A DNA stretch of 64,000 bases. Source: Anaerobium acetethylicum (lineage in GTDB: Bacteria > Bacillota > Clostridia > Lachnospirales > Lachnospiraceae). Each line of letters begins with the position of its first letter. Position 1 is the first letter of the stretch. A model generated the notes under the pieces. It had not been told where the DNA came from and searched no databases. It worked only from the letters and a program-made list of their open reading frames with translations. Where the stretch lies: the NCBI RefSeq assembly GCF_900096945.1, contig NZ_FMKA01000001.1:552291-616290 (forward strand), written 5' to 3'. Below, piece by piece: positions 1-64,000 of this stretch. A program made the translations under genes and the position numbers.

Positions 1-351
1 TGATTCCATAAATCTACGAGTTCAATTTTATAAGTTTTCGGAGTACTATCAGCGGCAAAAGGATCACCCATTTCAGCAATTTCAACATGTTATTTTCTAC
101 CCCCTTAGTTCGTGTATTGGCCAGGTTTATTACTCATATCAATTATAAAATCTTTCATTTCAGGCTTCTCACTCTGTTTTTGGAAGAGAATGAGCTCCAT
201 AGGCAGTGAACAAACTATTCCTGCAAATTATACAGGTATATTTTCTATACCTTTCGTGATTGATTAATATTATAACAATGCTTTCCTTACATGGCAATTC
301 TTCCAGGAACAATACAGGCAACATCTAATCCCTCATATAGAAAATCCATAA
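1..351. other. left-edge stretch without a supportable gene
   Basis: I see no convincing gene here. On the minus strand a frame from about position 90 to the window edge stays open and reads plausibly (a start at about 75 would begin MGDPFAADSTPKTYK), and a second overlapping frame encodes a short hydrophobic peptide after a GGGGG ribosome-binding-like run. Either could be the beginning of a gene running off the left edge, but neither can be tested from this fragment. The rest is AT-rich. Confidence 0.4.
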
Positions 352-1254
352 TCATTGGAAAATCCTCACAATTTCTTTTTTTGCCTCTTCTGTCAGAAAA
401 TGCCCCATACCAGGAATCACTTTTAGCTCGACATTGTATCCGGTGTTTCGCAGTATCTGGACAAGTTCAATGGTCGCTTTGCAACAACAATCTGCTTCAC
501 CTGCAATCACACAGATATTTCCACATCTGGTTTCAATAATTCTTTTTGCTAAATTTACCTCTTTATCAGATACGGCTGGTATAAGCAGATATATGTCATC
601 ATTAATCTTATTCTGAAGCAACGCCTGCACTAATATTCTACCACCCTGGCTAATACCGCATATATATCTCTTATTGGTCTTGCAGGATTTCAACACAGCC
701 GTAATCTGTTCAATCGCCTTTTCTTCATCATCCCAGCAGTACCTGTCCTTTGCATATACCTGCGAAGATTGTATGAAAAAAAGTTTCTGATCCATGAAAC
801 ATTCCGCAAATTCACCAGTAAATTCTGCAAAACTTGTGCCTCTCCCATGTACAAAATACAACGCCTCTTTACCCTCTGTGCCATTTTGAACTGGAATCAA
901 TTCACATTTCACATCTTTTGAAAGACGTTCATACTCTCTTTTTGAAAATTCAACAAGGCTTCTAAACTCAGGCCAACCTCTCAGACTATCCAAGTCAGTA
1001 TCACACTCTAATTCTCCCGGATTAAGCCAGATACCATCCGCCTGCATGGAATGAAGAAGCTCTCCCGCATCATTGTCTTTCCCAGTAATGCTGTATATGC
1101 ATAGGAGCAGATGTGCTGCTCTCTCTATCCAGCCGAATTCTTTCAAAACGACTCTTGCCTCTGCTACAGCACTTTCGATATCGCCTCGCATACACAGAGC
1201 AAATGCCCTATCCAATGTAATATCGTAGTTATTTGCTACTTCGCCTGCTGCCAT
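352..1254 (-). CDS. alpha/beta hydrolase with N-terminal helical repeat-like region
   Basis: Probable cytosolic serine hydrolase/esterase of 300 residues. The first ~110 residues look like a helical, TPR-like module (RAFALCMRGDIESAVAEARV and the following helices). The hydrolase core begins near residue 130 with the strand/oxyanion segment ALYFVHGRGTS. The nucleophile motif GISQGG places Ser202; the likely acid is Asp255 (AGEADC) and the likely base His285 (GMGHF), so the triad looks complete. No signal peptide or membrane segment is visible. The ATG at 1254 follows an AGGGTGG ribosome binding site. It lies 62 nt downstream of an ADP-ribosylglycohydrolase gene on the same strand and may share its transcript. 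The substrate cannot be told from sequence. Confidence 0.75.
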   Translation of the reverse strand: MAAGEVANNYDITLDRAFALCMRGDIESAVAEARVVLKEFGWIERAAHLLLCIYSITGKDNDAGELLHSMQADGIWLNPGELECDTDLDSLRGWPEFRSLVEFSKREYERLSKDVKCELIPVQNGTEGKEALYFVHGRGTSFAEFTGEFAECFMDQKLFFIQSSQVYAKDRYCWDDEEKAIEQITAVLKSCKTNKRYICGISQGGRILVQALLQNKINDDIYLLIPAVSDKEVNLAKRIIETRCGNICVIAGEADCCCKATIELVQILRNTGYNVELKVIPGMGHFLTEEAKKEIVRIFQ

Positions 1255-1315
1255 GTATATCCACCCTTCAAATTTCTACTATTATCATTTTTGCTGGTTA
1301 CTCCTGACAGTTATC

Positions 1316-2449
1316 CTACAGCATTCCGAAGTAGTCATTTACCAGATATAACTTCTGCGCCATATCCAATATCAACTCTTTCAATTCAATTTGAGACAGC
1401 CAGCTATGAGGAAGTACCTTCATTCCCCCTTCTGCTCCAAGAATATTTCCACAGATCGCACCTGTAGAATCACTGTCACCATCATGGTTCACAGCCATCT
1501 GCAATGCTTTCTTAAAATCCTTTTCCTTCAACGCACAATAAATGGCAACAGCCAATGCCTCTTCAGCCACCCAGCCTTCTCCCAGCTGACTTATTGCTTT
1601 TGATGTATCCATGTCAGAATTTGCTGACTCAACCGCTCCTTTCAATGCAAGCGTTGTCTCCTGGTTCTTATCATATTCTTTCAGCAGTTCAAAGGTTGTC
1701 TCCAAACTTTCAGGTAAACTTCTACCTTTTACAAGCTCAGCAATAATGGCCGCAAATGCTCCTGCCGCCACATATCCCGTTGGATGACCATGGGTCAAGG
1801 CTGCAATGCCCATTCCATGAACCATTGCTTCTTCCACATTCTTATGAAAAAAAAGCCCTACCGGGGCAACACGCATAACTCCGCCACAGCCTTTGCTGTT
1901 ATTGACAGGCATTTCTACTGTTCCCATCCTGTCCTTAGCAAGAGCAGACAAACAACTGTTCCCAGGTGCTCTTCTGGCAAATAACTCCGGATACTCCAGG
2001 ATCGTTTTATGATAGGTGATAATATCATTATCTGTTTCATGGGGCTGTTTTTTAAGCCAATAATCATCACTGATAGTCCCCGTCTGGGTATAATACCATC
2101 TGTAGTAGGATTGCAGTGTGCCGCTGCCTTCATAAGAGCCGATTCCTCTTTCTGCGCAGCGCAGATGGGACCAGATCAGTCCATCCGCTGTAAACAGCGT
2201 CATCTGTGTGTCATCCGATATGAGAGCCTTGCCGGATGTCCTGTCTATTGCTAATTCTGCAATTCCATTGTCTCCGAATTTTGAAATTATTTCATTTTTA
2301 CTCATGAACTCTACAGGATAACCCAAAGCATCTCCCATAGCACCACCTAACAGGCAGGCTGCATATCGATCTTGAATCTCCATTTGACTTTCCCCCCAAA
2401 CATTCTGGCTGTATTGTTCCATAAGTCTGTTTCCGCTTCCCGTATCCAT
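1316..2449 (-). CDS. ADP-ribosylglycohydrolase family protein (DraG/ARH-like)
   Basis: Metal-dependent hydrolase of the ADP-ribosylglycohydrolase family, which removes ADP-ribose from proteins or small molecules. Family hallmarks are present: the N-terminal CLLGGAMGDALGYPVEF, the first metal-binding cluster SDDTQM (residues 78-83), a middle GCGGVMRVAP segment, and the C-terminal HDGDSDSTGA (residues 322-331), whose aspartates bind the binuclear Mg centre. The ATG at 2449 has GGAAAGG upstream. A second in-frame ATG at 2383, preceded by GGGGGGA, would start right before the conserved domain and is an equally plausible start. No partner ADP-ribosyltransferase lies nearby, so a stand-alone role is inferred. 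Confidence 0.88.
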   Translation of the reverse strand: MDTGSGNRLMEQYSQNVWGESQMEIQDRYAACLLGGAMGDALGYPVEFMSKNEIISKFGDNGIAELAIDRTSGKALISDDTQMTLFTADGLIWSHLRCAERGIGSYEGSGTLQSYYRWYYTQTGTISDDYWLKKQPHETDNDIITYHKTILEYPELFARRAPGNSCLSALAKDRMGTVEMPVNNSKGCGGVMRVAPVGLFFHKNVEEAMVHGMGIAALTHGHPTGYVAAGAFAAIIAELVKGRSLPESLETTFELLKEYDKNQETTLALKGAVESANSDMDTSKAISQLGEGWVAEEALAVAIYCALKEKDFKKALQMAVNHDGDSDSTGAICGNILGAEGGMKVLPHSWLSQIELKELILDMAQKLYLVNDYFGML

Positions 2450-2791
2450 TCAACAACCTTTCCAGAATTATGACAAACCATATATGTCAGATTATATCAC
2501 TACCCTATTTGCAAGTCCAATTTTATGCACCTCTTATACTTGCTTTTGTTTTGCTGCCTTATATACCGGCATGGAGTCCGGTTTGTTTAGTTAATCCCTC
2601 GTTCCACTTATATGCTAAGCTACAGAAATTCTCGGAAATTTTTTAGCCCTGCCGCATCTGAAATCCATCGAATAAGCCAGAAAATACGGCCTATGTAACA
2701 TGTGATGTTACATAAGCACACGATAATTTCTTGCGTTCATATGGCTATTGATATATGCTGATGGTAACAAAAACATTAAAGGAGCACCTAC
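2450..2791. other. intergenic region between ADP-ribosylglycohydrolase and XRE genes
   Basis: This 342-nt non-coding stretch separates divergently transcribed genes and should hold both promoters. The only strong structure is the palindrome at 2692-2714. I see no further gene. Confidence 0.5.
2692..2714. promoter_or_regulatory. perfect palindrome upstream of XRE regulator, candidate operator
   Basis: TATGTAACAT and ATGTTACATA form a perfect 10-bp inverted repeat around a GTG spacer, about 80 bp before the XRE gene. This is the size and position expected of an autoregulatory operator for a dimeric HTH repressor. The half-site ATGTAACATGTGA recurs inside the gene at 2955-2967. Binding by the adjacent regulator is inference. 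Confidence 0.55.
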
Positions 2792-3268
2792 ATGGAAATT
2801 GGTATAAAAATATCACAGGCAAGACGTGAGCTTGGCATCACGCAGATCGAATTAGCAGAAAAAATGTCAGTAACCAGACAGACTGTATCACGTTGGGAAT
2901 CAGGAGCCGCTTATCCTGATATAGAGAAGGTGGTTAACCTGGCTGAAATCCTTCATGTAACATGTGACTATCTTCTGATGACAGCTTCCAGCAGTAAAAA
3001 TGAAAGCTGTACTAATGAGAATGACAATGATCAGCCGCCCGCGACTTCTGTTACAAGACTGCTTTCTACGCTGGAAGGAAAAACAGTTCGCATGTCTTTT
3101 TATGATGATGAAGAAGATCTGGATGCTTTAAATGCAGCCTGTAAAGTCGAAGGATTTGAGGGCAACTGGATAAGAGTAATAATCAAAAACAAAAAGGAGT
3201 ACAGACAAAAGTTCATTGCACTTTCGTCCATACTCTCCTTTGAAATCGTTGATACGGAGGATAAGTAG
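2792..3268 (+). CDS. XRE-family transcriptional regulator with C-terminal acidic domain
   Basis: DNA-binding regulator of 158 residues. Residues 5-60 form a Cro/CI-type helix-turn-helix (GITQIELAEKMSVTRQTVSR followed by WESGAAYPDIEKVVNLAEIL). A polar linker (about 65-90) joins a C-terminal domain (about 93-155) containing SFYDDEEDLDAL and FIALSSILSFEI. That domain is visibly homologous to the C-terminal domain of the membrane protein encoded immediately downstream. Its stop codon abuts the next ATG, so the pair is translationally coupled. A 23-bp palindrome upstream is a likely operator. The signal sensed is unknown. Confidence 0.85.
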   Translation: MEIGIKISQARRELGITQIELAEKMSVTRQTVSRWESGAAYPDIEKVVNLAEILHVTCDYLLMTASSSKNESCTNENDNDQPPATSVTRLLSTLEGKTVRMSFYDDEEDLDALNAACKVEGFEGNWIRVIIKNKKEYRQKFIALSSILSFEIVDTEDK

Positions 3269-3625
3269 ATGGATTATGTAATTGGGATGTTGGCCTTCTT
3301 TGGTTTTCTCGCCTTTATACAAGTCAGCAGTCTCTCCACCAAGCTGAAGCGGATGGAAAGACACGAAAATGATGATTCCCAGATGCGGAGCAGTCTGAAG
3401 GATGATATGAAGTCGATTCTGGCTCCCTGTGTCGGAAAAGAAATCGTTCTTGATTTTTATGAGGACGAAGAAGAACCTGACATGCTTGACACCAGTAAGC
3501 ATAACAAATTTATTCTTATCGATGTAGATGATAAGTGGGCTTTCATCCGAATAGAGACTCCCAGAAAAACAGTGAATAAGCTGATTCGTTTTTCTTCAAT
3601 CAAGGGTGTGTCTTTTAAAAACTAG
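3269..3625 (+). CDS. small membrane-anchored protein sharing the regulator's C-terminal domain
   Basis: A 118-residue protein with one N-terminal membrane segment (residues 3-20, YVIGMLAFFGFLAFIQVS), a charged linker and a C-terminal domain with DFYEDEEEPDML and LIRFSSIKGVSF. The order GK-x-(V/I), FY-(D/E)-DEE, W-x-(R/F)-(V/I), SSI matches the C-terminal part of the preceding XRE protein, indicating duplication of the domain between a DNA-binding and a membrane-bound context. It starts on the base after the regulator's stop. A membrane-tethered partner or antagonist of the regulator is a reasonable inference; I do not recognise a named family. Confidence 0.75.
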   Translation: MDYVIGMLAFFGFLAFIQVSSLSTKLKRMERHENDDSQMRSSLKDDMKSILAPCVGKEIVLDFYEDEEEPDMLDTSKHNKFILIDVDDKWAFIRIETPRKTVNKLIRFSSIKGVSFKN

Positions 3626-3665
3626 TGCATTCATCGTTGAATTGAGAGAATTCCTGATTTTATTG

Positions 3666-6770
<3,105 letters not shown>

Positions 6771-6959
6771 CTATCTTCCTCTTTTATTGCTTACTCAAGT
6801 TAAAATAAAGTAACCTGTGTTCGTTATATTCCTGCTCCCTATTGTTTTAATCCTATACTTATCATACAATTAAATCAATCAAATCAAAATGTTTTATATG
6901 GTTATAGTTTTATCCATTTTGGTAAAAAAGATGATGACGAAATGAAAGAGGAGATTCCT

Positions 6960-7802
6960 ATGAATATAGAAATGAAGAAGGATGTCATTTACCGTTGTAT
7001 CGGCTCTGACTTTACAAACGGGATTCTTGCTTGTGGCTTCATGACCAAACCGACACATGACCATTCGCAATATGAGTTTTGCATAGACTACTACAGCTGT
7101 TTTTTACTTTTATCTGGTAGTGGTCATTATTATACTGATGAGAACCAGAAGATGCCGATTCAGGCTGGAGATCTCATACAGCGTATTCCTGACGTATGTC
7201 ATTCTACGGAAATTACGCCGGATGGGACATGGCTGGAGTTCTTTATCAGTTTTGGCCGTTCCACTTACGACTATCTGTGCAGCCTCGATCTGCTTCCCAT
7301 TGACACACCTGTGATCACTGCAGGATACGATGAAATAACCATACAGAAACTATCCCATTTACTATCTAAATTAAAAGAAAGCGAAGATAAAGAGCTTCCA
7401 TATCTGTCCTTACAGGCACAGGAGCTGGTATTATCCTTACTCTCTTCCAAACAAAAAACTTCTTCTAAGGATTCCAGGATAGAATCCTTAGAAGAAGCAT
7501 GCCGGCTGCTGGCCTCTGATATTGATAAATTGGTTTCTTTAGAAACGATTGCCTCCTCGCTAAATATGAGTTATGAAAACTTCCGGAAGCTCTTTCTAAA
7601 ACACACGGGCTTATCGCCAAACAGATATCGGATCGAGCAGCGAATCAAACATGCCAAACTCATGCTGCTCTCCGGTATTTCTATAAAAGAAACAGCTCTG
7701 TTGACAGGATATGCGGATACCTACTCGTTTACCAAACAATTTACCCATACGGCTGGAATTTCTCCCGGGCGATATGTAAAAGAAAGCAAATTGAAAACCT
7801 GA
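6960..7802 (+). CDS. AraC-family transcriptional regulator
   Basis: A 280-residue AraC/XylS regulator. The N-terminal half is a cupin-like sugar-sensing fold (histidines in KPTHDHSQYEF, then AGDLIQRIPDVCHSTEI). The C-terminal ~100 residues hold the double helix-turn-helix: SLETIASSLNMSYENFRKLF, then IKETALLTGYADTYSFTKQF and the signature GISPGRY. An earlier in-frame ATG exists at 6942, but the AAAGAGGAG at 6945-6953 is correctly spaced for the ATG at 6960, so I take that start. It is divergent from the beta-galactosidase gene, which it probably activates in response to a galactoside. Confidence 0.9.
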   Translation: MNIEMKKDVIYRCIGSDFTNGILACGFMTKPTHDHSQYEFCIDYYSCFLLLSGSGHYYTDENQKMPIQAGDLIQRIPDVCHSTEITPDGTWLEFFISFGRSTYDYLCSLDLLPIDTPVITAGYDEITIQKLSHLLSKLKESEDKELPYLSLQAQELVLSLLSSKQKTSSKDSRIESLEEACRLLASDIDKLVSLETIASSLNMSYENFRKLFLKHTGLSPNRYRIEQRIKHAKLMLLSGISIKETALLTGYADTYSFTKQFTHTAGISPGRYVKESKLKT

Positions 7803-7852
7803 AAGAAGCTACTTTTTAAAAACATAATCCATTGACTTTTTTATCAATCCGG

Positions 7853-10618
7853 CTATGCTATGATCTCAATAAAACTCTGGCCTGTTTTATCTTTTTTAAC
7901 AACAATCTGCTTATCGATCTTTTCCTTTAGTTCGGCAACGTGAGAGATGATGCCAATAAGACGATTTCCCTCAGAAAGTCCTGCGAGAGTGTTGATTGCC
8001 TGCTTCAGTGATTCTTCATCAAGAGCCCCAAACCCTTCATCAACAAACATGGTATCGAGTTTTACACCTCCGGCAGATGCCTGTATCTCATCCGACAGGC
8101 CGAGCGCAAGGGAAAGCGAAGCTTTAAAAGATTCACCGCCGGAAAGAGTTTTTACACTTCTTTCAGTGCCGTTGTAATGGTCGATTACATTAAGCTCAAG
8201 GCCACTTTGGCTGCGATTGTTTTCTGCTTCCGCTCTACGCTTAAGTTCATACTGACCACCTGACATAACCATAAATCTAGTATTCGCACGAGCAACTATT
8301 CTGTCAAAATATGTCATCTGGATATAGGTTTCCAGCATGATTCGCTCTTTTCCAGTTATGTTTCCGTTTGCGGTATTCGAAAGTGCCTTGACCCAGGCAT
8401 GTTTCGTTTCTGTCTGACTCAATTCTTCCGATTGCTTTTTAATGCCCTCAAGAGCATTGTCGTTACGGTCAAGCCTTGCCGTAATTGCGGACAGGCTGTT
8501 CGCGATATCTGCTTTCTTTTCTTTCAACTCATTGCTTTTTTCATTAAGCGCAGTTATGTCAACAGATTCCGCATCATTCAGCTGTTTTTCAAGTGCTGTC
8601 ACTTTTCCTTCCAGTTCTTTCACAGCCGAAATACATGTTAGGTTTTGTTGTTCTGCATCTTCATAAGCTTTTTTCATTCTCGAAAGCTGTGTATCAAGCA
8701 ATGAAAGCGCTTTTTCAGCTTCTGCCTTATCTGCGAACGCAAGACCTGTCTGTAATTTTCCGATATTTTCTGAGATTGCTGCTATTTCTGCTGCGAGAGA
8801 AGCTAACGACGCTATTGTTTCTGATTCTTCAGTCGTTTTCGTTTTTAACTGTTCTTCTAAAAGTGGAATTGACTTCTCTAAAGCAGCATGCCGGACACGT
8901 TTGATTCCTGCTTCCTTCAGTTCATTGGCAACTTGGGCTTCTTTTGCGCAGAGATCAGTACTCTTGATATTCAGATTGTTTTCAATTTCTTCAAAAGCAC
9001 AAGCGCCTAAAATCGAAACGACAGATTTTTGAATTACGTCTCTCTTGCTCCCTGCCTGCGTGTTATATTTTGCCGCTTTTTCGCTTTGTTCAGCTGCTTT
9101 TTTTTCTGCGGCTTCAGATTTGATTTTTGCCGTTTCAAGCTGTTCTTTGCTCGGTGCAGTATCTGTCAGCTTTGCAGGCTCAGGATGTTCCATGGAACCG
9201 CAGACCGGACATTTTTTGCCATTCTCTAGTGTTTTGGCAAGCACTCCCGCCTGCTCGTCAAGATAAGCTTTATACTTCTGGTTGTAATCAGCCTTAAGCA
9301 GCTCCGCTTCTTTTGATGCTTTTCCATAGTCTTCCTGAGCAGAAACAAGCTGCTTTTCCAGTTTTTTCAGCTCCCTGAACTCCTCTAAAAGTTCATCAAC
9401 AGACTTTTTCTCCTTTGCCAGCTTATCGCTCTTTTGTTCTATTTCGTTACAAACAACAGCAATATTTTTGAGAGCAACAAATTCGTCTTTTTCCGTTTTG
9501 ATTTCACTGTCAAGCTTCTTAATCAGCCCCCGGACATCTGCCAGCCTGCTCTCGGATTTCTGTTTATCCGATTGCTTATTCCGCATCTTCGCTTGTTCTG
9601 AAGCAAGTTCATCATATTTCGGCAGCTCATTCCGCCTGATTGTAATCTTCTCAGACAGTGCTTCTTTTTCAGGTATTCTGGCTTTTTCTTCTTCAAATTT
9701 TTCTGAAATCTGCTTTTGCAATAGAGTCTTCTCTTTCAGTTCTTTTTGCGTTTCTTCTAATGCTTTTTTTGCTTTTTCGGTTTCGGCTGCCTTGCCCAAT
9801 GCCTTGGCTATTTCTGAGAGTTTCTCGTCGAGTTTTGCTGCTTCTTCTGAGAGAAGATTTTTCTCGTCTTCATCTTGCAACATAATTTTATGAATCAGTT
9901 CAATTGTGTCTGCAACAGGGAGTGCTCCTGATTTTGCTTTAGTCAGCTCGATTTCCGCAACATCATCCGCCTTACAGGTTGCTCCGGCAATATACTGTTC
10001 CACGCTTTTTCTCAAAGCGTCACAAGTTCTTCCAAGTTCTGCCGATTCATTTTTCAATTTATCCTGCAAGACTTGATAATATCTAGTCCCAAATATTTCA
10101 CGGAATATTTTCTGACGGTCTTCAGTAGATGCAAGGATTAATTTTTGAAACTCACCCTGGGCGATCATGGCTATCTGTGTGAATTGAGAACGGTCAATAC
10201 CAAGAATTTCTTTCATGGCGCTGTTTACTTCGTTGATTTTTGTGACAACCCTGCCATCTGGCAAATGGAGTTCTGCATCTGCTTTTTGCAGCGTGAATCC
10301 GTCACCACGCTTTGCCGGACGTTCATAATTGGGATTTCGCTTTACATAGTACTGTTTACCGGCATATTCAAAATCAAGTTCAACATAAGTTGGTGTTTCT
10401 GCATCAGCATATTTACTTCTGAACATGGCGGTATCACGAACACTGCCACTTGGCTCGCCATAAAGCGCGTAAGTAATTGCATCAAAAACAGTGGTTTTTC
10501 CGGCTCCGGTGTCTCCCGTGATTAAGTATAAACCTTTATCACCTAGCTTGTTTAATTCAAATTCCGTTTTTCCGGCATAGGGGCCGAAAGCAGAAACGGT
10601 CAGCTTTATTGGTCTCAT
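7853..10618 (-). CDS. sbcC: nuclease SbcCD subunit C
   Basis: Large SMC/Rad50-type ATPase subunit of the SbcCD complex, which opens and trims hairpins and protein-blocked DNA ends. In 921 residues it shows Walker A GDTGAGKTT (35-43), two long coiled coils, the zinc hook CPVCG (Cys470 and Cys473) at the apex between them, the ABC signature LSGGES (825-830) and Walker B LDTMFVDEG with Asp860-Glu861, followed by the late ISHV histidine. Its ATG overlaps the end of sbcD by 4 nt (ATGA), indicating translational coupling. Length and order are normal. Confidence 0.95.
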   Translation of the reverse strand: MRPIKLTVSAFGPYAGKTEFELNKLGDKGLYLITGDTGAGKTTVFDAITYALYGEPSGSVRDTAMFRSKYADAETPTYVELDFEYAGKQYYVKRNPNYERPAKRGDGFTLQKADAELHLPDGRVVTKINEVNSAMKEILGIDRSQFTQIAMIAQGEFQKLILASTEDRQKIFREIFGTRYYQVLQDKLKNESAELGRTCDALRKSVEQYIAGATCKADDVAEIELTKAKSGALPVADTIELIHKIMLQDEDEKNLLSEEAAKLDEKLSEIAKALGKAAETEKAKKALEETQKELKEKTLLQKQISEKFEEEKARIPEKEALSEKITIRRNELPKYDELASEQAKMRNKQSDKQKSESRLADVRGLIKKLDSEIKTEKDEFVALKNIAVVCNEIEQKSDKLAKEKKSVDELLEEFRELKKLEKQLVSAQEDYGKASKEAELLKADYNQKYKAYLDEQAGVLAKTLENGKKCPVCGSMEHPEPAKLTDTAPSKEQLETAKIKSEAAEKKAAEQSEKAAKYNTQAGSKRDVIQKSVVSILGACAFEEIENNLNIKSTDLCAKEAQVANELKEAGIKRVRHAALEKSIPLLEEQLKTKTTEESETIASLASLAAEIAAISENIGKLQTGLAFADKAEAEKALSLLDTQLSRMKKAYEDAEQQNLTCISAVKELEGKVTALEKQLNDAESVDITALNEKSNELKEKKADIANSLSAITARLDRNDNALEGIKKQSEELSQTETKHAWVKALSNTANGNITGKERIMLETYIQMTYFDRIVARANTRFMVMSGGQYELKRRAEAENNRSQSGLELNVIDHYNGTERSVKTLSGGESFKASLSLALGLSDEIQASAGGVKLDTMFVDEGFGALDEESLKQAINTLAGLSEGNRLIGIISHVAELKEKIDKQIVVKKDKTGQSFIEIIA

Positions 10619-11751
10619 TTATCTTCCTCCCATATCTTTTCAATCAGATCTGACAAAAACGTCTTTTGCTCTTCAGAAACAGGCTGATTGTTTTGCAGTT
10701 CATAAAATTCCGACACAAGTTCGAGAGGCGATTTGCTTTCCAAATCACTTATACCATTAATAACAGCACCTTTGCGTGTTCTCTTGTTGTCGTAATCAAG
10801 CTTCATTATGTTTTTATAAATAACCCTGAGTTTGTTCATGGCATCCAGGACATCCTCTTCGTCTGTCAGGGTAATGTGGTAGTAATCTTCAATATTTAAA
10901 GCACTGTAAAAACTTTTTGCAGTCAATTCCATATATGTGCCTTTGATTTCACGCATATCACGCTTCGGGATCAAATCTGCAGTATGAATGGAAACGCTTC
11001 CTTTTTCTTCCATATCGATAACAGTTACAGACTTTTTATGGCCTGCTTCCGAAAAAGAATATTTCAAAGGTGTCCCACTGTATCTGAGGGTCTCCCTCCC
11101 GATGCTCTGAGGCTTGTGAATATGTCCAAGCGCAACATAATCGAAAACGTCAAAAACGAATGCCGAAATGTTGTCAGAACCGCCAACCGAAATATCTTCA
11201 GATTCAGAACGTTCCGAGCCTGTTACGAACTGGTGCGTTAGCAGAATATTCCTTTCTGCTTTGTTAACGCCTAAATGATCGATAGCCGTTTGCACTGCGT
11301 CTGTATAGGATTCAATGGTGCTCTCAGGGAAATGTGCTCTCACATGTGCGGGTTTGATAAATGGCAGCATGTAGATATTCACATCGCCGTGCTTGTCCTC
11401 TAATTTAACAGGTTCTATATCCTTGCTGTAAACAGGAGACATATAGACACCACTTGCATCCATCAGTCTTGCTCCGAAAGCAATACGTTCCGGTGAATCA
11501 TGGTTTCCGCTAATAACGAAGGTCTTTAAATTGCGCTTAGAAAGACGCACCAAAAATTCGTCGAACAAAGCAACCGCCTCTGCAGACGGTACAGACTTGT
11601 CGTACACGTCACCGCAGATCAGCACCGCATCCGGGGCCTCTTCGTCAACTATATTTATTATTTTAGTTAGTATGTATTCTTGATCTTCAAGCATAGAAAA
11701 TTCGTTCACACGTTTTCCTATGTGAAGGTCAGAAAGATGTAGTAGTTTCAT
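10615..11751 (-). CDS. sbcD: nuclease SbcCD subunit D
   Basis: Mre11-type metallophosphoesterase subunit of SbcCD, giving the Mn-dependent exo/endonuclease activity. The 378-residue protein carries all phosphoesterase motifs in order: DLHIGK, GDVYD, GNHDS, TH in LLTHQF and the ALGHIHKP metal site, then a C-terminal capping domain. The true start is the ATG at 11751: the preceding GGAGG overlaps codons of a spurious upstream ATG at 11763. It is the first gene of the sbcDC operon. Confidence 0.95.
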   Translation of the reverse strand: MKLLHLSDLHIGKRVNEFSMLEDQEYILTKIINIVDEEAPDAVLICGDVYDKSVPSAEAVALFDEFLVRLSKRNLKTFVISGNHDSPERIAFGARLMDASGVYMSPVYSKDIEPVKLEDKHGDVNIYMLPFIKPAHVRAHFPESTIESYTDAVQTAIDHLGVNKAERNILLTHQFVTGSERSESEDISVGGSDNISAFVFDVFDYVALGHIHKPQSIGRETLRYSGTPLKYSFSEAGHKKSVTVIDMEEKGSVSIHTADLIPKRDMREIKGTYMELTAKSFYSALNIEDYYHITLTDEEDVLDAMNKLRVIYKNIMKLDYDNKRTRKGAVINGISDLESKSPLELVSEFYELQNNQPVSEEQKTFLSDLIEKIWEEDK

Positions 11752-11790
11752 ATATACCTCCATTTTTTTGCCACAATTTCGTGTGTCTCT

Positions 11791-12063
11791 TTATTTTTTT
11801 ACTGAAAATTTAGGAAATCTGGTACCGTCGCTGACCATGATTACTTTTCCTTCCTTGATCAGCCGGTGTGTCAATGCTGATATTTTTTGGGGGGGCAAAA
11901 TTTCTATTTTGTTATTGCATTCCCTTATTTTTGTCATCGTACATAAATCATTATGCTTAATGATCTCGAAAATCCGTCTTTTCTGTTCTTCTAAGCTATT
12001 TTCATATGACATCGTATTCGGCCATCTGCGTTTTTCTACAAATCCAATGTCAGCGCAACGCAA
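11791..12063 (-). CDS. small protein with winged-helix-like C-terminal half
   Basis: Short ORF following the HNH nuclease gene, overlapping it by 14 nt. As drawn it begins with TTG; an internal ATG at 12012 (MSYENSLEEQ) may be the real start, giving 73 residues. The sequence EEQKRRIFEIIKHND, ALTHRLIKEGKVIMVSDGTR and a terminal FSVKK has the helix-helix-hairpin pattern of a winged helix DNA-binding domain. Codon use is normal and it ends with lysines. I do not recognise a specific family. The overlap suggests it works with the nuclease, perhaps as a regulator or specificity partner. Confidence 0.5.
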   Translation of the reverse strand: MRCADIGFVEKRRWPNTMSYENSLEEQKRRIFEIIKHNDLCTMTKIRECNNKIEILPPQKISALTHRLIKEGKVIMVSDGTRFPKFSVKK

Positions 12064-13225
12064 TCTTACGGTTCTCCCACTCCATAAAGCCTTGATTTTT
12101 TGCAGACTGGCAGATCGGTTGAATCAATGTATCCATGTTTTTTATAAATGCCTCCTCTGAAATTTCCGTGGAATATAGTCGCCCCTCCAAATCGGGATTG
12201 TTCAGATTTTTTCTTTTGTACTTTTGAAACAGTTTCCCTATCTCTTTATTGCTCTGCGCAATCCGAAAAGCGTCGTAATGTTGTTTTGATAATAATTCAA
12301 TATCCATACTCCTGTTTGGCAGTTGATTGCTTTTACTGATATTGATTTTCGCAAATGTCGGTGTCAGATTCCAAATTTCATCACTTGTAAGGTAAGACCA
12401 CGGAACAAAATGATCTATATGCATTTTCCCTAACTCATTGAAATTTTCGCTATTCAATGTTTTACCCGTATATATATCTTTCAATTGATGATGTTCTATA
12501 ATGACACTCCAGAAATTCATGGCAGATTTCAGATCCCGTTTTTCAGGAGGGCGAATCTTGAATGGTATACCAGGAACGTTCGGATTTCTCCGCTGAAGAT
12601 ATTGAATGATTTCATTCTGAATCCATCCACGGATAATAGCCTCATTTTTCTGGAGATACCCCACCCACTTCTCATTCATTCGTATCTGTCTTGCTTTTCC
12701 AGGCAGCTGCTCATAATAATAGAGCAGCCTCGCATCCTGCATTGCCTTCGTCTCTATATAGCGAAAATCACGCCATTCCTTATCAGACAACTTACCCAAA
12801 AAAGGTGCTTGTAAACGATAGGGTACATTCAGTACTAATTTCTGTTTGGCCTTTTTGACATTCTCATCATTGCTCGTCTTCAAAAATTGTATTATTTCCT
12901 CTTTTTTCGCCGCCGGCAATAATCCTGATGTATCACGAACCTGGTTGATCAAAATTTCCATTGCATCCGCCGGCCCAAGGTTTAAATGATATTCCATTAC
13001 CATATACCACGACTCTGCCACCATGCGGTGGATCAGCTGTTCATAGGTAATTACGACCTCGCCTTCACAGACTGCATCCAAAATCGCCTGAAACCAAAAC
13101 AATTTATAGCTCTGATTCTTGTCCCTGAAAATCCCAGCAAGAAGATGAACCGGCAAATCATCGGTATCTGGAAGCATGCAATTCAAACCATTTAATCTAT
13201 CTTTTCCAAAATCAGATTCAGCCAT
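12050..13225 (-). CDS. HNH endonuclease domain protein
   Basis: A 391-residue protein with a helical N-terminal region (1-230) of no recognisable family and an HNH nuclease domain near residues 250-300. The catalytic string reads HIDHFVPWSYLTSD with His269, Asp271 and His272, followed by WNLTPTF (Asn286) and KINISKSNQ (Asn295/Asn300), the pattern of McrA/Cas9-like HNH folds that nick double-stranded DNA through a single metal. The start ATG has AAGGGGAAATG upstream. It sits between sbcDC and a decayed recombinase and is followed by a small winged-helix-like ORF. A role in DNA defence is plausible from this context but is not shown. Confidence 0.75.
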   Translation of the reverse strand: MAESDFGKDRLNGLNCMLPDTDDLPVHLLAGIFRDKNQSYKLFWFQAILDAVCEGEVVITYEQLIHRMVAESWYMVMEYHLNLGPADAMEILINQVRDTSGLLPAAKKEEIIQFLKTSNDENVKKAKQKLVLNVPYRLQAPFLGKLSDKEWRDFRYIETKAMQDARLLYYYEQLPGKARQIRMNEKWVGYLQKNEAIIRGWIQNEIIQYLQRRNPNVPGIPFKIRPPEKRDLKSAMNFWSVIIEHHQLKDIYTGKTLNSENFNELGKMHIDHFVPWSYLTSDEIWNLTPTFAKINISKSNQLPNRSMDIELLSKQHYDAFRIAQSNKEIGKLFQKYKRKNLNNPDLEGRLYSTEISEEAFIKNMDTLIQPICQSAKNQGFMEWENRKIALR

Positions 13226-13488
13226 TTTTCATTTCCCCTTCCTTTTCTGATATTCGTTCAAATCCTATTGATAATTTTTCAGATAATTTTCACCGCCACT
13301 ATACCGATTAATATTCTCAAGCAACTCTTCTGTCAGTTGCTTCTTGCGTATCTCTTTAAAAAAATTGTATCTTTTCAAAAAAAATCTAATATTTAGATTT
13401 TATCATATTTTCTGTTAATTGTTAAGGCATTGTATTTTTTGTATACGTATTTTTCGGGGCCAACTTTAAATAACTAAGTACAATTTAT

Positions 13489-14137
13489 TTGTTGCAGATA
13501 AACGTGAAAGAAGCTGCAACTATCAGGCATATCTTTAAAGCGGTGGTAAATGGCCTTACAGTCGCGGAAATACTGCAATGGCTGAATAACAATAGATATA
13601 CCACGAAATACGACACCAGGAAGACAAAGAAGGAATGCAGTACAAAGAGTGTCCGCTGGAATATTGCGGAAGGAATCGTAATGGATGAACTGGAAAAGCT
13701 GCTGTCTGAAAGAGGAATCGAAAAGATGGTTGATTATTTGATAAGCAAAATTGAGAAATTATCAAAGGAAATGTCAAAGGAGATCAAGGACCTTAAAAAG
13801 AAGCTGATCGCAAACGAAAAGCAGATCAACACACTTGTGGATGCCTTGCTGTCCGGTGTGAACTCTGATATGAGCAAGCACAAGATTAATTCCCTGGAAG
13901 CCGAGAAGAATAACATAATCGGAAGGATAGAATACTATGAGGACAGCGTGAAAGCGTCCAGCATCCCCAAGAAGGACCATATACATGCCTATCTAAGAAA
14001 GATATGGACATAAAAAATAAAGGCCCCGAAGACCAGCAAAGGATCATCAGGACCTATATTCAAAAGTAACAGTGTATCCAGACTACATCGAAATATTCTC
14101 GGATATGGATACAACCAGTGGAGCTGAGGGGAATCGA
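13489..14137 (+). pseudogene. 3' half of a large serine recombinase, frameshifted relic
   Basis: The frame from 13489 reads VKEAATIRHIFKAVVNGLTV and AEILQWLNNNRYTTK, matching the recombinase domain after the catalytic region of large serine integrases, then a coiled coil of about 70 residues. The N-terminal catalytic serine domain and the zinc ribbon are missing. The frame stops at 14013, but a +1 frame continues SKKDMDIKNKGPEDQQRIIR and a further shift gives VTVYPDYIEIFSDMDTTSG then AEGNR, the usual C-terminal tail. Two frameshifts plus the missing half mark a pseudogene. The last codons GAEGNR are encoded by the ssrA 3'-end sequence at 14119-14137, so this relic belongs to an element that also used that site. 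Confidence 0.8.
14119..14137. repeat. left attachment core (partial ssrA 3' end)
   Basis: TGGAGCTGAGGGGAATCGA, identical and in the same orientation as the ssrA 3' terminus at 38590-38608. The match stops on both sides, so this is not a second tmRNA or tRNA gene. It also encodes the GAEGNR tail of the serine recombinase relic. Confidence 0.75.
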
Positions 14138-14198
14138 TTGCGTTATCCATCGCCTGCCCCCTTGATTCCACTGGGTTTGCGGGTTCGGCTAATGCCTT

Positions 14199-14217
14199 TA
14201 CCCAAATACCACCCAAA
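14199..14217. repeat. candidate integrase arm-type sites, left end
   Basis: Two tandem copies, TACCCAAA (14199-14206) and CACCCAAA (14210-14217), 11 bp apart between the att core and the integrase stop codon. Three related copies with 11-12 bp spacing lie inside the right end at 38399-38429. Position and spacing suit the arm-binding domain of a tyrosine integrase; binding is inference. Confidence 0.5.
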
Positions 14218-14220
14218 CAA

Positions 14221-15417
14221 CTATACGACATTTAGAAGCTGAATTGCCTCCACCTGCTGCTGCTGAAGCACATGAATATATTTCGCCCTTGTTATGGCCT
14301 GGGATCCATGGCCCATTAATTTGCTGACGACGGAAATGTCTACTGATTTTCTTACCAGTGTCGAACCGAAACTATGCCTCAGGATATGGAGTCCGCAGTG
14401 ATCGATTCCTGCCTGCTTCAATACCAGGTCGAATGTCCTCTGCAGGTTCCTGCTTGTAACCGGCTTGCCATTTGAAGCGGATACGACCAGGTCCGTCACA
14501 ATGCCGTGCGCTTTATTGAACTTCAGAATCTCCTGAAGATAATGGATGGCGCTGTCATTTAGTGGAATGCATCTGACCCCGTTCGCTGTTTTGGTGGATG
14601 CCACCACCTGAATCCTCTTCTTCCCCGTGTCCTTCCCCCTGTTGACTACGTTGCTCATAACCGCCTTGTTGATGCTCATCGTCTTTTTCTCGAAGTCGAT
14701 ATCTTCAAAAGTGAGAGCCAGCATTTCGCCGACACGGACGCCGGTATTCAGCATGATCATATAGACAAATGCGTATTTGTAATATGGTTCGCCGTTCTGG
14801 CGTCTCATATCCGCCACCTCTTTTAACCGCTTCATTTCAACATCATCCAGCGAGAACATCTCTTTCGTCTTCACGACGAAGTTATCCGACCGTGGCATCT
14901 TTACAAGACACATTGGGTTGAAATTGATGTCTCCACGGAGTGCGGCATATTCAAACAGGGGATTCAAGAGTTCAAAAATCTTCTTCACGCTAGATCTCGA
15001 CATGGGCTGGGTTTTCCCATCCGAGGGATTTACCTTTTCATTGATAAGCCTCTGTATATCCGCCGAATCAAGGTTTCCCATCTGCCTCTTTCCGATTGTG
15101 TTTTTCACATGGTGGATATACGTACTCTCCATCCTGTCATAGGTGGAACTTTTAACAACGCCCAGCTTATAGGTGATCAGCCAGTTATAAAGATACTCGT
15201 TCAAAATTATCTTTTTGACGTTGTTATATCCTCTTGCCCTGAACCTGATATATTCCCTCAGCTTCTTTTTGACTTCGTTCTCCGTTTTGCCATACAGAGA
15301 TTTTGACTCGTTATCAATGCACAGCCGTGCTTCCCATGTTCCGTCCTTTCTCTGCCGGATGCTTCCCATCCCGTCATCTCTTCTTTGTTTCTTTTCATTT
15401 TGCATTTCGTCTGCCAT
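14221..15417 (-). CDS. int: tyrosine recombinase/integrase (phage/ICE type)
   Basis: Site-specific recombinase of 398 residues expected to integrate and excise the surrounding element. It has an N-terminal AP2-like arm-binding domain (about 17-60, GSIRQRKDGTWEARL), a SAM-like core-binding domain (about 70-165) and the catalytic domain (about 190-390). Catalytic residues are complete: Arg228 (TGVRVGE), Lys276 (STKT), His344 and Arg347 (LHILRHSFG), His370 (LMGHGS) and nucleophile Tyr380 (AKYIHV). AGGGGAAA precedes the ATG. It ends about 85 nt from the partial ssrA repeat and lies downstream of the excisionase-like gene, as in Tn916-type xis-int modules. Confidence 0.93.
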   Translation of the reverse strand: MADEMQNEKKQRRDDGMGSIRQRKDGTWEARLCIDNESKSLYGKTENEVKKKLREYIRFRARGYNNVKKIILNEYLYNWLITYKLGVVKSSTYDRMESTYIHHVKNTIGKRQMGNLDSADIQRLINEKVNPSDGKTQPMSRSSVKKIFELLNPLFEYAALRGDINFNPMCLVKMPRSDNFVVKTKEMFSLDDVEMKRLKEVADMRRQNGEPYYKYAFVYMIMLNTGVRVGEMLALTFEDIDFEKKTMSINKAVMSNVVNRGKDTGKKRIQVVASTKTANGVRCIPLNDSAIHYLQEILKFNKAHGIVTDLVVSASNGKPVTSRNLQRTFDLVLKQAGIDHCGLHILRHSFGSTLVRKSVDISVVSKLMGHGSQAITRAKYIHVLQQQQVEAIQLLNVV

Positions 15418-15494
15418 ATAAATTTCCCCTTTTTATACACCAGCAATAACCTTAGCTCTATTGTAGCATACGTACGTTCGATTTTCTATCATGA

Positions 15495-15698
15495 TTAATA
15501 AAATATCTCGTTTCCAATGTTATCTTCTATCCATTTTTCAAGTGCATTCTTGGTAGTAATATAATCCCTCCCTATTTTGACAACAGGTAAAACTCCTGAC
15601 TGCATAAGCTCACACATCTTCGTCTTGCCGAACCCGAATAGCTCCTGCAATTCTTTTGCATTCAATACTTTTATATTTGTGTCTTCTATGTTCTGCAC
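15495..15698 (-). CDS. xis: excisionase-like DNA-binding protein
   Basis: A 67-residue protein with a MerR/excisionase-type winged helix: VLNAKELQELFGFGKTKMCE, LMQSGVLPVVKIGRDY, then TTKNALEKWIEDN. Such proteins bend DNA at the attachment site and direct the integrase towards excision. It is 77 nt upstream of int on the same strand, the usual xis-int order. The start appears to be GTG with AAGGAAGG almost directly in front, so the exact start is uncertain. Confidence 0.82.
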   Translation of the reverse strand: MQNIEDTNIKVLNAKELQELFGFGKTKMCELMQSGVLPVVKIGRDYITTKNALEKWIEDNIGNEIFY

Positions 15699-16338
15699 CC
15701 TTCCTTATAAGTCATCTGGATATCCTGAACTATCATAACAGCCGCAACAGAATCGTTGCCACTGCTATGATCGGTGTAAATGCTGCTTCATTCTCTATAT
15801 CAGGTATTTTCCTCTTCCCAATCCCCCAGCCGGGTTCCATACGTACAGTCTTGTCATCGACCATCACTATATCCCAGCCAGAGCCTGTCCCGGCCGGATA
15901 TAAGAATGCCTCTTCTATGAAAATGCAAAATGCTGAGACTCATGTGCTGATTTACCTCATTAACTCCTGTAACACTATGAAGAGTCTCTTCATTCAGGTG
16001 AGTACAAGCCTCTGCTCATAACCTTGGGCGAACAAAAAAATCCCTTTGTCAGGTTGGTCGTCGCACGAAATGGGCTTGTACCGCCCGCCAGAAACTGTTC
16101 TGGCAGGTGAGGATAAACTTTGGACGTATGGTTGTCCTATTCAGTTTTCATCGGCTTATTCCTAAGCATGAATAAATTATACAAGATAAATCGCTATACT
16201 GAAACCAACCAGCACTACCACTTGACCTACCGTGATACTGCAAGTTACATCTCACAACCTGTTTTTTCTCGATACCTTCCAGGATTCCTTTCAGGGTTTT
16301 CAATGCCAGTTCGACCTGCTTTTTTTCTTTATGACAAG
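15699..16338. other. decayed stretch downstream of abiE
   Basis: No intact gene. Minus-strand frames hold coding-looking debris: around 15738-15945 a frame reads AGTGSGWDIVMVDDKTVRM and continues to a stop, and around 15975-16121 another reads FLAGGTSPFRATTNLTKG. Neither has a start codon with a ribosome binding site, and I recognise no family. The impression is of truncated genes left by deletions. Confidence 0.4.
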
Positions 16339-16518
16339 TTAGATTCCCTTATCTAAATAAAATTTAACACCTTCATCCCAAGCCTTTTTAGCATCAATTG
16401 CAAGAATAACTGGCTTATCATTACATCTTTTACCAACTTAAAATGCTGTTTCGATATCATTCGATAAATGAACATATTGCCTTACTTTTGGTAATAACCC
16501 TTGATTCTCTATTGAATT
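16339..16518 (-). pseudogene. C-terminal relic of RNA 2'-phosphotransferase (KptA/Tpt1)
   Basis: The minus-strand frame reads NQGLLPKVRQYVHLSNDIET, then AF, a stop at 16438-16440, then VGKRCNDKPVILAIDAKKAW followed by DEGVKFYLDKGI. This matches the conserved second half of KptA/Tpt1 (R-x-x-VHLS, VGKR, KPV-x-L-x-IDA, G-x-x-FY), which removes the 2'-phosphate from spliced RNA by transfer to NAD. The N-terminal half is absent and an in-frame stop interrupts the motif region, so this is a relic. Confidence 0.65.
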
Positions 16519-16618
16519 CAATCAGTTCGCTAATGGCAGCTTCTAACCAAGCCCAAAAATCATCATATTCTTTTCTTTGCTCATAACCTTCTGATGCAAA
16601 ATCATGCTTCTTTAGCAT
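16457..16618 (-). CDS. short ORF directly after the AbiEii gene, possibly truncated
   Basis: A 53-residue frame starting MLKKHDFASEGYEQRKEYDD with an ATG 4 nt after the AbiEii stop, so it could be the third cistron of that operon. The first 36 residues look like a normal acidic/aromatic helical protein; the remainder reads in a different frame over the KptA relic. It is most likely the 5' piece of a gene fused to unrelated debris by a deletion. No family recognised. Confidence 0.35.
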   Translation of the reverse strand: MLKKHDFASEGYEQRKEYDDFWAWLEAAISELIEFNRESRVITKSKAICSFIE

Positions 16619-16622
16619 ACTG

Positions 16623-17582
16623 TTATCTCAGTTCTGGTGGCTGCCTCATCTTCCACATTGCCATCGGATGATCTTTTACCCGTTCAATTATCTTCACATC
16701 CTGAAATAAAAGTTCTGGTTTGTACTCTTTATTTTCAAACGCAGTCATATATTCCATTTCTTCAGGCGTTACAATCATAAGTTCCTTTATGTATCTTTTA
16801 GCCTGTTTCTTCCTCTCGTCCAAGTCAAAGTTATCTTTTTTTCGAAGTACCGGAAATAAATCTCTTTTAATTTTCGAAAAATCAATGGTCTCGATTGCCG
16901 ATGTGTCAAATGTTTTATTTACCTTTTCCTGGGATATTGTATTGTAGAATATAATACATTTACGAAACAGCTCTTGCTCCGATTCACCAAACAAGCCAAA
17001 ATACTCCATGTTATTAAAATCATACAAATCCCTTGCCGCAGCTCTGCTCATTAATGCATTTGCCTTTGCAGCAAATATCTCCATAGGTGCAAGTGTAAGA
17101 ATCTCCATCTCATCTTCAAAAATATCAGTTAATATCCTGCTCTTTACTGGTTCGAAAATATGCGATCTGAGCGAATAATTCAGTTCAATCTTAATACTGT
17201 CTCTATTGCCTCCAGTATTCTGATATTGAAAATGAAATGCATCTAAACTAAAACTAAATCTTGATGCTGGTGAAATCTGATATCCTTCTTGCAGCATATA
17301 TTCCTTAAGTATTTGTGTTACTTTTTCTCGGGATATCTCCATATCTTCTCGATTATAGTTTTGTACAAAATCCATGTCTATATCAACCGAAAGCCTTGGA
17401 AGATTGAATACTGTCATGTTAATTGCTGTTCCACCTTTTAGCAAAAGATGTTCTCTCAGGTATTCCTGTTCATTGATAAACATCAGTATTTCCTTTAATC
17501 GAAGTACTTTTTCAAACGTATCTCGAACAAAACCGTTTTTCATTGCAATTCGTCCGATCTGCGCTTTATTATATTCCATCAT
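16623..17582 (-). CDS. abiEii: type IV toxin-antitoxin toxin AbiEii (nucleotidyltransferase)
   Basis: A 319-residue AbiEii/AbiGii-family protein, the growth-inhibiting nucleotidyltransferase of an abortive-infection system. The DNA polymerase-beta-like motif is present: LLLKGGTAINMTVFNLPRLS (Gly50-Gly51) followed by VDIDMDF with Asp67 and Asp69 as metal ligands. A later LMSRAAARDLYDF matches the conserved arginine/aspartate segment of the family. GAGGAG stands 7 nt before the first of two ATGs. Its start overlaps the antitoxin gene by 14 nt, the usual coupled arrangement. Family members transfer nucleotides, typically to tRNA; the substrate here is unknown. Confidence 0.9.
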   Translation of the reverse strand: MMEYNKAQIGRIAMKNGFVRDTFEKVLRLKEILMFINEQEYLREHLLLKGGTAINMTVFNLPRLSVDIDMDFVQNYNREDMEISREKVTQILKEYMLQEGYQISPASRFSFSLDAFHFQYQNTGGNRDSIKIELNYSLRSHIFEPVKSRILTDIFEDEMEILTLAPMEIFAAKANALMSRAAARDLYDFNNMEYFGLFGESEQELFRKCIIFYNTISQEKVNKTFDTSAIETIDFSKIKRDLFPVLRKKDNFDLDERKKQAKRYIKELMIVTPEEMEYMTAFENKEYKPELLFQDVKIIERVKDHPMAMWKMRQPPELR

Positions 17583-18345
17583 TTACAATCTCCTCTCCGT
17601 TCTTTATATGTGAAATACTTTTTGGTACAACTATTTTCCAGGTATCGTTATATACCGCATCACTGGTATCTTTGGTTAGATACCTTTTGCTTTTTCCAAT
17701 CTTTTGTCTGCATAATGAAAAAAATTCATCTGACAAACCAAGTTGTTTCCTTAAATTCCACAACAGAAATCCCATTTTTTGATACAAAAATTGATTGTTA
17801 TACGCTTCTAAATACTGTACGATTCTTTTCTCCTGCAAATTATGCAGTCCCTGGATATTTGCAATCGTTTCCTCTAATCCAGATATTTTATCCATATCTT
17901 TGATGGTGTCTACTAATGTGCGCTCTTTATCCGTCACTTTTATACCCCCACTATACTTCACAGATTCAATGCCCAGCTTACATTTTGCCAGAACGCACTG
18001 GTAGGTATAGCCATCAAATTCAAAAGACTGAAATTTGGTCTCTGAAGAAACATACACATCATAATAGACCTGATCAGCCAGACCATAATACTCCACTGCC
18101 GTATGATGAGAAACATAGGATGTTGGTGTAATGTTACTGGCAATTTGAAATCGGTTGGCAATTGGTGCACCAGTCTCTCCGCTGATACAGGTATACATAT
18201 TGTTCCGTATTTTAACTACAGTTCCTTGCTTCAAGAGCCGCTTAACTGCTGAGCGTGCACTTTCTATTTTATCTTTATCATAATATTTACATACATCTTC
18301 CATTGTAAATACTGGTACTTGCATTAATTCAAAGTATAGATTCAT
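17569..18345 (-). CDS. abiEi: type IV toxin-antitoxin antitoxin AbiEi
   Basis: A 258-residue antitoxin and transcriptional autoregulator. The N-terminal ~60 residues form a winged helix (FTMEDVCKYYDKDKIESARS, then LLKQGTVVKIRNNMY) and are followed by the AbiEi C-terminal domain with TPTSYVSHHTAVEYYGL and TDKERTLVDTI. GGAGGATGAT precedes the ATG. It is the first gene of the abiE operon. A 10-bp perfect inverted repeat overlapping the likely promoter at 18370-18397 is the probable autoregulatory operator. Confidence 0.9.
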   Translation of the reverse strand: MNLYFELMQVPVFTMEDVCKYYDKDKIESARSAVKRLLKQGTVVKIRNNMYTCISGETGAPIANRFQIASNITPTSYVSHHTAVEYYGLADQVYYDVYVSSETKFQSFEFDGYTYQCVLAKCKLGIESVKYSGGIKVTDKERTLVDTIKDMDKISGLEETIANIQGLHNLQEKRIVQYLEAYNNQFLYQKMGFLLWNLRKQLGLSDEFFSLCRQKIGKSKRYLTKDTSDAVYNDTWKIVVPKSISHIKNGEEIVNDGI

Positions 18346-18369
18346 ATCATCCTCCGTTTACTTTCTGCT

Positions 18370-18440
18370 AAAAATAGTTCATACACAAACTATTTTTCTT
18401 TGTTTTTAAACTATAATATCACTTTTTGAAATTAATGCAA
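18370..18440 (-). promoter_or_regulatory. abiE promoter with palindromic operator
   Basis: Reading leftward, a -35-like TTGCAT (18435-18440), a 16-nt spacer and a -10 TATTAT (18413-18418) lead to abiEi. Just downstream, AAAAATAGTT (18370-18379) and AACTATTTTT (18388-18397) form a perfect inverted repeat with an 8-nt centre; another AACTAT half-site lies at 18409-18414, overlapping the -10. AbiEi antitoxins are known to repress their own promoter by binding inverted repeats. The link here is inference. Confidence 0.62.
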
Positions 18441-19331
18441 GTTTATTTTCATGACATTTCAGGTCGTTATTAAACTAATTTTTTCAATTTTTAAACTTGT
18501 ATGATTTGCACAATCCCAAGTACCCCTTTACATCTCATGGTATCTGAGATTCTCTGCCTATGGCTCCAGAGCTTCCAGATCATTGCTTGCTTTCACAAAG
18601 GAATAAAAAATAATTCAAAAAGTGAAACCAGCAGAAAAGAAATTCTTCGGGAATTTGCTTTTGCTCTTGAATTTGAGAACATAGCAACAGGATTCGGATT
18701 ATAGTAATAATTATAGTAAAAACAAGGTATTAAGACAGGGCAATACCTCAACTCACTGCCTGTTCCTTTTTTCTTTTAACTTACCATGATTTATTGTCAG
18801 ATTCCGATGTGTTCATAGGGTCAAATATCGATTAATATTTTATTTTCAGCCATATTATCGGTGCTGTTGGGATGATAGGTCTGCTACTCGATATTCTTTA
18901 ATCTTTTCTAAAATTTCTTCAAGCCAGTCCCTCGCTTTAATTCCTAATGACGGGTAATAATCAACCAGTTCTGCCTACTATATTCATAAGTGGTCACCGT
19001 TACGAATCCACAGGTTGTCACTGGTCTCACAGAAACGGTGGCCCACCTTGTCATAGGTATAAACGGTTGTTTTTCCACCAGGTTCTGTTACTGAAACAAG
19101 ATAGGCACGAAAATAGGGACTGGAATCTTGTTACAATTCCAATCCCTTACTTTATTTTTTTAGTGTGTAAGTCTTTTGAATCCCTCTCTTAATTGTCACA
19201 CTTCTGTGGTGCCTTTTTTGATTAAACTAGTTAAATCCTCTTTATTCTTTACAAGCGATTTGCCAAATATACTGGATATCTCCAAATGTTTTGATTGTTC
19301 CTCTATTATTACGCAGGCCTCCTACTCATTA
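18441..19331. other. non-coding/decayed stretch between abiE and flavoprotein genes
   Basis: No intact gene in about 890 nt. It holds the upstream flank of the abiE promoter, an imperfect hairpin near 18726-18770 followed by a T-rich run, the RHS-repeat relic listed separately, and at 19195-19331 a minus-strand frame ending LEISSIFGKSLVKNKEDLTS that looks like the tail of an unrecognised gene. Confidence 0.4.
18950..19124 (-). pseudogene. RHS/YD-repeat relic
   Basis: A minus-strand frame reads VSVTEPGGKTTVYTYDKVGH and continues RFCETSDNLWIRNGD; after a frameshift it reads VTTYEYSRQNWLIITRH. The pattern (V)T-x-P-x-G-x-x-T-x-YTYD-x-x-G and TTYEY is that of YD repeats in RHS-family polymorphic toxins and wall-associated proteins. 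Only about two repeats remain, with frameshift and stop, so it is a fragment of a former large RHS gene. Confidence 0.6.
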
Positions 19332-19949
19332 TCATCTGCTGAAATTCGTGAATATATGTTCCTCCTTCTCCGGAAGACCATACTGTTCTTTACCCAGCTG
19401 TATGCTCTTAATTAAGAACGCCATATTTTTACCCAGCGTGCGCATAATCTGACATCCTTCTTTATCTGCGTAGACATCTTCTGGTGTGTATCCATGTACC
19501 ATATTCCAATACTGACTCGAAGCGATTGGCATATTTGATATTGTAAAATACTTATTCAGCTCATCAAAAGTAGCTGTTGTACCACCTCTTCTTGCCGATA
19601 CTACTGCTGCTCCAACCTTCATCGTCTTATCGCAGTTTGCACTGTAGAACAATCGGTCTGCAAATGAAACCAGCGTTCCATTTGCAGATGCATAATAAAC
19701 GGGAGAACCGACCACTATCCCATCACATTCTGCCAGTTTGGGGGCTGTTTCGTTCACGATATCATCAAAAACACATTTACCCGTAGTTTTACATTTACGG
19801 CAGCCAATACAGCCTCTGATGTCTTTATGTCCTACATGGATAATTTCTGTTTCAATCCCTTCCTGATTCAATGTCTTTTCAACTTCTGATAACGCCGTGT
19901 AAGTACATCCCTTTGCATTTGGACTTCCATTAATTAGTAATACTTTCAT
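19332..19949 (-). CDS. flavodoxin-like iron-sulfur flavoprotein / NADPH-dependent FMN reductase family
   Basis: Cytosolic flavin redox protein of 205 residues. The N-terminal FMN loop reads LLINGSPNAKGCTYTAL and a second flavin-binding segment is VVGSPVYYASANG. Between them lies the compact cysteine cluster CIGCRKCKTTGKC (CX2CX2CX5C), typical of archaeal and clostridial iron-sulfur flavoproteins that hold a [4Fe-4S] cluster. The ATG at 19949, preceded by AAAGAGGTT, fits the conserved N-terminus; an in-frame upstream extension lacks support. It is the first of four flavodoxin-fold genes in 4 kb, mixed with aldo/keto reductases. Reduction of quinones, O2 or peroxide is possible but not proven. 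Confidence 0.85.
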   Translation of the reverse strand: MKVLLINGSPNAKGCTYTALSEVEKTLNQEGIETEIIHVGHKDIRGCIGCRKCKTTGKCVFDDIVNETAPKLAECDGIVVGSPVYYASANGTLVSFADRLFYSANCDKTMKVGAAVVSARRGGTTATFDELNKYFTISNMPIASSQYWNMVHGYTPEDVYADKEGCQIMRTLGKNMAFLIKSIQLGKEQYGLPEKEEHIFTNFSR

Positions 19950-20062
19950 CAAGACAACCTCTTTTCGTTTTATATTTTCATAGTTGCAGCTGCATGTGAT
20001 GTAAGCTGTGTGCCGCATACACCCTGCACTAGCTGAAAGGTTTTCATGTTCCTTCCGTACTG

Positions 20063-20926
20063 CTAGCTTTTCTTCGCTTTACGCTCTTCCACCATCTTTG
20101 CGAACCACTCAACCATTGCCGGATCATAATGTGAGAAGAATGCACTTTCTTTCTTATCAAGAGCTGCGATTGTATCCATATCTTCACTTGCAAGTTCGAA
20201 ATCAAATACATTAAGGTTTTCAACCATTCTCTCATAGTGAGTTGATTTAGGAATAACAACCACACCTCTCTGGATATGCCATCTTAAAACCACCTGCGCA
20301 ACACTCTTGCTATATTTCTCTCCGATTCCTTTAAGTGTAGCATCATCGAACAAACCCCCACGTCCTTCACCGAATGGAGCCCATGCTTCAATCTGCACGC
20401 CATACTTATCCATGTATTCCTTAGCCACTACCTGCTGATTATACGGATGCGTCTCCACCTGATTGACCATAGGTTTGATACGTGCAAAACTTGCAATATC
20501 TACCATTCTGTCTGGATAAAAATTCGAGATACCAATTGCACGAATCCTGCCTTCTTCATAGAGATCTTCCAACGCTCTCCATGCGCCGTAATAATCTGAA
20601 AATGGCTGATGGAGCAGGCACAAATCAAGATAAGTTGTCTGAAGCTTCTTTAATGATTCCTCAACTGACTTTCTGCATTCTTCATATCCGTAATGTTCAA
20701 CCCATACCTTAGTGGTAAGGAAGATTTCTTCTCTTGGCACTCCTGATTTTACAATTGCTGCGCCCACTTCCTCTTCGTTAAAATAGCTCTGTGCTGTGTC
20801 AATAGATCGATATCCTGCCTTCAATGCATCTAAGACACATCTTTCGCATTCGTCCTTCGTTACCTGATAAACTCCATAACCTAATATAGGCATTTCTACT
20901 CCATTACTTAATTTTACATATTCCAT
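20063..20926 (-). CDS. aldo/keto reductase
   Basis: NAD(P)H-dependent oxidoreductase of 287 residues with the (beta/alpha)8 aldo/keto reductase fold. Catalytic tetrad signatures are present: Asp and Tyr in SIDTAQSYFNEE, Lys in TTKVWV and His in LLHQPFSDY. The cofactor segments GISNFYP, NQVETHPYNQQ and VVIPKSTHYERMVENL are also present. AAGGGAGAAA precedes the ATG. It is about 57% identical by eye to the aldo/keto reductase at 27545-28396, so the two are paralogues within the same element. Likely role: reduction of reactive aldehydes or ketones. Confidence 0.92.
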   Translation of the reverse strand: MEYVKLSNGVEMPILGYGVYQVTKDECERCVLDALKAGYRSIDTAQSYFNEEEVGAAIVKSGVPREEIFLTTKVWVEHYGYEECRKSVEESLKKLQTTYLDLCLLHQPFSDYYGAWRALEDLYEEGRIRAIGISNFYPDRMVDIASFARIKPMVNQVETHPYNQQVVAKEYMDKYGVQIEAWAPFGEGRGGLFDDATLKGIGEKYSKSVAQVVLRWHIQRGVVVIPKSTHYERMVENLNVFDFELASEDMDTIAALDKKESAFFSHYDPAMVEWFAKMVEERKAKKS

Positions 20927-20985
20927 AATTTATTTCTCCCTTCGCCTTTCGCACATTTCCCCTGTTCCTGATGTAACATATACTA

Positions 20986-21681
20986 TTATTCCAAACCTTC
21001 TACCCATGCCTGTATATCCTCTGCCGAAGCACCAGAACGCAACTTTTCACCTTCAAGCCAGTTTCCCGTTCCCGCCATCTCGGCAAGTAGTTCACCACTT
21101 TCTCCAATACCTGAGGATGCAGCAGTACAAAACGGAATGACCGTCTTTCCTGTGAAATCATTTGCTTTTACAAATCCGTCAACTGGCCAGGCTGCGATTC
21201 CCCACCATATTGGATAGCCGATAAACACGGTATCGTATGACTCCCAATTATCCACGGCTGCAGCTATAAGCTCTACATTTCTACTGTCTGGATTATCATG
21301 CTCCTTGGTTACCCGACTGTTATCATCTGACCAATTAAGATCATCATCGCTGTATGGTTCTACTGGTTCTAATTCAAAAATATCTGCATTCATAGTTTCT
21401 GCAATTGTATTAGCAACTGCTTCTGTATTGCCTGACGCCGAGTAATACACAACAAGCACTTTTCCACCTTCACTCTCAGTTTCTGCAGACATTTCATCAG
21501 AATTATCATTTATTTCTTCGTTTTCGTTTGATTCTTTACTTGAATCATCACTTACCACACCTGTTTGTGACGCGCTCTCTGATTTTTCTGACTGCGTTTC
21601 GTTTGTATTGGACCCGCATCCGGTAAGCACACCCATAAGAAATGTGCTGATTAATACCATAATGATTTTTTTGTTATTCAT
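20986..21681 (-). CDS. exported flavodoxin lipoprotein
   Basis: A 231-residue flavodoxin with a lipoprotein signal peptide: MNNKK, a hydrophobic stretch, and the lipobox LTGC (Cys22), then an acidic Ser/Glu-rich linker (25-72). The flavodoxin domain starts at VLVVYYSASGNTEAVANTIA, with the FMN phosphate loop SASGNT. The flavin-stacking region is FIGYPIWWGIAAWP and the end is GEKLRSGASAEDIQAWV. The protein is therefore predicted to sit on the outer face of the membrane, which is unusual for an FMN carrier. A second membrane-anchored flavodoxin lies 1 kb away. Confidence 0.87.
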   Translation of the reverse strand: MNNKKIIMVLISTFLMGVLTGCGSNTNETQSEKSESASQTGVVSDDSSKESNENEEINDNSDEMSAETESEGGKVLVVYYSASGNTEAVANTIAETMNADIFELEPVEPYSDDDLNWSDDNSRVTKEHDNPDSRNVELIAAAVDNWESYDTVFIGYPIWWGIAAWPVDGFVKANDFTGKTVIPFCTAASSGIGESGELLAEMAGTGNWLEGEKLRSGASAEDIQAWVEGLE

Positions 21682-21750
21682 AATTATTCCGTCTCCTCAT
21701 AAAACTTATTTTTTAGTTACTCTGCCAGCAGTATCAAATTCTTGAAGGTT

Positions 21751-21834
21751 CTACTGTTTTACAATTTCTTCGAGCCGCTCCAGCTTTCTGGTTCCTGGTA
21801 TTGGTGCGATATAGTCCTTTTTGCAGATTATCCG
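21751..21834 (-). pseudogene. C-terminal relic of an aldo/keto reductase
   Basis: Immediately after the stop codon of the flavoprotein gene at 21835, and in the same frame, the sequence reads CKKDYIAPIPGTRKLERLEE and ends IVKQ. This is the conserved nucleotide-binding tail of aldo/keto reductases (compare WIVPIPGTTKSFRLVEN in the intact gene at 33541). No upstream part remains, so it is a deletion scar. Confidence 0.6.
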
Positions 21835-22374
21835 TCAAACGCCCTTTCCCATTTCATATGCTTCCTGCATTGCTTTCTTTGTTTTTACGGAACCAGCTTC
21901 ATATGTTCCAGTTCCATAGACCACTCCTTTTTCCCGAGAACCACCCAGACACACTGCAAATCCACGGAAACATTCCAGTGTCACATCCATGGCAGCTTTG
22001 TCTTCATCTGCACAGGTCATAATGTAATAGAATTCTTTATCCTTCAGTTTTGTCCATTGAGCCAGCGTTCTGTCAATTACAGTTTTCATCTGTGCATCTA
22101 TGGAATAGAAATATACCGGACTAGCAAGTACGATACAGTCTGCGCCGTGCATTTGCTCCAATATCTTAGACATATCATCTTTGATGGCACAGACCCCTGC
22201 ATGGTCCCTGCAATAGTAGCAGGCTGTACAATAACCTATTTTCTTCTCTCTAAAAAACACTTTCTCAACAGTATTGCCTGCTTCTGCAGCTCCTCTTGCG
22301 AACTCATCACATAAAAGATCTGAATTGCCCCCTTTTCTTGGGCTTCCTGATAAAACTAAAATATTTTTACTCAT
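21835..22374 (-). CDS. flavodoxin-like iron-sulfur flavoprotein
   Basis: A 179-residue cytosolic protein related to the one at 19332-19949. FMN loop LVLSGSPRKGGNSDLL; compact cysteine cluster CTACYYCRDHAGVC (CX2CX2CX6C), likely binding a [4Fe-4S] cluster; and LASPVYFYSIDAQMK for the flavin ring side. The start overlaps the preceding small ORF by 8 nt. The C-terminus ends directly at an aldo/keto reductase scar, suggesting a deletion fused or trimmed the 3' region, although the length is normal for the family. Probable electron transfer to quinones or small oxidants. Confidence 0.82.
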   Translation of the reverse strand: MSKNILVLSGSPRKGGNSDLLCDEFARGAAEAGNTVEKVFFREKKIGYCTACYYCRDHAGVCAIKDDMSKILEQMHGADCIVLASPVYFYSIDAQMKTVIDRTLAQWTKLKDKEFYYIMTCADEDKAAMDVTLECFRGFAVCLGGSREKGVVYGTGTYEAGSVKTKKAMQEAYEMGKGV

Positions 22375-22552
22375 TGTGTTTCTCCTTCTTGTTTATCTTT
22401 ACAAATAATTTCTGTAGATAATATCCTGCAAAAATCATAAGAATCGTTATTGCAAGCAAATCCAGTTCATAAAAAATAACCGGTTCTTCGTAATCGAAAA
22501 ATACAAAGTGCATCTGTAATGTTATGTAAGATATAAAATTCCTCTTGAGCAA
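22367..22552 (-). CDS. small single-pass membrane protein or gene remnant
   Basis: A 61-residue frame with a hydrophobic segment LLAITILMIFAGYYL and a lysine-rich tail. It overlaps the start of the iron-sulfur flavoprotein gene by 8 nt, which favours translation, but its N-terminal third (MLKRNFISYITLQMHFVF) has no clear ribosome binding site and no family is recognised. It may be the C-terminal end of a lost membrane gene. Confidence 0.35.
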   Translation of the reverse strand: MLKRNFISYITLQMHFVFFDYEEPVIFYELDLLAITILMIFAGYYLQKLFVKINKKEKHNE

Positions 22553-22582
22553 TGCATATACTCCATATGCAGATACCTTGTG

Positions 22583-23209
22583 TCAGTGCACTACTTCATC
22601 CAGCCACTTTATGACTGCTTCTGTTTGATCGGACTGCATATCTCCGCCTCGTATGGCAAGTCCATCTAAAACCGTTGCATCAGGCTCGAAGTTCTTAATT
22701 GTGCTATATGTCCCTCCATCACCGGAACCTTCATGCGTATTAAAAGGAATAATTGTTTTTCCACTAAAATCATATTCATCAAAAAATGTGTACATCATCA
22801 TTGGAAGCGTGTACCACCATATCGGGTACCCCACGAATACAACATCGTAATCATCCATATTTACGTCTAAATCCTTGAATTCAGGTCTCTCATCATTGTC
22901 CCGTTCAGCTTCCGTATAATCAAACAATTCCTGTCCTTCAGGATAGGGCTTTACCGGCTCAATTCTTCTGAAATCGCCGCCAACCTGATCGGATATCGTT
23001 TTTGCTAATTTCTGTGTATTTCCCGATTCTGAGAAATATACAACTAATACTCTTTTCCCATCCATGCCTATCTTAGCTACTTTATAATCTTCGCTTACAA
23101 TATCGCTATCTAACCCAACACTGCCTCTATGTGTAAAATAGTAGAACCCACCTCCTACGCACACAAGAATTAATAAAACCACTAATATTTTGACTGACTT
23201 TTTGTTCAT
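22583..23209 (-). CDS. membrane-anchored extracytoplasmic flavodoxin
   Basis: A 208-residue protein with an uncleaved N-terminal membrane anchor (KILVVLLILVCVGGGFYYF) and an outward-facing flavodoxin domain: VLVVYFSESGNTQKLAKTI with the FMN loop SESGNT, then FVGYPIWWYTLPMMMYTFF and PFNTHEGSGDGGT. AAGGAG precedes the ATG. It is a paralogue of the lipoprotein flavodoxin at 20986-21681 but uses a membrane helix instead of a lipobox. A terminator separates it from the permease/DUF362 operon, so it has its own promoter. Confidence 0.85.
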   Translation of the reverse strand: MNKKSVKILVVLLILVCVGGGFYYFTHRGSVGLDSDIVSEDYKVAKIGMDGKRVLVVYFSESGNTQKLAKTISDQVGGDFRRIEPVKPYPEGQELFDYTEAERDNDERPEFKDLDVNMDDYDVVFVGYPIWWYTLPMMMYTFFDEYDFSGKTIIPFNTHEGSGDGGTYSTIKNFEPDATVLDGLAIRGGDMQSDQTEAVIKWLDEVVH

Positions 23210-23240
23210 AAAAACTCCTTCCTCTTTCCTTATCTCTATT

Positions 23241-23272
23241 ATAAAAAATTCGAGACTTCCTTAGAAGTCTCG
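23241..23272 (-). terminator. intrinsic terminator after the permease gene
   Basis: CGAGACTTC (23251-23259) pairs with GAAGTCTCG (23264-23272) around a CTTA loop; on the minus strand the hairpin is followed by a run of T. It closes the DUF362-permease operon. Confidence 0.8.
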
Positions 23273-23308
23273 TTTAGTGTTTCAGCATAAACCCAAGGGT
23301 GTATACTC

Positions 23309-24205
23309 TTATGCATTCATCAATAACCCCGTGATAAGAGCAACAATAATTACAAACATCAAATACATGATAAAGCGGCGGGAACCCAGTACGATTTTAA
23401 CAGCACCCAGATTGGTAATCTTAGTAGCCGGACCGGTAATCATAAACGCCGCGGCTGACCCCATGCTCATTCCGTCATATAGCCATTGCTGTAAAAGAGG
23501 TATCGTTCCACCTCCACACATATAGAGCGGAACCCCTATCGTCGCTGCCATCAGTACACCAAATCCCTCGTTTTCACCAAACAAATCAACAAATGCATCT
23601 GTTGGTACATACCTCTGAAATATTGCCGACAATACAATTCCGATAAGAAAGTACAATCCGGTCGCTTTCACATTCCGTCCAAAATTTTTCAGTAGTCGGA
23701 TCAGCAGATTCGGATCCGTATCACGACTTTTTGATTCTGCAAAGGACGAAAAGTTAAAAAACGAGGTTTTCCTGTAGAATATGTGTACTAGCAGCCCTGC
23801 CGCAATACCGCATAGAAGGCAGGATACGATCCGCATTGCCAATACCTGTGTTCCTAATGCTACGCTGTATATAATCAGCTGAGGATTGAGTAAGATTGAT
23901 GACATCATAAACGCCGCCAGCCAGTCGTCTCTCATACCCTTCCCCGAAAAGGATGCGGCAATCGGAATCGTTCCATACATGCAAAGCGGTGAAGCGATAC
24001 CCAGCAGACAGGCTGGTACTATACCAAATATACCCCACTTTTTTTCCTGTAAGTTACTAAATAGCCGGTGAATTCTTTCCTTACCGAACACGGACACTAC
24101 TGAACCGATGATCATTCCCAACAGCCAATAAGGAAATATCTGTCCCAGCTGTACATTAAAGTAGTACCAGAGATAAACAGATTCACGATGCAATATCTCA
24201 ATCAT
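23309..24205 (-). CDS. YraQ/DUF318-type permease
   Basis: Polytopic membrane protein of 298 residues with about eight hydrophobic segments and the two repeat signatures of the predicted permease family: ASPLCMYGTIPIAASFSGKG in the first half and GVPLYMCGGGTIPLL in the second, followed by FMITGPATKITNLGAVKIVL. Relatives include organoarsenical exporters (ArsP) and uncharacterised YraQ proteins; the substrate here is unknown. The ATG at 24205 overlaps the end of the DUF362 lipoprotein gene, so the two are coupled and probably act together. A second frame start (TTG, 24208) is less likely. Confidence 0.82.
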   Translation of the reverse strand: MIEILHRESVYLWYYFNVQLGQIFPYWLLGMIIGSVVSVFGKERIHRLFSNLQEKKWGIFGIVPACLLGIASPLCMYGTIPIAASFSGKGMRDDWLAAFMMSSILLNPQLIIYSVALGTQVLAMRIVSCLLCGIAAGLLVHIFYRKTSFFNFSSFAESKSRDTDPNLLIRLLKNFGRNVKATGLYFLIGIVLSAIFQRYVPTDAFVDLFGENEGFGVLMAATIGVPLYMCGGGTIPLLQQWLYDGMSMGSAAAFMITGPATKITNLGAVKIVLGSRRFIMYLMFVIIVALITGLLMNA

Positions 24206-25232
24206 CAATGCTCACCAATTCATAGGTACGACTTCCAAGTCCGATTTCTTCTGCACTTTCCAACGCATGAAGACCGTTCATTTGTTCTATCCTGTTAACA
24301 AGAGCTTTGCTGCCTTCCGCAGCATATACAAGATCGATACACGCCTGGTCAAGCGCAACCGGATCGGTTGAGGCAAGAATTCCAATATCATGAATATCCG
24401 GTTTAGCCGGATTCCCATTACAGTCACAGTCTATACTAATCCTGTTCATAACATTAATATAGACAATATTTTCCCCATTTCCGAGACTATCAGAAACTGA
24501 CTTGCCTGCATCAGCCATGGACTCCTGGAAATCATCCTGATTTCCTCTCCATGGGCTGGTATGACTTTTTCCAGCAGTATGGATCAGGCATTTTCCTTCC
24601 CTTGAGCCAAGACCGATTGAGATATTTTTTATAGCACCTCCATAGCCAGCTATCTGATGTCCTTTAAAATGAGAAAGTACCAGATAAGAATCATAATTCG
24701 CAAAATGTGATCCAACAAGATTCTCTTCCAGATGAGTTCCTCCATCTACAGGCAGACTCATAGACCCGTCAGCATCCAAAATATCCACCGTTGCGATATC
24801 TGTAAATCCATGATCTTCCGCTACCTGCATATGCATAGCCGTTTGACTTCGGGAACCACCATAAGCCGTATTGCATTCCACAATCGTACCATTTACAGAC
24901 TGCACCAAGTCTTTAATCAATTCCGGTCTCAGATAATTACTGGCTGGTGGTTCTCCTGTGCTAAGTTTCACCGCAACATTTCCTTCAGGTGCCCAGTTTA
25001 GCGCCTGATAAGCAGACATCAATCCTTCCGGACTGATATCGGTTGTCATATACACTACCGATGCTTCCCCTGACCTTAGGTCTTCCTCTCCCGTATCAGA
25101 TGAAGCTGTCTGTTCTGTGCTGTCAACTTCTGCATCGGCACCATTACTGCTTGTCTGAGAATTGCCACATGCTGCCAGAGAAAACACTACCACCAGGCTT
25201 AAAACCAGACTACCCACTTTTTTCAATTTCAT
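24198..25232 (-). CDS. DUF362-domain lipoprotein
   Basis: A 344-residue exported protein. The signal peptide ends in the lipobox LAAC (Cys22 from the ATG at 25232), followed by a Ser/Glu-rich linker and a DUF362 domain (about 70-335) with YGGSRSQTAMHMQVAEDHGF, HLEENLVGSHFANYD, SHFKGHQIAGYGGAIKNI and a terminal ASTDPVALDQACIDLVY. DUF362 proteins are often annotated as iron-sulfur related, but no cysteine cluster is obvious here apart from DCDCNG. GGAGAG is spaced for the ATG at 25232 rather than the upstream GTG. Expression probably depends on the TTGTGAGAA direct repeat upstream. Confidence 0.82.
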   Translation of the reverse strand: MKLKKVGSLVLSLVVVFSLAACGNSQTSSNGADAEVDSTEQTASSDTGEEDLRSGEASVVYMTTDISPEGLMSAYQALNWAPEGNVAVKLSTGEPPASNYLRPELIKDLVQSVNGTIVECNTAYGGSRSQTAMHMQVAEDHGFTDIATVDILDADGSMSLPVDGGTHLEENLVGSHFANYDSYLVLSHFKGHQIAGYGGAIKNISIGLGSREGKCLIHTAGKSHTSPWRGNQDDFQESMADAGKSVSDSLGNGENIVYINVMNRISIDCDCNGNPAKPDIHDIGILASTDPVALDQACIDLVYAAEGSKALVNRIEQMNGLHALESAEEIGLGSRTYELVSIDD

Positions 25233-25279
25233 ATCGTTCACTCTCCATTCTTTTTAATCAACTACACCTTAATTTGAAA

Positions 25280-25299
25280 TTGTGAGAAATTTGTGAGAA
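25280..25299 (-). promoter_or_regulatory. direct-repeat activator site upstream of the DUF362 operon
   Basis: TTGTGAGAA at 25280-25288 and again at 25291-25299, an 11-bp period as used by OmpR/PhoB-type regulators. The same arrangement, with conserved flanks including GTAGAT and TATATGA, occurs at 33232-33251. In transcription direction the repeats sit where a -35 would be, and a weak -10-like AAATTAA follows. Confidence 0.6.
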
Positions 25300-25319
25300 A
25301 AGAGGTAGATATATATGAA

Positions 25320-25385
25320 ATTCGGATTTTTATGCAAAACCAGCATAAAAACACCTCGCGGTACTGGACTACGCAATAGTTACGA
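25320..25385 (-). repeat. partial copy of inverted-repeat element
   Basis: On the minus strand GAGGTGTTTTTATGC, a short loop and GCATAAAAATCCGA form a hairpin matching 37530-37571 of the full element at 37509-37649; the flank GTAACTATT resembles that element's terminal repeat. The copy is cut off next to the direct-repeat regulatory site. Confidence 0.5.
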
Positions 25386-25409
25386 ATATTTATACCATTC
25401 GTTAAGTTG

Positions 25410-26876
25410 TTAGTTACCACAAATGTTGTCTGAATCTGGACACTCAAACCAAAAAGTGGTTAGCCCATCTTCACAATCCACTCCATAATGCATATCATGA
25501 TCCTTTAGAAACGTGCTGACAATGGAAAGGCCGATGCCCGTCCCCTTATTGCGTCCGCCATGATGTTGACTGCGCTGATATCTCTCCCAGATGATTGCGC
25601 GATCCTCTGCCGGAATAGGCTCTCCCGGATTGATAACAGAGACCCTTGTCTTATTGCTCAATTTCTCGATCACTACATCAATCATTCCACCATCTGCGGT
25701 ATGATTGATGGCATTGTTTAATAAATTTCGCATCACCTGACAGATTTTCATTGCATCTGCATGAATTGGAATATCATTTAGTGTACTCGCCAACCGAATC
25801 GTGATTCCATATTCAGCGGCATTCTGTTCGCAATGGGCTATCTCAGATTCTACAATCTCATACAGATTGTACCAGTCCATTTTCAGTTTGACATATCCAG
25901 CCTGCAGCTGAGAATAATCCATGATGTCGCTGACCATCTCACTCATCCGTCCGGCTTCCTGTATGATAAGATTAAGGTTATCATTGCGCTTTTCATCATC
26001 TTTCCAGTTAATATCCCTCACCATTTCAGAATAGCCCCTGACGAGGGCTAAAGGTGAGCGAAGCTCATGTGACACATTGGCGATAACCTCTTTTCGAAGG
26101 ATATCCACCCGCTGGAGAGCCTGACTAAGTTCCTCCACCGAATCGGATAATTGCCCCAGCTCATCATTCATGGAAAGTCCCGGCGTCGCCGTCAATTCAC
26201 CCTTTGCAAGCCTGTCGACAGTGCTCTTTATAATGCGGATCGGCTTTACAAAATGGCGGGAAAGCAATGCTGCCAGCATCGCAGCAACCAGTGTCAGGAT
26301 TATGCTCAGCGTGACCAGTTGATTGCGGTTGATACGCAGTGCTATGTGTAATTGATCCAGCGTTTGATATAAAATCACCGAAGCCTGCCGGTCATTATAG
26401 AATACTGGAATACCAATTTCCAGGACTATTGGATCAGCGTTATATCGTATGATTTTATTGTAGGATTTTCCTTGCAGAACCTGCTGGTATTCTTCGCTCC
26501 GCTCCACATATTTCATTGATTCTGACATTGATGCCATGGACTCTTCATCAGAAATTTTATGTCCGATGCTGTAAAGTGCAATCAACTTTCCGTCACCGTC
26601 AATCAACAGCATTTTCCCGTTGATTGACTTGCTCAGAGAAAGAAGAAGCTGATCGTTACCTGCGAGATCCTTTTTTTCTAAATCTTCTACGTAAGTCTGT
26701 ATGTAGCTCTGCACTTCGGCAATCTTGGAATTCAAATAATTCTTCTCAAATAAAAATATTTGACCGATCCACATGAAAGCGATACTGAGCGCCACCAGGA
26801 GCATCATGATGATCCACAAACGCAGAACAATCTTTCCACGCAAGGGCGGCTTCTTGCGAATCTTAATTATATTCAA
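25410..26876 (-). CDS. sensor histidine kinase
   Basis: Membrane kinase of 488 residues. Transmembrane helices at about 18-42 and 186-205 enclose an extracellular sensor domain (43-185) with a Cache/PAS-like LLIDGDGKLIALYSIG. A HAMP linker follows (about 206-258), then the HisKA box VIANVSHELRSPLAL with phospho-accepting His270, and the HATPase domain with N box NLLNNAINHT, G1 VINPGEP and G2 GTGIGLSIVSTFL. It begins with TTG and overlaps the response regulator gene by 14 nt. It is the cognate sensor; the signal is unknown. Confidence 0.92.
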   Translation of the reverse strand: MNIIKIRKKPPLRGKIVLRLWIIMMLLVALSIAFMWIGQIFLFEKNYLNSKIAEVQSYIQTYVEDLEKKDLAGNDQLLLSLSKSINGKMLLIDGDGKLIALYSIGHKISDEESMASMSESMKYVERSEEYQQVLQGKSYNKIIRYNADPIVLEIGIPVFYNDRQASVILYQTLDQLHIALRINRNQLVTLSIILTLVAAMLAALLSRHFVKPIRIIKSTVDRLAKGELTATPGLSMNDELGQLSDSVEELSQALQRVDILRKEVIANVSHELRSPLALVRGYSEMVRDINWKDDEKRNDNLNLIIQEAGRMSEMVSDIMDYSQLQAGYVKLKMDWYNLYEIVESEIAHCEQNAAEYGITIRLASTLNDIPIHADAMKICQVMRNLLNNAINHTADGGMIDVVIEKLSNKTRVSVINPGEPIPAEDRAIIWERYQRSQHHGGRNKGTGIGLSIVSTFLKDHDMHYGVDCEDGLTTFWFECPDSDNICGN

Positions 26877-27531
26877 ATTTATACCCGACCCCCCACGTAG
26901 TTTGAATTACTTTCCTGTATTCGCCTAAGTGCTCCCGAAGCGATTTGATATGAGTATCAACTGTACGTGCATCTCCGTAGTATTCATATCCCCATACCTT
27001 GTTGAGAAGCTGTTCGCGGCTGAGTACAAGCCGTTCATTCTGTACGAGATATAATAGGAGATCAAATTCTTTGGGTGGTAAATTAAATGCCTTTTCACCA
27101 ATATTTACTGCTCTCGATCCCGGAGAAATACACAGCTCTCCAAAAATAAGCTTATCACTTGATTTGTTCCCGCAGCGTTTGAGTACTGCTCCGATTCGGG
27201 CCATTAGTTCTCTGGGACTAAATGGCTTTGCTAAATAATCATCTGCTCCAAGGTTAAATCCCAGCAATTTATCATATTCTTCACTTCGGGAGGTCAGCAT
27301 AATAACTGGAAGCTGACTCTCCCTCCGTATTTCTCCCAAGGTCTCAAAACCATCAAGTCCTGGCATCATGACGTCCAGTACAACGATATCAAATTGTGTA
27401 TTATTTACTTTTTCGATTGCTTTATGTCCGTTTTCTGCCTCCTCGCACTGATACCCATCCAATTCTGCGTAGGTCAGCACCAGCTTTCTAAGATGTATAT
27501 CATCATCAACAATCAGCAATTTTGGCATCAT
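26863..27531 (-). CDS. OmpR/PhoB-family response regulator
   Basis: A 222-residue two-domain regulator. The receiver domain contains the acidic pocket VDDD, the phosphorylation site Asp53 (IVVLDVMMPG), the Thr/Ser switch MLTS and Lys in LAKPFS. The C-terminal winged helix ends NKVWGYEYYGDARTVDTHIK and WGVGYKFEYN, typical of OmpR/PhoB. GAAGG is spaced for the ATG at 27531; upstream codons of the open frame overlap the aldo/keto reductase gene and are unlikely to be used. It is the probable reader of the 11-bp-period direct repeats at 25280 and 33232. Confidence 0.92.
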   Translation of the reverse strand: MMPKLLIVDDDIHLRKLVLTYAELDGYQCEEAENGHKAIEKVNNTQFDIVVLDVMMPGLDGFETLGEIRRESQLPVIMLTSRSEEYDKLLGFNLGADDYLAKPFSPRELMARIGAVLKRCGNKSSDKLIFGELCISPGSRAVNIGEKAFNLPPKEFDLLLYLVQNERLVLSREQLLNKVWGYEYYGDARTVDTHIKSLREHLGEYRKVIQTTWGVGYKFEYN

Positions 27532-27544
27532 GATACCTTCTTTC

Positions 27545-28486
<942 letters not shown>

Positions 28487-28535
28487 TTATGTTATACTAA
28501 AATCAGATAGTGCACACAAATTGGAGGAAAAACAG

Positions 28536-29177
28536 ATGGCTGAATTTATCAGAGCCCGCAGCAACGAGCAAAAACAACTACGCATGAGCGAAATCATGAA
28601 AGCGACAGACCAGCTTTTTCATGACCATACATATCACGCTATTACATTAACCACGATTGCGGAAGCCTTGGGGTGGTCACGCGGCAATTTATATAAGTAT
28701 GTAACAACAAAGGAAGAAATATTCCTGGAGCTATATCTGGAAAAGCAGAACAACTATTTTTCCGACATAGTATCCTCTTTCGCAGATAAAGACGATTTAA
28801 CCGATGAAGAGTTTGCCCATTTATGGACCGGCATTCTGGATAGGCATCATGACTATTTGCGGTATTACGGAATCCTTGCCACCATAATCGAAACCAACGT
28901 TACTGTAGAACGATTGGCTGAGTTCAAGAAAACCGTTCTCTCCGGCTTTCATCCAGTCATACAAATTTTAATGAAACATTGTCCTGGTATATCAGGCGAT
29001 GACGCTGCTACTCTTTATTGGACTTTGCTGTTTCACGCCTGTGGACTAAATAACAGTTGCCATGTCAGTCCGCTTGTTGCAGAAGCAATGAAACTAGCTG
29101 GCTTACCAGAATTGAAAATTGACTTTTTCCAGAATTTCCGTAATTTCATGCTTATGTGCCTGGGGCACTACAAATAA
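28536..29177 (+). CDS. TetR-family transcriptional regulator
   Basis: A 213-residue repressor. The N-terminal helix-turn-helix is HAITLTTIAEALGWSRGNLY with the following KYVTTKEEIFLELYLEK, diagnostic of TetR proteins; the rest is the helical ligand-binding domain. GGAGG at 28523-28527 fixes the ATG at 28536. It is divergent from the aldo/keto reductase-two-component operon and probably represses it and itself through the sites at 28421-28471. The inducer is unknown; a reactive carbonyl or quinone would fit the neighbour genes. Confidence 0.9.
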   Translation: MAEFIRARSNEQKQLRMSEIMKATDQLFHDHTYHAITLTTIAEALGWSRGNLYKYVTTKEEIFLELYLEKQNNYFSDIVSSFADKDDLTDEEFAHLWTGILDRHHDYLRYYGILATIIETNVTVERLAEFKKTVLSGFHPVIQILMKHCPGISGDDAATLYWTLLFHACGLNNSCHVSPLVAEAMKLAGLPELKIDFFQNFRNFMLMCLGHYK

Positions 29178-29179
29178 AT

Positions 29180-29217
29180 CCCAATAAGTCAGACCTGAAA
29201 AACCTGACTTATTGGGG
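29180..29217. terminator. bidirectional terminator between tetR and esterase
   Basis: CCCAATAAGTCAG (29180-29192) pairs with CTGACTTATTGGG (29204-29216). It lies between two convergent genes and can serve both. Confidence 0.75.
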
Positions 29218-29247
29218 TTCACTTCATAAATTTTGTCTCTTTAGTCT

Positions 29248-30846
29248 CTAATATAGATAATCAGGCTCTAAAAGGCGCATCAGCTCTGTATCATGGTTAT
29301 ATACCAGTTCGGATTGTGTATCCAGCAGCATAGTCGCTCCATTTTCCCTTGTATACGGTTCCCAATCAGGAAGTCCATCCGCTCCCGGAATGCCACTTCG
29401 TGCAAAGTTAATCCATGCCTGGCTGATTTGCTCACTTAGCTTTCCGCTCTGGTGTGCAAACACATAAGGGATTTCCGCTCCATGATATGCACCCATAAGA
29501 CCATCATCATAGGTAAATACATAGGCGTACACCGGAGCACCACCTTGATCTGCCTTATGTGACATGATCTTCAGCATAGGCAGACGGATAAAAGCATCTA
29601 CATCTTCCGCCTCATCCCGATCCTCATTCGGATATGCCGCTGCAAATGCATTCATTTGTTCGTCAGTAAAATCAATGTTTCGTGCTCCTGCGCTCATTCC
29701 TGTCCATTCATTCAGATTGCTTCCAATCAGAAGCGGTATATCTTTTCCCATTTCTGCGAAGGAATCTTCTGTAACAGGATTCGTTGGCATAAAATCACCG
29801 TCTATGACCGGTCCCCATTCCATTCCGTAATCGTCGCTTAAGGGTGCCGGAATCTGAAATTCCACTCCCGTTTCCAATAAAGCACTGCTTGCTGCATCCT
29901 GCAGTTCCTTATTGGGAACCGTCTGCAGCGCCTCTATGTTATCAGCTGAAATACCAAGGTTTTTCAGGATATTCTCAGTCAGTCTCTGGCTTTCCTCCCT
30001 GGTGCTGAAGGTCACGCCCATCATCTCTGTGGCTCCGCTTTGTACGATTCCCTTATGGAACAGGCCTTCTGCATGCGGAGATGTCATGAGTGACAGCACC
30101 TTGGCTCCACCTCCCGATTGTCCAAAGACAGTCACATTTTCCGGATCGCCTCCAAAGCTTTCGATATTTTCCTGTATCCATTCAAGAGCCATCACAATAT
30201 CCATCATTCCGACATTAGAAGAATACTTATATTTTTCCCCGTAAGCAGAAAGATCCAGATACCCATATGTATTTAGTCTGTGATTGACTCCTACCACAAC
30301 GGCATCTCCACTTTTACTGAGCGCTGTTCCGTCATTTGCGGCATCATTAGCAGAACCCATGGAGAATCCTCCTCCATGCAGCCACACCATGACAGGACGT
30401 TTTTCTCCGTCATTGATACCCGGTGTCCACACATTAAGGTTCTGACAGTTATTATCTGTTCCATCTGTATCATTGTTTACCGGCATGCCAAGAATCGCTC
30501 CCTGTGGGGATATTTTTCCATACTGGTCTGCGTCCAGCACTCCTTCCCACGGGGTCGCCTTTTCTGCCGGTACGAACCGCTCCGCCGCCTCAGCATAAGG
30601 AATCCCATGGTAGGTATAGATTCCATCGCTGATATATCCCCTGACACTTCCTGCCCCTGTTTCGACAATCGCATCATCTGTCACATCCCCGATCTCGACT
30701 CTGGGAGCTGCAAACTGGCTGCGGAAATACAGAAATATCCCCGCTCCGGCAATAATGACTATTCCAATGATAACTGCAAGCACAATTAAAATGCGTTTTA
30801 CAACCTTACTCTTCGTCTTTTTATTCTTTGTCTTCTTTTCTTCCAT
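29248..30846 (-). CDS. membrane-anchored type B carboxylesterase
   Basis: A 532-residue esterase of the carboxylesterase/cholinesterase family. A basic N-terminus and one membrane helix (about 18-41) leave the catalytic domain outside the cell. Features: YHGIPYAEA near residue 80, oxyanion hole HGGGF (157-161), nucleophile Ser244 in TVFGQSGGGAK, and the histidine in AYHGAEIPYVF; a mid-domain acid (GSNLNEW) completes the triad. GGAGG precedes the ATG at 30846. It is followed downstream by a terminator, and two further exported hydrolase genes lie upstream on the same strand. It likely hydrolyses esters from diet or host outside the cell. Confidence 0.9.
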   Translation of the reverse strand: MEEKKTKNKKTKSKVVKRILIVLAVIIGIVIIAGAGIFLYFRSQFAAPRVEIGDVTDDAIVETGAGSVRGYISDGIYTYHGIPYAEAAERFVPAEKATPWEGVLDADQYGKISPQGAILGMPVNNDTDGTDNNCQNLNVWTPGINDGEKRPVMVWLHGGGFSMGSANDAANDGTALSKSGDAVVVGVNHRLNTYGYLDLSAYGEKYKYSSNVGMMDIVMALEWIQENIESFGGDPENVTVFGQSGGGAKVLSLMTSPHAEGLFHKGIVQSGATEMMGVTFSTREESQRLTENILKNLGISADNIEALQTVPNKELQDAASSALLETGVEFQIPAPLSDDYGMEWGPVIDGDFMPTNPVTEDSFAEMGKDIPLLIGSNLNEWTGMSAGARNIDFTDEQMNAFAAAYPNEDRDEAEDVDAFIRLPMLKIMSHKADQGGAPVYAYVFTYDDGLMGAYHGAEIPYVFAHQSGKLSEQISQAWINFARSGIPGADGLPDWEPYTRENGATMLLDTQSELVYNHDTELMRLLEPDYLY

Positions 30847-30900
30847 GAACCACAGAACCTCCAAATTATTATCGTTTAGGCTGATTATCAAAATCTATTG

Positions 30901-30970
30901 TAACTATTCATGACTACGTCCTTCATAGTCATCGATGTGCACACAAATTGCAAAAATCACAATTTGGCGT
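30901..30970 (-). repeat. partial copy of inverted-repeat element
   Basis: The reverse complement of this stretch closely matches 37580-37649: both contain GCCAAATTG, GCAATTTGTGTGCA and GACTATGAAGGACGTAGTC and end in a TAACTATTCA/TAACTGTTCA-type terminus. Only the right half of the element is present. Confidence 0.6.
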
Positions 30971-30976
30971 ATCTCC

Positions 30977-32050
30977 TTAATTCCAAAACCACAAAAGGCC
31001 ATTATAGGTGTATTCCATCGCCGCGCGACCGTCGTGCGAATATCCGTCCTTAATACGAAATGCGACATTTCCAGATTCCTCACTGTCGGTCGAAATGAAA
31101 TTCCCGCTTGACATACCAAGCATTCCTTCAAGCTGTCTTGTGAAATGTCCACATTCAAAATCATCCGTTCCTGTAATCGCATAGATGAAGAAATCGACTG
31201 GGCTGTGACCAGAAGCGGTGACTGCCGCATCCACATCATCGCCCTCATAATCCATGGCGCCGCTCATGGGCAGGAAATATCGGAATTCATCCAGACAATT
31301 CACAAAGGTATACCATGTGGTAACAGATCCCATAGAAAATCCACCAAATGCGCGGTGGTCTCTGGAATTCTGAATATCCTCCGGCGATGTGCTCGCCGCA
31401 TAGGTCGAATAGGCTCCTTCCACAGCAGGAATCAAGTCATTTACCAGTTCATTGTGATAATTGACAGTCAGCGTATAAAATGCCAGCGTGTAGTCTGCAC
31501 TGTCCCTCGGGCTTTCATTATTGTAAGTAGGACATACAATGATAAGCGGCTCTGCCTCTCCATTCTCTATTGCGTGATCAATGACATTCTTAAAGGAATT
31601 CGGATTTTCCAGTGTGCCAAGAGTTGTTGTTTCATTACCCCAGCCGCCATGCATCAGATAGAAAACGTTGTACTTTTTATCTTCCGAGTATCCGTATGGC
31701 AGGTATACGATTGCCCGTTTTGTAAGCTTCTTACTTTTTTGTTCATATGTTTTCGATTCATAGGTATTGTAGGTTAGCTCCACCAGGGTCCCCTGCTGAT
31801 CTGCAGCCTGGTAATACTCCTCCGGAATAGTCTTAAGTTCCGCAGGAACTGGACGCTCACCACCACTTCCCGTGTTCCTTCCAGCATCTATCACCTGCCC
31901 AGTTTCTTCCAGTCCGGTCTCACTGCCTGCATCATCCTGTGCGTCAGAGACCGAAGTAACATCTGATGATTTCTGGCCGCTGCATGCCCCTAGCAGACCA
32001 ACAAGAAACAGCGACACTGCTATAATTCTAAGTACCCTTTTTGTCCGCAT
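30977..32050 (-). CDS. exported esterase lipoprotein (feruloyl-esterase-like)
   Basis: A 357-residue lipoprotein with lipobox LLGAC (Cys23), an acidic low-complexity linker (25-70) and an alpha/beta hydrolase domain of the esterase D/xylanase-Z feruloyl esterase type: RAIVYLPYGY, YLMHGGWGNE, then the nucleophile in FGGFSMGSVTTW, an acidic site ITGTDDFE and the histidine in KDGYSHDG. The ATG at 32050 has GAGGAGGA upstream and lies 16 nt past the stop of the next upstream hydrolase gene, so both are in one operon. The family releases phenolic acids or acyl groups from plant polysaccharides; the substrate here is inferred only. Confidence 0.85.
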   Translation of the reverse strand: MRTKRVLRIIAVSLFLVGLLGACSGQKSSDVTSVSDAQDDAGSETGLEETGQVIDAGRNTGSGGERPVPAELKTIPEEYYQAADQQGTLVELTYNTYESKTYEQKSKKLTKRAIVYLPYGYSEDKKYNVFYLMHGGWGNETTTLGTLENPNSFKNVIDHAIENGEAEPLIIVCPTYNNESPRDSADYTLAFYTLTVNYHNELVNDLIPAVEGAYSTYAASTSPEDIQNSRDHRAFGGFSMGSVTTWYTFVNCLDEFRYFLPMSGAMDYEGDDVDAAVTASGHSPVDFFIYAITGTDDFECGHFTRQLEGMLGMSSGNFISTDSEESGNVAFRIKDGYSHDGRAAMEYTYNGLLWFWN

Positions 32051-32066
32051 TCTCCATTCCTCCTCC

Positions 32067-33158
32067 TCAGTCCATCTGGTTTTCCCAGAATCTGACCGCA
32101 TGATCTATCCATCCTTCTGCAACCGTCCCTTCGCCAAGCCCGAATCCGTGGGGCAAACCGTCGAAAATCTCAATCTCCGCATCTGTTCCATTTGCCTTGA
32201 TCTGATTTATATGACTTTCCATTGTTCGAAAGCTTGCAATGCCATCGCTGGTACCCACACATGCATAGGTCGGCGGCTCATTTCCGTAGACCTCGGAAAG
32301 TCCCGTATATTGCATGATGACCGCTCCGGGTCCCGGGTACTCCGCTTCTCCAAAGGCTGCGGTTCCGAATGCTCCAAGCCAGGCTGCCATCCTCGCACCT
32401 GCTGATCCTCCCCACAGGGAATAATCCGCCGTGTCGACCTCAAGTTCATCCGCATGTTCGTGGATGAAAGCAATCGCTCTTGCAAGATCCTCGCAGGCAG
32501 TCTCAGCTCCCGGCCGGTAAATCAGTGCGAATGCATGATATCCCTTTTTTGATAATTCCAATGCGTGCGGAAAGCTGTCATGCATTGCTCCTACATATGC
32601 AAAACCGCCACCGGCATTCACAATGGCAAATTTCTCACCCGGATTTCCCCGAAAAAAGAAAAGTCCGGTATTTTCCTTAGCGGGATCAGCGGCTTTCTCT
32701 TCCTCCGTATAGATGTCGTAAAAAATCTGTTCCCCGGAATCCGCTCTGGTTTTCATATAATTTACGATTTCGACTGTCCGCTCTGGCTTCACATAGTTGT
32801 ACCAGGTCAAGATTCTATCGACTTCATTCAGAGTTATACCCTTGTCAATCGTCTTGTCGGCAGGGAAAATCAGCCTCCCATAGCCTTCAAAGGCAGGATC
32901 ATCCATGACATCCCATACTTTTGTGTCCACAGTGTATTTAAACTCTGTGTTATCCCCTGCTGCATCTGTGGATATAACGGAATCCGCTGTTGTTTCGGAA
33001 TTGTTTTCTTTCAATTCATCATATCCTTCTTCAATAGTTTCACTGTCTCCTCCTGGTGAAGAAACCTTCTCATCCGCCGTGTTTCTGGCGCATCCTGCAA
33101 GCAGGGCAATGGACATCAAAAAAATAAAAAGAACCCTTCTGCACTTCCTATCATGCAT
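32067..33158 (-). CDS. exported alpha/beta hydrolase lipoprotein
   Basis: A 363-residue lipoprotein: lipobox LLAGC (Cys23), acidic linker, then a hydrolase of the BD-FAE/acetylesterase type. Visible motifs are FAIVNAGGGFAYVG (oxyanion strand), the nucleophile elbow LWGGSAGARMAAW, TYACVGTSDGIA (acid) and DGLPHGFGLG (His). GGAGG precedes the ATG at 33158; an in-frame ATG at 33194 lacks one. It is the first gene of an operon with the feruloyl-esterase-like gene and perhaps the type B esterase. A TTGTGAGAA direct repeat lies 74 bp upstream, as for the DUF362 operon. Confidence 0.85.
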   Translation of the reverse strand: MHDRKCRRVLFIFLMSIALLAGCARNTADEKVSSPGGDSETIEEGYDELKENNSETTADSVISTDAAGDNTEFKYTVDTKVWDVMDDPAFEGYGRLIFPADKTIDKGITLNEVDRILTWYNYVKPERTVEIVNYMKTRADSGEQIFYDIYTEEEKAADPAKENTGLFFFRGNPGEKFAIVNAGGGFAYVGAMHDSFPHALELSKKGYHAFALIYRPGAETACEDLARAIAFIHEHADELEVDTADYSLWGGSAGARMAAWLGAFGTAAFGEAEYPGPGAVIMQYTGLSEVYGNEPPTYACVGTSDGIASFRTMESHINQIKANGTDAEIEIFDGLPHGFGLGEGTVAEGWIDHAVRFWENQMD

Positions 33159-33231
33159 ACTGCTGCCTCCTTCCGTGTTCTCCGAACAGCTCACCCCCTC
33201 ACTAAATTTGCTAACTTAGCTTAATACTAAA

Positions 33232-33251
33232 TTGTGAGAAGATTGTGAGAA
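33232..33251 (-). promoter_or_regulatory. direct-repeat activator site upstream of the esterase operon
   Basis: TTGTGAGAA at 33232-33240 and 33243-33251, 11-bp period, with flanks matching the site at 25280-25299. A -10-like TAGTATTAA follows in the direction of transcription at the same distance as the weak -10 in the other promoter. Confidence 0.6.
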
Positions 33252-33278
33252 AATAAGTAGATTTATATGATGATACCA

Positions 33279-33447
33279 GGGTCAAAAGGTCATGTGTTTC
33301 ATGCTTCCATGAAAAAACATGGCTTGGGGACCCGCAAAACATGAGAAAGCAGCCCGAACAGGGCGGATTTCGAATGTTTTTAGGATTGTGGGAGCACAAA
33401 GTGCGTAACAATCCGCAGGTATGAGGGGGTAAAATACCTTTTGACCC
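33279..33447. repeat. 169-bp MITE-like element with 12-bp terminal inverted repeats
   Basis: GGGTCAAAAGGT (33279-33290) and ACCTTTTGACCC (33436-33447) are exact reverse complements. The interior is non-coding with small hairpins such as CCATGAAAAAACATGG. No clear target duplication. It occupies most of the gap between the esterase operon promoter and the next aldo/keto reductase. Confidence 0.55.
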
Positions 33448-33540
33448 CAACATTATATGATAGTTATTATATGAGCAGAAAAGCAGGTGATGATATTTCG
33501 CCTGCTTTTTAACATTTACTTAATTTCCCCAGCAGTTTTT

Positions 33541-34530
<990 letters not shown>

Positions 34531-34560
34531 ATCCGGCCTCCTAATCTTACTACTTTTTCG

Positions 34561-35733
34561 TTATTCAAAACATTCCTCTAAAATCTGAAGGATTTCCTCA
34601 TGTGTCATTTTTTTATAGCTCCCCATTGAAATGTTACAGGACTTTGCAACCGGTTTTAGGATTTCTTTATCCATAATTCCAAGTCCTTTAAGTGTTGTAG
34701 GCAGACCGATTTCCTTAATAAAATCAGCCAAAGCCTCAACCCCCTCTCTCGCAAGTTTATCTTCTGTCTTTCCTTCCACATTAATATCCCATACATTTTT
34801 CGCAAAGCGAACGAACTTTGGAAGACCATACATGTAAATATGCCGATAATATACCGGACTGATGACTGCCAGTCCCTGTCCGTGATTACAGTCCGTAAAA
34901 GCGCCAAGCTGATGTTCGATCTGGTGGGCTTCAAAATCCATTTTCTTTCCTAATTTTATAATTCTGTTTTCAGCCATGGTAGAAGCCCACAAAAGATTGC
35001 TTCTTGATACATAATCATTTGGATTTTCTATTGAAGCACGTAAATTACGGATTACGCTTTTCATAAGCGCTTCTGAAATGTCATCGGATACATTATCCTC
35101 ATTCGGTTCACTAAAATAGATTTCCATGATATGGCTTAAAATATCAAATCCACCCGATATCATCTGACTTTTCGGAACACTATAGGTGTATTCCGGATCC
35201 AGCAGGGCGAATTTTGGGTTGCATTTCGGGTAATCCCTGCCAGTCTTTATTTTCAGTTTTTCATTTGTAATGACTGCACCGCCATTCATTTCACTTCCCG
35301 TTCCAGCAACGGTAACGATGACTCCAAGAGGCAATGGTTCAAAATCAATGACTCCCTTTTTTGCCCAAAAGCTGTCCCAGATATCTTCTTTTGAAACAGC
35401 CGCAAGGGATACTGCCTTACAGCAATCCATTACCGATCCGCCACCGATCCCAATGATTACATCCACATGATTATCTATAGCCAAAGCAGCACCTTCCAAG
35501 ACTTTTTCATAAGTTGGATTTGGCATGATTCCAGTGAATTCAATCACATTTTTTCCTTCGTCTGTTAATATCCCTATCACTTCATCATAAATTCCATTTT
35601 TCTTAATGGAGCCTCTACCATATGCAATCATGACATTATTCCCATACTTATTAACTTCACTTGCCAGATATTCTTTCACACAGCCTTTTCCAAAATACGC
35701 TTTTGTTGCATTCTCAAAAATAAAATTATTCAT
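34561..35733 (-). CDS. iron-containing alcohol dehydrogenase (BdhA/YqhD-like)
   Basis: A 390-residue group III alcohol dehydrogenase that interconverts aldehydes and alcohols with NAD(P)H. The cofactor domain holds IIGIGGGSVMDCCKAVS and VTVAGTGSEMNGGAVI. The iron ligands are in GGFDILSHIMEIY (Asp, His) and DFEAHQIEHQLGAFTDCNHG (two His). GGAGG before the ATG. First gene of an operon with the aldo/keto reductase downstream. A LysR gene 213 bp upstream on the same strand is a candidate regulator. Confidence 0.93.
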   Translation of the reverse strand: MNNFIFENATKAYFGKGCVKEYLASEVNKYGNNVMIAYGRGSIKKNGIYDEVIGILTDEGKNVIEFTGIMPNPTYEKVLEGAALAIDNHVDVIIGIGGGSVMDCCKAVSLAAVSKEDIWDSFWAKKGVIDFEPLPLGVIVTVAGTGSEMNGGAVITNEKLKIKTGRDYPKCNPKFALLDPEYTYSVPKSQMISGGFDILSHIMEIYFSEPNEDNVSDDISEALMKSVIRNLRASIENPNDYVSRSNLLWASTMAENRIIKLGKKMDFEAHQIEHQLGAFTDCNHGQGLAVISPVYYRHIYMYGLPKFVRFAKNVWDINVEGKTEDKLAREGVEALADFIKEIGLPTTLKGLGIMDKEILKPVAKSCNISMGSYKKMTHEEILQILEECFE

Positions 35734-35907
35734 TTACAACACCTCCCATAATTGCATTCTCCTATTGCCTGTTATTCTTATTTTATTTTCAGAAAAAAAT
35801 TATACAGTTTTCATAAAACCCTATGAATCATTATAAGTTGACTAATTCATCAAGAGAAGTTTCAATTTGTTTTTCAGTATAAACCTATTGCTTATAACCC
35901 AAAAAAA

Positions 35908-35931
35908 TCCACAGAGCTTATACTCTGTGGA
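35908..35931 (-). terminator. intrinsic terminator after the LysR gene
   Basis: TCCACAGAG (35908-35916) pairs with CTCTGTGGA (35923-35931), followed on the minus strand by seven T. It separates the LysR gene from the alcohol dehydrogenase operon. Confidence 0.82.
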
Positions 35932-35945
35932 AGAAATATTGTGTC

Positions 35946-36848
35946 TTACTTATTTTCCAGTCCCATCACCTGGGCGACAGCATTTAAAAATAACTGAACC
36001 TGTCTGGATGGATTTGGTGAATGCAGTAGGCCAAATGGTATTTTGTACTCCCATTCCACTGGTAGTATTTTCAGTAATGGATGTACATTTTCCCAATTGC
36101 CAATTGCCATCAGAATATAATTATCCCTCTCGCATTGATTAAATACATTCATATCATAAAAATTAAAATCTATCACATGAATTTGGGGATAATGTTCCCA
36201 GATATCATCCCGCAACAAATCAACATAGCTGTTCCACCCTCGACGGATAAGCATCAGATTTTCACCAAACAAATCACTCATTTCTAACTTTTCTTTATCC
36301 GCCAATCTATGATGAATCGATACTGCACAACGAATCGGTTCCCTGGAGAGTTCCAACGCAGCACATTCTCTCTGTTTTAAAAAATCCTTTTCAAACACGC
36401 CTGCTACTATGTCAATATTCTGCCCAAGATTTTTAAGTATTTCTCTTGCATTTTCTGGCGTATTTTCAAATGGAACCAGCTGAAATTTCAAATCCAGATA
36501 TTTTTCGTGGATTTTTGGCCAGAGTCCTATTAAAAATTGGCTGGGCGTCATGAGCGATGTGCCAATACGGATAACATTTTCACTTTGATCCATAGCATTT
36601 CTTGCGCGTACCAATGAATCTTTCGAATATTGAATCATATATTTCGCATCCTGATAAAGTGATTTTCCTGCTTCAGTCAGGATAAGTCCTCTGTGTGTTC
36701 GGATAAACAGCTGTAATTCCAGACCCGATTCCAAAAGATTAATCTGTTTAATTACAGCTGTAGGTGAAATATATAAATTTTGAGCAGCTTTTGAAAAACT
36801 CCCTGCATGTACCACCTCGATAAACGTATCTAATTGCCTATTGTACAT
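35946..36848 (-). CDS. LysR-family transcriptional regulator
   Basis: A 300-residue LysR regulator. The N-terminal winged helix reads LDTFIEVVHAGSFSKAAQNL and YISPTAVIKQINLLESGLEL, followed by the substrate-binding domain from about residue 90 (VIRIGTSLMTPSQFL). GGAGG before the ATG. It is upstream of, and codirectional with, the alcohol dehydrogenase-aldo/keto reductase operon but separated by a terminator. Control of that operon is an inference; the inducer is unknown. Confidence 0.9.
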   Translation of the reverse strand: MYNRQLDTFIEVVHAGSFSKAAQNLYISPTAVIKQINLLESGLELQLFIRTHRGLILTEAGKSLYQDAKYMIQYSKDSLVRARNAMDQSENVIRIGTSLMTPSQFLIGLWPKIHEKYLDLKFQLVPFENTPENAREILKNLGQNIDIVAGVFEKDFLKQRECAALELSREPIRCAVSIHHRLADKEKLEMSDLFGENLMLIRRGWNSYVDLLRDDIWEHYPQIHVIDFNFYDMNVFNQCERDNYILMAIGNWENVHPLLKILPVEWEYKIPFGLLHSPNPSRQVQLFLNAVAQVMGLENK

Positions 36849-37066
36849 ATGGCACCTCCATTCTCTATGTATTAATAATGAATTTCGCTAAATACCATTA
36901 TACTCCAATTAAATAGGAATATCATCTGCTGTATGCTTCAATGCAATAGAGTTTTTCTTTCTAAGAGTAAAATGCAAATCTCCTGATTGATTGATATTTA
37001 TTTAAATCTGTATTTATTTCTTTAGTACTTAATTACTTAAGTACTTATTTGTATTGGATTATCCAA

Positions 37067-37459
37067 TCACGGTTTTCCCGGTATCGGCTTTTCCTGTTCC
37101 GGCTGTTCCTGTTCATGCTTTTCCCGTTCAGGGTCTTCCAATTCTAACTGTTCCTCGCCCGATAAACCCGGAATCTCTAAGATTGTATATTCTGCTATAG
37201 CTAGCTGACCATTGCCGTTTCTCTTCTGCTCTCGAATCAGATACCCCTGCTTCTCCAATTCACCCAAAGTTGTACGAATCCCATCAACTCCCTCTTTGCA
37301 AATGGCCGCCAAGCCTCTTATAGAATAATCCCAATCGTCCGGCAGGCTCAGCATAAGAGAAAGGAGTCCTTTCGCCTTAAGCGACAGATTTCTATTCCTT
37401 AAATGCTGGTTTGCCATCACCGTAAAATTTTTTATTTTTTTAACTCTGATAACTGCCAT
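37067..37459 (-). CDS. replication-initiator-like helix-turn-helix protein, short form
   Basis: A 130-residue protein starting MAVIRVKKIKNFTVMANQHL, followed by LSLKAKGLLSLMLSLPDDWD and YSIRGLAAICKEGVDGIRTT, the winged-helix N-terminal domain common in replication initiators of clostridial plasmids and ICEs. It then has only a Glu/Pro-rich tail and a stop; full-length relatives usually continue with a second domain, so this is probably truncated. GGGGGAA is spaced for the ATG at 37459. Iteron-like repeats lie about 500 bp upstream, fitting a former replication module of the integrated element. Confidence 0.72.
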   Translation of the reverse strand: MAVIRVKKIKNFTVMANQHLRNRNLSLKAKGLLSLMLSLPDDWDYSIRGLAAICKEGVDGIRTTLGELEKQGYLIREQKRNGNGQLAIAEYTILEIPGLSGEEQLELEDPEREKHEQEQPEQEKPIPGKP

Positions 37460-37508
37460 AAAACTATTCCCCCTTTTCATAAGCAAGATCAGTAATGGTT
37501 CTATTTCT

Positions 37509-37649
37509 TAACTGTTCAGAACTCTTGTCTCGCAAGGTGTTTTTATGCGGAATTTGCATAAAAACCCGAGACATGCGTGCGCCAAATTGCTGATTTTGCA
37601 ATTTGTGTGCATCATCTGCGACTATGAAGGACGTAGTCCTGAACAGTTA
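37509..37649. repeat. 141-bp MITE-like element with 11-bp terminal inverted repeats
   Basis: TAACTGTTCAG (37509-37519) and CTGAACAGTTA (37639-37649) are exact reverse complements; TCTATTTC flanks both sides (37500-37507 and 37651-37658), a possible target duplication. Inside are two hairpins: TGTCTCG...CGAGACA with GTTTTTATGC/GCATAAAAAC, and AAATTGC/GCAATTT. Partial copies occur at 25320-25385 and 30901-30970 and a diverged piece at 56142-56175. No coding capacity. Confidence 0.68.
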
Positions 37650-37664
37650 CTCTATTTCAACACA

Positions 37665-37865
37665 TTATTTTCCCGGTTTCCTATCGCCACTGTATCTTCT
37701 TCGCGGTAACCCAGGGCGATATGTTGCCATGTCATTTATCGAAGCACCATCCTGCTTTCTTTTTATCTGTTGAATTATTTCTGTTGAATTATTTCTTTTA
37801 AACCTTTTATGAAATTGTCCAAAATAGCCCTTGCCAGATACGCAGAATGTATATACATCTGCCAC
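37665..37865 (-). CDS. unrecognised short ORF near the element's right end
   Basis: A 66-residue basic frame (MADVYTFCVSGKGYFGQFHK onwards) ending in an arginine/lysine-rich tail. GGTGG lies 3-4 nt before the ATG, too close to be convincing. No family recognised. It lies between the MITE-like element and the TTAGGGG hairpin; it may be a relic of a mobilisation gene, but nothing in it proves that. Confidence 0.25.
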   Translation of the reverse strand: MADVYTFCVSGKGYFGQFHKRFKRNNSTEIIQQIKRKQDGASINDMATYRPGLPRRRYSGDRKPGK

Positions 37866-37868
37866 CGG

Positions 37869-37885
37869 TTAGGGGAGACCCCTAA
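37869..37885. other. short perfect hairpin, candidate oriT remnant
   Basis: TTAGGGG and CCCCTAA form a perfect inverted repeat with an AGA loop, next to GGGGTATTAGGGG on the minus strand. Similar G-rich hairpins occur at transfer origins of Firmicute mobilizable elements, but no relaxase gene is present here, so the assignment is speculative. Confidence 0.3.
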
Positions 37886-37944
37886 TACCCCTTCTTCCGC
37901 ACCATCCTGCTGCTTTTCATGCCAGATTTGCTCCGTGGTATCAA

Positions 37945-38103
37945 TTTTTCATACCAAATCGGTCCTCTGACATTAACTCTTCATACCACGTGGTCTTCTG
38001 GCTGCACGATCTGTTTCTTCTGTTTTCAAAATCGCGTTTTCCTGTCCTTCACGGTATTACTTTTTCATACCATATGATACAGATGGTATGAAAAAGTAAT
38101 ACC
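37945..38103. repeat. iteron-like repeats and perfect 21-bp inverted repeat
   Basis: TTCATACCA occurs at 37948-37956, 37980-37988 and 38064-38072 and inverted at 38084-38092. The last two are part of a perfect inverted repeat with 21-bp arms (38053-38073 and 38083-38103) around a 9-nt spacer. Repeats of this kind near a replication-initiator-like gene suggest a replication origin or operator of the element. Confidence 0.5.
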
Positions 38104-38143
38104 TTAATCTAAACATTAAAATGGGGTTAATTTCCCCCAACGA

Positions 38144-38170
38144 GAAAAGCTGCCCTTTCGGCAGCTTTTC
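38144..38170. terminator. strong GC-rich hairpin, probable terminator
   Basis: GAAAAGCTGCC (38144-38154) pairs perfectly with GGCAGCTTTTC (38160-38170) around a CTTTC loop. The stem ends in A/T pairs on both sides, so it may terminate in either direction. Confidence 0.6.
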
Positions 38171-38398
38171 ATTCATCGCAGCGGTTCCTATCTACATCTT
38201 TTATTCTGGTACTCCTGCTCTTGCAAAAATAAGAAATACTCTGGCAAACAGGCTAAATGCTGGTATGGTTTTTCAACTTATATTTTTGAGAACACCTCCA
38301 ATAATATGCATAAAAATAAAATTATTATGTTCTTATTTCTTGATGTTGCTCAAACAGGCTATTTTGCTGGCATTTTCAATGTTTTTTTTATTAATCCA

Positions 38399-38429
38399 TA
38401 CCCAGATTCATACCCAAACAGTACCCAGA
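38399..38429. repeat. candidate integrase arm-type sites, right end
   Basis: TACCCAGA (38399-38406), TACCCAAA (38411-38418) and TACCCAGA (38422-38429), spaced 12 and 11 bp. They mirror the two copies inside the left end at 14199-14217. Likely arm sites for the integrase; binding is inference. Confidence 0.5.
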
Positions 38430-38518
38430 ACAGGACGATTTCTAGCAGTTTTTAACGGTTTGAAACGGTAAATACACCTAAATATTCATTTTTCCGTATC
38501 AAGAAAATACAAACGCAA

Positions 38519-38559
38519 AAGTGCCGCAAACCCTTGATTTACTTAGGTTTACGGCACTT
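38519..38559 (-). terminator. hairpin downstream of ssrA, probable terminator
   Basis: AAGTGCCG (38519-38526) pairs with CGGCACTT (38552-38559), extended by AAACC/GGTTT; on the minus strand it is followed by TTTTGCGTTT. It would end the tmRNA transcript. Part of the stem-loop resembles 14159-14182 at the left end, so it may instead or also be part of the attachment region. Confidence 0.6.
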
Positions 38560-38589
38560 CTAAATGTCATATTTTCAGTTGTAAAAATA

Positions 38590-38608
38590 TGGAGCTGAGG
38601 GGAATCGA
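38590..38608. repeat. right attachment core within the ssrA 3' end
   Basis: TGGAGCTGAGGGGAATCGA, the 3' terminal 19 nt of ssrA (acceptor strand and part of the T arm) on the plus strand, directly repeated at 14119-14137. Because the gene's own 3' end is used, insertion leaves tmRNA intact. Confidence 0.75.
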
Positions 38609-38935
38609 ACCCCTGTCCGAAAGCCCATCCATTAAAACTTCTCCCACTACAGTCATTATTTTAACATTCCCTCTGCTTACCGCCTAATGACAGGCTTTAA
38701 GTTTTAGTAGCTTCATGAATTCTTCCATTCCCTCAAAGCTTTGGAAACGAAGTGCCTCACATCATTTGATGCCGAGCTCTTAAACTGTGAGTGGTTTAAG
38801 TTCGACAGCTGCCGCTAGGCAGCGTACGCTAAATTTTCGTCTGCGTTTATGTTTATTTTCCGGATTGGTGACGCGGACCCAGACCGCGAGTGGCTACTTT
38901 AATTTCAAAACCCCCGTCGAAACCAGTACAACCCC
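38590..38935 (-). ncRNA. ssrA: transfer-messenger RNA (tmRNA)
   Basis: About 346 nt. The 5' end GGGGTTGTACTGGTTTCGAC and the 3' end GGTTCGATTCCCCTCAGCTC followed by CA form the tRNA-like domain: GGGGUUG pairs with CAGCUCC to give the seven-pair acceptor stem, with A as discriminator. CCA is not encoded (the next bases are TAT). The internal reading frame at 38844-38815 starts at the resume codon GCA and encodes ADENLAYAA followed by TAG, a typical clostridial degradation tag. With SmpB it rescues stalled ribosomes. The smpB and rnr genes lie immediately upstream, the usual arrangement. The 3' end serves as an integration site. Confidence 0.96.
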
Positions 38936-38976
38936 GAACATGTTCGGTTGAGTGGTATACAGACGCGTATAGACAT

Positions 38977-39005
38977 ATTATATACTAAATACTGACGCAT
39001 TGCAA
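38977..39005 (-). promoter_or_regulatory. ssrA promoter
   Basis: Minus strand: -35 TTGCAA (39000-39005), 17-nt spacer, -10 TATAAT (38977-38982). The start point would be about 35 nt before the mature tmRNA 5' end, consistent with a leader removed by RNase P. Confidence 0.75.
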
Positions 39006-39294
39006 TGGCAGGCATACCCATTTTCTTTTATTTTTCAAGCCTTTTTTCAAGCCATTTTTCAAGTTCGTTACAAAGCCAGTTACGAAGCCAGTTTTGCGCT
39101 GTTCACCGGAAGGCTCTGCAAGCCTCGCAAGCCTCATACAGCCTGTCTGATCCGCCATGCTTCCCCATTCATTCAGGCAGGCTGTATTTTTATCACAGCC
39201 TGCCTGGCATATGTTTCAGCACGATCAGGAACTGCCGGGATGCCATTCCGCATGGGCCTTCCGCATTACCTCCCGAACTCCCCCAGCCCATCAT
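39006..39294. other. non-coding gap between ssrA promoter and smpB
   Basis: No gene. GGCAGGCTGT (39176-39185) pairs with ACAGCCTGCC (39195-39204), a strong hairpin 90 nt after the smpB stop; it lacks a T run but may still end or protect the rnr-smpB transcript. TTTTCAAGCC-type short repeats occur around 39030-39062. Confidence 0.5.
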
Positions 39295-39762
39295 CTAGTA
39301 CAGGTTTTTCACCTTAAAGTCTTTCTCAGCTTCCCTTCGCTGATCTTTCTTCGCGATGTCCTGGCGCTTGTCATAGAGCTTCTTGCCTCGTGCAAGGCCT
39401 ATCTCCAGCTTGATCAGGCTTCCTTTCAGGTAAACCTGCAGAGGCACGATGGTGTACCCCTTGGCCGCCATCTGCCCTGCTATCTTGTTGATTTCGTATT
39501 TGTGCAGGAGGAGCTTCCTGACCCTCAGCGGATCCTTGTTGAAGATATTTCCTTTTTCGTAGGGGCTGATGTGCATGTTGTAGATGTACAGCTCCCCATT
39601 TTCCACGCGGATGAAGGACTCCTTGATGCTGCATTTTCCCATTCTGAGGGATTTTACTTCTGTTCCATGAAGCACGATGCCCGCTTCAAAGGTGTCTTCT
39701 ATAAAGTAATCAAATCTTGCCTTTTTGTTGTTTGCGATTAGTTTTATGCTTTCTTTTGCCAC
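39295..39762 (-). CDS. smpB: SsrA-binding protein SmpB
   Basis: A 155-residue partner of tmRNA that delivers it to stalled ribosomes. The start is GTG at 39762 ([20 protein letters not shown] follows), with AGAGGATAA upstream; this is the family's normal N-terminus. Typical segments: [45 protein letters not shown] and the basic tail [17 protein letters not shown] that contacts the decoding centre. The gene overlaps the 3' end of rnr by 53 nt and precedes ssrA. Confidence 0.96.
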
Positions 39763-41908
39763 TGTTATCCTCTTCTTCCCCTTCTTCCCGGGCCATTTCA
39801 AAATCAATTGTGCGCTGCAGCTTGTCGGCTCCGGTGACTTCTATTTTTACTTTCTGTCCAAGTTTATATGATTTGTGATTGCGTTCCCCGACCATTTCAT
39901 AGGACTTCTCGTCGTAGTTGTAATAGTCGTCCCTGAGAGATGTGACGTGGACCATGCCTTCAATTGTATTCGGAAGTTCCACGTAGATTCCCCAGTTTGT
40001 GATTCCTGATATGACTCCTTCGAACACTTCCCCAATATGGGTTTCCATAAACTCCACTTTCTTGAGCTTGTTTGTCTCGCGCTCAGCTTCTTCAGCCCTT
40101 CTCTCGGTCTCGCTGGCATGCTTTGCGACTTCCGGCAGTATGGCCTCATAATGCTGCAGGCGCTTTTCGCTCATTTTTCCGCGGAGGGTCTCCTTTATGA
40201 TCCTGTGGATCTGCAGATCCGGATACCTTCTGATCGGGGACGTGAAATGGCAGTAATATTTGGTTGCCAGGCCGAAATGTCCTGTGCTGACCGTTGTATA
40301 TTTTGCCTGTTTCATTGATCTCAGGGTCAGCCTGCTGATCAGCGGCTCTTCCGGCGTATCTTCAATCTGAACCAGCAGCTTCTGAAGCTCCTTCGGATGG
40401 ATCTCGTCCTTTGTGATTTTTATGGAGTAGCCGAAGTTGTTGATGAACATGCCCAGCTGCTGTATCCTCTCTGGATCAGGATTGTCGTGGGTCCTGTAGA
40501 CGAAAGGCATCTCCTGCCAGAAGAAATCCTGGGCTACGGTCTCATTGGCGATCAGCATGAAATCCTCTATGATCTTTGTAGCCGAATTTCTCTCATAGGC
40601 CTTTACTTCGATCGGACGGCCTTCCGCATCCAGTACGATTTTGCTTTCCGGGAAATCAAAATCGATGGATCCTCTCTTGCGTCTCTTTTCCCTGAGAATC
40701 CTGGCCAGCTCCTCCATAAGATCGAACATGGGAACCAGGGGTTCATATTCCTGCAGCTCTTCGCTGTCCCTGTCTTCCACTATCTTTTTGACGCTGGTAT
40801 ATGTCATCCTCCGGTCCACGTTTATGACAGTCTCGGCTATCTTGTGGCCCGTCACTGTGCCTTTTTCATCTATCGTCATGATGCAGCTGAGTGCAAGCCG
40901 GTCTACGCCCTGGTTGAGGGAACAGATTCCGTTCGACAGCGTATGTGGGAGCATTGGGATGACCCTGTCCACCAGATAGACGCTTGTCCCCCTGTTGAGA
41001 GCTTCCACATCAAGGGCGCTTTTTTCCTGCACATAGTTTGTCACGTCTGCTATATGGACGCCCAGGGTGTAGGTGTTGTTTTCCTTTGAAATCGTAATGG
41101 CATCATCCAGATCCTTTGCATCCTCGCCGTCGATCGTGACGGTAGGCCAGTCCCTGATATCCATCCTGCCGGCCATATCTGCGGTGCTGACCTCGCCCGG
41201 GGCGTTCTCAGCCTGGTTCATGACCTTCTCAGGGAATTCAGTCGGCAGCTCATAACCGCGGACTATGGACATGATGTCTGTCCCCGGATCGTTGATATGC
41301 CCTATGATCTCCCTGACCTTGCCCTCAGGCTTCTTGGTACTGCTTCCGAAGTCTGTGATCTCCACGACCACCTTGTGTCCCGTTACGGCACCTTTAGAGC
41401 GCTCAAGGGGGACAAATATGTCCCTGGCAAATTTCAGGTTGTCCGTTACGACAAAACCGAAATTCTTATTTCTCTGGAATGTCCCCACAACCTCGTTCAT
41501 TCCATGGGAAAGGATCTTCACAACAGTGCCTTCCTGCCGCTTGCCGCCCTTCGCCGGAGTGATCGCCACCTGCACCGTATCCTTGTGAAGTGCGCCGTTA
41601 GATGCGGATTCAGGAATGAAGACGTCCTCATCCATTCCTTCAATGGTCACAAAACCGAATCCCTTGGGATGGCCTTCATAAACGCCTGAAAGTACAACGC
41701 CCTCTGCTTTGGTGAATTTCCCTTTTTTTGATACCTCTATTTTGCCTTCTGCAAGCAGGGCATCCAGGACAAGCCTCAGATCATTCCTGTCCTCTTTCGG
41801 AATCTGCAGCAGCATGGCAATCTCCTTGATTTTCATAGGAACGTATGCTTCATCGCAAATTATGTCATATATTACTTTCTTTCTGCCTTCAAATAAATCT
41901 TCTATCAT
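39710..41908 (-). CDS. rnr: ribonuclease R
   Basis: A 732-residue 3'-5' exoribonuclease of the RNB family, degrading structured RNA and defective mRNAs tagged by trans-translation. Order: N-terminal winged helix (1-65), cold-shock domains (about 70-220), the RNB catalytic domain with [19 protein letters not shown] (metal-binding aspartates), and a C-terminal S1 domain [20 protein letters not shown] with a basic tail ending [15 protein letters not shown]. The ATG at 41908 is 8 nt after GGGAG; a GTG three codons earlier is less likely. In operon with secG upstream (separated by a terminator) and smpB downstream. Confidence 0.95.
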
Positions 41909-42006
41909 TCCACACACTCCCTTTTCTCCGTATTTTGGACGGAGACCGTTTATCTATTGAATCTATTACCATTATGAAATAATTATACTCAATTTTGAGA
42001 AAAAAA

Positions 42007-42029
42007 AACACTCTTTTAACAAGAGTGTT
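42007..42029 (-). terminator. intrinsic terminator after secG
   Basis: AACACTCTT (42007-42015) pairs with AAGAGTGTT (42021-42029); the minus strand continues with eight or more T. It lies between secG and rnr. Confidence 0.85.
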
Positions 42030-42036
42030 CATAATC

Positions 42037-42273
42037 TTAAAAATTAATGTTTAAAATTGCAGCTAAAACGATAAAAGCAATTGCAAGAAACTTTGTAGAT
42101 TTTGCAAGAGCACCTTCCATTGAACGACCCTTGTTCTTTCCCCAATAAGATTCTGCAGCTCCGCTGATCGCGCCGAGTCCTGCCGACTTACCTTCCTGCA
42201 TTAAAACGATTACTGTTAAAGCGATACAAACTAAAATAAAAACAACTGTAAGTATGATTCTTAAAATATCCAC
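42037..42273 (-). CDS. secG: preprotein translocase subunit SecG
   Basis: A 78-residue membrane subunit of the SecYEG channel. Two hydrophobic segments (about 6-27 and 55-76) flank the conserved loop LMQEGKSAGLGAISG and ESYWGKNKGRSMEG. The start is GTG at 42273, eight bases after GGGAGG; an in-frame GTG at 42282 overlaps that ribosome binding site. The order secG-rnr-smpB-ssrA is widely conserved in Firmicutes. Confidence 0.93.
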   Translation of the reverse strand: MDILRIILTVVFILVCIALTVIVLMQEGKSAGLGAISGAAESYWGKNKGRSMEGALAKSTKFLAIAFIVLAAILNINF

Positions 42274-42369
42274 TGTTAGCACCTCCCGTAGTTAAACAAT
42301 ATTAAGTTTAACATATACCGCCAAGGTTTTCAACATCTTTTTGCAATTATCCCCAACTATCTTTTTTCA

Positions 42370-42417
42370 GAACATTCCATTATGTTCTTGCAATTTGGGA
42401 ATAGGTGGATTTATAAT
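42370..42417 (+). promoter_or_regulatory. promoter of the DUF1858 gene with upstream palindrome
   Basis: -35 TTGCAA (42388-42393), 18-nt spacer, -10 TATAAT (42412-42417). Directly upstream, GAACAT (42370-42375) and ATGTTC (42382-42387) form a perfect inverted repeat with a 6-nt centre, abutting the -35: a candidate activator or repressor site. Confidence 0.6.
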
Positions 42418-42457
42418 ATAAAAGATATGTATATCTAAACCTTAAGGAGGAATTCAA

Positions 42458-42667
42458 ATGAAACAGGTAGATAAAACAATGATTATCGGCGATATTTTAA
42501 GAATAGATCAGGGTGTTATTCCTATTCTGCTCCAGTCCGGAATGCACTGCCTTGGATGCCCATCATCCCAGATGGAATCTTTAGCGGACGCATGCATGGT
42601 TCACGGAATCAGCGCTGATGATCTGATTACAGAATTAAACAACTATCTTGCAACTTTAGAAGACTAA
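42458..42667 (+). CDS. DUF1858 domain protein
   Basis: A 69-residue protein of the DUF1858 family (hybrid-cluster-protein-associated redox disulfide domain). It shows MIIGDILRIDQGVIPILLQS, then GMHCLGCPSSQMESL with the CLGC redox pair, and a helical C-terminus. AAGGAGG precedes the ATG. It converges on the hydroxylamine reductase gene across a shared terminator; the family name reflects its frequent association with Hcp. Probable thiol/metal role in nitrosative stress. Confidence 0.88.
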   Translation: MKQVDKTMIIGDILRIDQGVIPILLQSGMHCLGCPSSQMESLADACMVHGISADDLITELNNYLATLED

Positions 42668-42677
42668 TTGAAATTCA

Positions 42678-42721
42678 AAAAAGCTCCCGTCATGGTTTAT
42701 TGCCATTCACGGGAGCTTTTT
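42678..42721. terminator. bidirectional terminator between DUF1858 gene and hcp
   Basis: AAAAAGCTCCCGT (42678-42690) pairs with ACGGGAGCTTTTT (42709-42721), giving T runs on both strands between convergent genes. Confidence 0.88.
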
Positions 42722-42782
42722 TTGCGGCGTTTTACGCCTGCTCAGTCTTCCACATCCTCAGGAAGGGACTCTGTCTCTGTCT

Positions 42783-44420
42783 CTAGTTTAAAAATAATCT
42801 GATGTCATCTTCCACTGTTCCGATTCCTGCGATTCCAAAGGTATCAACTAACACTTTGGCCACGTTCGGTGAAAGGAATGCCGGAAGTGTTGGTCCTAAA
42901 TGGATGTTCTTCACTCCTAAGTGCAAGAGCGCGAGAAGTACGATAACGGCCTTCTGCTCATACCATGCGATGTTATAAGCGATCGGAAGTTCGTTGATGT
43001 CGTCAAGACCGAACACCTCTTTCAGCTTCAGCGCGATCAGGGCAAGGGAGTAGGAATCGTTGCACTGTCCTGCATCAAGCACTCTCGGGATTCCGCCGAT
43101 GTCGCCAAGGTCAAGCTTATTGTATTTGTATTTTGCACAGCCGGCAGTAAGGATCACCGTATCTTTTGGAAGTGCAGCTGCGAAGTCAGTGTAGTAGTTT
43201 CTTGATTTCTGGCGTCCGTCACATCCTGCCATTACGAAGAACTTCTTGATTGCGCCTGATTTTACGGCTTCAACTACAGGGCCTGCAAGCTCGAATACCT
43301 GGTTGTGTGCAAATCCGCCGATGATTTCGCCTTCTTCGATCTGTACAGGAGGTTCGCATTTTTTAGCCATATCAATGATTGCCGAGAAATCCTTCTTTCC
43401 TTCTGCATCCTTTTCAATATGGGCGCATCCTGCAAATCCTGCAGCACCTGTGGTGAACATTCTTCCCTTGTAGGAATCCTTCGGAGGCACGATGCAGTTC
43501 GTGGTCATGAGGATCGGTCCGTTGAAACTTTCAAACTCTTCTTTCTGCTTCCACCATGCATTTCCATAGTTTCCGAAGAAATTGCTGAATTTCTTGAATG
43601 CAGGGTAGTAATGTGCCGGAAGCATTTCTGAATGGGTATATACGTCCACGCCTGTTCCCTGGGTCTGTTCCAGAAGCTGTTCCAGATCCTTCAGGTCATG
43701 TCCTGAAATCAGGATTCCAGGGTTTTTCCCAGTACCGATGTTTACTTTCGTGATTTCCGGATTTCCGTAAGTTCCTGTATTTGCCTCGTCTAAAAGAGCC
43801 ATTCCTGAAACGCCGAACTTGCCTGTTTCAAGTGTCAGGGCAACAAGCTCGTCTGCGCTTAAGCTGTCATCCAGAGTCGCCGCCAGTGCCTTCTGAACAA
43901 ATGCATTGATTTCTGCATTGTCGCGTCCAAGTTCATTTGCATGCTTTACATAAGCAGCAAGGCCTTTCAGCCCGTAAATGATAAGTTCCCTTAAGCTTCT
44001 GACGTCTTCGTTTTCTGTTGCAAGAACGCCCACGACTGCAGCTTTCCTGTCCATTTCTGCCCTGTCGTCAGAGCTCCACAATGCCGCTGCACTGAGTTTT
44101 GAAGTATCTTTGATTCCGGCAACGAGGTCGTTTTTGATTTTAAGCGTCTCCGCTACCCTTGCATAAAAAATTTCATCATCGAAGTTTGCATTCGTGATTG
44201 TTGTGAAGAGGTTTGTCGTAATATAATGGTCCGTCTCAGGTGAAACTGTTTCTCCCTGATCCCTGAGTGCTGTGGTGACCGCGCTCAGACCTTTCGTAAC
44301 ATAAATTAATAAATCCTGTACTCTCGCAAGTTCTGGTGATTTTCCGCACACGCCTGCTTTTGTGCATCCTGTGCATCCTGCTGTCTCCTGACACTGATAA
44401 CAAAACATTGTATTTTCCAT
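42783..44420 (-). CDS. hcp: hydroxylamine reductase (hybrid-cluster protein)
   Basis: A 545-residue Hcp, an iron-sulfur-oxygen hybrid-cluster enzyme linked to NO and hydroxylamine detoxification. The N-terminal cubane ligands are in [20 protein letters not shown] and the following CGK. Hybrid-cluster ligands appear in [11 protein letters not shown] (His), [11 protein letters not shown] (Glu), [11 protein letters not shown] (Cys), [12 protein letters not shown] (Cys), [10 protein letters not shown] (Cys) and [12 protein letters not shown] (Cys). AGGAG fixes the ATG at 44420. The nearby DUF1858 gene supports a nitrosative-stress unit. No NADH-dependent Hcr partner is present. Confidence 0.96.
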
Positions 44421-44628
44421 GATCATTCTCCTTTTCGCTCTCGCTTGGTTGATGAGTTAAGTATAGTATATTTTGCGGCACCCATTTGTAGCTATGGCAA
44501 CATTTTGTGAGAATGTGCTGGAAACATACATATTTTACATCATTTCCTCATTATGATCGCTTTTGCAGATTAACGACTGCTATTTTGCAAATATTCTGTT
44601 GGCACTCCGCTCCTGTCAGTTCAAAAAA

Positions 44629-44656
44629 AACAGATGCGGCATCTGCCGCATCTGTT
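44629..44656 (-). terminator. intrinsic terminator after scpB
   Basis: AACAGATGCGGCA (44629-44641) pairs with TGCCGCATCTGTT (44644-44656), followed on the minus strand by eight T. It ends the scpA-scpB transcript. Confidence 0.88.
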
Positions 44657-44666
44657 ATAAGCCATT

Positions 44667-45236
44667 CTATACATCAAGTTTAAGCTGGATCTCTTCCTCT
44701 GCTTCAGCCTTGAAATCTTCCACCTTCTCCTGCTGGATGATCGGAAGCTCCTCGACTGACTGGACTCCGAAGCTCCTTAGGAACTCCTCTGTCGTTGCAA
44801 AAAGGATCGGCCTTCCCGGTGCGTCGAGCCTTCCCACTTCGCATATGAGGTTGTACTCCACCAGCTTGTTGACTGCATGGTCGCATTTTACGCCACGGAT
44901 CTTTTCTATCTCCAGCTTCGTAATAGGCTGCTTGTAGGCCACGATTGACAGCGTCTCAAGCAGTACATCGGTAAGCACGTGCTTATGGGGCTGCTTCGCG
45001 ATTTTGATTATATATTCGTACATTTCAGTCTTTGTGCACATCTGAAATGAATTTTCCAGTTCTATGATCCTGATGCCTCTGTCCTGGGCATTATATTTAT
45101 CCATCATATTGTGTATGATCTTTCGCGTCGTTTCTATGTCGTGCTCGATCACCGCTGCAATTTTCTCTATTTCCACCGAATTTCCCATTGCAAAAAGCAC
45201 GGCTTCGATAACGGCTTCCAGTTTCTGTATTTCCAA
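44667..45236 (-). CDS. scpB: segregation and condensation protein B
   Basis: A 189-residue ScpB, the winged-helix kite subunit of the SMC-ScpAB condensin. Two tandem winged helices: residues 1-80 (KLEAVIEAVLFAMGNSVEIE) and 85-165 (LTDVLLETLSIVAYKQPITK, then IRGVKCDHAVNKLVEYNLIC and the wing GRPILFATTEEFLRSFG). It lies 51 nt downstream of scpA on the same strand. Confidence 0.95.
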   Translation of the reverse strand: MEIQKLEAVIEAVLFAMGNSVEIEKIAAVIEHDIETTRKIIHNMMDKYNAQDRGIRIIELENSFQMCTKTEMYEYIIKIAKQPHKHVLTDVLLETLSIVAYKQPITKLEIEKIRGVKCDHAVNKLVEYNLICEVGRLDAPGRPILFATTEEFLRSFGVQSVEELPIIQQEKVEDFKAEAEEEIQLKLDV

Positions 45237-45287
45237 TTGTTTTCCTCGCTTTTCAAGTAAATTGCCAGACCTGAAGATTTCCCGCTT

Positions 45288-46037
45288 CTATGCCGCTTTC
45301 ACTGCGGTTATAAGGATATCGTCAAAGGTATATTCCTGTGAGATGTTTATCTTTCCGATTTTCATCAGCTCAAGGACCGCCAGGAAGGTGACGATGATCT
45401 CCATTTTTCCGCACTGTCTTTCCAGCAGCTGCCTGAAGCTGAATTCTCCATTCTCATTTGCATAGGCTTCAATGTATCCGATTTTATCCGTCAGGCTGAC
45501 TTCCTCTTTTTCAATCCTGCCGAACTTGCTCCTTACGGGATCGATCCTGTCAGACTGCTTCCTGATGATCGACTTGAAGATTGCATGGAGCCTCGTGAGG
45601 GTAATGCCGTCAAGAAGAGCTTCCAGGTCTACAGGTTCCGTGTAGTTCATGACCTCGGCAGGGATTGTGGACTGCTTGTACATGGATTTCCCCGCATCAA
45701 CCAGCCTGTCCTTCAGCTCAAATGACATGTACTTGTACATCTTGTACTCAAGAAGCTGTTCGATCAGCTCCTGTCTCGGATCCTCTTCCTCTCCGTCTTC
45801 GTTGATTTCCCTCGGAAGAAGCATCCTGGATTTGATGTCGATGAGCGTCGCTGCCATCACAAGGAATTCGCTCATGATGTCAAGATCCTGACGCTCGATA
45901 TCCTGGATGTATTCCAGATACTGCTTCGTAATCTCCACAATCGGTATATCGTATATATTGACTTTATTCTTCTCTATCAGATGCAGCAGAAGGTCCAGAG
46001 GTCCTTCAAACGCCTGCAGCTTTACAGGTATTCCCAT
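45288..46037 (-). CDS. scpA: segregation and condensation protein A
   Basis: A 249-residue ScpA kleisin that bridges the SMC heads. N-terminal FEGPLDLLLHLIEKNKVNIY and DIPIVEITKQYLEYI are diagnostic; MAATLIDIKSRMLLP and the C-terminal winged helix VTFLAVLELMKIGKINISQE complete the family pattern. First gene of scpAB. Confidence 0.95.
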   Translation of the reverse strand: MGIPVKLQAFEGPLDLLLHLIEKNKVNIYDIPIVEITKQYLEYIQDIERQDLDIMSEFLVMAATLIDIKSRMLLPREINEDGEEEDPRQELIEQLLEYKMYKYMSFELKDRLVDAGKSMYKQSTIPAEVMNYTEPVDLEALLDGITLTRLHAIFKSIIRKQSDRIDPVRSKFGRIEKEEVSLTDKIGYIEAYANENGEFSFRQLLERQCGKMEIIVTFLAVLELMKIGKINISQEYTFDDILITAVKAA

Positions 46038-46107
46038 ATTATTCTACATTCCTTTGCCTGTTTTGACAGTCTCAACAATTACTATTTTACTACAAAACAA
46101 ATTAATT

Positions 46108-46977
46108 TCAAGCCTTACCCTTCAAAGTCACAAGAACCAGTTCCGCAGGATTGTTGAACCTGATGTTGATGGTATGCGTCCCGAGCCCCCTGCTGAGGAT
46201 CATTTTGTGGCGATCCTTCTCAAACAGGCCTCCGTCATATTCAGGAAACAGCCTGACCTGCGGGGATGCCACTCCTCCGATAAAAGGAAGCCTTGCTATT
46301 CCACCGTGGATATGGCCTGCAAATACCAGATCGGCGCCCCAGTCTGCATATTCCCTGAAGTAGCACGGATTATGCGCAATCAGTATCGTATATCTGTCAT
46401 CTTTACGGCCAATAAGGCTTTCGATGTATCCCTGCTCCATCGGCTCGTCATGAAACCTTTTATAGTATTTTTTATCGATCTCAATCCCCCAGATATCAAC
46501 AGGCGTATTTCCAAGCATGATGGTCTCTCTCCTGTTTTCCAGGACATGGATTCCCATAGCCTTGATCCGCTCCATATAATCCTCGTACATGGTCCCGTAT
46601 TTTTCCGGGTATATGCGCAGCCTGTATTCATGGTTGCCTATTCCGTAGTAGACCGGGTATCTCTGAGACAGATTTGCCAGAAGGTCCAGCGGCACCGTGA
46701 ACTCCCGTCCTGGCTTTGCCACCAGAAGGTCTCCTGCGGCTATGATGATATCAGGCTCTGCACGGTCTATGGCCTTTATGAGCCTTGCATTCCCCTTGCC
46801 ATAGGATCGGTTATGGAGATCTGCAAGCACGATTATCTTCACATCTTTTTCATTCTTGCTGAATTCGGATCCATGTACCGTATACTTCCTCACCCTGAAA
46901 ATTCTGGTTTCTATGAGTATGTCCGCTATGATCAGTGCTGCAATTACAGCTGCGGCCGCGATTATATATTCTGGCAT
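46108..46977 (-). CDS. membrane-anchored metallophosphoesterase (YkuE/YaeI-like)
   Basis: A 289-residue calcineurin-like phosphoesterase with an N-terminal membrane helix (4-22). Metal motifs in order: LADLHNR, AAGDLLV, GNHEYRL, IAHNP and FAGHIHGG. Relatives cleave phosphodiesters such as UDP-diacylglucosamine or lipid-linked substrates; the substrate here is open. GGAAG stands upstream of the ATG. Confidence 0.88.
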   Translation of the reverse strand: MPEYIIAAAAVIAALIIADILIETRIFRVRKYTVHGSEFSKNEKDVKIIVLADLHNRSYGKGNARLIKAIDRAEPDIIIAAGDLLVAKPGREFTVPLDLLANLSQRYPVYYGIGNHEYRLRIYPEKYGTMYEDYMERIKAMGIHVLENRRETIMLGNTPVDIWGIEIDKKYYKRFHDEPMEQGYIESLIGRKDDRYTILIAHNPCYFREYADWGADLVFAGHIHGGIARLPFIGGVASPQVRLFPEYDGGLFEKDRHKMILSRGLGTHTINIRFNNPAELVLVTLKGKA

Positions 46978-46990
46978 TTGGTCTTCCTTC

Positions 46991-47029
46991 CCTTATATCT
47001 ATACCTTATATCTATACCTTATATCTATA
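46991..47029. repeat. 13-bp tandem repeat, three copies
   Basis: CCTTATATCTATA repeated at 46991-47003, 47004-47016 and 47017-47029, between the phosphoesterase ribosome binding region and the end of the CoA-binding gene; it overlaps that gene's stop codon. Slippage could vary the spacing. Confidence 0.8.
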
Positions 47030-47408
47030 CCATATGGCTTGTCTCAACCAGCACGCACTTCTGCACCACATCGAGGTCATATTTTTTTGCCTCCTGCAGA
47101 ATCTCAAAACTTACTGTCCCTGGCTGCAGCCATATGGTCCTGATATTTTTTTCTGCACAGTCTTTGATATATCCCAGACCGATCTTAGGATTTACCACAA
47201 AAACTGCAACCTCTACGCCATCCGGAATATCACACACATTGTTATAAAGGCTGCATCCGCATGCCTCGCAGTATTTTGGCGATATGCCGTAGACTTCGGC
47301 TCCAATATCCCTGAGCCTCTTGAATATCTTATACCCGTATTTATCCTGATCTGTAGTAACTCCGATTACTGCCCACTTTTTTGTGCTTTCCGCAAGTTTT
47401 ACTGCCAT
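47025..47408 (-). CDS. CoA-binding domain protein (YccU-like)
   Basis: A 127-residue Rossmann-type CoA-binding protein: KWAVIGVTTDQDKYGYKIFK at the N-terminus, EVYGISPKY, VEVAVFVVNPKIGLGYIKDC and NIRTIWLQPGTVS. The ATG at 47408 overlaps the upstream gene's stop as TAATG, with GAGG upstream, so translation is coupled. Function within the family is poorly defined. Confidence 0.88.
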   Translation of the reverse strand: MAVKLAESTKKWAVIGVTTDQDKYGYKIFKRLRDIGAEVYGISPKYCEACGCSLYNNVCDIPDGVEVAVFVVNPKIGLGYIKDCAEKNIRTIWLQPGTVSFEILQEAKKYDLDVVQKCVLVETSHMV

Positions 47409-47977
47409 TATCCATCCACCTCGCAACTTTCTGATCGTTCTTCCGTATCTGCAAATATAACGTTCTTCGCGCATAAAATGAAATCTACTAAATAATAGAT
47501 GACTGCTGCACGGGCAAACAGTATGCCTGCTCCTTTCGGATAAGCCGTTGCAATCTTCTCTACGGCGCCCTGAAGGAATAAAAAGAGTACCAGGGTATAG
47601 ACCCCCCAGGCGATGGAGCTCTCAAGACACAGGATTCCCTTGTAATTGAAGGGCTTCTCATTGTAATCCCACCATACTTCTCCAAATAATCTGATCATGA
47701 TCCTTGCGGTCAGATATTCGATTGCCGTGGCAATGATAGCTCCGCATGCATACAGCAATATATAGTTTCCTTCCAGCGGGCTGAGCAGAAAATAAACCGT
47801 AATCGCCCCTGCGCCATAGATCGGACAGAAAGGTCCCCTGACGAATCCTCTGTTTGTCAGCTTCCTGCTGCAGACCGACATATATGCCGATTCAATCGCC
47901 CATCCAAGAATACTGTAAATAATAAACCACTGCACTATATAATATATTTCGTTTCCCAAAATCTGATAATTCCACAT
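47408..47977 (-). CDS. CmpB-type putative ABC transporter permease / DUF1113 membrane protein
   Basis: A 189-residue protein with about five hydrophobic segments: FIIYSILGWAIESAYMSVC, then NRGFVRGPFCPIYGAGAITV, the signature of the putative ABC-transporter type membrane family common in Lachnospiraceae, and EVWWDYNEKPFNYKGILCLE. GGGGAGGAT fixes the ATG at 47977. Role unknown; it is coupled to the CoA-binding gene. Confidence 0.8.
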   Translation of the reverse strand: MWNYQILGNEIYYIVQWFIIYSILGWAIESAYMSVCSRKLTNRGFVRGPFCPIYGAGAITVYFLLSPLEGNYILLYACGAIIATAIEYLTARIMIRLFGEVWWDYNEKPFNYKGILCLESSIAWGVYTLVLFLFLQGAVEKIATAYPKGAGILFARAAVIYYLVDFILCAKNVIFADTEERSESCEVDG

Positions 47978-48182
47978 ATCATATCCTCCCCGCATCGTCT
48001 ATCCTGTTTTGGCTGTTCAATAGCTTTTGTCATTGCAACTTCCGCCGCACGGCCGAAAAGCTATATCTAGTAGATGATTTTATCATAAAATGGTTTTTCT
48101 TTCCACCTGAAAATAAAATAACGCGCTGCATCCAGGCGAAATGTTTTCTTTCTTATAAAAAAATTCGTCTGATGAGACAAAA

Positions 48183-48221
48183 AACATCCCTTCCAGGCCA
48201 CGATGACCGCAGAGGGATGTT
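48183..48221 (-). terminator. intrinsic terminator after the NCS2 permease gene
   Basis: AACATCCCT (48183-48191) pairs with AGGGATGTT (48213-48221); the minus strand continues TTTTTTG. It lies about 70 nt after the permease stop. Confidence 0.75.
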
Positions 48222-48290
48222 CTTCAATTTTTATATTTGCCGCTAACTGCTGCCGGCTGTCCTGCCTGTCAGCGCAGGTCAGGGTTCAGC

Positions 48291-49712
48291 CTAAAGGACT
48301 GCCAGGATTGCAAAATTCAACATAAACAGCCCTGTTGCAACCCATATGACAGGATGTACTTCTTTTATCTTGCCCTTGCATACTTTGACGAGGCAGTACG
48401 CAGCGAATCCAAATGCGATTCCATAGGAGATGCTGTAGCAGAGTCCCATGAAAATCGAAGCGAAGAATGCTGGAACCGCTTCTTCAAGATCGTTCCATTC
48501 AACTTCCTTAAAGGATGACATCATCATGATGCCGACTACGATCAATGCAGGCGCTGTAGCCTGTGCAGGCACGATACCGATGATAGGCGCCAGGAACATG
48601 CTCAAAAGGAAGAACACGGCTGTTACTACTGAAGTGAGCCCGGTTCTGCCGCCGGCTCCGATTCCTGCTGCACTTTCCACATAGGTGGTGGTATTCGAGG
48701 TACCGAATATTGCGCCAACTGAGGTCGCTACTGAATCTGCAAAAAGTGCCTTGTCCATTTTTGATTTGAGGCCTGAACCTGATTCGAGAGCATTCTCATC
48801 TTCCGCACTGAAGATTCCCGCACGGCGGCCGGTTCCGATGAAGGTTCCGATTGTATCGAATGTATCCGAAAGGCTGAATGCAAAAATCGTCATAAGCACA
48901 AGCGGTATTTTGGCACTGTCGCTGAATAAGGAAAGGAGACCCTTGCTTCCGAATGCAACAAATAATGTCTGCTTTAATTCACCGAAGGATGTTGCCAGGC
49001 CTGTAGTTGTTCCAACCGCTGCCAGATCAACGATTCCCATCGGGATTCCAACCAGGGTTGTGGCAACGATGCCGATGATGATCGCTCCCTTGACCTGCAT
49101 GATCAGGAGTGCAATCGTAATTACGATTCCGATAAGCGCAAGGATTACGCCGGCACTGTTAAACGTTACAAGGCCCGGTACAGCGCTGCTGCTTGCTACA
49201 ACTGTTCCATTTTCTCCAAACTGCATATAAGTTCCCGGATCGGATGTAAAGCTAAGCAGTCCCGCATTCTTGATTCCGATGTAGGCTATGAATATGCCGA
49301 TACCGCCGCTGATGGCATGCTGGATGCTTTCAGGGATCGACTTGATTATCATTTTACGTATTTTGGTTATGGTGATCAGAACATTGATCATACCGCAGAG
49401 GAACACCATAGCGAGCGCCTGCTGCCAGGAAAAGCCCAGGGCTCCACATACTGTATAGGTGAAAAATGCATTGAGTCCCATTCCAGGTGCCTGTGCATAT
49501 GGCACGTTTGCAAAAAGCCCCATAACAAGGGTGCCTGCAACAGATGCGAAAATTGTAGCCAGGAATACGGCTCCTGTAGGCATTCCTGTAATGCCGAGCA
49601 TCTGAGGGTTTACAAAAATAATGTAAGCCATTGCGAAAAACGTGGTGATTCCGGCAACGACTTCGGTTCCGACATTGGTACCGTGTTCTTTCAGTTTAAA
49701 AAATTTCTCCAT
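48291..49712 (-). CDS. NCS2-family purine permease (AzgA-like)
   Basis: A 473-residue multi-pass transporter of the AzgA branch of NCS2, which imports hypoxanthine, guanine or adenine with protons. Signatures: TEVVAGITTFFAMAYIIFVN, AQAPGMGLNAFFTYTVCGAL, ISGGIGIFIAYIGIKNAG and DTFDTIGTFIGTGRRAG. About 12-14 hydrophobic segments. AAGGAG precedes the ATG at 49712. No purine riboswitch was found upstream. Confidence 0.92.
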   Translation of the reverse strand: MEKFFKLKEHGTNVGTEVVAGITTFFAMAYIIFVNPQMLGITGMPTGAVFLATIFASVAGTLVMGLFANVPYAQAPGMGLNAFFTYTVCGALGFSWQQALAMVFLCGMINVLITITKIRKMIIKSIPESIQHAISGGIGIFIAYIGIKNAGLLSFTSDPGTYMQFGENGTVVASSSAVPGLVTFNSAGVILALIGIVITIALLIMQVKGAIIIGIVATTLVGIPMGIVDLAAVGTTTGLATSFGELKQTLFVAFGSKGLLSLFSDSAKIPLVLMTIFAFSLSDTFDTIGTFIGTGRRAGIFSAEDENALESGSGLKSKMDKALFADSVATSVGAIFGTSNTTTYVESAAGIGAGGRTGLTSVVTAVFFLLSMFLAPIIGIVPAQATAPALIVVGIMMMSSFKEVEWNDLEEAVPAFFASIFMGLCYSISYGIAFGFAAYCLVKVCKGKIKEVHPVIWVATGLFMLNFAILAVL

Positions 49713-49761
49713 AAAAAAAACTCCTTTTCCTTTTATTTTGAGATACTGTCCCAATACAACC

Positions 49762-49789
49762 GAAAAAGCAAACCGAGGTCTGCTTTTTC
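49762..49789 (-). terminator. intrinsic terminator between MBL gene and NCS2 permease
   Basis: GAAAAAGCA (49762-49770) pairs with TGCTTTTTC (49781-49789); it separates the two genes and gives a T run on the minus strand within the stem base. Confidence 0.65.
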
Positions 49790-49900
49790 AATCCATGCAT
49801 TATTTTAATCCTTTTGTTGACATTTTTCAACTGCTGTCTAAAAAACTTTTTTTCCTGCCATCGGATCGTAACTGTTCACAGCGCGAACAGCAAAATCAAA

Positions 49901-51505
49901 TTATCTGTCCCACTTGTCAGTCAGCGAATTGATCTGGCTCGTGAATTTTGCGAGATCCTTGTTGGTTCCCCCCTCATTGTGCCTGATGACACGCATGAGA
50001 CGCTCTCCAGCCTCCACAAGATGGTCGAATACGGTAACTGCCCTCTTTCTTGCAGGGAGCATGATCTGTTCGATCTGGACAGGTATTCCTTCTTTGATCA
50101 GGACATCCGCTGCCAGGTCATATTCCGTTCCGCTGTAAGGAGCCATGGTATCATATCCGTACTCGTCCCGGAGCAGCTCAGCAAACGAAGTACATACCGC
50201 ATCCTCTCCATGAACTATAAAGACCTTTTTGGGTTTTTCCTTAAACTGGTTTATCCAGTATATCAGGCCGTCTTTATCGGCATGGCCGCTTATTCCGTTC
50301 AGTTTCCTGATTTCTGCGTTCACCTTTATGGGTTCACCGAACAGTTTGACTTCAGCGGCTCCGTCAACAATAATTCTTCCAAGGGTTCCCCCTGCCTGGA
50401 ATCCGACAAACAGTATGGTGCTCTCCTCTCTCCACAGGTTGTGCTTCAGATGGTGCCTGATCCGGCCCGCCTCGCACATGCCGCTGGCAGAGATTATGAT
50501 TTTAGGATTCTTATCAAAGTTTATGGCTCGTGATTCATCAGCAGAGATGGTCGTCTTCAGTCCCGGAAAAGAAAGAGGATTTATCCCTTTATTTAACAGC
50601 TCAAGCGCCTCGTCATCATAGTAGCCCCTTACATTGTTGCTGAATATCTGGGTAGCTTCATTTGCAAGTGGACTGTCCACGTAAACCGTAAAGTCCCCGT
50701 ATCCAACGACCCGCTTTTCTTCTTTGATCTTTCTGATGAAATACAAAAGCTCCTGGGTTCGTCCGACGGCAAAGGATGGTATTACAACGTTTCCGCCGCG
50801 GTCAAAGGTATTCTGGATGATCTCGCTGAGTTCGGTGACAAAATCCTGCCTTTCCTCATGATTCCGGTCGCCGTATGTGGACTCCATGACTACATAATCA
50901 GCCTCATCCACATACTGCGGTTCTTTTATGATTGGCTGGTCCTTGTTCCCAATATCTCCCGAAAACACGATTTTCCTGGTTATGCCGTTTTCCGTCAGCC
51001 ATATTTCTATGCTTGATGAACCAAGCAGGTGGCCGACGTCAGTGAAACGGATCCTGACTCCATCAAAAATGTCCTCTATCACATGGTATTCATGAGACCG
51101 GAAAAGACCGATCGCTCCAAGCGCATCATCCATATTATAGAGGGGTTCAACTTCAGGTTTTCCGGCACGTTTTCCCTTTTTGTTCTTCCATTCCGCTTCA
51201 AACATCTGTATGTGGGCCGAATCCTGGAGCATGATGTTGCACAGTGCGGAAGTCGCACCTGTGGCATGAATTTCTCCACGGAAGCCCTTCGCATACAGAA
51301 GCGGGAGTTTTCCGGAATGGTCGATATGGGCATGTGTCAGAAACACAGCATCCACATCTTCTGCATCGATTGCGAGGGTCTGGTTGACGAAAATATTCGC
51401 ACCCTGCTCCATACCGCAATCGATGAGGATATGCTTTCCGCACGCCTCGAGGTAAAAGCTGCTGCCTGTAACTTCATGTGTAGCTCCTAAAAATGTAAGC
51501 TTCAT
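49901..51505 (-). CDS. metallo-beta-lactamase fold RNA-processing-type exonuclease
   Basis: A 534-residue MBL/beta-CASP protein of the CPSF73/YSH1-like bacterial group. The zinc motif is LTHAHIDHSGKLPLL; the second metal Asp is in FSGDIGN; beta-CASP motifs include MESTYGDR, FAVGRTQELL, ISASGMCEAGRIRHHL, ISGHADKDGL and the terminal VHGED. AAGGAGG fixes the ATG at 51505. Such proteins act on RNA, though bacterial members are poorly characterised. Confidence 0.88.
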   Translation of the reverse strand: MKLTFLGATHEVTGSSFYLEACGKHILIDCGMEQGANIFVNQTLAIDAEDVDAVFLTHAHIDHSGKLPLLYAKGFRGEIHATGATSALCNIMLQDSAHIQMFEAEWKNKKGKRAGKPEVEPLYNMDDALGAIGLFRSHEYHVIEDIFDGVRIRFTDVGHLLGSSSIEIWLTENGITRKIVFSGDIGNKDQPIIKEPQYVDEADYVVMESTYGDRNHEERQDFVTELSEIIQNTFDRGGNVVIPSFAVGRTQELLYFIRKIKEEKRVVGYGDFTVYVDSPLANEATQIFSNNVRGYYDDEALELLNKGINPLSFPGLKTTISADESRAINFDKNPKIIISASGMCEAGRIRHHLKHNLWREESTILFVGFQAGGTLGRIIVDGAAEVKLFGEPIKVNAEIRKLNGISGHADKDGLIYWINQFKEKPKKVFIVHGEDAVCTSFAELLRDEYGYDTMAPYSGTEYDLAADVLIKEGIPVQIEQIMLPARKRAVTVFDHLVEAGERLMRVIRHNEGGTNKDLAKFTSQINSLTDKWDR

Positions 51506-51559
51506 AAAACTACCTCCTTGTTGTCGACATGACCTAGTCGAAAATATTATGCAAAAAGC

Positions 51560-51593
51560 CCCTGTCAATTATAACCTTGTTAAACTGACAGGG
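51560..51593 (-). terminator. intrinsic terminator after gpsA
   Basis: CCCTGTCA (51560-51567) pairs with TGACAGGG (51586-51593), extended by AGC/GCT with A/T pairs; the minus strand ends in TTTTTG. Confidence 0.78.
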
Positions 51594-51658
51594 AGCTGTT
51601 TTTCAATATTGCATCCCTTCAAAAAAACTGTCCGCCTTGCGGCCGGGCCATTCAATAT

Positions 51659-52669
51659 CTATTCCCACGGGATATCCGAGTGTTCGATTTTCTTATCGCG
51701 GAGCATGAGCTCCTTAACTGCCTCATCTGCAGGTTTTCCTTCAAAAAGCACTTTGTTGACCTGTTCGATAATCGGCAGCTGGATATCATATTTCTTTGAA
51801 AGTCCCATGGCCGCCTTTGCGGAAAATACGCCCTCGACTACCATCTTGACTTCCTTCATCGCTTCTTCCATGGAGTAGCCCTTGCCAATCAGGATTCCGG
51901 CACGCCTGTTCCTGCTGTGCATGCTGGCGCAGGTCACAATAAGGTCGCCCATTCCTGAAAGGCCGTAAAAGGTCTCCCTTTTTCCGCCCATTGCAATTCC
52001 AAGCCTGCTGATTTCAGCCATTCCCCTTGTAATGAGGGCTGCTTTCGTATTGTCGCCATAACCGAGTCCGTCCGCAATCCCTGCAGCCAGGGCTATGACA
52101 TTCTTGAGTGCACCGCCCAATTCTATACCAAGAATATCAGGGCTGGTGTATACGCGGAAAGCTTCATTCATGAACGTATTCTGTATATATTCCGCAACCC
52201 TCTGGGTTCTTGCACCCACAACGCAGGTCGTCGGAATGCCCCTTCCGACCTCCTCAGCATGGCTTGGGCCTGAAAGCACTGCCACGTCTGCCTGCGGTAT
52301 CTCCTCTTCAATAATGTCGCTGAGCGTAAATAAAGTCTTCTCCTCTATCCCTTTCGCAACATTAACGATAATCTGCCCCTCTTTTACATAGGGTGCCATC
52401 AGCCTGGCCGTGCTTCTTGTAAAGGTTGAAGGTACTGCAAGCACCATAAGGTCTTTTCCTTCAATCGCCTCTTCCAGATTTCCGGTGATCTTCATCTCCA
52501 TTGGAAGCCTGACACCAGGGAGCTTGTCCTTGTGTTCCCTTTCCTCATCAAGCATCTTTACCTCAGACTCCACAATCGACCATATGGTCACCTGATGTCC
52601 GTTATTGTGTAAAAGTAATGCTAGTGCTGTTCCCCAGCTGCCCGCTCCGATTACGCTTACATTTGCCAT
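51659..52669 (-). CDS. gpsA: glycerol-3-phosphate dehydrogenase [NAD(P)+]
   Basis: A 336-residue enzyme reducing dihydroxyacetone phosphate to sn-glycerol-3-phosphate for phospholipid synthesis. N-terminal dinucleotide fold VSVIGAGSWGTALALLLHNN; conserved AVPSTFTRS, NVAKGIE, LSGPSHAEEVGRGIPT, and the catalytic lysine region ELGGALKNVIALAAGIADGL, then GLSGMGDLIVTCAS. It follows plsY on the same strand, so substrate supply and the first acylation step are encoded together. Confidence 0.96.
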   Translation of the reverse strand: MANVSVIGAGSWGTALALLLHNNGHQVTIWSIVESEVKMLDEEREHKDKLPGVRLPMEMKITGNLEEAIEGKDLMVLAVPSTFTRSTARLMAPYVKEGQIIVNVAKGIEEKTLFTLSDIIEEEIPQADVAVLSGPSHAEEVGRGIPTTCVVGARTQRVAEYIQNTFMNEAFRVYTSPDILGIELGGALKNVIALAAGIADGLGYGDNTKAALITRGMAEISRLGIAMGGKRETFYGLSGMGDLIVTCASMHSRNRRAGILIGKGYSMEEAMKEVKMVVEGVFSAKAAMGLSKKYDIQLPIIEQVNKVLFEGKPADEAVKELMLRDKKIEHSDIPWE

Positions 52670-52697
52670 ATGAATGACACCTCATTTCCTGATTTTT

Positions 52698-53342
52698 CTA
52701 TTTCTTCCTGCTGAATGAAAGCTTGTTTTCAGTTCCAGCCCTGAGTCTGGAAATATTCGCCCTGTGCTTATAAAATGCAAGGCCTGTCAGCACTGCCCCA
52801 ATTGTATAAAGCTCATAGAGATGGGGCTGGCTCATCCGCCCCAGGTATCCCATCTGTCCCATTATGATCATTTCCACCAGGAAGCCGCCTATCATGATCA
52901 GTGACCCGAGAGACACATATCTTGTCTTTGCAACCGTAATCACAAAGGTCAGAAATCCCAGCAGGGCCAGAACCCAGTTGAATGACAGGATAATGCCTCC
53001 TGTCGCTGCAATTCCCTTGCCTCCCCTGAATTTCAGGTAAAAAGGATAATTGTGTCCGAGTACCGCTCCAAAACCGGCGTAGAATCCGAGAAGCGGAAGC
53101 ATGTCCGGATGTGATTCACCGAAAATCATTCTTGCCGCAACAACTGCAAAAATCGTTTTAAACAGATCTCCAAGAAAGGTGATCAACCCTGCCTTGGGTC
53201 CTAAAGTTCTGAGTGCATTGGTTGTGCCTGCATTGCCGCTTCCGAAATCCCTTATATCAATGTGCTGCAGCCTTCCATAAATATAACCCGTCTGGAATAA
53301 ACCAAATGCATATCCTATTGCCAAACAAACTATACGTTCCAT
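52698..53342 (-). CDS. plsY: acyl-phosphate glycerol-3-phosphate acyltransferase
   Basis: A 214-residue membrane enzyme that acylates glycerol-3-phosphate from acyl-phosphate. Five or so membrane segments; conserved motifs IRDFGSGNAGTTNALRTLG, GHNYPFYLKFRGGKGIAATG and a C-terminal YKHRANISRLRAGTENKL. It lies between der and gpsA, 2 nt after der's stop. Confidence 0.95.
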   Translation of the reverse strand: MERIVCLAIGYAFGLFQTGYIYGRLQHIDIRDFGSGNAGTTNALRTLGPKAGLITFLGDLFKTIFAVVAARMIFGESHPDMLPLLGFYAGFGAVLGHNYPFYLKFRGGKGIAATGGIILSFNWVLALLGFLTFVITVAKTRYVSLGSLIMIGGFLVEMIIMGQMGYLGRMSQPHLYELYTIGAVLTGLAFYKHRANISRLRAGTENKLSFSRKK

Positions 53343-53343
53343 C

Positions 53344-54672
53344 TTACTGATCCTTTTCCTTTCGCTCCCTGGTAATGAATTTCAAAGAAGTACCCCGGAA
53401 TCCGAAGGCTTCCCTGATTTTATTCTCTATATACCTGGTGTAGGAAAAATGCATCAGTTCTTTGTCATTTACAAAGATGACAAATGTAGGCGGTTTTACT
53501 GAAACTTGGGTCATATAGTAAAGTTTAAGCCTTTTTCCCTTATCTGAAGGCGGCTGCTGAAGAGCAACTGCTTCTGTCAGGATTTCGTTAAGCACTCCCG
53601 TTGCAATTCTCATGGAACGGTTTTCTATTACCACGTCGATCACTTCGTAGAGCTTGTTAAGCCTCTGGCCTGTCAAAGCAGAAACGAATATGATTTCAGC
53701 ATATGGCATGTAGGCAAGTACTTCCCTTACTTTATTTGTAAACTGGTATATTGTCTTGTCGTTCTTTTCAATGGCATCCCATTTGTTGACTGCGATTACG
53801 ATACCCTTGCCTCTTTCATGGGCAATACCTGCAATTTTTGCATCCTGCTCGGTTATTCCTTCAACTGCATCAATCACAATGACAACTACGTCGGCACGTT
53901 CAACCGCCGATACCGTACGGATAATGCTGTAGCGTTCAAGCTCTTCCTTGATCTTGCTTTTACGCCTTAATCCTGCAGTATCGATAAAGATATATTCTCT
54001 GCCGTGATATTTGACTTCCGTATCTACGGCATCCCTTGTTGTTCCGGCGATGTCCGATACGATGACCCTGTTCTCTCCAAGAAGCTTATTGACGATCGAG
54101 GATTTTCCTACATTAGGCTTTCCAACAATCGCAATTCGCGGACGGTCGTCTTCTTCTTCCTGAAGCTGTTCAGGTTTGAAATGCTTCGTTATTTCATCAA
54201 GCATATCGCCGATTCCAAGACGCGAAGCCGCTGAAATAGGCACCGGTTCTCCGATTCCGAGGTTATAGAATTCATACACGTCCGGCATGAGCTTTTCGAA
54301 GCTGTCTACCTTGTTTACGACAAGGACAACCGGTTTATTCGATCTTCGGAGCATGTCTGCGACTTTTGCATCAGAATCTATAAGACCCTGTCTCACATCC
54401 GTCAGGAATACGATGACGTCAGCGGTTTCAATCGCGATCTCCGCCTGCTCCCTCATCTGTGAAAGGATTACATCCTTGCTTTCCGGCTCGATACCGCCCG
54501 TATCGATCAGCGTGAACTGCATATTGAGCCAGTTTACGTCTGCATAGATCCTGTCTCTTGTTACTCCCGGCGTATCCTTAACGATGGAAATCATTTCCCC
54601 CGCTAATGCGTTGAATAAAGTAGATTTTCCTACATTAGGACGGCCTACTATTGCTACTATTGGTTTACTCAT
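53344..54672 (-). CDS. der: ribosome assembly GTPase Der (EngA)
   Basis: A 442-residue double-domain GTPase needed for 50S subunit maturation. First G domain: GRPNVGKST, DTPG (VKDTPGVTRDRIY), DTGG and NKVD; second G domain: GKPNVGKSS, DTAGLRRK and NKWD; then the KH-like C-terminal domain. Both GTPase domains look intact. Confidence 0.96.
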   Translation of the reverse strand: MSKPIVAIVGRPNVGKSTLFNALAGEMISIVKDTPGVTRDRIYADVNWLNMQFTLIDTGGIEPESKDVILSQMREQAEIAIETADVIVFLTDVRQGLIDSDAKVADMLRRSNKPVVLVVNKVDSFEKLMPDVYEFYNLGIGEPVPISAASRLGIGDMLDEITKHFKPEQLQEEEDDRPRIAIVGKPNVGKSSIVNKLLGENRVIVSDIAGTTRDAVDTEVKYHGREYIFIDTAGLRRKSKIKEELERYSIIRTVSAVERADVVVIVIDAVEGITEQDAKIAGIAHERGKGIVIAVNKWDAIEKNDKTIYQFTNKVREVLAYMPYAEIIFVSALTGQRLNKLYEVIDVVIENRSMRIATGVLNEILTEAVALQQPPSDKGKRLKLYYMTQVSVKPPTFVIFVNDKELMHFSYTRYIENKIREAFGFRGTSLKFITRERKEKDQ

Positions 54673-54719
54673 GATATTTATACCATACCTTTCTGATTAT
54701 CTCTTGAATGGTTTTTCTT

Positions 54720-56030
54720 CTAATTCAAAATTGCCCGTACTAAATTGTGCCCGCTTGATTTTACAATATCTGTCGAGACTTGTAAAGCCTTTTCAAGTTC
54801 CTCAAGGGTAACGTCGTCCAAAAACACGTCCTCCCCGCTCCTTAAAACATTGCATGGGAGCAGGAGTTTCGTTCCCAGTTCCTTTCCCTGAAGCTGTTCG
54901 ATGAGATCTCCTCCCGTCAGCAGTCCCGATACCGTGATCCTGCTTCCGAAGAAGTTGTTTTCTATTCTATATAATTCCACCCTGACATTCGGAAACAGCT
55001 TCTGTATCTTTTCCAGGATTTCTCTGATGATATCGTATGCCAGAACTCCTGTAGCCAGTGAAACATGACGTTCCCTGTCGTCCCTTGCAAGGCCTGCAAG
55101 CTCTTCCTCCACCTCGTCCTTCAGAAGCCTTACCATGCCCACACCGTTTTCAAGTTGGCGGTATCCGTCATAGGTCTCTGCTTCCGGAACCTCCATTCCT
55201 GCCAGGATATACCATTCATCCCCTGCATGTATGAAATTCATTCCGTGTTCTTCCTTAAGCTTCTTCTGCCACCTGTGTATGAGTTCCAGAACCTCCACCG
55301 CATCTTCTTTTGTAAACGGCTCCAGAGGATACAGCCCGTCCCTGAATTTGGTAAGCCCTACCGGCACGATCGATACGCTCTGCAGGTTAGGGATGTATTT
55401 CGCCATGTCCCTTATACTCCTGTCAAGCTCTGCTCCGTCGTTAACGCCTTTGCAAAGGACAATCTGACCGTTCATGACCACTCCTGCCTCGTTGAGCCTG
55501 TCCACCTTCTTAAGCGCCTCTCCTGCGAAGCGGTTATTCAACATTTTGCATCTCAGTTCAGGATTGGTGGTATGGAAGGAAATATTGATCGGCGACAGCC
55601 GGTATTCGATGATCCTGTCAATATCCCGGTCGGACATGTTCGTAAGCGTGATATAGTTGCCCTGAAGGAAGGAAAGCCTCGAATCGTCATCCTTGAAATA
55701 CAGGGTCTCCCTCATGCCTTCCGGCATCTGGTCAATAAAGCAGAACATGCACTTATTCCGGCAGGATTTATACTCGTCCATGAGGCCGTTTGCGAATTCA
55801 ATGCCGAGATCCTCGTCGTAATCCTTTTCGATCTCCAGCTCCCACTCTTCGCCGTCCGCTTTCTGTACAAGGAGCAGAATGGTATCGTCATTGACCAGAT
55901 ACTGGTAATCAAATACATCTTCTATTTCTTTATTATTAATTGCAATCAGCCTGTCCCCCGGCGCCAGCTCCATCTCTTCTGCTATGCTGCCCGGCTGGAT
56001 TTTCTGTATCACATGTCCTTTTTCTTTCAT
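54720..56030 (-). CDS. DUF512 protein with PDZ-like and radical SAM-like domains
   Basis: A 436-residue protein. N-terminal PDZ-like domain (about 5-60, IQKIQPGSIAEEMELAPGDR), then a radical SAM-type cluster CRNKCMFCFIDQMPEGMRE and FLQGNYITLTNMSDRDIDRI, and the DUF512 domain to the end (SGLLTGGDLIEQL, LPCNVLRSGEDVFLDD). AGGAG fixes the ATG at 56030. The family is nearly always next to der in Clostridia, suggesting a role near ribosome assembly or RNA modification; the reaction is unknown. Confidence 0.88.
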   Translation of the reverse strand: MKEKGHVIQKIQPGSIAEEMELAPGDRLIAINNKEIEDVFDYQYLVNDDTILLLVQKADGEEWELEIEKDYDEDLGIEFANGLMDEYKSCRNKCMFCFIDQMPEGMRETLYFKDDDSRLSFLQGNYITLTNMSDRDIDRIIEYRLSPINISFHTTNPELRCKMLNNRFAGEALKKVDRLNEAGVVMNGQIVLCKGVNDGAELDRSIRDMAKYIPNLQSVSIVPVGLTKFRDGLYPLEPFTKEDAVEVLELIHRWQKKLKEEHGMNFIHAGDEWYILAGMEVPEAETYDGYRQLENGVGMVRLLKDEVEEELAGLARDDRERHVSLATGVLAYDIIREILEKIQKLFPNVRVELYRIENNFFGSRITVSGLLTGGDLIEQLQGKELGTKLLLPCNVLRSGEDVFLDDVTLEELEKALQVSTDIVKSSGHNLVRAILN

Positions 56031-56436
56031 ATATAGTGCTCCTATTTTCAAATTATTATCGTAACTTCTATTGCAGCGATTCGGAATCCCGCATCATTTT
56101 CATACCATCATTGCATAAAAATACAGCTTTTTCATGCTCCTAATTGCTGGTTCTGCAATTTATGTACGCTATCTGGAACAGATGAAACTCAATCCAGAAT
56201 AGCCCGCTTATAATTATATAATACTAAAATAACACATAAAAAGCAAATGCAACTGTTCAGCTGCTGTCGCTGAAGGATGGCCTTTTTTATGGAAAAGATG
56301 CTTCTTTCCCTCCTAAAAGGAACTATAAAATGCAACTTTTATTTTTCTTTTGCTGTATATTCTTGACGTTCCCCTTTCATGATGTTATAAATTTATATGG
56401 AACATAAATATAAACAGTAAACATCGGAGGGCCATT
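56031..56436. other. divergent intergenic region between DUF512 gene and prs
   Basis: About 400 nt with no gene. It contains the prs promoter at 56363-56391, a diverged piece (56142-56175) of the inverted-repeat family seen at 37509-37649 (AATTGCTGGTTCTGCAATTT), and AT-rich sequence. Confidence 0.5.
56363..56391 (+). promoter_or_regulatory. prs promoter
   Basis: -35 TTGACG (56363-56368), 17-nt spacer and -10 TATAAA (56386-56391), about 45 bp before the PRPP synthetase start. Confidence 0.75.
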
Positions 56437-57615
56437 ATGCCAAATCTTGATCTTCTCAAAAACAAAATTCCAGTTGCACCGTTAAAGATTGCCGTGCTTG
56501 AAGGCAGCAGGGATCTTGCTGAAAAAGTAGACGAGTACATCGTTAATTTCAGAAAAACAAGCGACTTAGAACATAAATCGACACTTGCTTTCAAAGGCTA
56601 CTCTGAAGATTCTTATATTGCGAAATCATCCTGTCCACGTTTTGGAACAGGCGAAGCAAAAGGTGTCTTCAACGAATCAGTCCGCGGAAACGATTTATTC
56701 ATCATGGTTGATGTATGCAACTACAGCCTTACCTATTCCATCAACGGCCGCCAGAACCACATGTCCCCGGACGACCATTATCAGGATCTGAAACGTATTA
56801 TTGCGGCAGCTACAGGAAAAGCACACCGCATCAATGTAATCATGCCTTTCTTATATGAAAGCAGACAGCACAAACGTACGAAACGCGAATCTCTTGACTG
56901 CGCCCTGGCGCTTCAGGAATTGGCTGATATGGGGGTTTCATCCATCATTACTTTTGATGCACATGATCCGCGTGTCCAGAACGCAATTCCGCTTCACGGA
57001 TTCGATAATTTCGTGCCGGCTTACCAGCTTATGAAAGCCCTGCTTGGTGCCGAAAAGGACCTGAAGCTTGACAATGACCACCTCATGGTCATCAGCCCTG
57101 ATGAAGGCGCTATGCACAGAGCGGTATATTTCGCCAATGTCCTCGGCGTCGATATGGGCATGTTCTATAAAAGAAGGGACTATTCTACCATCGTAAACGG
57201 CAAGAACCCGATCGTAGAGCATGAATTCCTTGGATCTTCTGTTGAAGGCAAGGATGTGATCATTCTGGATGACATGATTTCTTCCGGAGAAAGCATGTTT
57301 GACGTGGCAAGAGAGCTTAAGTCCCGGAAGGCGAACCGCGTTTTCATCTGTACGACGTTCGGCCTCTTTACGGACGGTCTGGAGAAATTCGACGAGTACT
57401 ACGAGAGCGGCCTTATAAGCCGTGTCATCACCACGAACCTGATCTACCGGACTCCAGAGCTTCTCTCAAGGCCTTACTACCTTGAAGCGGATATGTCTAA
57501 ATTCCTTGCGACTATCGTCAATTCGCTGAACCATGACACTTCAATCGGAGCCGTACTGAATCCAACGGATAAGATCCATACACTTCTCGAAAAATACAAA
57601 GCCGGAAAATACTAA
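56437..57615 (+). CDS. prs: ribose-phosphate pyrophosphokinase, long form
   Basis: PRPP synthetase of 392 residues, making PRPP from ribose-5-phosphate and ATP for nucleotide, His and Trp synthesis. Recognisable motifs: YESRQHKRTKRESLD (flexible/ATP loop region), TFDAHDPRVQNAIP (metal-binding histidine loop), SPDEGAMHRAVYFA and the PRPP-binding VIILDDMISSGESMFDVA. It is about 75 residues longer than the usual 315-320 and carries insertions in the N-terminal half and an extended C-terminus; such long forms occur in Clostridia. GGAGG precedes the ATG. The only long plus-strand gene in the right half. Confidence 0.93.
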   Translation: MPNLDLLKNKIPVAPLKIAVLEGSRDLAEKVDEYIVNFRKTSDLEHKSTLAFKGYSEDSYIAKSSCPRFGTGEAKGVFNESVRGNDLFIMVDVCNYSLTYSINGRQNHMSPDDHYQDLKRIIAAATGKAHRINVIMPFLYESRQHKRTKRESLDCALALQELADMGVSSIITFDAHDPRVQNAIPLHGFDNFVPAYQLMKALLGAEKDLKLDNDHLMVISPDEGAMHRAVYFANVLGVDMGMFYKRRDYSTIVNGKNPIVEHEFLGSSVEGKDVIILDDMISSGESMFDVARELKSRKANRVFICTTFGLFTDGLEKFDEYYESGLISRVITTNLIYRTPELLSRPYYLEADMSKFLATIVNSLNHDTSIGAVLNPTDKIHTLLEKYKAGKY

Positions 57616-57640
57616 GAAACCGAACTATACAAAAGCGTAA

Positions 57641-57681
57641 AAAACCGGAAGCCGCACCGTTTGCGTATGGCTTCCGGTTTT
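57641..57681. terminator. bidirectional terminator between prs and pgeF
   Basis: AAAACCGGAAGCC (57641-57653) pairs with GGCTTCCGGTTTT (57669-57681), with A and T runs on the outer sides; it sits between convergent genes. Confidence 0.88.
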
Positions 57682-57699
57682 TTCATTTCATCAAAACGG

Positions 57700-58602
57700 T
57701 TATCCCGGATGGTGCGCACAGTCCGGTTTTTCTTCCTCTTTTTCCGTCCCCTTCAGGCACAGGAAGGCCGCCAGGTTGCCGCGCTTTCCTTTCGTCGCCC
57801 TGTGGGAAAAGAGAAGTTCCGGATTGCAGCAGGTGCATAGATCAGTAACGCTGATCTTCTCCGGTCTGATTCCCGCCTCCAGCATTATCATTTCATTTGC
57901 CTTCCATAAATCCAGCTGATATTTCCCATTTCCCTTATGTGTCAGAATAAGACTGCACTGTTCCTCCGTAAAGGCATCTCTGAAGGCTTCTGCCACGTCC
58001 TCGCTGACCTCATAGCAGTCCGCACATATAGAAGGCCCTATGGCCGCTATGAGGTCTTCCGGAGCCGTACCGAACTCCCTTGTCATGGCTTCCACTGTCC
58101 TTTTCCCAATTTTCCCTACAGTACCCTTCCATCCCGAATGGGCAAGGCCTATGGCTTTCCTGACCGGATCCACAAAAAAGAGGGGAACGCAGTCCGCATA
58201 GAACGTGACAAGGGGCAGCTCAGGCACATCCGTAATAAGCCCGTCTATCCCCTCATAATCCGGATTCCTTACAATTCCCTTTCCCCTGTCTTCCAGAGTC
58301 GCTTTCCTTATTTCCGTGAGATGGACCTGGTCCGAAAATACCAGGTCTCTCCATTCCATGCCCAGGGCTTCCGAAATACGCCTGAAATTCTCCCTGACGT
58401 CATCTTCCTGGTCCCCTCTTGAAAAACTCAGGTTCATGGTGCTCCATATTCCCCTGCTGACCCCTCCGAGCCTGGTGGAGAAGCCGTGCTTTACCGCACC
58501 TGATTCCTCTATGTCCGGAAACACAAGGAAGGGGACCTCCTTTTCTATTCTTAATTCCATATGTTTTCCGCCTTCTTTGCGGCTGAATTCCATGTCACCC
58601 AT
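57700..58602 (-). CDS. pgeF: peptidoglycan editing factor / multicopper-like laccase-domain protein
   Basis: A 300-residue protein of the YfiH/LACC1 family, reported as purine nucleoside phosphorylase/adenosine deaminase and as a peptidoglycan editing factor. Metal-site motifs: HGFSTRLGGVS, SDQVHLTEIR, DGLITDVPELPLVTFYADCV and GLAHSGWKGTV, ending with LCTCCNPELLFSHR. GGGAGGG before the first ATG. It lies 15 nt after yraN. Confidence 0.92.
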   Translation of the reverse strand: MGDMEFSRKEGGKHMELRIEKEVPFLVFPDIEESGAVKHGFSTRLGGVSRGIWSTMNLSFSRGDQEDDVRENFRRISEALGMEWRDLVFSDQVHLTEIRKATLEDRGKGIVRNPDYEGIDGLITDVPELPLVTFYADCVPLFFVDPVRKAIGLAHSGWKGTVGKIGKRTVEAMTREFGTAPEDLIAAIGPSICADCYEVSEDVAEAFRDAFTEEQCSLILTHKGNGKYQLDLWKANEMIMLEAGIRPEKISVTDLCTCCNPELLFSHRATKGKRGNLAAFLCLKGTEKEEEKPDCAHHPG

Positions 58603-58616
58603 TATTAACCCTCCCT

Positions 58617-58970
58617 TTATGCATGATCAAATGCATTTTTTATGACTTTTATATCCGCTCCCTGTATCAGTACCGCATCAAATCTGTATGGCCTGTCTGC
58701 CCTTAATCCGTGGGAATAGATATAGAAATCCGCGACCCGGCTGATCGTCTGCTGTTTTCTCCAGTTGATGGATTCTTCCGGGGTTCCTTTTTTCGTGGTT
58801 GACCGGTATTTGACCTCAACAAATACCAGATACCCCTCATGCCGTGCTATGATATCGATTTCTCCGCTGCGGCACCGGAAATTTCTCTCTTCTATTTTGT
58901 AACCCAGCCCTTCAAGATATTCCACGGCCATTTCCTCATAGCCGTTCCCAACTGTCCTCTTATTTATCAC
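58617..58970 (-). CDS. yraN: YraN family endonuclease-like protein
   Basis: A 117-residue protein with the restriction-endonuclease-like fold of the UPF0102/YraN family: GYEEMAVEYLEGLGYKIEER, CRSGEIDIIARHEGYLVFVE and VKYRS give the E, D and E-x-K catalytic pattern; RADRPYRFDAVLI follows. Its start overlaps the FlhB-tail gene by 11 nt. Biological role not settled; often in recombination/competence neighbourhoods. Confidence 0.92.
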   Translation of the reverse strand: MINKRTVGNGYEEMAVEYLEGLGYKIEERNFRCRSGEIDIIARHEGYLVFVEVKYRSTTKKGTPEESINWRKQQTISRVADFYIYSHGLRADRPYRFDAVLIQGADIKVIKNAFDHA

Positions 58971-59304
58971 TTAGCTTGCCCCTTATCCTGTCCATATCAT
59001 CAACAAATACGAGTATTTCCGCAACGGCCTCATAAAGCTCCGGCGGAATCAAATCTCCTATTTCAAGTTTCCCTAGCGTTTTTGCAAGTTTTTCGTCCTT
59101 GTGTAGCGGAACGTTCTCTTCCCTTGCCTTCTCGATGATCTTGTCAGCAAGGATCCCCCGTCCTGCTGCTATGATTTTGGGAGCCTGATCATCGGGATCA
59201 TACCCCAGGGCAACTGCCTGCCTGGTTTTTCCTTGTCCCGTGCTGACGCTTTCCACCTGACTGCCCCATCCTTCAAAGCTTCTTTTTCCTGCCTTTTCCT
59301 TCAT
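58960..59304 (-). CDS. FlhB C-terminal-like protein (EscU/YscU/HrcU family)
   Basis: A 114-residue stand-alone version of the cytoplasmic tail of the flagellar/type III export switch FlhB: QAVALGYDPDDQAPKIIAAG, ADKIIEKAREENVPLHKDEK and IGDLIPPELYEAVAEILVFV. The membrane domain of FlhB is absent and the usual NPTH autocleavage site is replaced. It lies 4 nt downstream of a FliK-like gene; the pair is commonly seen in Firmicutes, even non-flagellated ones. Confidence 0.88.
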   Translation of the reverse strand: MKEKAGKRSFEGWGSQVESVSTGQGKTRQAVALGYDPDDQAPKIIAAGRGILADKIIEKAREENVPLHKDEKLAKTLGKLEIGDLIPPELYEAVAEILVFVDDMDRIRGKLSDK

Positions 59305-59308
59305 ATGC

Positions 59309-60889
59309 TCACATCCTTACATCAAAGGCGTATTTTTTCATGCTGCCCTCTCCACAGCAGAGATCCAGAAATTCTTCTCTGTAATCGGCTGTCTTATCCC
59401 TTGTCTCCACGCTGAAGTCTGTATGGTATCCCTTTGCTTCCAGGCGGCCTTCAAGCTGCCCAATGCTTTCCTTCACGATCCTTGCAGATTCACCGTCCTC
59501 AAAAGAAAATCTCATGTTCATGTTTTTCCCCGACATCTGAACATGGATATCGACAGACCCCAGAGCATCCATGTCCAGATGGAGCAGAATGCTTATATCT
59601 CCATCTCCCTGGGCCAGCTTTTTCTTGTCCGTATAGACGTAAAGCTCGCTGTGGACAGTCTGGTTTCTGAGCCTTAGGGGAATCTGTATGTAGGCGAAAA
59701 GCTGGTTCAGCTGGTTCATGAAATCCAGGTTGTCCCTGAGGCTCCCGGCCTGTTTGGCAATCTCACGTGCCGGCCCCCCTGCCTGGTCCATGACCAGGTT
59801 CAGGCTTTTCGTCTGCCGGTCCAGTCTGTCATAGAGTTCTTCCAGGCCCTTCTCGTCTGCTATCTCTCCGGGACTTACAAGCCATGACGACCTGATGCCT
59901 TCCTTGAGCAGTTTTGCATATTCCGGGCTTCCGAACAGGTTCTCAAGCACCATTTTCATGGCCGTTTCTGATTCCGCCTGTCCGGATTGCCACTTTTGAC
60001 AGGAAGCTTTCAGGATCGTCAGCAGTTCTTTTTCCGAAATGCCGCCGCCTGCAACCCGTTCCCGTATGCCTTCCGGTACTCCAAGCGTTTCAAGCCTCCC
60101 AGCCAGCGTTTCCCTTTCCGATGGTTCCAGAAATCTTCCCAGGCCCGTTTCAGCGCCTGCTTTCTTCCATGATTCTGCTTCATTCTCCGGAAGGAAGGAT
60201 CCTCCAAAAATATCGAGAATCTTACTGTTCATTTCTATCATGCCAGCCTGGTTGCTGCCGCTTCCATCAAAACTGCCGCCAGCCCCCATGCTTTCAAGCA
60301 TTTCCGGAATTTTTCCCGCCAGATTTTCTATCTCCATCGCAATCCTGTGCTCATAATTCCTGTATCGTTCAAAAGACTCCAGATTCTTCCCTGTCACCGG
60401 CAGGCCCAATTTCCGGACTGAAACTATACTGTTTACATCAGAATCAGGAAATCCGGAAACAGATCTGTGCATTTCCTGCACAGCGCGCATGTCGACCGGC
60501 ATCTTCTTTTCCATCATGGCTTTTGCCATTTCCAGAGCCCTTTCGCCTGAAGGTATGCCGGCAGCCTCCAAAACCCGCATAAAAGCTGAATTATTCGTCC
60601 TGTAGTCTGCGACCGGGCTGATCACGATCTGCTCCCTGCTGCTCTGTTTCACCTGAAAGGATATCCGCTGTCCTATATACAGATCGACAGCTCCTTCCAG
60701 CCTTGCACTGATGGTTCTTCCGCCTTCCATGGCTATAACCACACTGTTATTGAGAATATCGATAACCTCGCCTGCAAAAATCTTGTCTGCGGCCAGCCCG
60801 TTCATGACGCCAGAGCTCTCCCTGCCGCCCGAAACCTGTTGTTCTGCAGGCTTAAATAAATTCATTATTCTGCTATACTCTATATTCAT
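59309..60889 (-). CDS. flagellar hook-length control (FliK)-like protein
   Basis: A 526-residue protein. N-terminal FAGEVIDILNNSVVIAMEGG and a helical middle part; C-terminal FliK-like domain with YIQIPLRLRNQTVHSELYVY, LLHLDMDALGSVDIHVQMSG and KNMNMRFSFEDGESARIVKE. The ATG at 60889 follows GGAGAG; an in-frame extension to 61087 runs through tandem repeats and is unlikely. No other flagellar gene is in the window except the FlhB-tail gene directly downstream. Whether the organism is motile cannot be told. Confidence 0.82.
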   Translation of the reverse strand: MNIEYSRIMNLFKPAEQQVSGGRESSGVMNGLAADKIFAGEVIDILNNSVVIAMEGGRTISARLEGAVDLYIGQRISFQVKQSSREQIVISPVADYRTNNSAFMRVLEAAGIPSGERALEMAKAMMEKKMPVDMRAVQEMHRSVSGFPDSDVNSIVSVRKLGLPVTGKNLESFERYRNYEHRIAMEIENLAGKIPEMLESMGAGGSFDGSGSNQAGMIEMNSKILDIFGGSFLPENEAESWKKAGAETGLGRFLEPSERETLAGRLETLGVPEGIRERVAGGGISEKELLTILKASCQKWQSGQAESETAMKMVLENLFGSPEYAKLLKEGIRSSWLVSPGEIADEKGLEELYDRLDRQTKSLNLVMDQAGGPAREIAKQAGSLRDNLDFMNQLNQLFAYIQIPLRLRNQTVHSELYVYTDKKKLAQGDGDISILLHLDMDALGSVDIHVQMSGKNMNMRFSFEDGESARIVKESIGQLEGRLEAKGYHTDFSVETRDKTADYREEFLDLCCGEGSMKKYAFDVRM

Positions 60890-60943
60890 GCTGCTCTCTC
60901 CATCTGGCTGACTCCGCGCATCTATGCCCTCCCTGGCATACAT

Positions 60944-61006
60944 GCACCTGTCTTTACTGCTTTGGCACCTGTCTTTATGGCTTTGACACCTGTCTTTACT
61001 GCTTTG
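60944..61006. repeat. 21-bp tandem repeat, three copies
   Basis: GCACCTGTCTTTACTGCTTTG at 60944-60964 with near-identical copies at 60965-60985 and 60986-61006, in the leader of the FliK-like gene (about 55 nt before its start). Unit length is a multiple of three, so the open frame upstream is preserved, but it is probably untranslated. Confidence 0.75.
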
Positions 61007-61025
61007 GCATCCTCTTTCGCCTAAA

Positions 61026-61057
61026 GACAATGCTAACCCCTTAGGATTAGCATTGTC
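61026..61057 (-). terminator. hairpin between rnhB and the FliK-like gene
   Basis: GACAATGCTAA (61026-61036) pairs with TTAGCATTGTC (61047-61057); a short T stretch follows on the minus strand. Probable terminator or processing site downstream of rnhB. Confidence 0.6.
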
Positions 61058-61124
61058 CGGCAGAACTGAGCCCTGCCATGTATTCAATTAATAAAATCCG
61101 GATCCTGGATCAAAAAAGGGATGC

Positions 61125-61889
61125 TCAAAGATTTTTTAAAAATGTGTTCCTGTGTATGGGTGATGGCCCGTGTACCCTGATGGCCTCCATGTGTGCCTGG
61201 GATCCATATCCCTTGTGGTCCCTGAATCCATATTCCGGCATGATTTCGTCATACTGCTTCATGAGGCGGTCTCTTGTCACCTTAGCGATTATGCTGGCCG
61301 CCGCTATGGAAATGCTCTTTGCATCGCCTTTTATGATCGGCACCTGCAAAATCTCGATTCCCGGTATGGTAACTGCGTCATTCAATAATATATCGGGCTG
61401 AACGCCAAGTTCCTTAAGGGCATTTTTCATGGCTTCATAGGTCGCCTGCAAAATGTTGATCTCATCAATCCTCTGGGGGCTGGCATATCCCACCCCTACA
61501 GCAACAGCCTTTTCCATAATGATGTCATACAATTCTTCACGCTTTTTTTCGCTGAGCTTCTTGGAATCGTTGATGTAAAGTATATCACAGTCCTCTGGAA
61601 GTATGACGGCTCCGGCAACAACAGGCCCTGCAAGGGGACCTCTTCCCGCTTCGTCGATGCCGCATATATAGCGGTATTCTCCGTATTTCCTCTCATACTC
61701 CTTCATGCAGTCGATCCTGTGTTTTTCCTCTTCTAATCTGAGCAGCTGTTTCTGGCATGCGCTTATGATGGATTTGACTCCTGCCCTGCCATCCGCTTCA
61801 TATTCTGCTATCAGATCCGGAAACCTCTCAATCCCCGCTTCCTGAAATTCTTTTTTTATTTCGCTGATTTTCTTTTCCATACCTATCAC
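61125..61889 (-). CDS. rnhB: ribonuclease HII
   Basis: A 254-residue RNase HII that cuts RNA in RNA-DNA hybrids, including single ribonucleotides. The catalytic string is YICGIDEAGRGPLAGPVVAG (Asp, Glu), then DSKKLSEKKREELYD, the metal Asp in ILLNDAVTI and SIAAASIIAKVTRDRLM. The N-terminal ~65 residues (IKKEFQEAGIERFPDLIAEY) form the extra domain seen in many Firmicute RNase HII. The start may be GTG at 61889 or ATG at 61880. It starts immediately after lepB. Confidence 0.95.
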   Translation of the reverse strand: MIGMEKKISEIKKEFQEAGIERFPDLIAEYEADGRAGVKSIISACQKQLLRLEEEKHRIDCMKEYERKYGEYRYICGIDEAGRGPLAGPVVAGAVILPEDCDILYINDSKKLSEKKREELYDIIMEKAVAVGVGYASPQRIDEINILQATYEAMKNALKELGVQPDILLNDAVTIPGIEILQVPIIKGDAKSISIAAASIIAKVTRDRLMKQYDEIMPEYGFRDHKGYGSQAHMEAIRVHGPSPIHRNTFLKNL

Positions 61890-61890
61890 T

Positions 61891-62490
61891 CTACTGGTGT
61901 TTTAAAATTCCGATTCCTTCAATCGGCCATATCCTGAGCCATGCACGTCCGATTATGTCTTCGCGGTTTACGTTTCCGACCCTGTCATCCCTGCTGTCCG
62001 AGCTTTCATTCCTGTTATCTCCCAGAACAAAATACTCATCCTTTCCAAGCTCTATCGGTTCGCCTGCAGCTCCGGCCGATTTCATCACTTCCCTGCCGTA
62101 GGACTCTTCCAGTTCCTTTCCATCAATATATATGACGCCATCTTTAATCTGAACCGTTTCGCCCGGAAGGCCGATAATCCTTTTGATATAATAGATATCC
62201 CCCCCATGTTCGAAAGGAAATACTATAATATCAAATCGTTCAGGTTCGGAAAACCTGTATGAAATCTTGTCTACGATCAGGTTATCCTTATCGCTGAGCG
62301 TGTATTCCATTGAGGATCCGCTTACCTGGGTCCTCTGCCCGACATAGGTTACGACAATCCATGTCAGAACAAGGACGATGCCCAGATAAAGCACCATGCT
62401 GAAAAGTTCCCTGAATACTCCGCCGACAGACATCTTTTCGGCATTTTTCCCTGCTTCCCCGTAATTCTCATCGTTTTTCTTCTTATTCAT
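61891..62490 (-). CDS. lepB: signal peptidase I
   Basis: A 199-residue type I signal peptidase. One membrane segment (about 30-50), catalytic Ser60 in QVSGSSMEYTL and Lys103 in YYIKRIIGLPGETVQI, then FVLGDNRNESSDSRDDRVG. GGGGGT precedes the ATG. It is one of two signal peptidase genes flanking rbgA; the other starts at the right edge. Confidence 0.95.
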   Translation of the reverse strand: MNKKKNDENYGEAGKNAEKMSVGGVFRELFSMVLYLGIVLVLTWIVVTYVGQRTQVSGSSMEYTLSDKDNLIVDKISYRFSEPERFDIIVFPFEHGGDIYYIKRIIGLPGETVQIKDGVIYIDGKELEESYGREVMKSAGAAGEPIELGKDEYFVLGDNRNESSDSRDDRVGNVNREDIIGRAWLRIWPIEGIGILKHQ

Positions 62491-62540
62491 ATCGTGACCC
62501 CCTGTATATCCTTTTACTATAGAACCCGATGACTGGACAA

Positions 62541-63410
62541 CTACTGATTCTCTGTTTCCGCTGCTTCAACCGGTGGAAATTCCAAAGTGATTTTTCCAAG
62601 ATTTCCGCTTCTGAAATCATCAATCAGTATGCCTGCGGCCTTGGAAGTGTCAAGCAGGTTGCCCTTAAGCCTGCAATGTCTGCTTTCGGCTATTCCATTC
62701 AAAATTTCGAGTGGTTCCGTTTCTTCATCTATGCCGTACCTCTTCTCCAGGGTACCTTTATACGACGCAAGAAGAAACTTGACAAGTTCAAATGCAAGTT
62801 CTTCAAGGTTTATGATATCATCTTTGATTGATCCGATAAAAGCCAGCCTCAGGCCTACTAACTGATCTTCGAATTTTGGCCAGAGAATACCCGGCGTATC
62901 CAGAAGCTCCAGGTTCTTATTCAGTTTGATCCACTGCTTTCCTTTTGTAACACCGGGCTTGTTTCCTGTCTTTGCGCATGCTCTTCCTGCATAGGAATTG
63001 ATGAAAGTAGACTTGCCTACATTGGGAATGCCTACAACCATAGCCCTGACCGGCCTGTTCAGGATTCCCTTCCTCTTATCTCTCGCAATCTTTTCCTTGC
63101 AGGCTTCCTGGATGACTCCGTTTATGGATTTTAAGCCGTTTCCGGTTTTTGAGTTCACTTTGACTACAAAAAAACCCTTCTTCTGGAAATATTCCGCCCA
63201 CATATCATTATATTTATCACTTGCAAGATCTGCTTTGTTCAGAAGTATCAGCCTTGCCTTGTTTTTTCCTAATTCATCTATATCAGGATTACGGCTGCTC
63301 AAAGGAATCCTTGCGTCCACAAGCTCTATTACCAGATCGATAAGCTTGATGTCCTCTTTCATCATCCTTTTTGCTTTTGTCATATGTCCCGGGTACCATT
63401 GAAAATTCAT
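62541..63410 (-). CDS. rbgA: ribosome biogenesis GTPase RbgA (YlqF)
   Basis: A 289-residue circularly permuted GTPase required for late 50S assembly. The motifs come in permuted order: G4 LLNKADL, then G1 GIPNVGKST, then G3 DTPG, with the N-terminal MNFQWYPGHMTKAKRMMKED. It lies between two lepB genes and upstream of rnhB, a neighbourhood conserved in Clostridia. Confidence 0.95.
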   Translation of the reverse strand: MNFQWYPGHMTKAKRMMKEDIKLIDLVIELVDARIPLSSRNPDIDELGKNKARLILLNKADLASDKYNDMWAEYFQKKGFFVVKVNSKTGNGLKSINGVIQEACKEKIARDKRKGILNRPVRAMVVGIPNVGKSTFINSYAGRACAKTGNKPGVTKGKQWIKLNKNLELLDTPGILWPKFEDQLVGLRLAFIGSIKDDIINLEELAFELVKFLLASYKGTLEKRYGIDEETEPLEILNGIAESRHCRLKGNLLDTSKAAGILIDDFRSGNLGKITLEFPPVEAAETENQ

Positions 63411-63453
63411 ATTATTTCCTCTCTATCTGTAAAGCCGGTTTTCCAGTATTATA

Positions 63454-64000
63454 CTACCTGCTTAATAATCCAAAATCAGAATACGGCGCAACCCTGAACC
63501 AGGCCTTGCCTCTTATATCCTTTATGTCTACATTTCCTATGTTTGCATATCTGCTGTCTTCACTGTTATTCCTGTTATCTCCGAGAACAAAGTATTCGTT
63601 TTTTTCAAGCCTGACTGGTTCTTCTGCAGTACCAGGCTTCAGAATCTCTTCTGCCTCTGTCTCCTCTTCCAGCACTTCGCCGTCAATATAGATTTCACCA
63701 TCTTTGATCTGCACAGTTTCACCAGGCAGTCCGATTACCCGTTTCACGTAAAAATGCGAGCTCTCATTGCCATTCGGCTTAAATACTACTATATCAAACC
63801 TTTTAGGAGTTCCAAACTTATATATCATCCTGTTGATCAGGATCTTATCTCCGTCAGCCAGGGTTGGCGACATGGACGGTCCAATCATGCTGGTCTTTTC
63901 GCCGAAAAACTGCACGATAACAGCGGCTGTCAGAATAACCACCAGGATATCGAAAACCCATCCCAGTATGCTTTTTAGCAGCCCTGCATTTATCTTTTTC
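63454..64000 (-). CDS. lepB: signal peptidase I, second copy, cut by the window edge
   Basis: The frame is open to position 64000, so the true start lies beyond the window. Visible: membrane segment WVFDILVVILTAAVIVQFF, catalytic Ser in MIGPSMSPTLADGD, Lys in FYVKRVIGLPGETVQIKDGE and the FVLGDNRNNSEDSR motif. It differs clearly from the lepB at 61891, so the two are old paralogues rather than a recent duplication. First gene in the direction of transcription of the lepB-rbgA-lepB-rnhB cluster as far as visible. Confidence 0.93.
   Translation of the reverse strand, partial: KKINAGLLKSILGWVFDILVVILTAAVIVQFFGEKTSMIGPSMSPTLADGDKILINRMIYKFGTPKRFDIVVFKPNGNESSHFYVKRVIGLPGETVQIKDGEIYIDGEVLEEETEAEEILKPGTAEEPVRLEKNEYFVLGDNRNNSEDSRYANIGNVDIKDIRGKAWFRVAPYSDFGLLSR

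Follow-up and report, generated by a model that had tools for sequence, protein, structure and literature searches.

In Bacillus subtilis, the XRE regulator SinR is controlled by SinI, a neighbour-encoded homologue of the C-terminal part of SinR itself. The LytTR Regulatory Systems of Streptococcus mutans, HdrRM and BrsRM, consist of a regulator gene followed by a gene for a membrane inhibitor; the direct repeats of the regulator lie 4-11 bp from the -35 element, and loss of the inhibitor results in positive feedback, as shown experimentally (PMC6193735).

In this study, we examine an operon in a 64,000-nucleotide stretch of the Anaerobium acetethylicum genome (the window), in which an XRE regulator gene is followed directly by a gene for a small membrane protein. 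The pair resembles the LytTR Regulatory Systems in encoding the soluble regulator first and the membrane protein second, in being small and self-contained, and in having a regulator site at a fixed short distance upstream of its own -35 element, a position that implies positive autoregulation in both cases. It differs in that the site is not a direct repeat but an inverted repeat, 17-18 bp upstream of the -35 element and thus in an analogous position, and in that the membrane protein is single-pass. The regulator is also of another type, since its family matches include no LytTR model and point to XRE/HTH_3 instead, and it has a predicted Sm-like domain in common with the membrane protein, a feature that the parts of the LytTR account drawn upon here do not describe. 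Because its regulator is XRE and its site palindromic, the pair is not a member of the LytTR Regulatory Systems; by analogy, it is best read as their XRE counterpart, with partners that would recognise each other via duplicated Sm-like domains. SinR/SinI offers the likeness of a neighbour-encoded protein homologous to the C-terminal part of an XRE regulator, and the SinR HTH is a near fold match. However, SinI is a small, soluble, helical antagonist, whereas here the partner is anchored in the membrane and what the two proteins share is a predicted beta barrel.

In the open-licence literature, we found no account of paired XRE and membrane proteins with a domain in common, and one-component membrane signalling in Lachnospiraceae and other Clostridia is, to our knowledge, little studied. 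The pair defines a compact gene module of these bacteria together with a domain family for which Pfam, NCBIfam and PHROG have no model, and the LytTR regulator/membrane-inhibitor systems would gain an analogue built on an XRE protein. As the partner is recognisable by shared ancestry, the proposed mechanism predicts domain-domain binding and membrane recruitment.

Results

Organization of the gene pair

The genes and their ribosome-binding sites occupy the following positions of the window:

2778..2784, + strand: ribosome-binding site AAAGGAG of the regulator gene, from the sequence
2792..3268, + strand: XRE regulator gene, an open reading frame of 158 aa
3256..3260, + strand: ribosome-binding site GGAGG of the membrane gene, within the regulator gene
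3269..3625, + strand: membrane protein gene, an open reading frame of 118 aa

The ATG of the membrane gene comes immediately after the TAG of the regulator gene, with the GGAGG 8 nt upstream of it, and an abutting or overlapping layout is also present in most relatives. A start codon that overlaps or abuts the previous stop, together with a strong internal ribosome-binding site, suggests that translation of the two genes is coupled. The host genome is 4.6 Mb in size, and the closest relative fetched for the locus is Lachnotalea glycerini, with a regulator that is 79% identical. The flanking genes, as judged from sequence only, look like an ADP-ribosylglycohydrolase-type protein (1316-2449, - strand, divergent) and a GH2 beta-galactosidase (3666-6761, - strand, convergent); neither is tied to the pair in relatives.

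Homologous C-terminal domains in the regulator and the membrane protein

The two proteins are composed of the following parts:

2810..2974, + strand: HTH_3 DNA-binding domain of the regulator, residues 7-61 (Pfam E 9.6e-16; ImmR/SinR/P22 c2 folds)
3047..3256, + strand: predicted Sm-like C-terminal domain of the regulator, residues 86-155 (sequence comparison, model)
3098..3124, + strand: acidic loop FYDDEEDLD of the regulator, between beta1 and beta2 (alignments, model)
3278..3328, + strand: single membrane helix of the membrane protein, residues 4-20 (hydropathy 2.15; helix in model)
3404..3622, + strand: predicted Sm-like C-terminal domain of the membrane protein, residues 46-118 (sequence comparison, model)
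3455..3481, + strand: acidic loop FYEDEEEPD of the membrane protein (alignments, model)

An earlier note, made from the window's letters alone, had proposed that both proteins end in homologous domains with FY-D/E-DEE and SSI motifs, one copy attached to a DNA-binding domain and the other to a membrane helix. Both parts of this proposal were confirmed. The regulator has a Cro/C1-type HTH (PF01381, 58 bits against a cut-off of 23), and the fold matches of its model are to the HTH domain, with the ImmR HTH at Z 12.6 and SinR and P22 c2 near; the hydropathy of the membrane helix bears out the second attachment. The C-terminal domains, of about 70 residues, are 30% identical over 63 positions (E=8e-7 in a single BLASTP comparison), and alignment of a profile of 10 regulator domains with one of 12 membrane domains gave Prob 99.3 and E=4.5e-20 over 71 columns (hhalign). 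A profile built from membrane proteins only recovered the regulator domain at 1.3e-5 in this genome and at 2.3e-9 in another. Besides the letters FY[DE]DEE and SSI, the domains have in common a W and a K that are invariant across 18 of 18 aligned sequences, as well as G and D positions. The C-terminal domains of the regulator and the membrane protein are homologous. FY[DE]DEE alone would be weak evidence, and two acidic, low-complexity tails might look alike for trivial reasons or by chance; this explanation, whose probability we regard as negligible, is refuted by the profile-profile E value, the shared W, K, G and D positions and the same predicted fold.

The domains gave no match above cut-offs to any Pfam, NCBIfam or PHROG family, and only matches with E > 1 among PDB sequences. 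The label "sensor-like" that the earlier note had given to the shared domain found no direct support, and the domain may simply be a protein-protein (oligomerisation) module.

A predicted Sm/Hfq-like fold

Each protein was modelled with AlphaFold from its own alignment, and both models have the same order of elements: a short helix, beta1, the acidic loop, beta2, beta3, beta4, a short 3/10 turn and beta5. AF2 rated them with moderate confidence (mean pLDDT 76 and 68). Nearly all the solved structures closest to the membrane model are small barrels of Sm type or related to it, mostly oligomeric proteins of Sm/Hfq type: MnxE (Z 8.1), GerQ (8.0), E. coli Hfq (7.7), M. jannaschii Hfq (7.6), CgeA (7.5), RimP (7.3) and Gemin6 (7.1). 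A Z of about 7-8, obtained for the membrane copy only, is a level common among small barrels. The prediction for both C-terminal domains is a small beta barrel of Sm/Hfq-like type, and "Sm-like" is used here as a prediction because the fold scores are moderate. The earlier note had held that unrelated predicted folds would speak against its proposal; the same alpha-beta5 Sm-like barrel is predicted for both regions. Weak Pfam matches of membrane copies from other genomes that lack the regulator, to the RimP C-terminal SH3 (0.039) and Phage_Hfq (0.02), are consistent with this fold and are not evidence alone.

Like Hfq and other Sm-like proteins (MnxE, GerQ, Gemin6/7 and the RimP C-terminal domain), the domains here would consist of a helix and a five-stranded bent barrel, and the 3/10 turn preceding the last strand is also predicted in the membrane copy. 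In contrast, the domains here have no detectable sequence similarity to those proteins; they carry an acidic loop where those have a tight turn, lack the KH motif of Hfq and are joined to an HTH or to a membrane helix. Sm-like domains commonly self-associate.

No basic residue flanks the membrane helix on its N-terminal side and five follow it, and the membrane protein is predicted to be N-out/C-in. Its Sm-like domain would therefore lie in the cytoplasm, alongside the regulator.

The upstream palindrome and the promoter

The region upstream of the regulator gene contains four elements:

2692..2714: palindrome TATGTAACATGTGATGTTACATA, 10-bp perfect arms and 3-nt spacer, candidate regulator site (sequence, relatives)
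2716..2720: GCACA, which belongs to a conserved TGCnCA located after the palindrome and before the -35 element (comparison of relatives)
2731..2736, + strand: weak predicted -35 element TTGCGT, beginning 17 bp beyond the 21-bp core; TTG conserved in relatives
2754..2759, + strand: predicted -10 element TATGCT, 17-bp spacer

A perfect palindrome upstream of the pair had been put forward in the earlier note as a likely operator. The palindrome is real, with 10-bp arms, and is kept in place in relatives: L. glycerini carries TATGTAACATCCTATGTTACATA at its position and more distant relatives carry AATGTAAACnnnnnTGTTACATTT. A match within 3 mismatches arose in only 7 of 100 shuffles of the window. 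The 21-bp core is the sole perfect match in the genome, just as it is the sole exact site in each of 3 relatives, so the clear target of the regulator is the operon itself. Allowing up to 3 mismatches, the genome holds 6 places against 3 for a reversed control pattern; of 4 weaker sites checked, 3 are inside open reading frames and none has a convincing context. No clear second target emerged among them, and we claim no regulon elsewhere in the genome.

In all nine promoters compared, the 21-bp site is followed after 17-18 bp by a promoter of the form TTGnnn-17-TAnnnT. The mean consensus match at this fixed geometry is 8.7 of 12; in shuffled sequences, the mean of the best match anywhere is 5.5 +/- 0.2, and 0 of 2000 reach 8.7. 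Between the elements, most of the nine promoters are only 20-60% identical pairwise. Held-out loci, found by a later regulator-only profile, have the same layout: the match is exact in L096, and in L100 the palindrome is degenerate.

A site centred near -62 together with a weak -35 element is the usual mark of an activator-dependent promoter (class I activation). The palindrome overlaps the -35 or -10 element in none of the nine promoters, and its centre is about 62 bp before the expected transcription start. With 17-18 bp between it and a weak, conserved -35 element downstream, the site would be an activator site and not a blocking operator, and the layout makes positive autoregulation more likely than self-repression; a site upstream of the -35 element may also repress, such as by looping. 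Of the proposed operator, then, the conserved site on the operon's own promoter stands, but its position fits an activator rather than a blocking repressor.

Several further features of these sequences were noted. TGCnCA directly follows the palindrome, before the -35 element, in most relatives (L003, L004, L011, L012, L025, L046 and L047), and TTTGCGCA is also present upstream of two regulators of a second, diverged subfamily (L053 and L058). Within the HTH coding region, positions 2955-2967 repeat the left half of the palindrome and its spacer exactly over 13 nt, ATGTAACATGTGA; this copy is probably not conserved because L011 has Ser where the repeat encodes Thr. In genome G297 (L010/L002), near-identical repeats of about 50-60 bp (TTGGCGCCAGCGGATTGGAGTTCTTCCGAAAAGA...) lie between the regulator and the expected promoter region.

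Distribution of the pair

The survey covered the GTDB species set and about 1,000 distinct genomes drawn from the family, the order and the phylum. The membrane gene adjoins the regulator in 20 of the 20 loci that encode the domain of the regulator, which upholds the adjacency that the earlier note had suggested surveying. In four of these loci (L049, L052, L053 and L058) both proteins are clearly different and form the second subfamily, which can still be aligned to the first by hhalign (E 7e-8 and 3e-8). The acidic, D/E-rich loop is kept in both copies of subfamily 1 and is absent from subfamily 2 and from the regulator-less ("orphan") membrane copies. Neighbouring genes vary, with none common to the loci; because they differ from locus to locus, the pair appears to be a self-contained unit. 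It is patchy, in about 3% of the sampled genomes of the family, and was found in Lachnospiraceae and other Clostridia, many of gut type.

Regulator-less membrane copies are present in further genomes (L026, L027, L029, L050, L051, L054-L057 and L103). These orphan proteins of Clostridia have the same membrane helix, basic linker and Sm-like domain as the membrane copy here; they differ in having no adjoining XRE partner and no acidic loop, and in a conserved Met that starts the Sm-like domain. A domain tree (79 columns, many open forks) placed the membrane copies of subfamily 2 with the orphans and those of subfamily 1 with the regulators (99/98). In two genomes the regulator is damaged and the membrane gene intact, the HTH being lost in one (G267) and an internal deletion present in the other (G705); because both keep the membrane gene, its product may have a role of its own. 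A tblastn search with the membrane protein returned no match in plasmid or phage collections, and a mobile-element origin was set aside.

Discussion

We propose that the pair operates as a self-contained two-gene switch from membrane to DNA, a reading to which we give about an even chance. The XRE protein would bind the palindrome and most likely activate the promoter with the weak -35 element, and the membrane protein would serve as a single-pass, C-in anchor that presents the homologous Sm-like domain on the cytoplasmic side. In the resting state, the membrane copy would bind the regulator's copy through Sm-domain self-association, in mixed dimers or rings, and the bound regulator would be kept at the membrane or inactive, off the DNA. 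A change on the membrane side would loosen the complex and the freed regulator would drive its own operon, each burst also yielding more anchor and so limiting the response. The model is supported by the homology of the domains, the 20 of 20 pairing across two subfamilies and the fixed promoter geometry; from these we infer the pairing of the Sm-like domains, inhibition by the membrane copy and activation by the regulator. In a bolder form, which we consider unlikely, the duplicated domain would let regulator and anchor assemble into mixed Sm-type rings, and transcription would be set by how many subunits are tethered relative to how many are free; the pair would then represent one-step transmembrane signalling of a new class.

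Small XRE proteins of the SinR/P22 c2 type mostly act as repressors, and this favours an account of opposite sign. The XRE protein would repress the operon, and the membrane protein would be the working product, for example an envelope scaffold, that titrates the repressor via the shared domain so that its own level is set by membrane occupancy. The single strong site, upstream of the operon itself, would suit such an arrangement, as would the regulator-less copies and the two genomes that have lost the regulator, which imply that the membrane protein can be useful alone. We nevertheless find it doubtful, with the site clear of the -35 and -10 elements in nine of nine promoters, 17-18 bp upstream of a weak -35. 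The toxin-antitoxin alternative, an XRE antitoxin-repressor with a small membrane toxin, draws on the same two-gene, self-regulated layout and the small size of the membrane protein. It is made highly improbable by the homology of the two proteins in their C-terminal half, by membrane genes that occur without an XRE partner in many genomes and survive regulator loss, and by the lack of plasmid or phage matches.

The Sm-like domains might also be parallel sensors of one ligand and not partners, one reporting to DNA and the other acting at the membrane. The ligand could be a divalent cation at the acidic loop, given that the D/E-rich beta1-beta2 loop is conserved in both copies of subfamily 1, or RNA, which proteins of the predicted Hfq-like fold often bind. 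However, neither subfamily 2 nor the orphans have the loop, and by eye the matching strand has SSI in place of the lysine-histidine RNA-binding motif of Hfq. Partnership also explains the strict gene pairing better, and we judge parallel sensing rather improbable.

If the mixed-ring form of the model is correct, the regulator-less relatives may obtain the same mixture of tethered and soluble subunits from one gene, via an internal translation start. The Met that starts the Sm-like domain (M-[STA]K..) is present in all regulator-less copies compared (L050, L051, L054, L055, L057, L029, L027, L026, L030, L090 and L103), is often preceded by an SD-like GGAGG or AGGAG, and is mostly missing from the XRE-paired copies. 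This pattern is suggestive only of a second, soluble product: the SD score at the orphan internal starts was 4.8 against 4.27 +/- 0.41 for synonymous shuffles, 596 of 5000 of which were as high, a difference that is not significant.

Two loci have other arrangements. At L090 (G587, 1429-2020), the gene directly after that of an orphan-type membrane Sm protein encodes a 69-aa XRE protein that lacks an Sm domain, and a membrane protein comes next; this further XRE/membrane association is one of proximity only. In G632 (L089/L094), two Sm-like genes are adjacent, the second of 104 aa without a clear membrane helix and the first a 55-aa soluble open reading frame that is probably a frameshifted longer copy.
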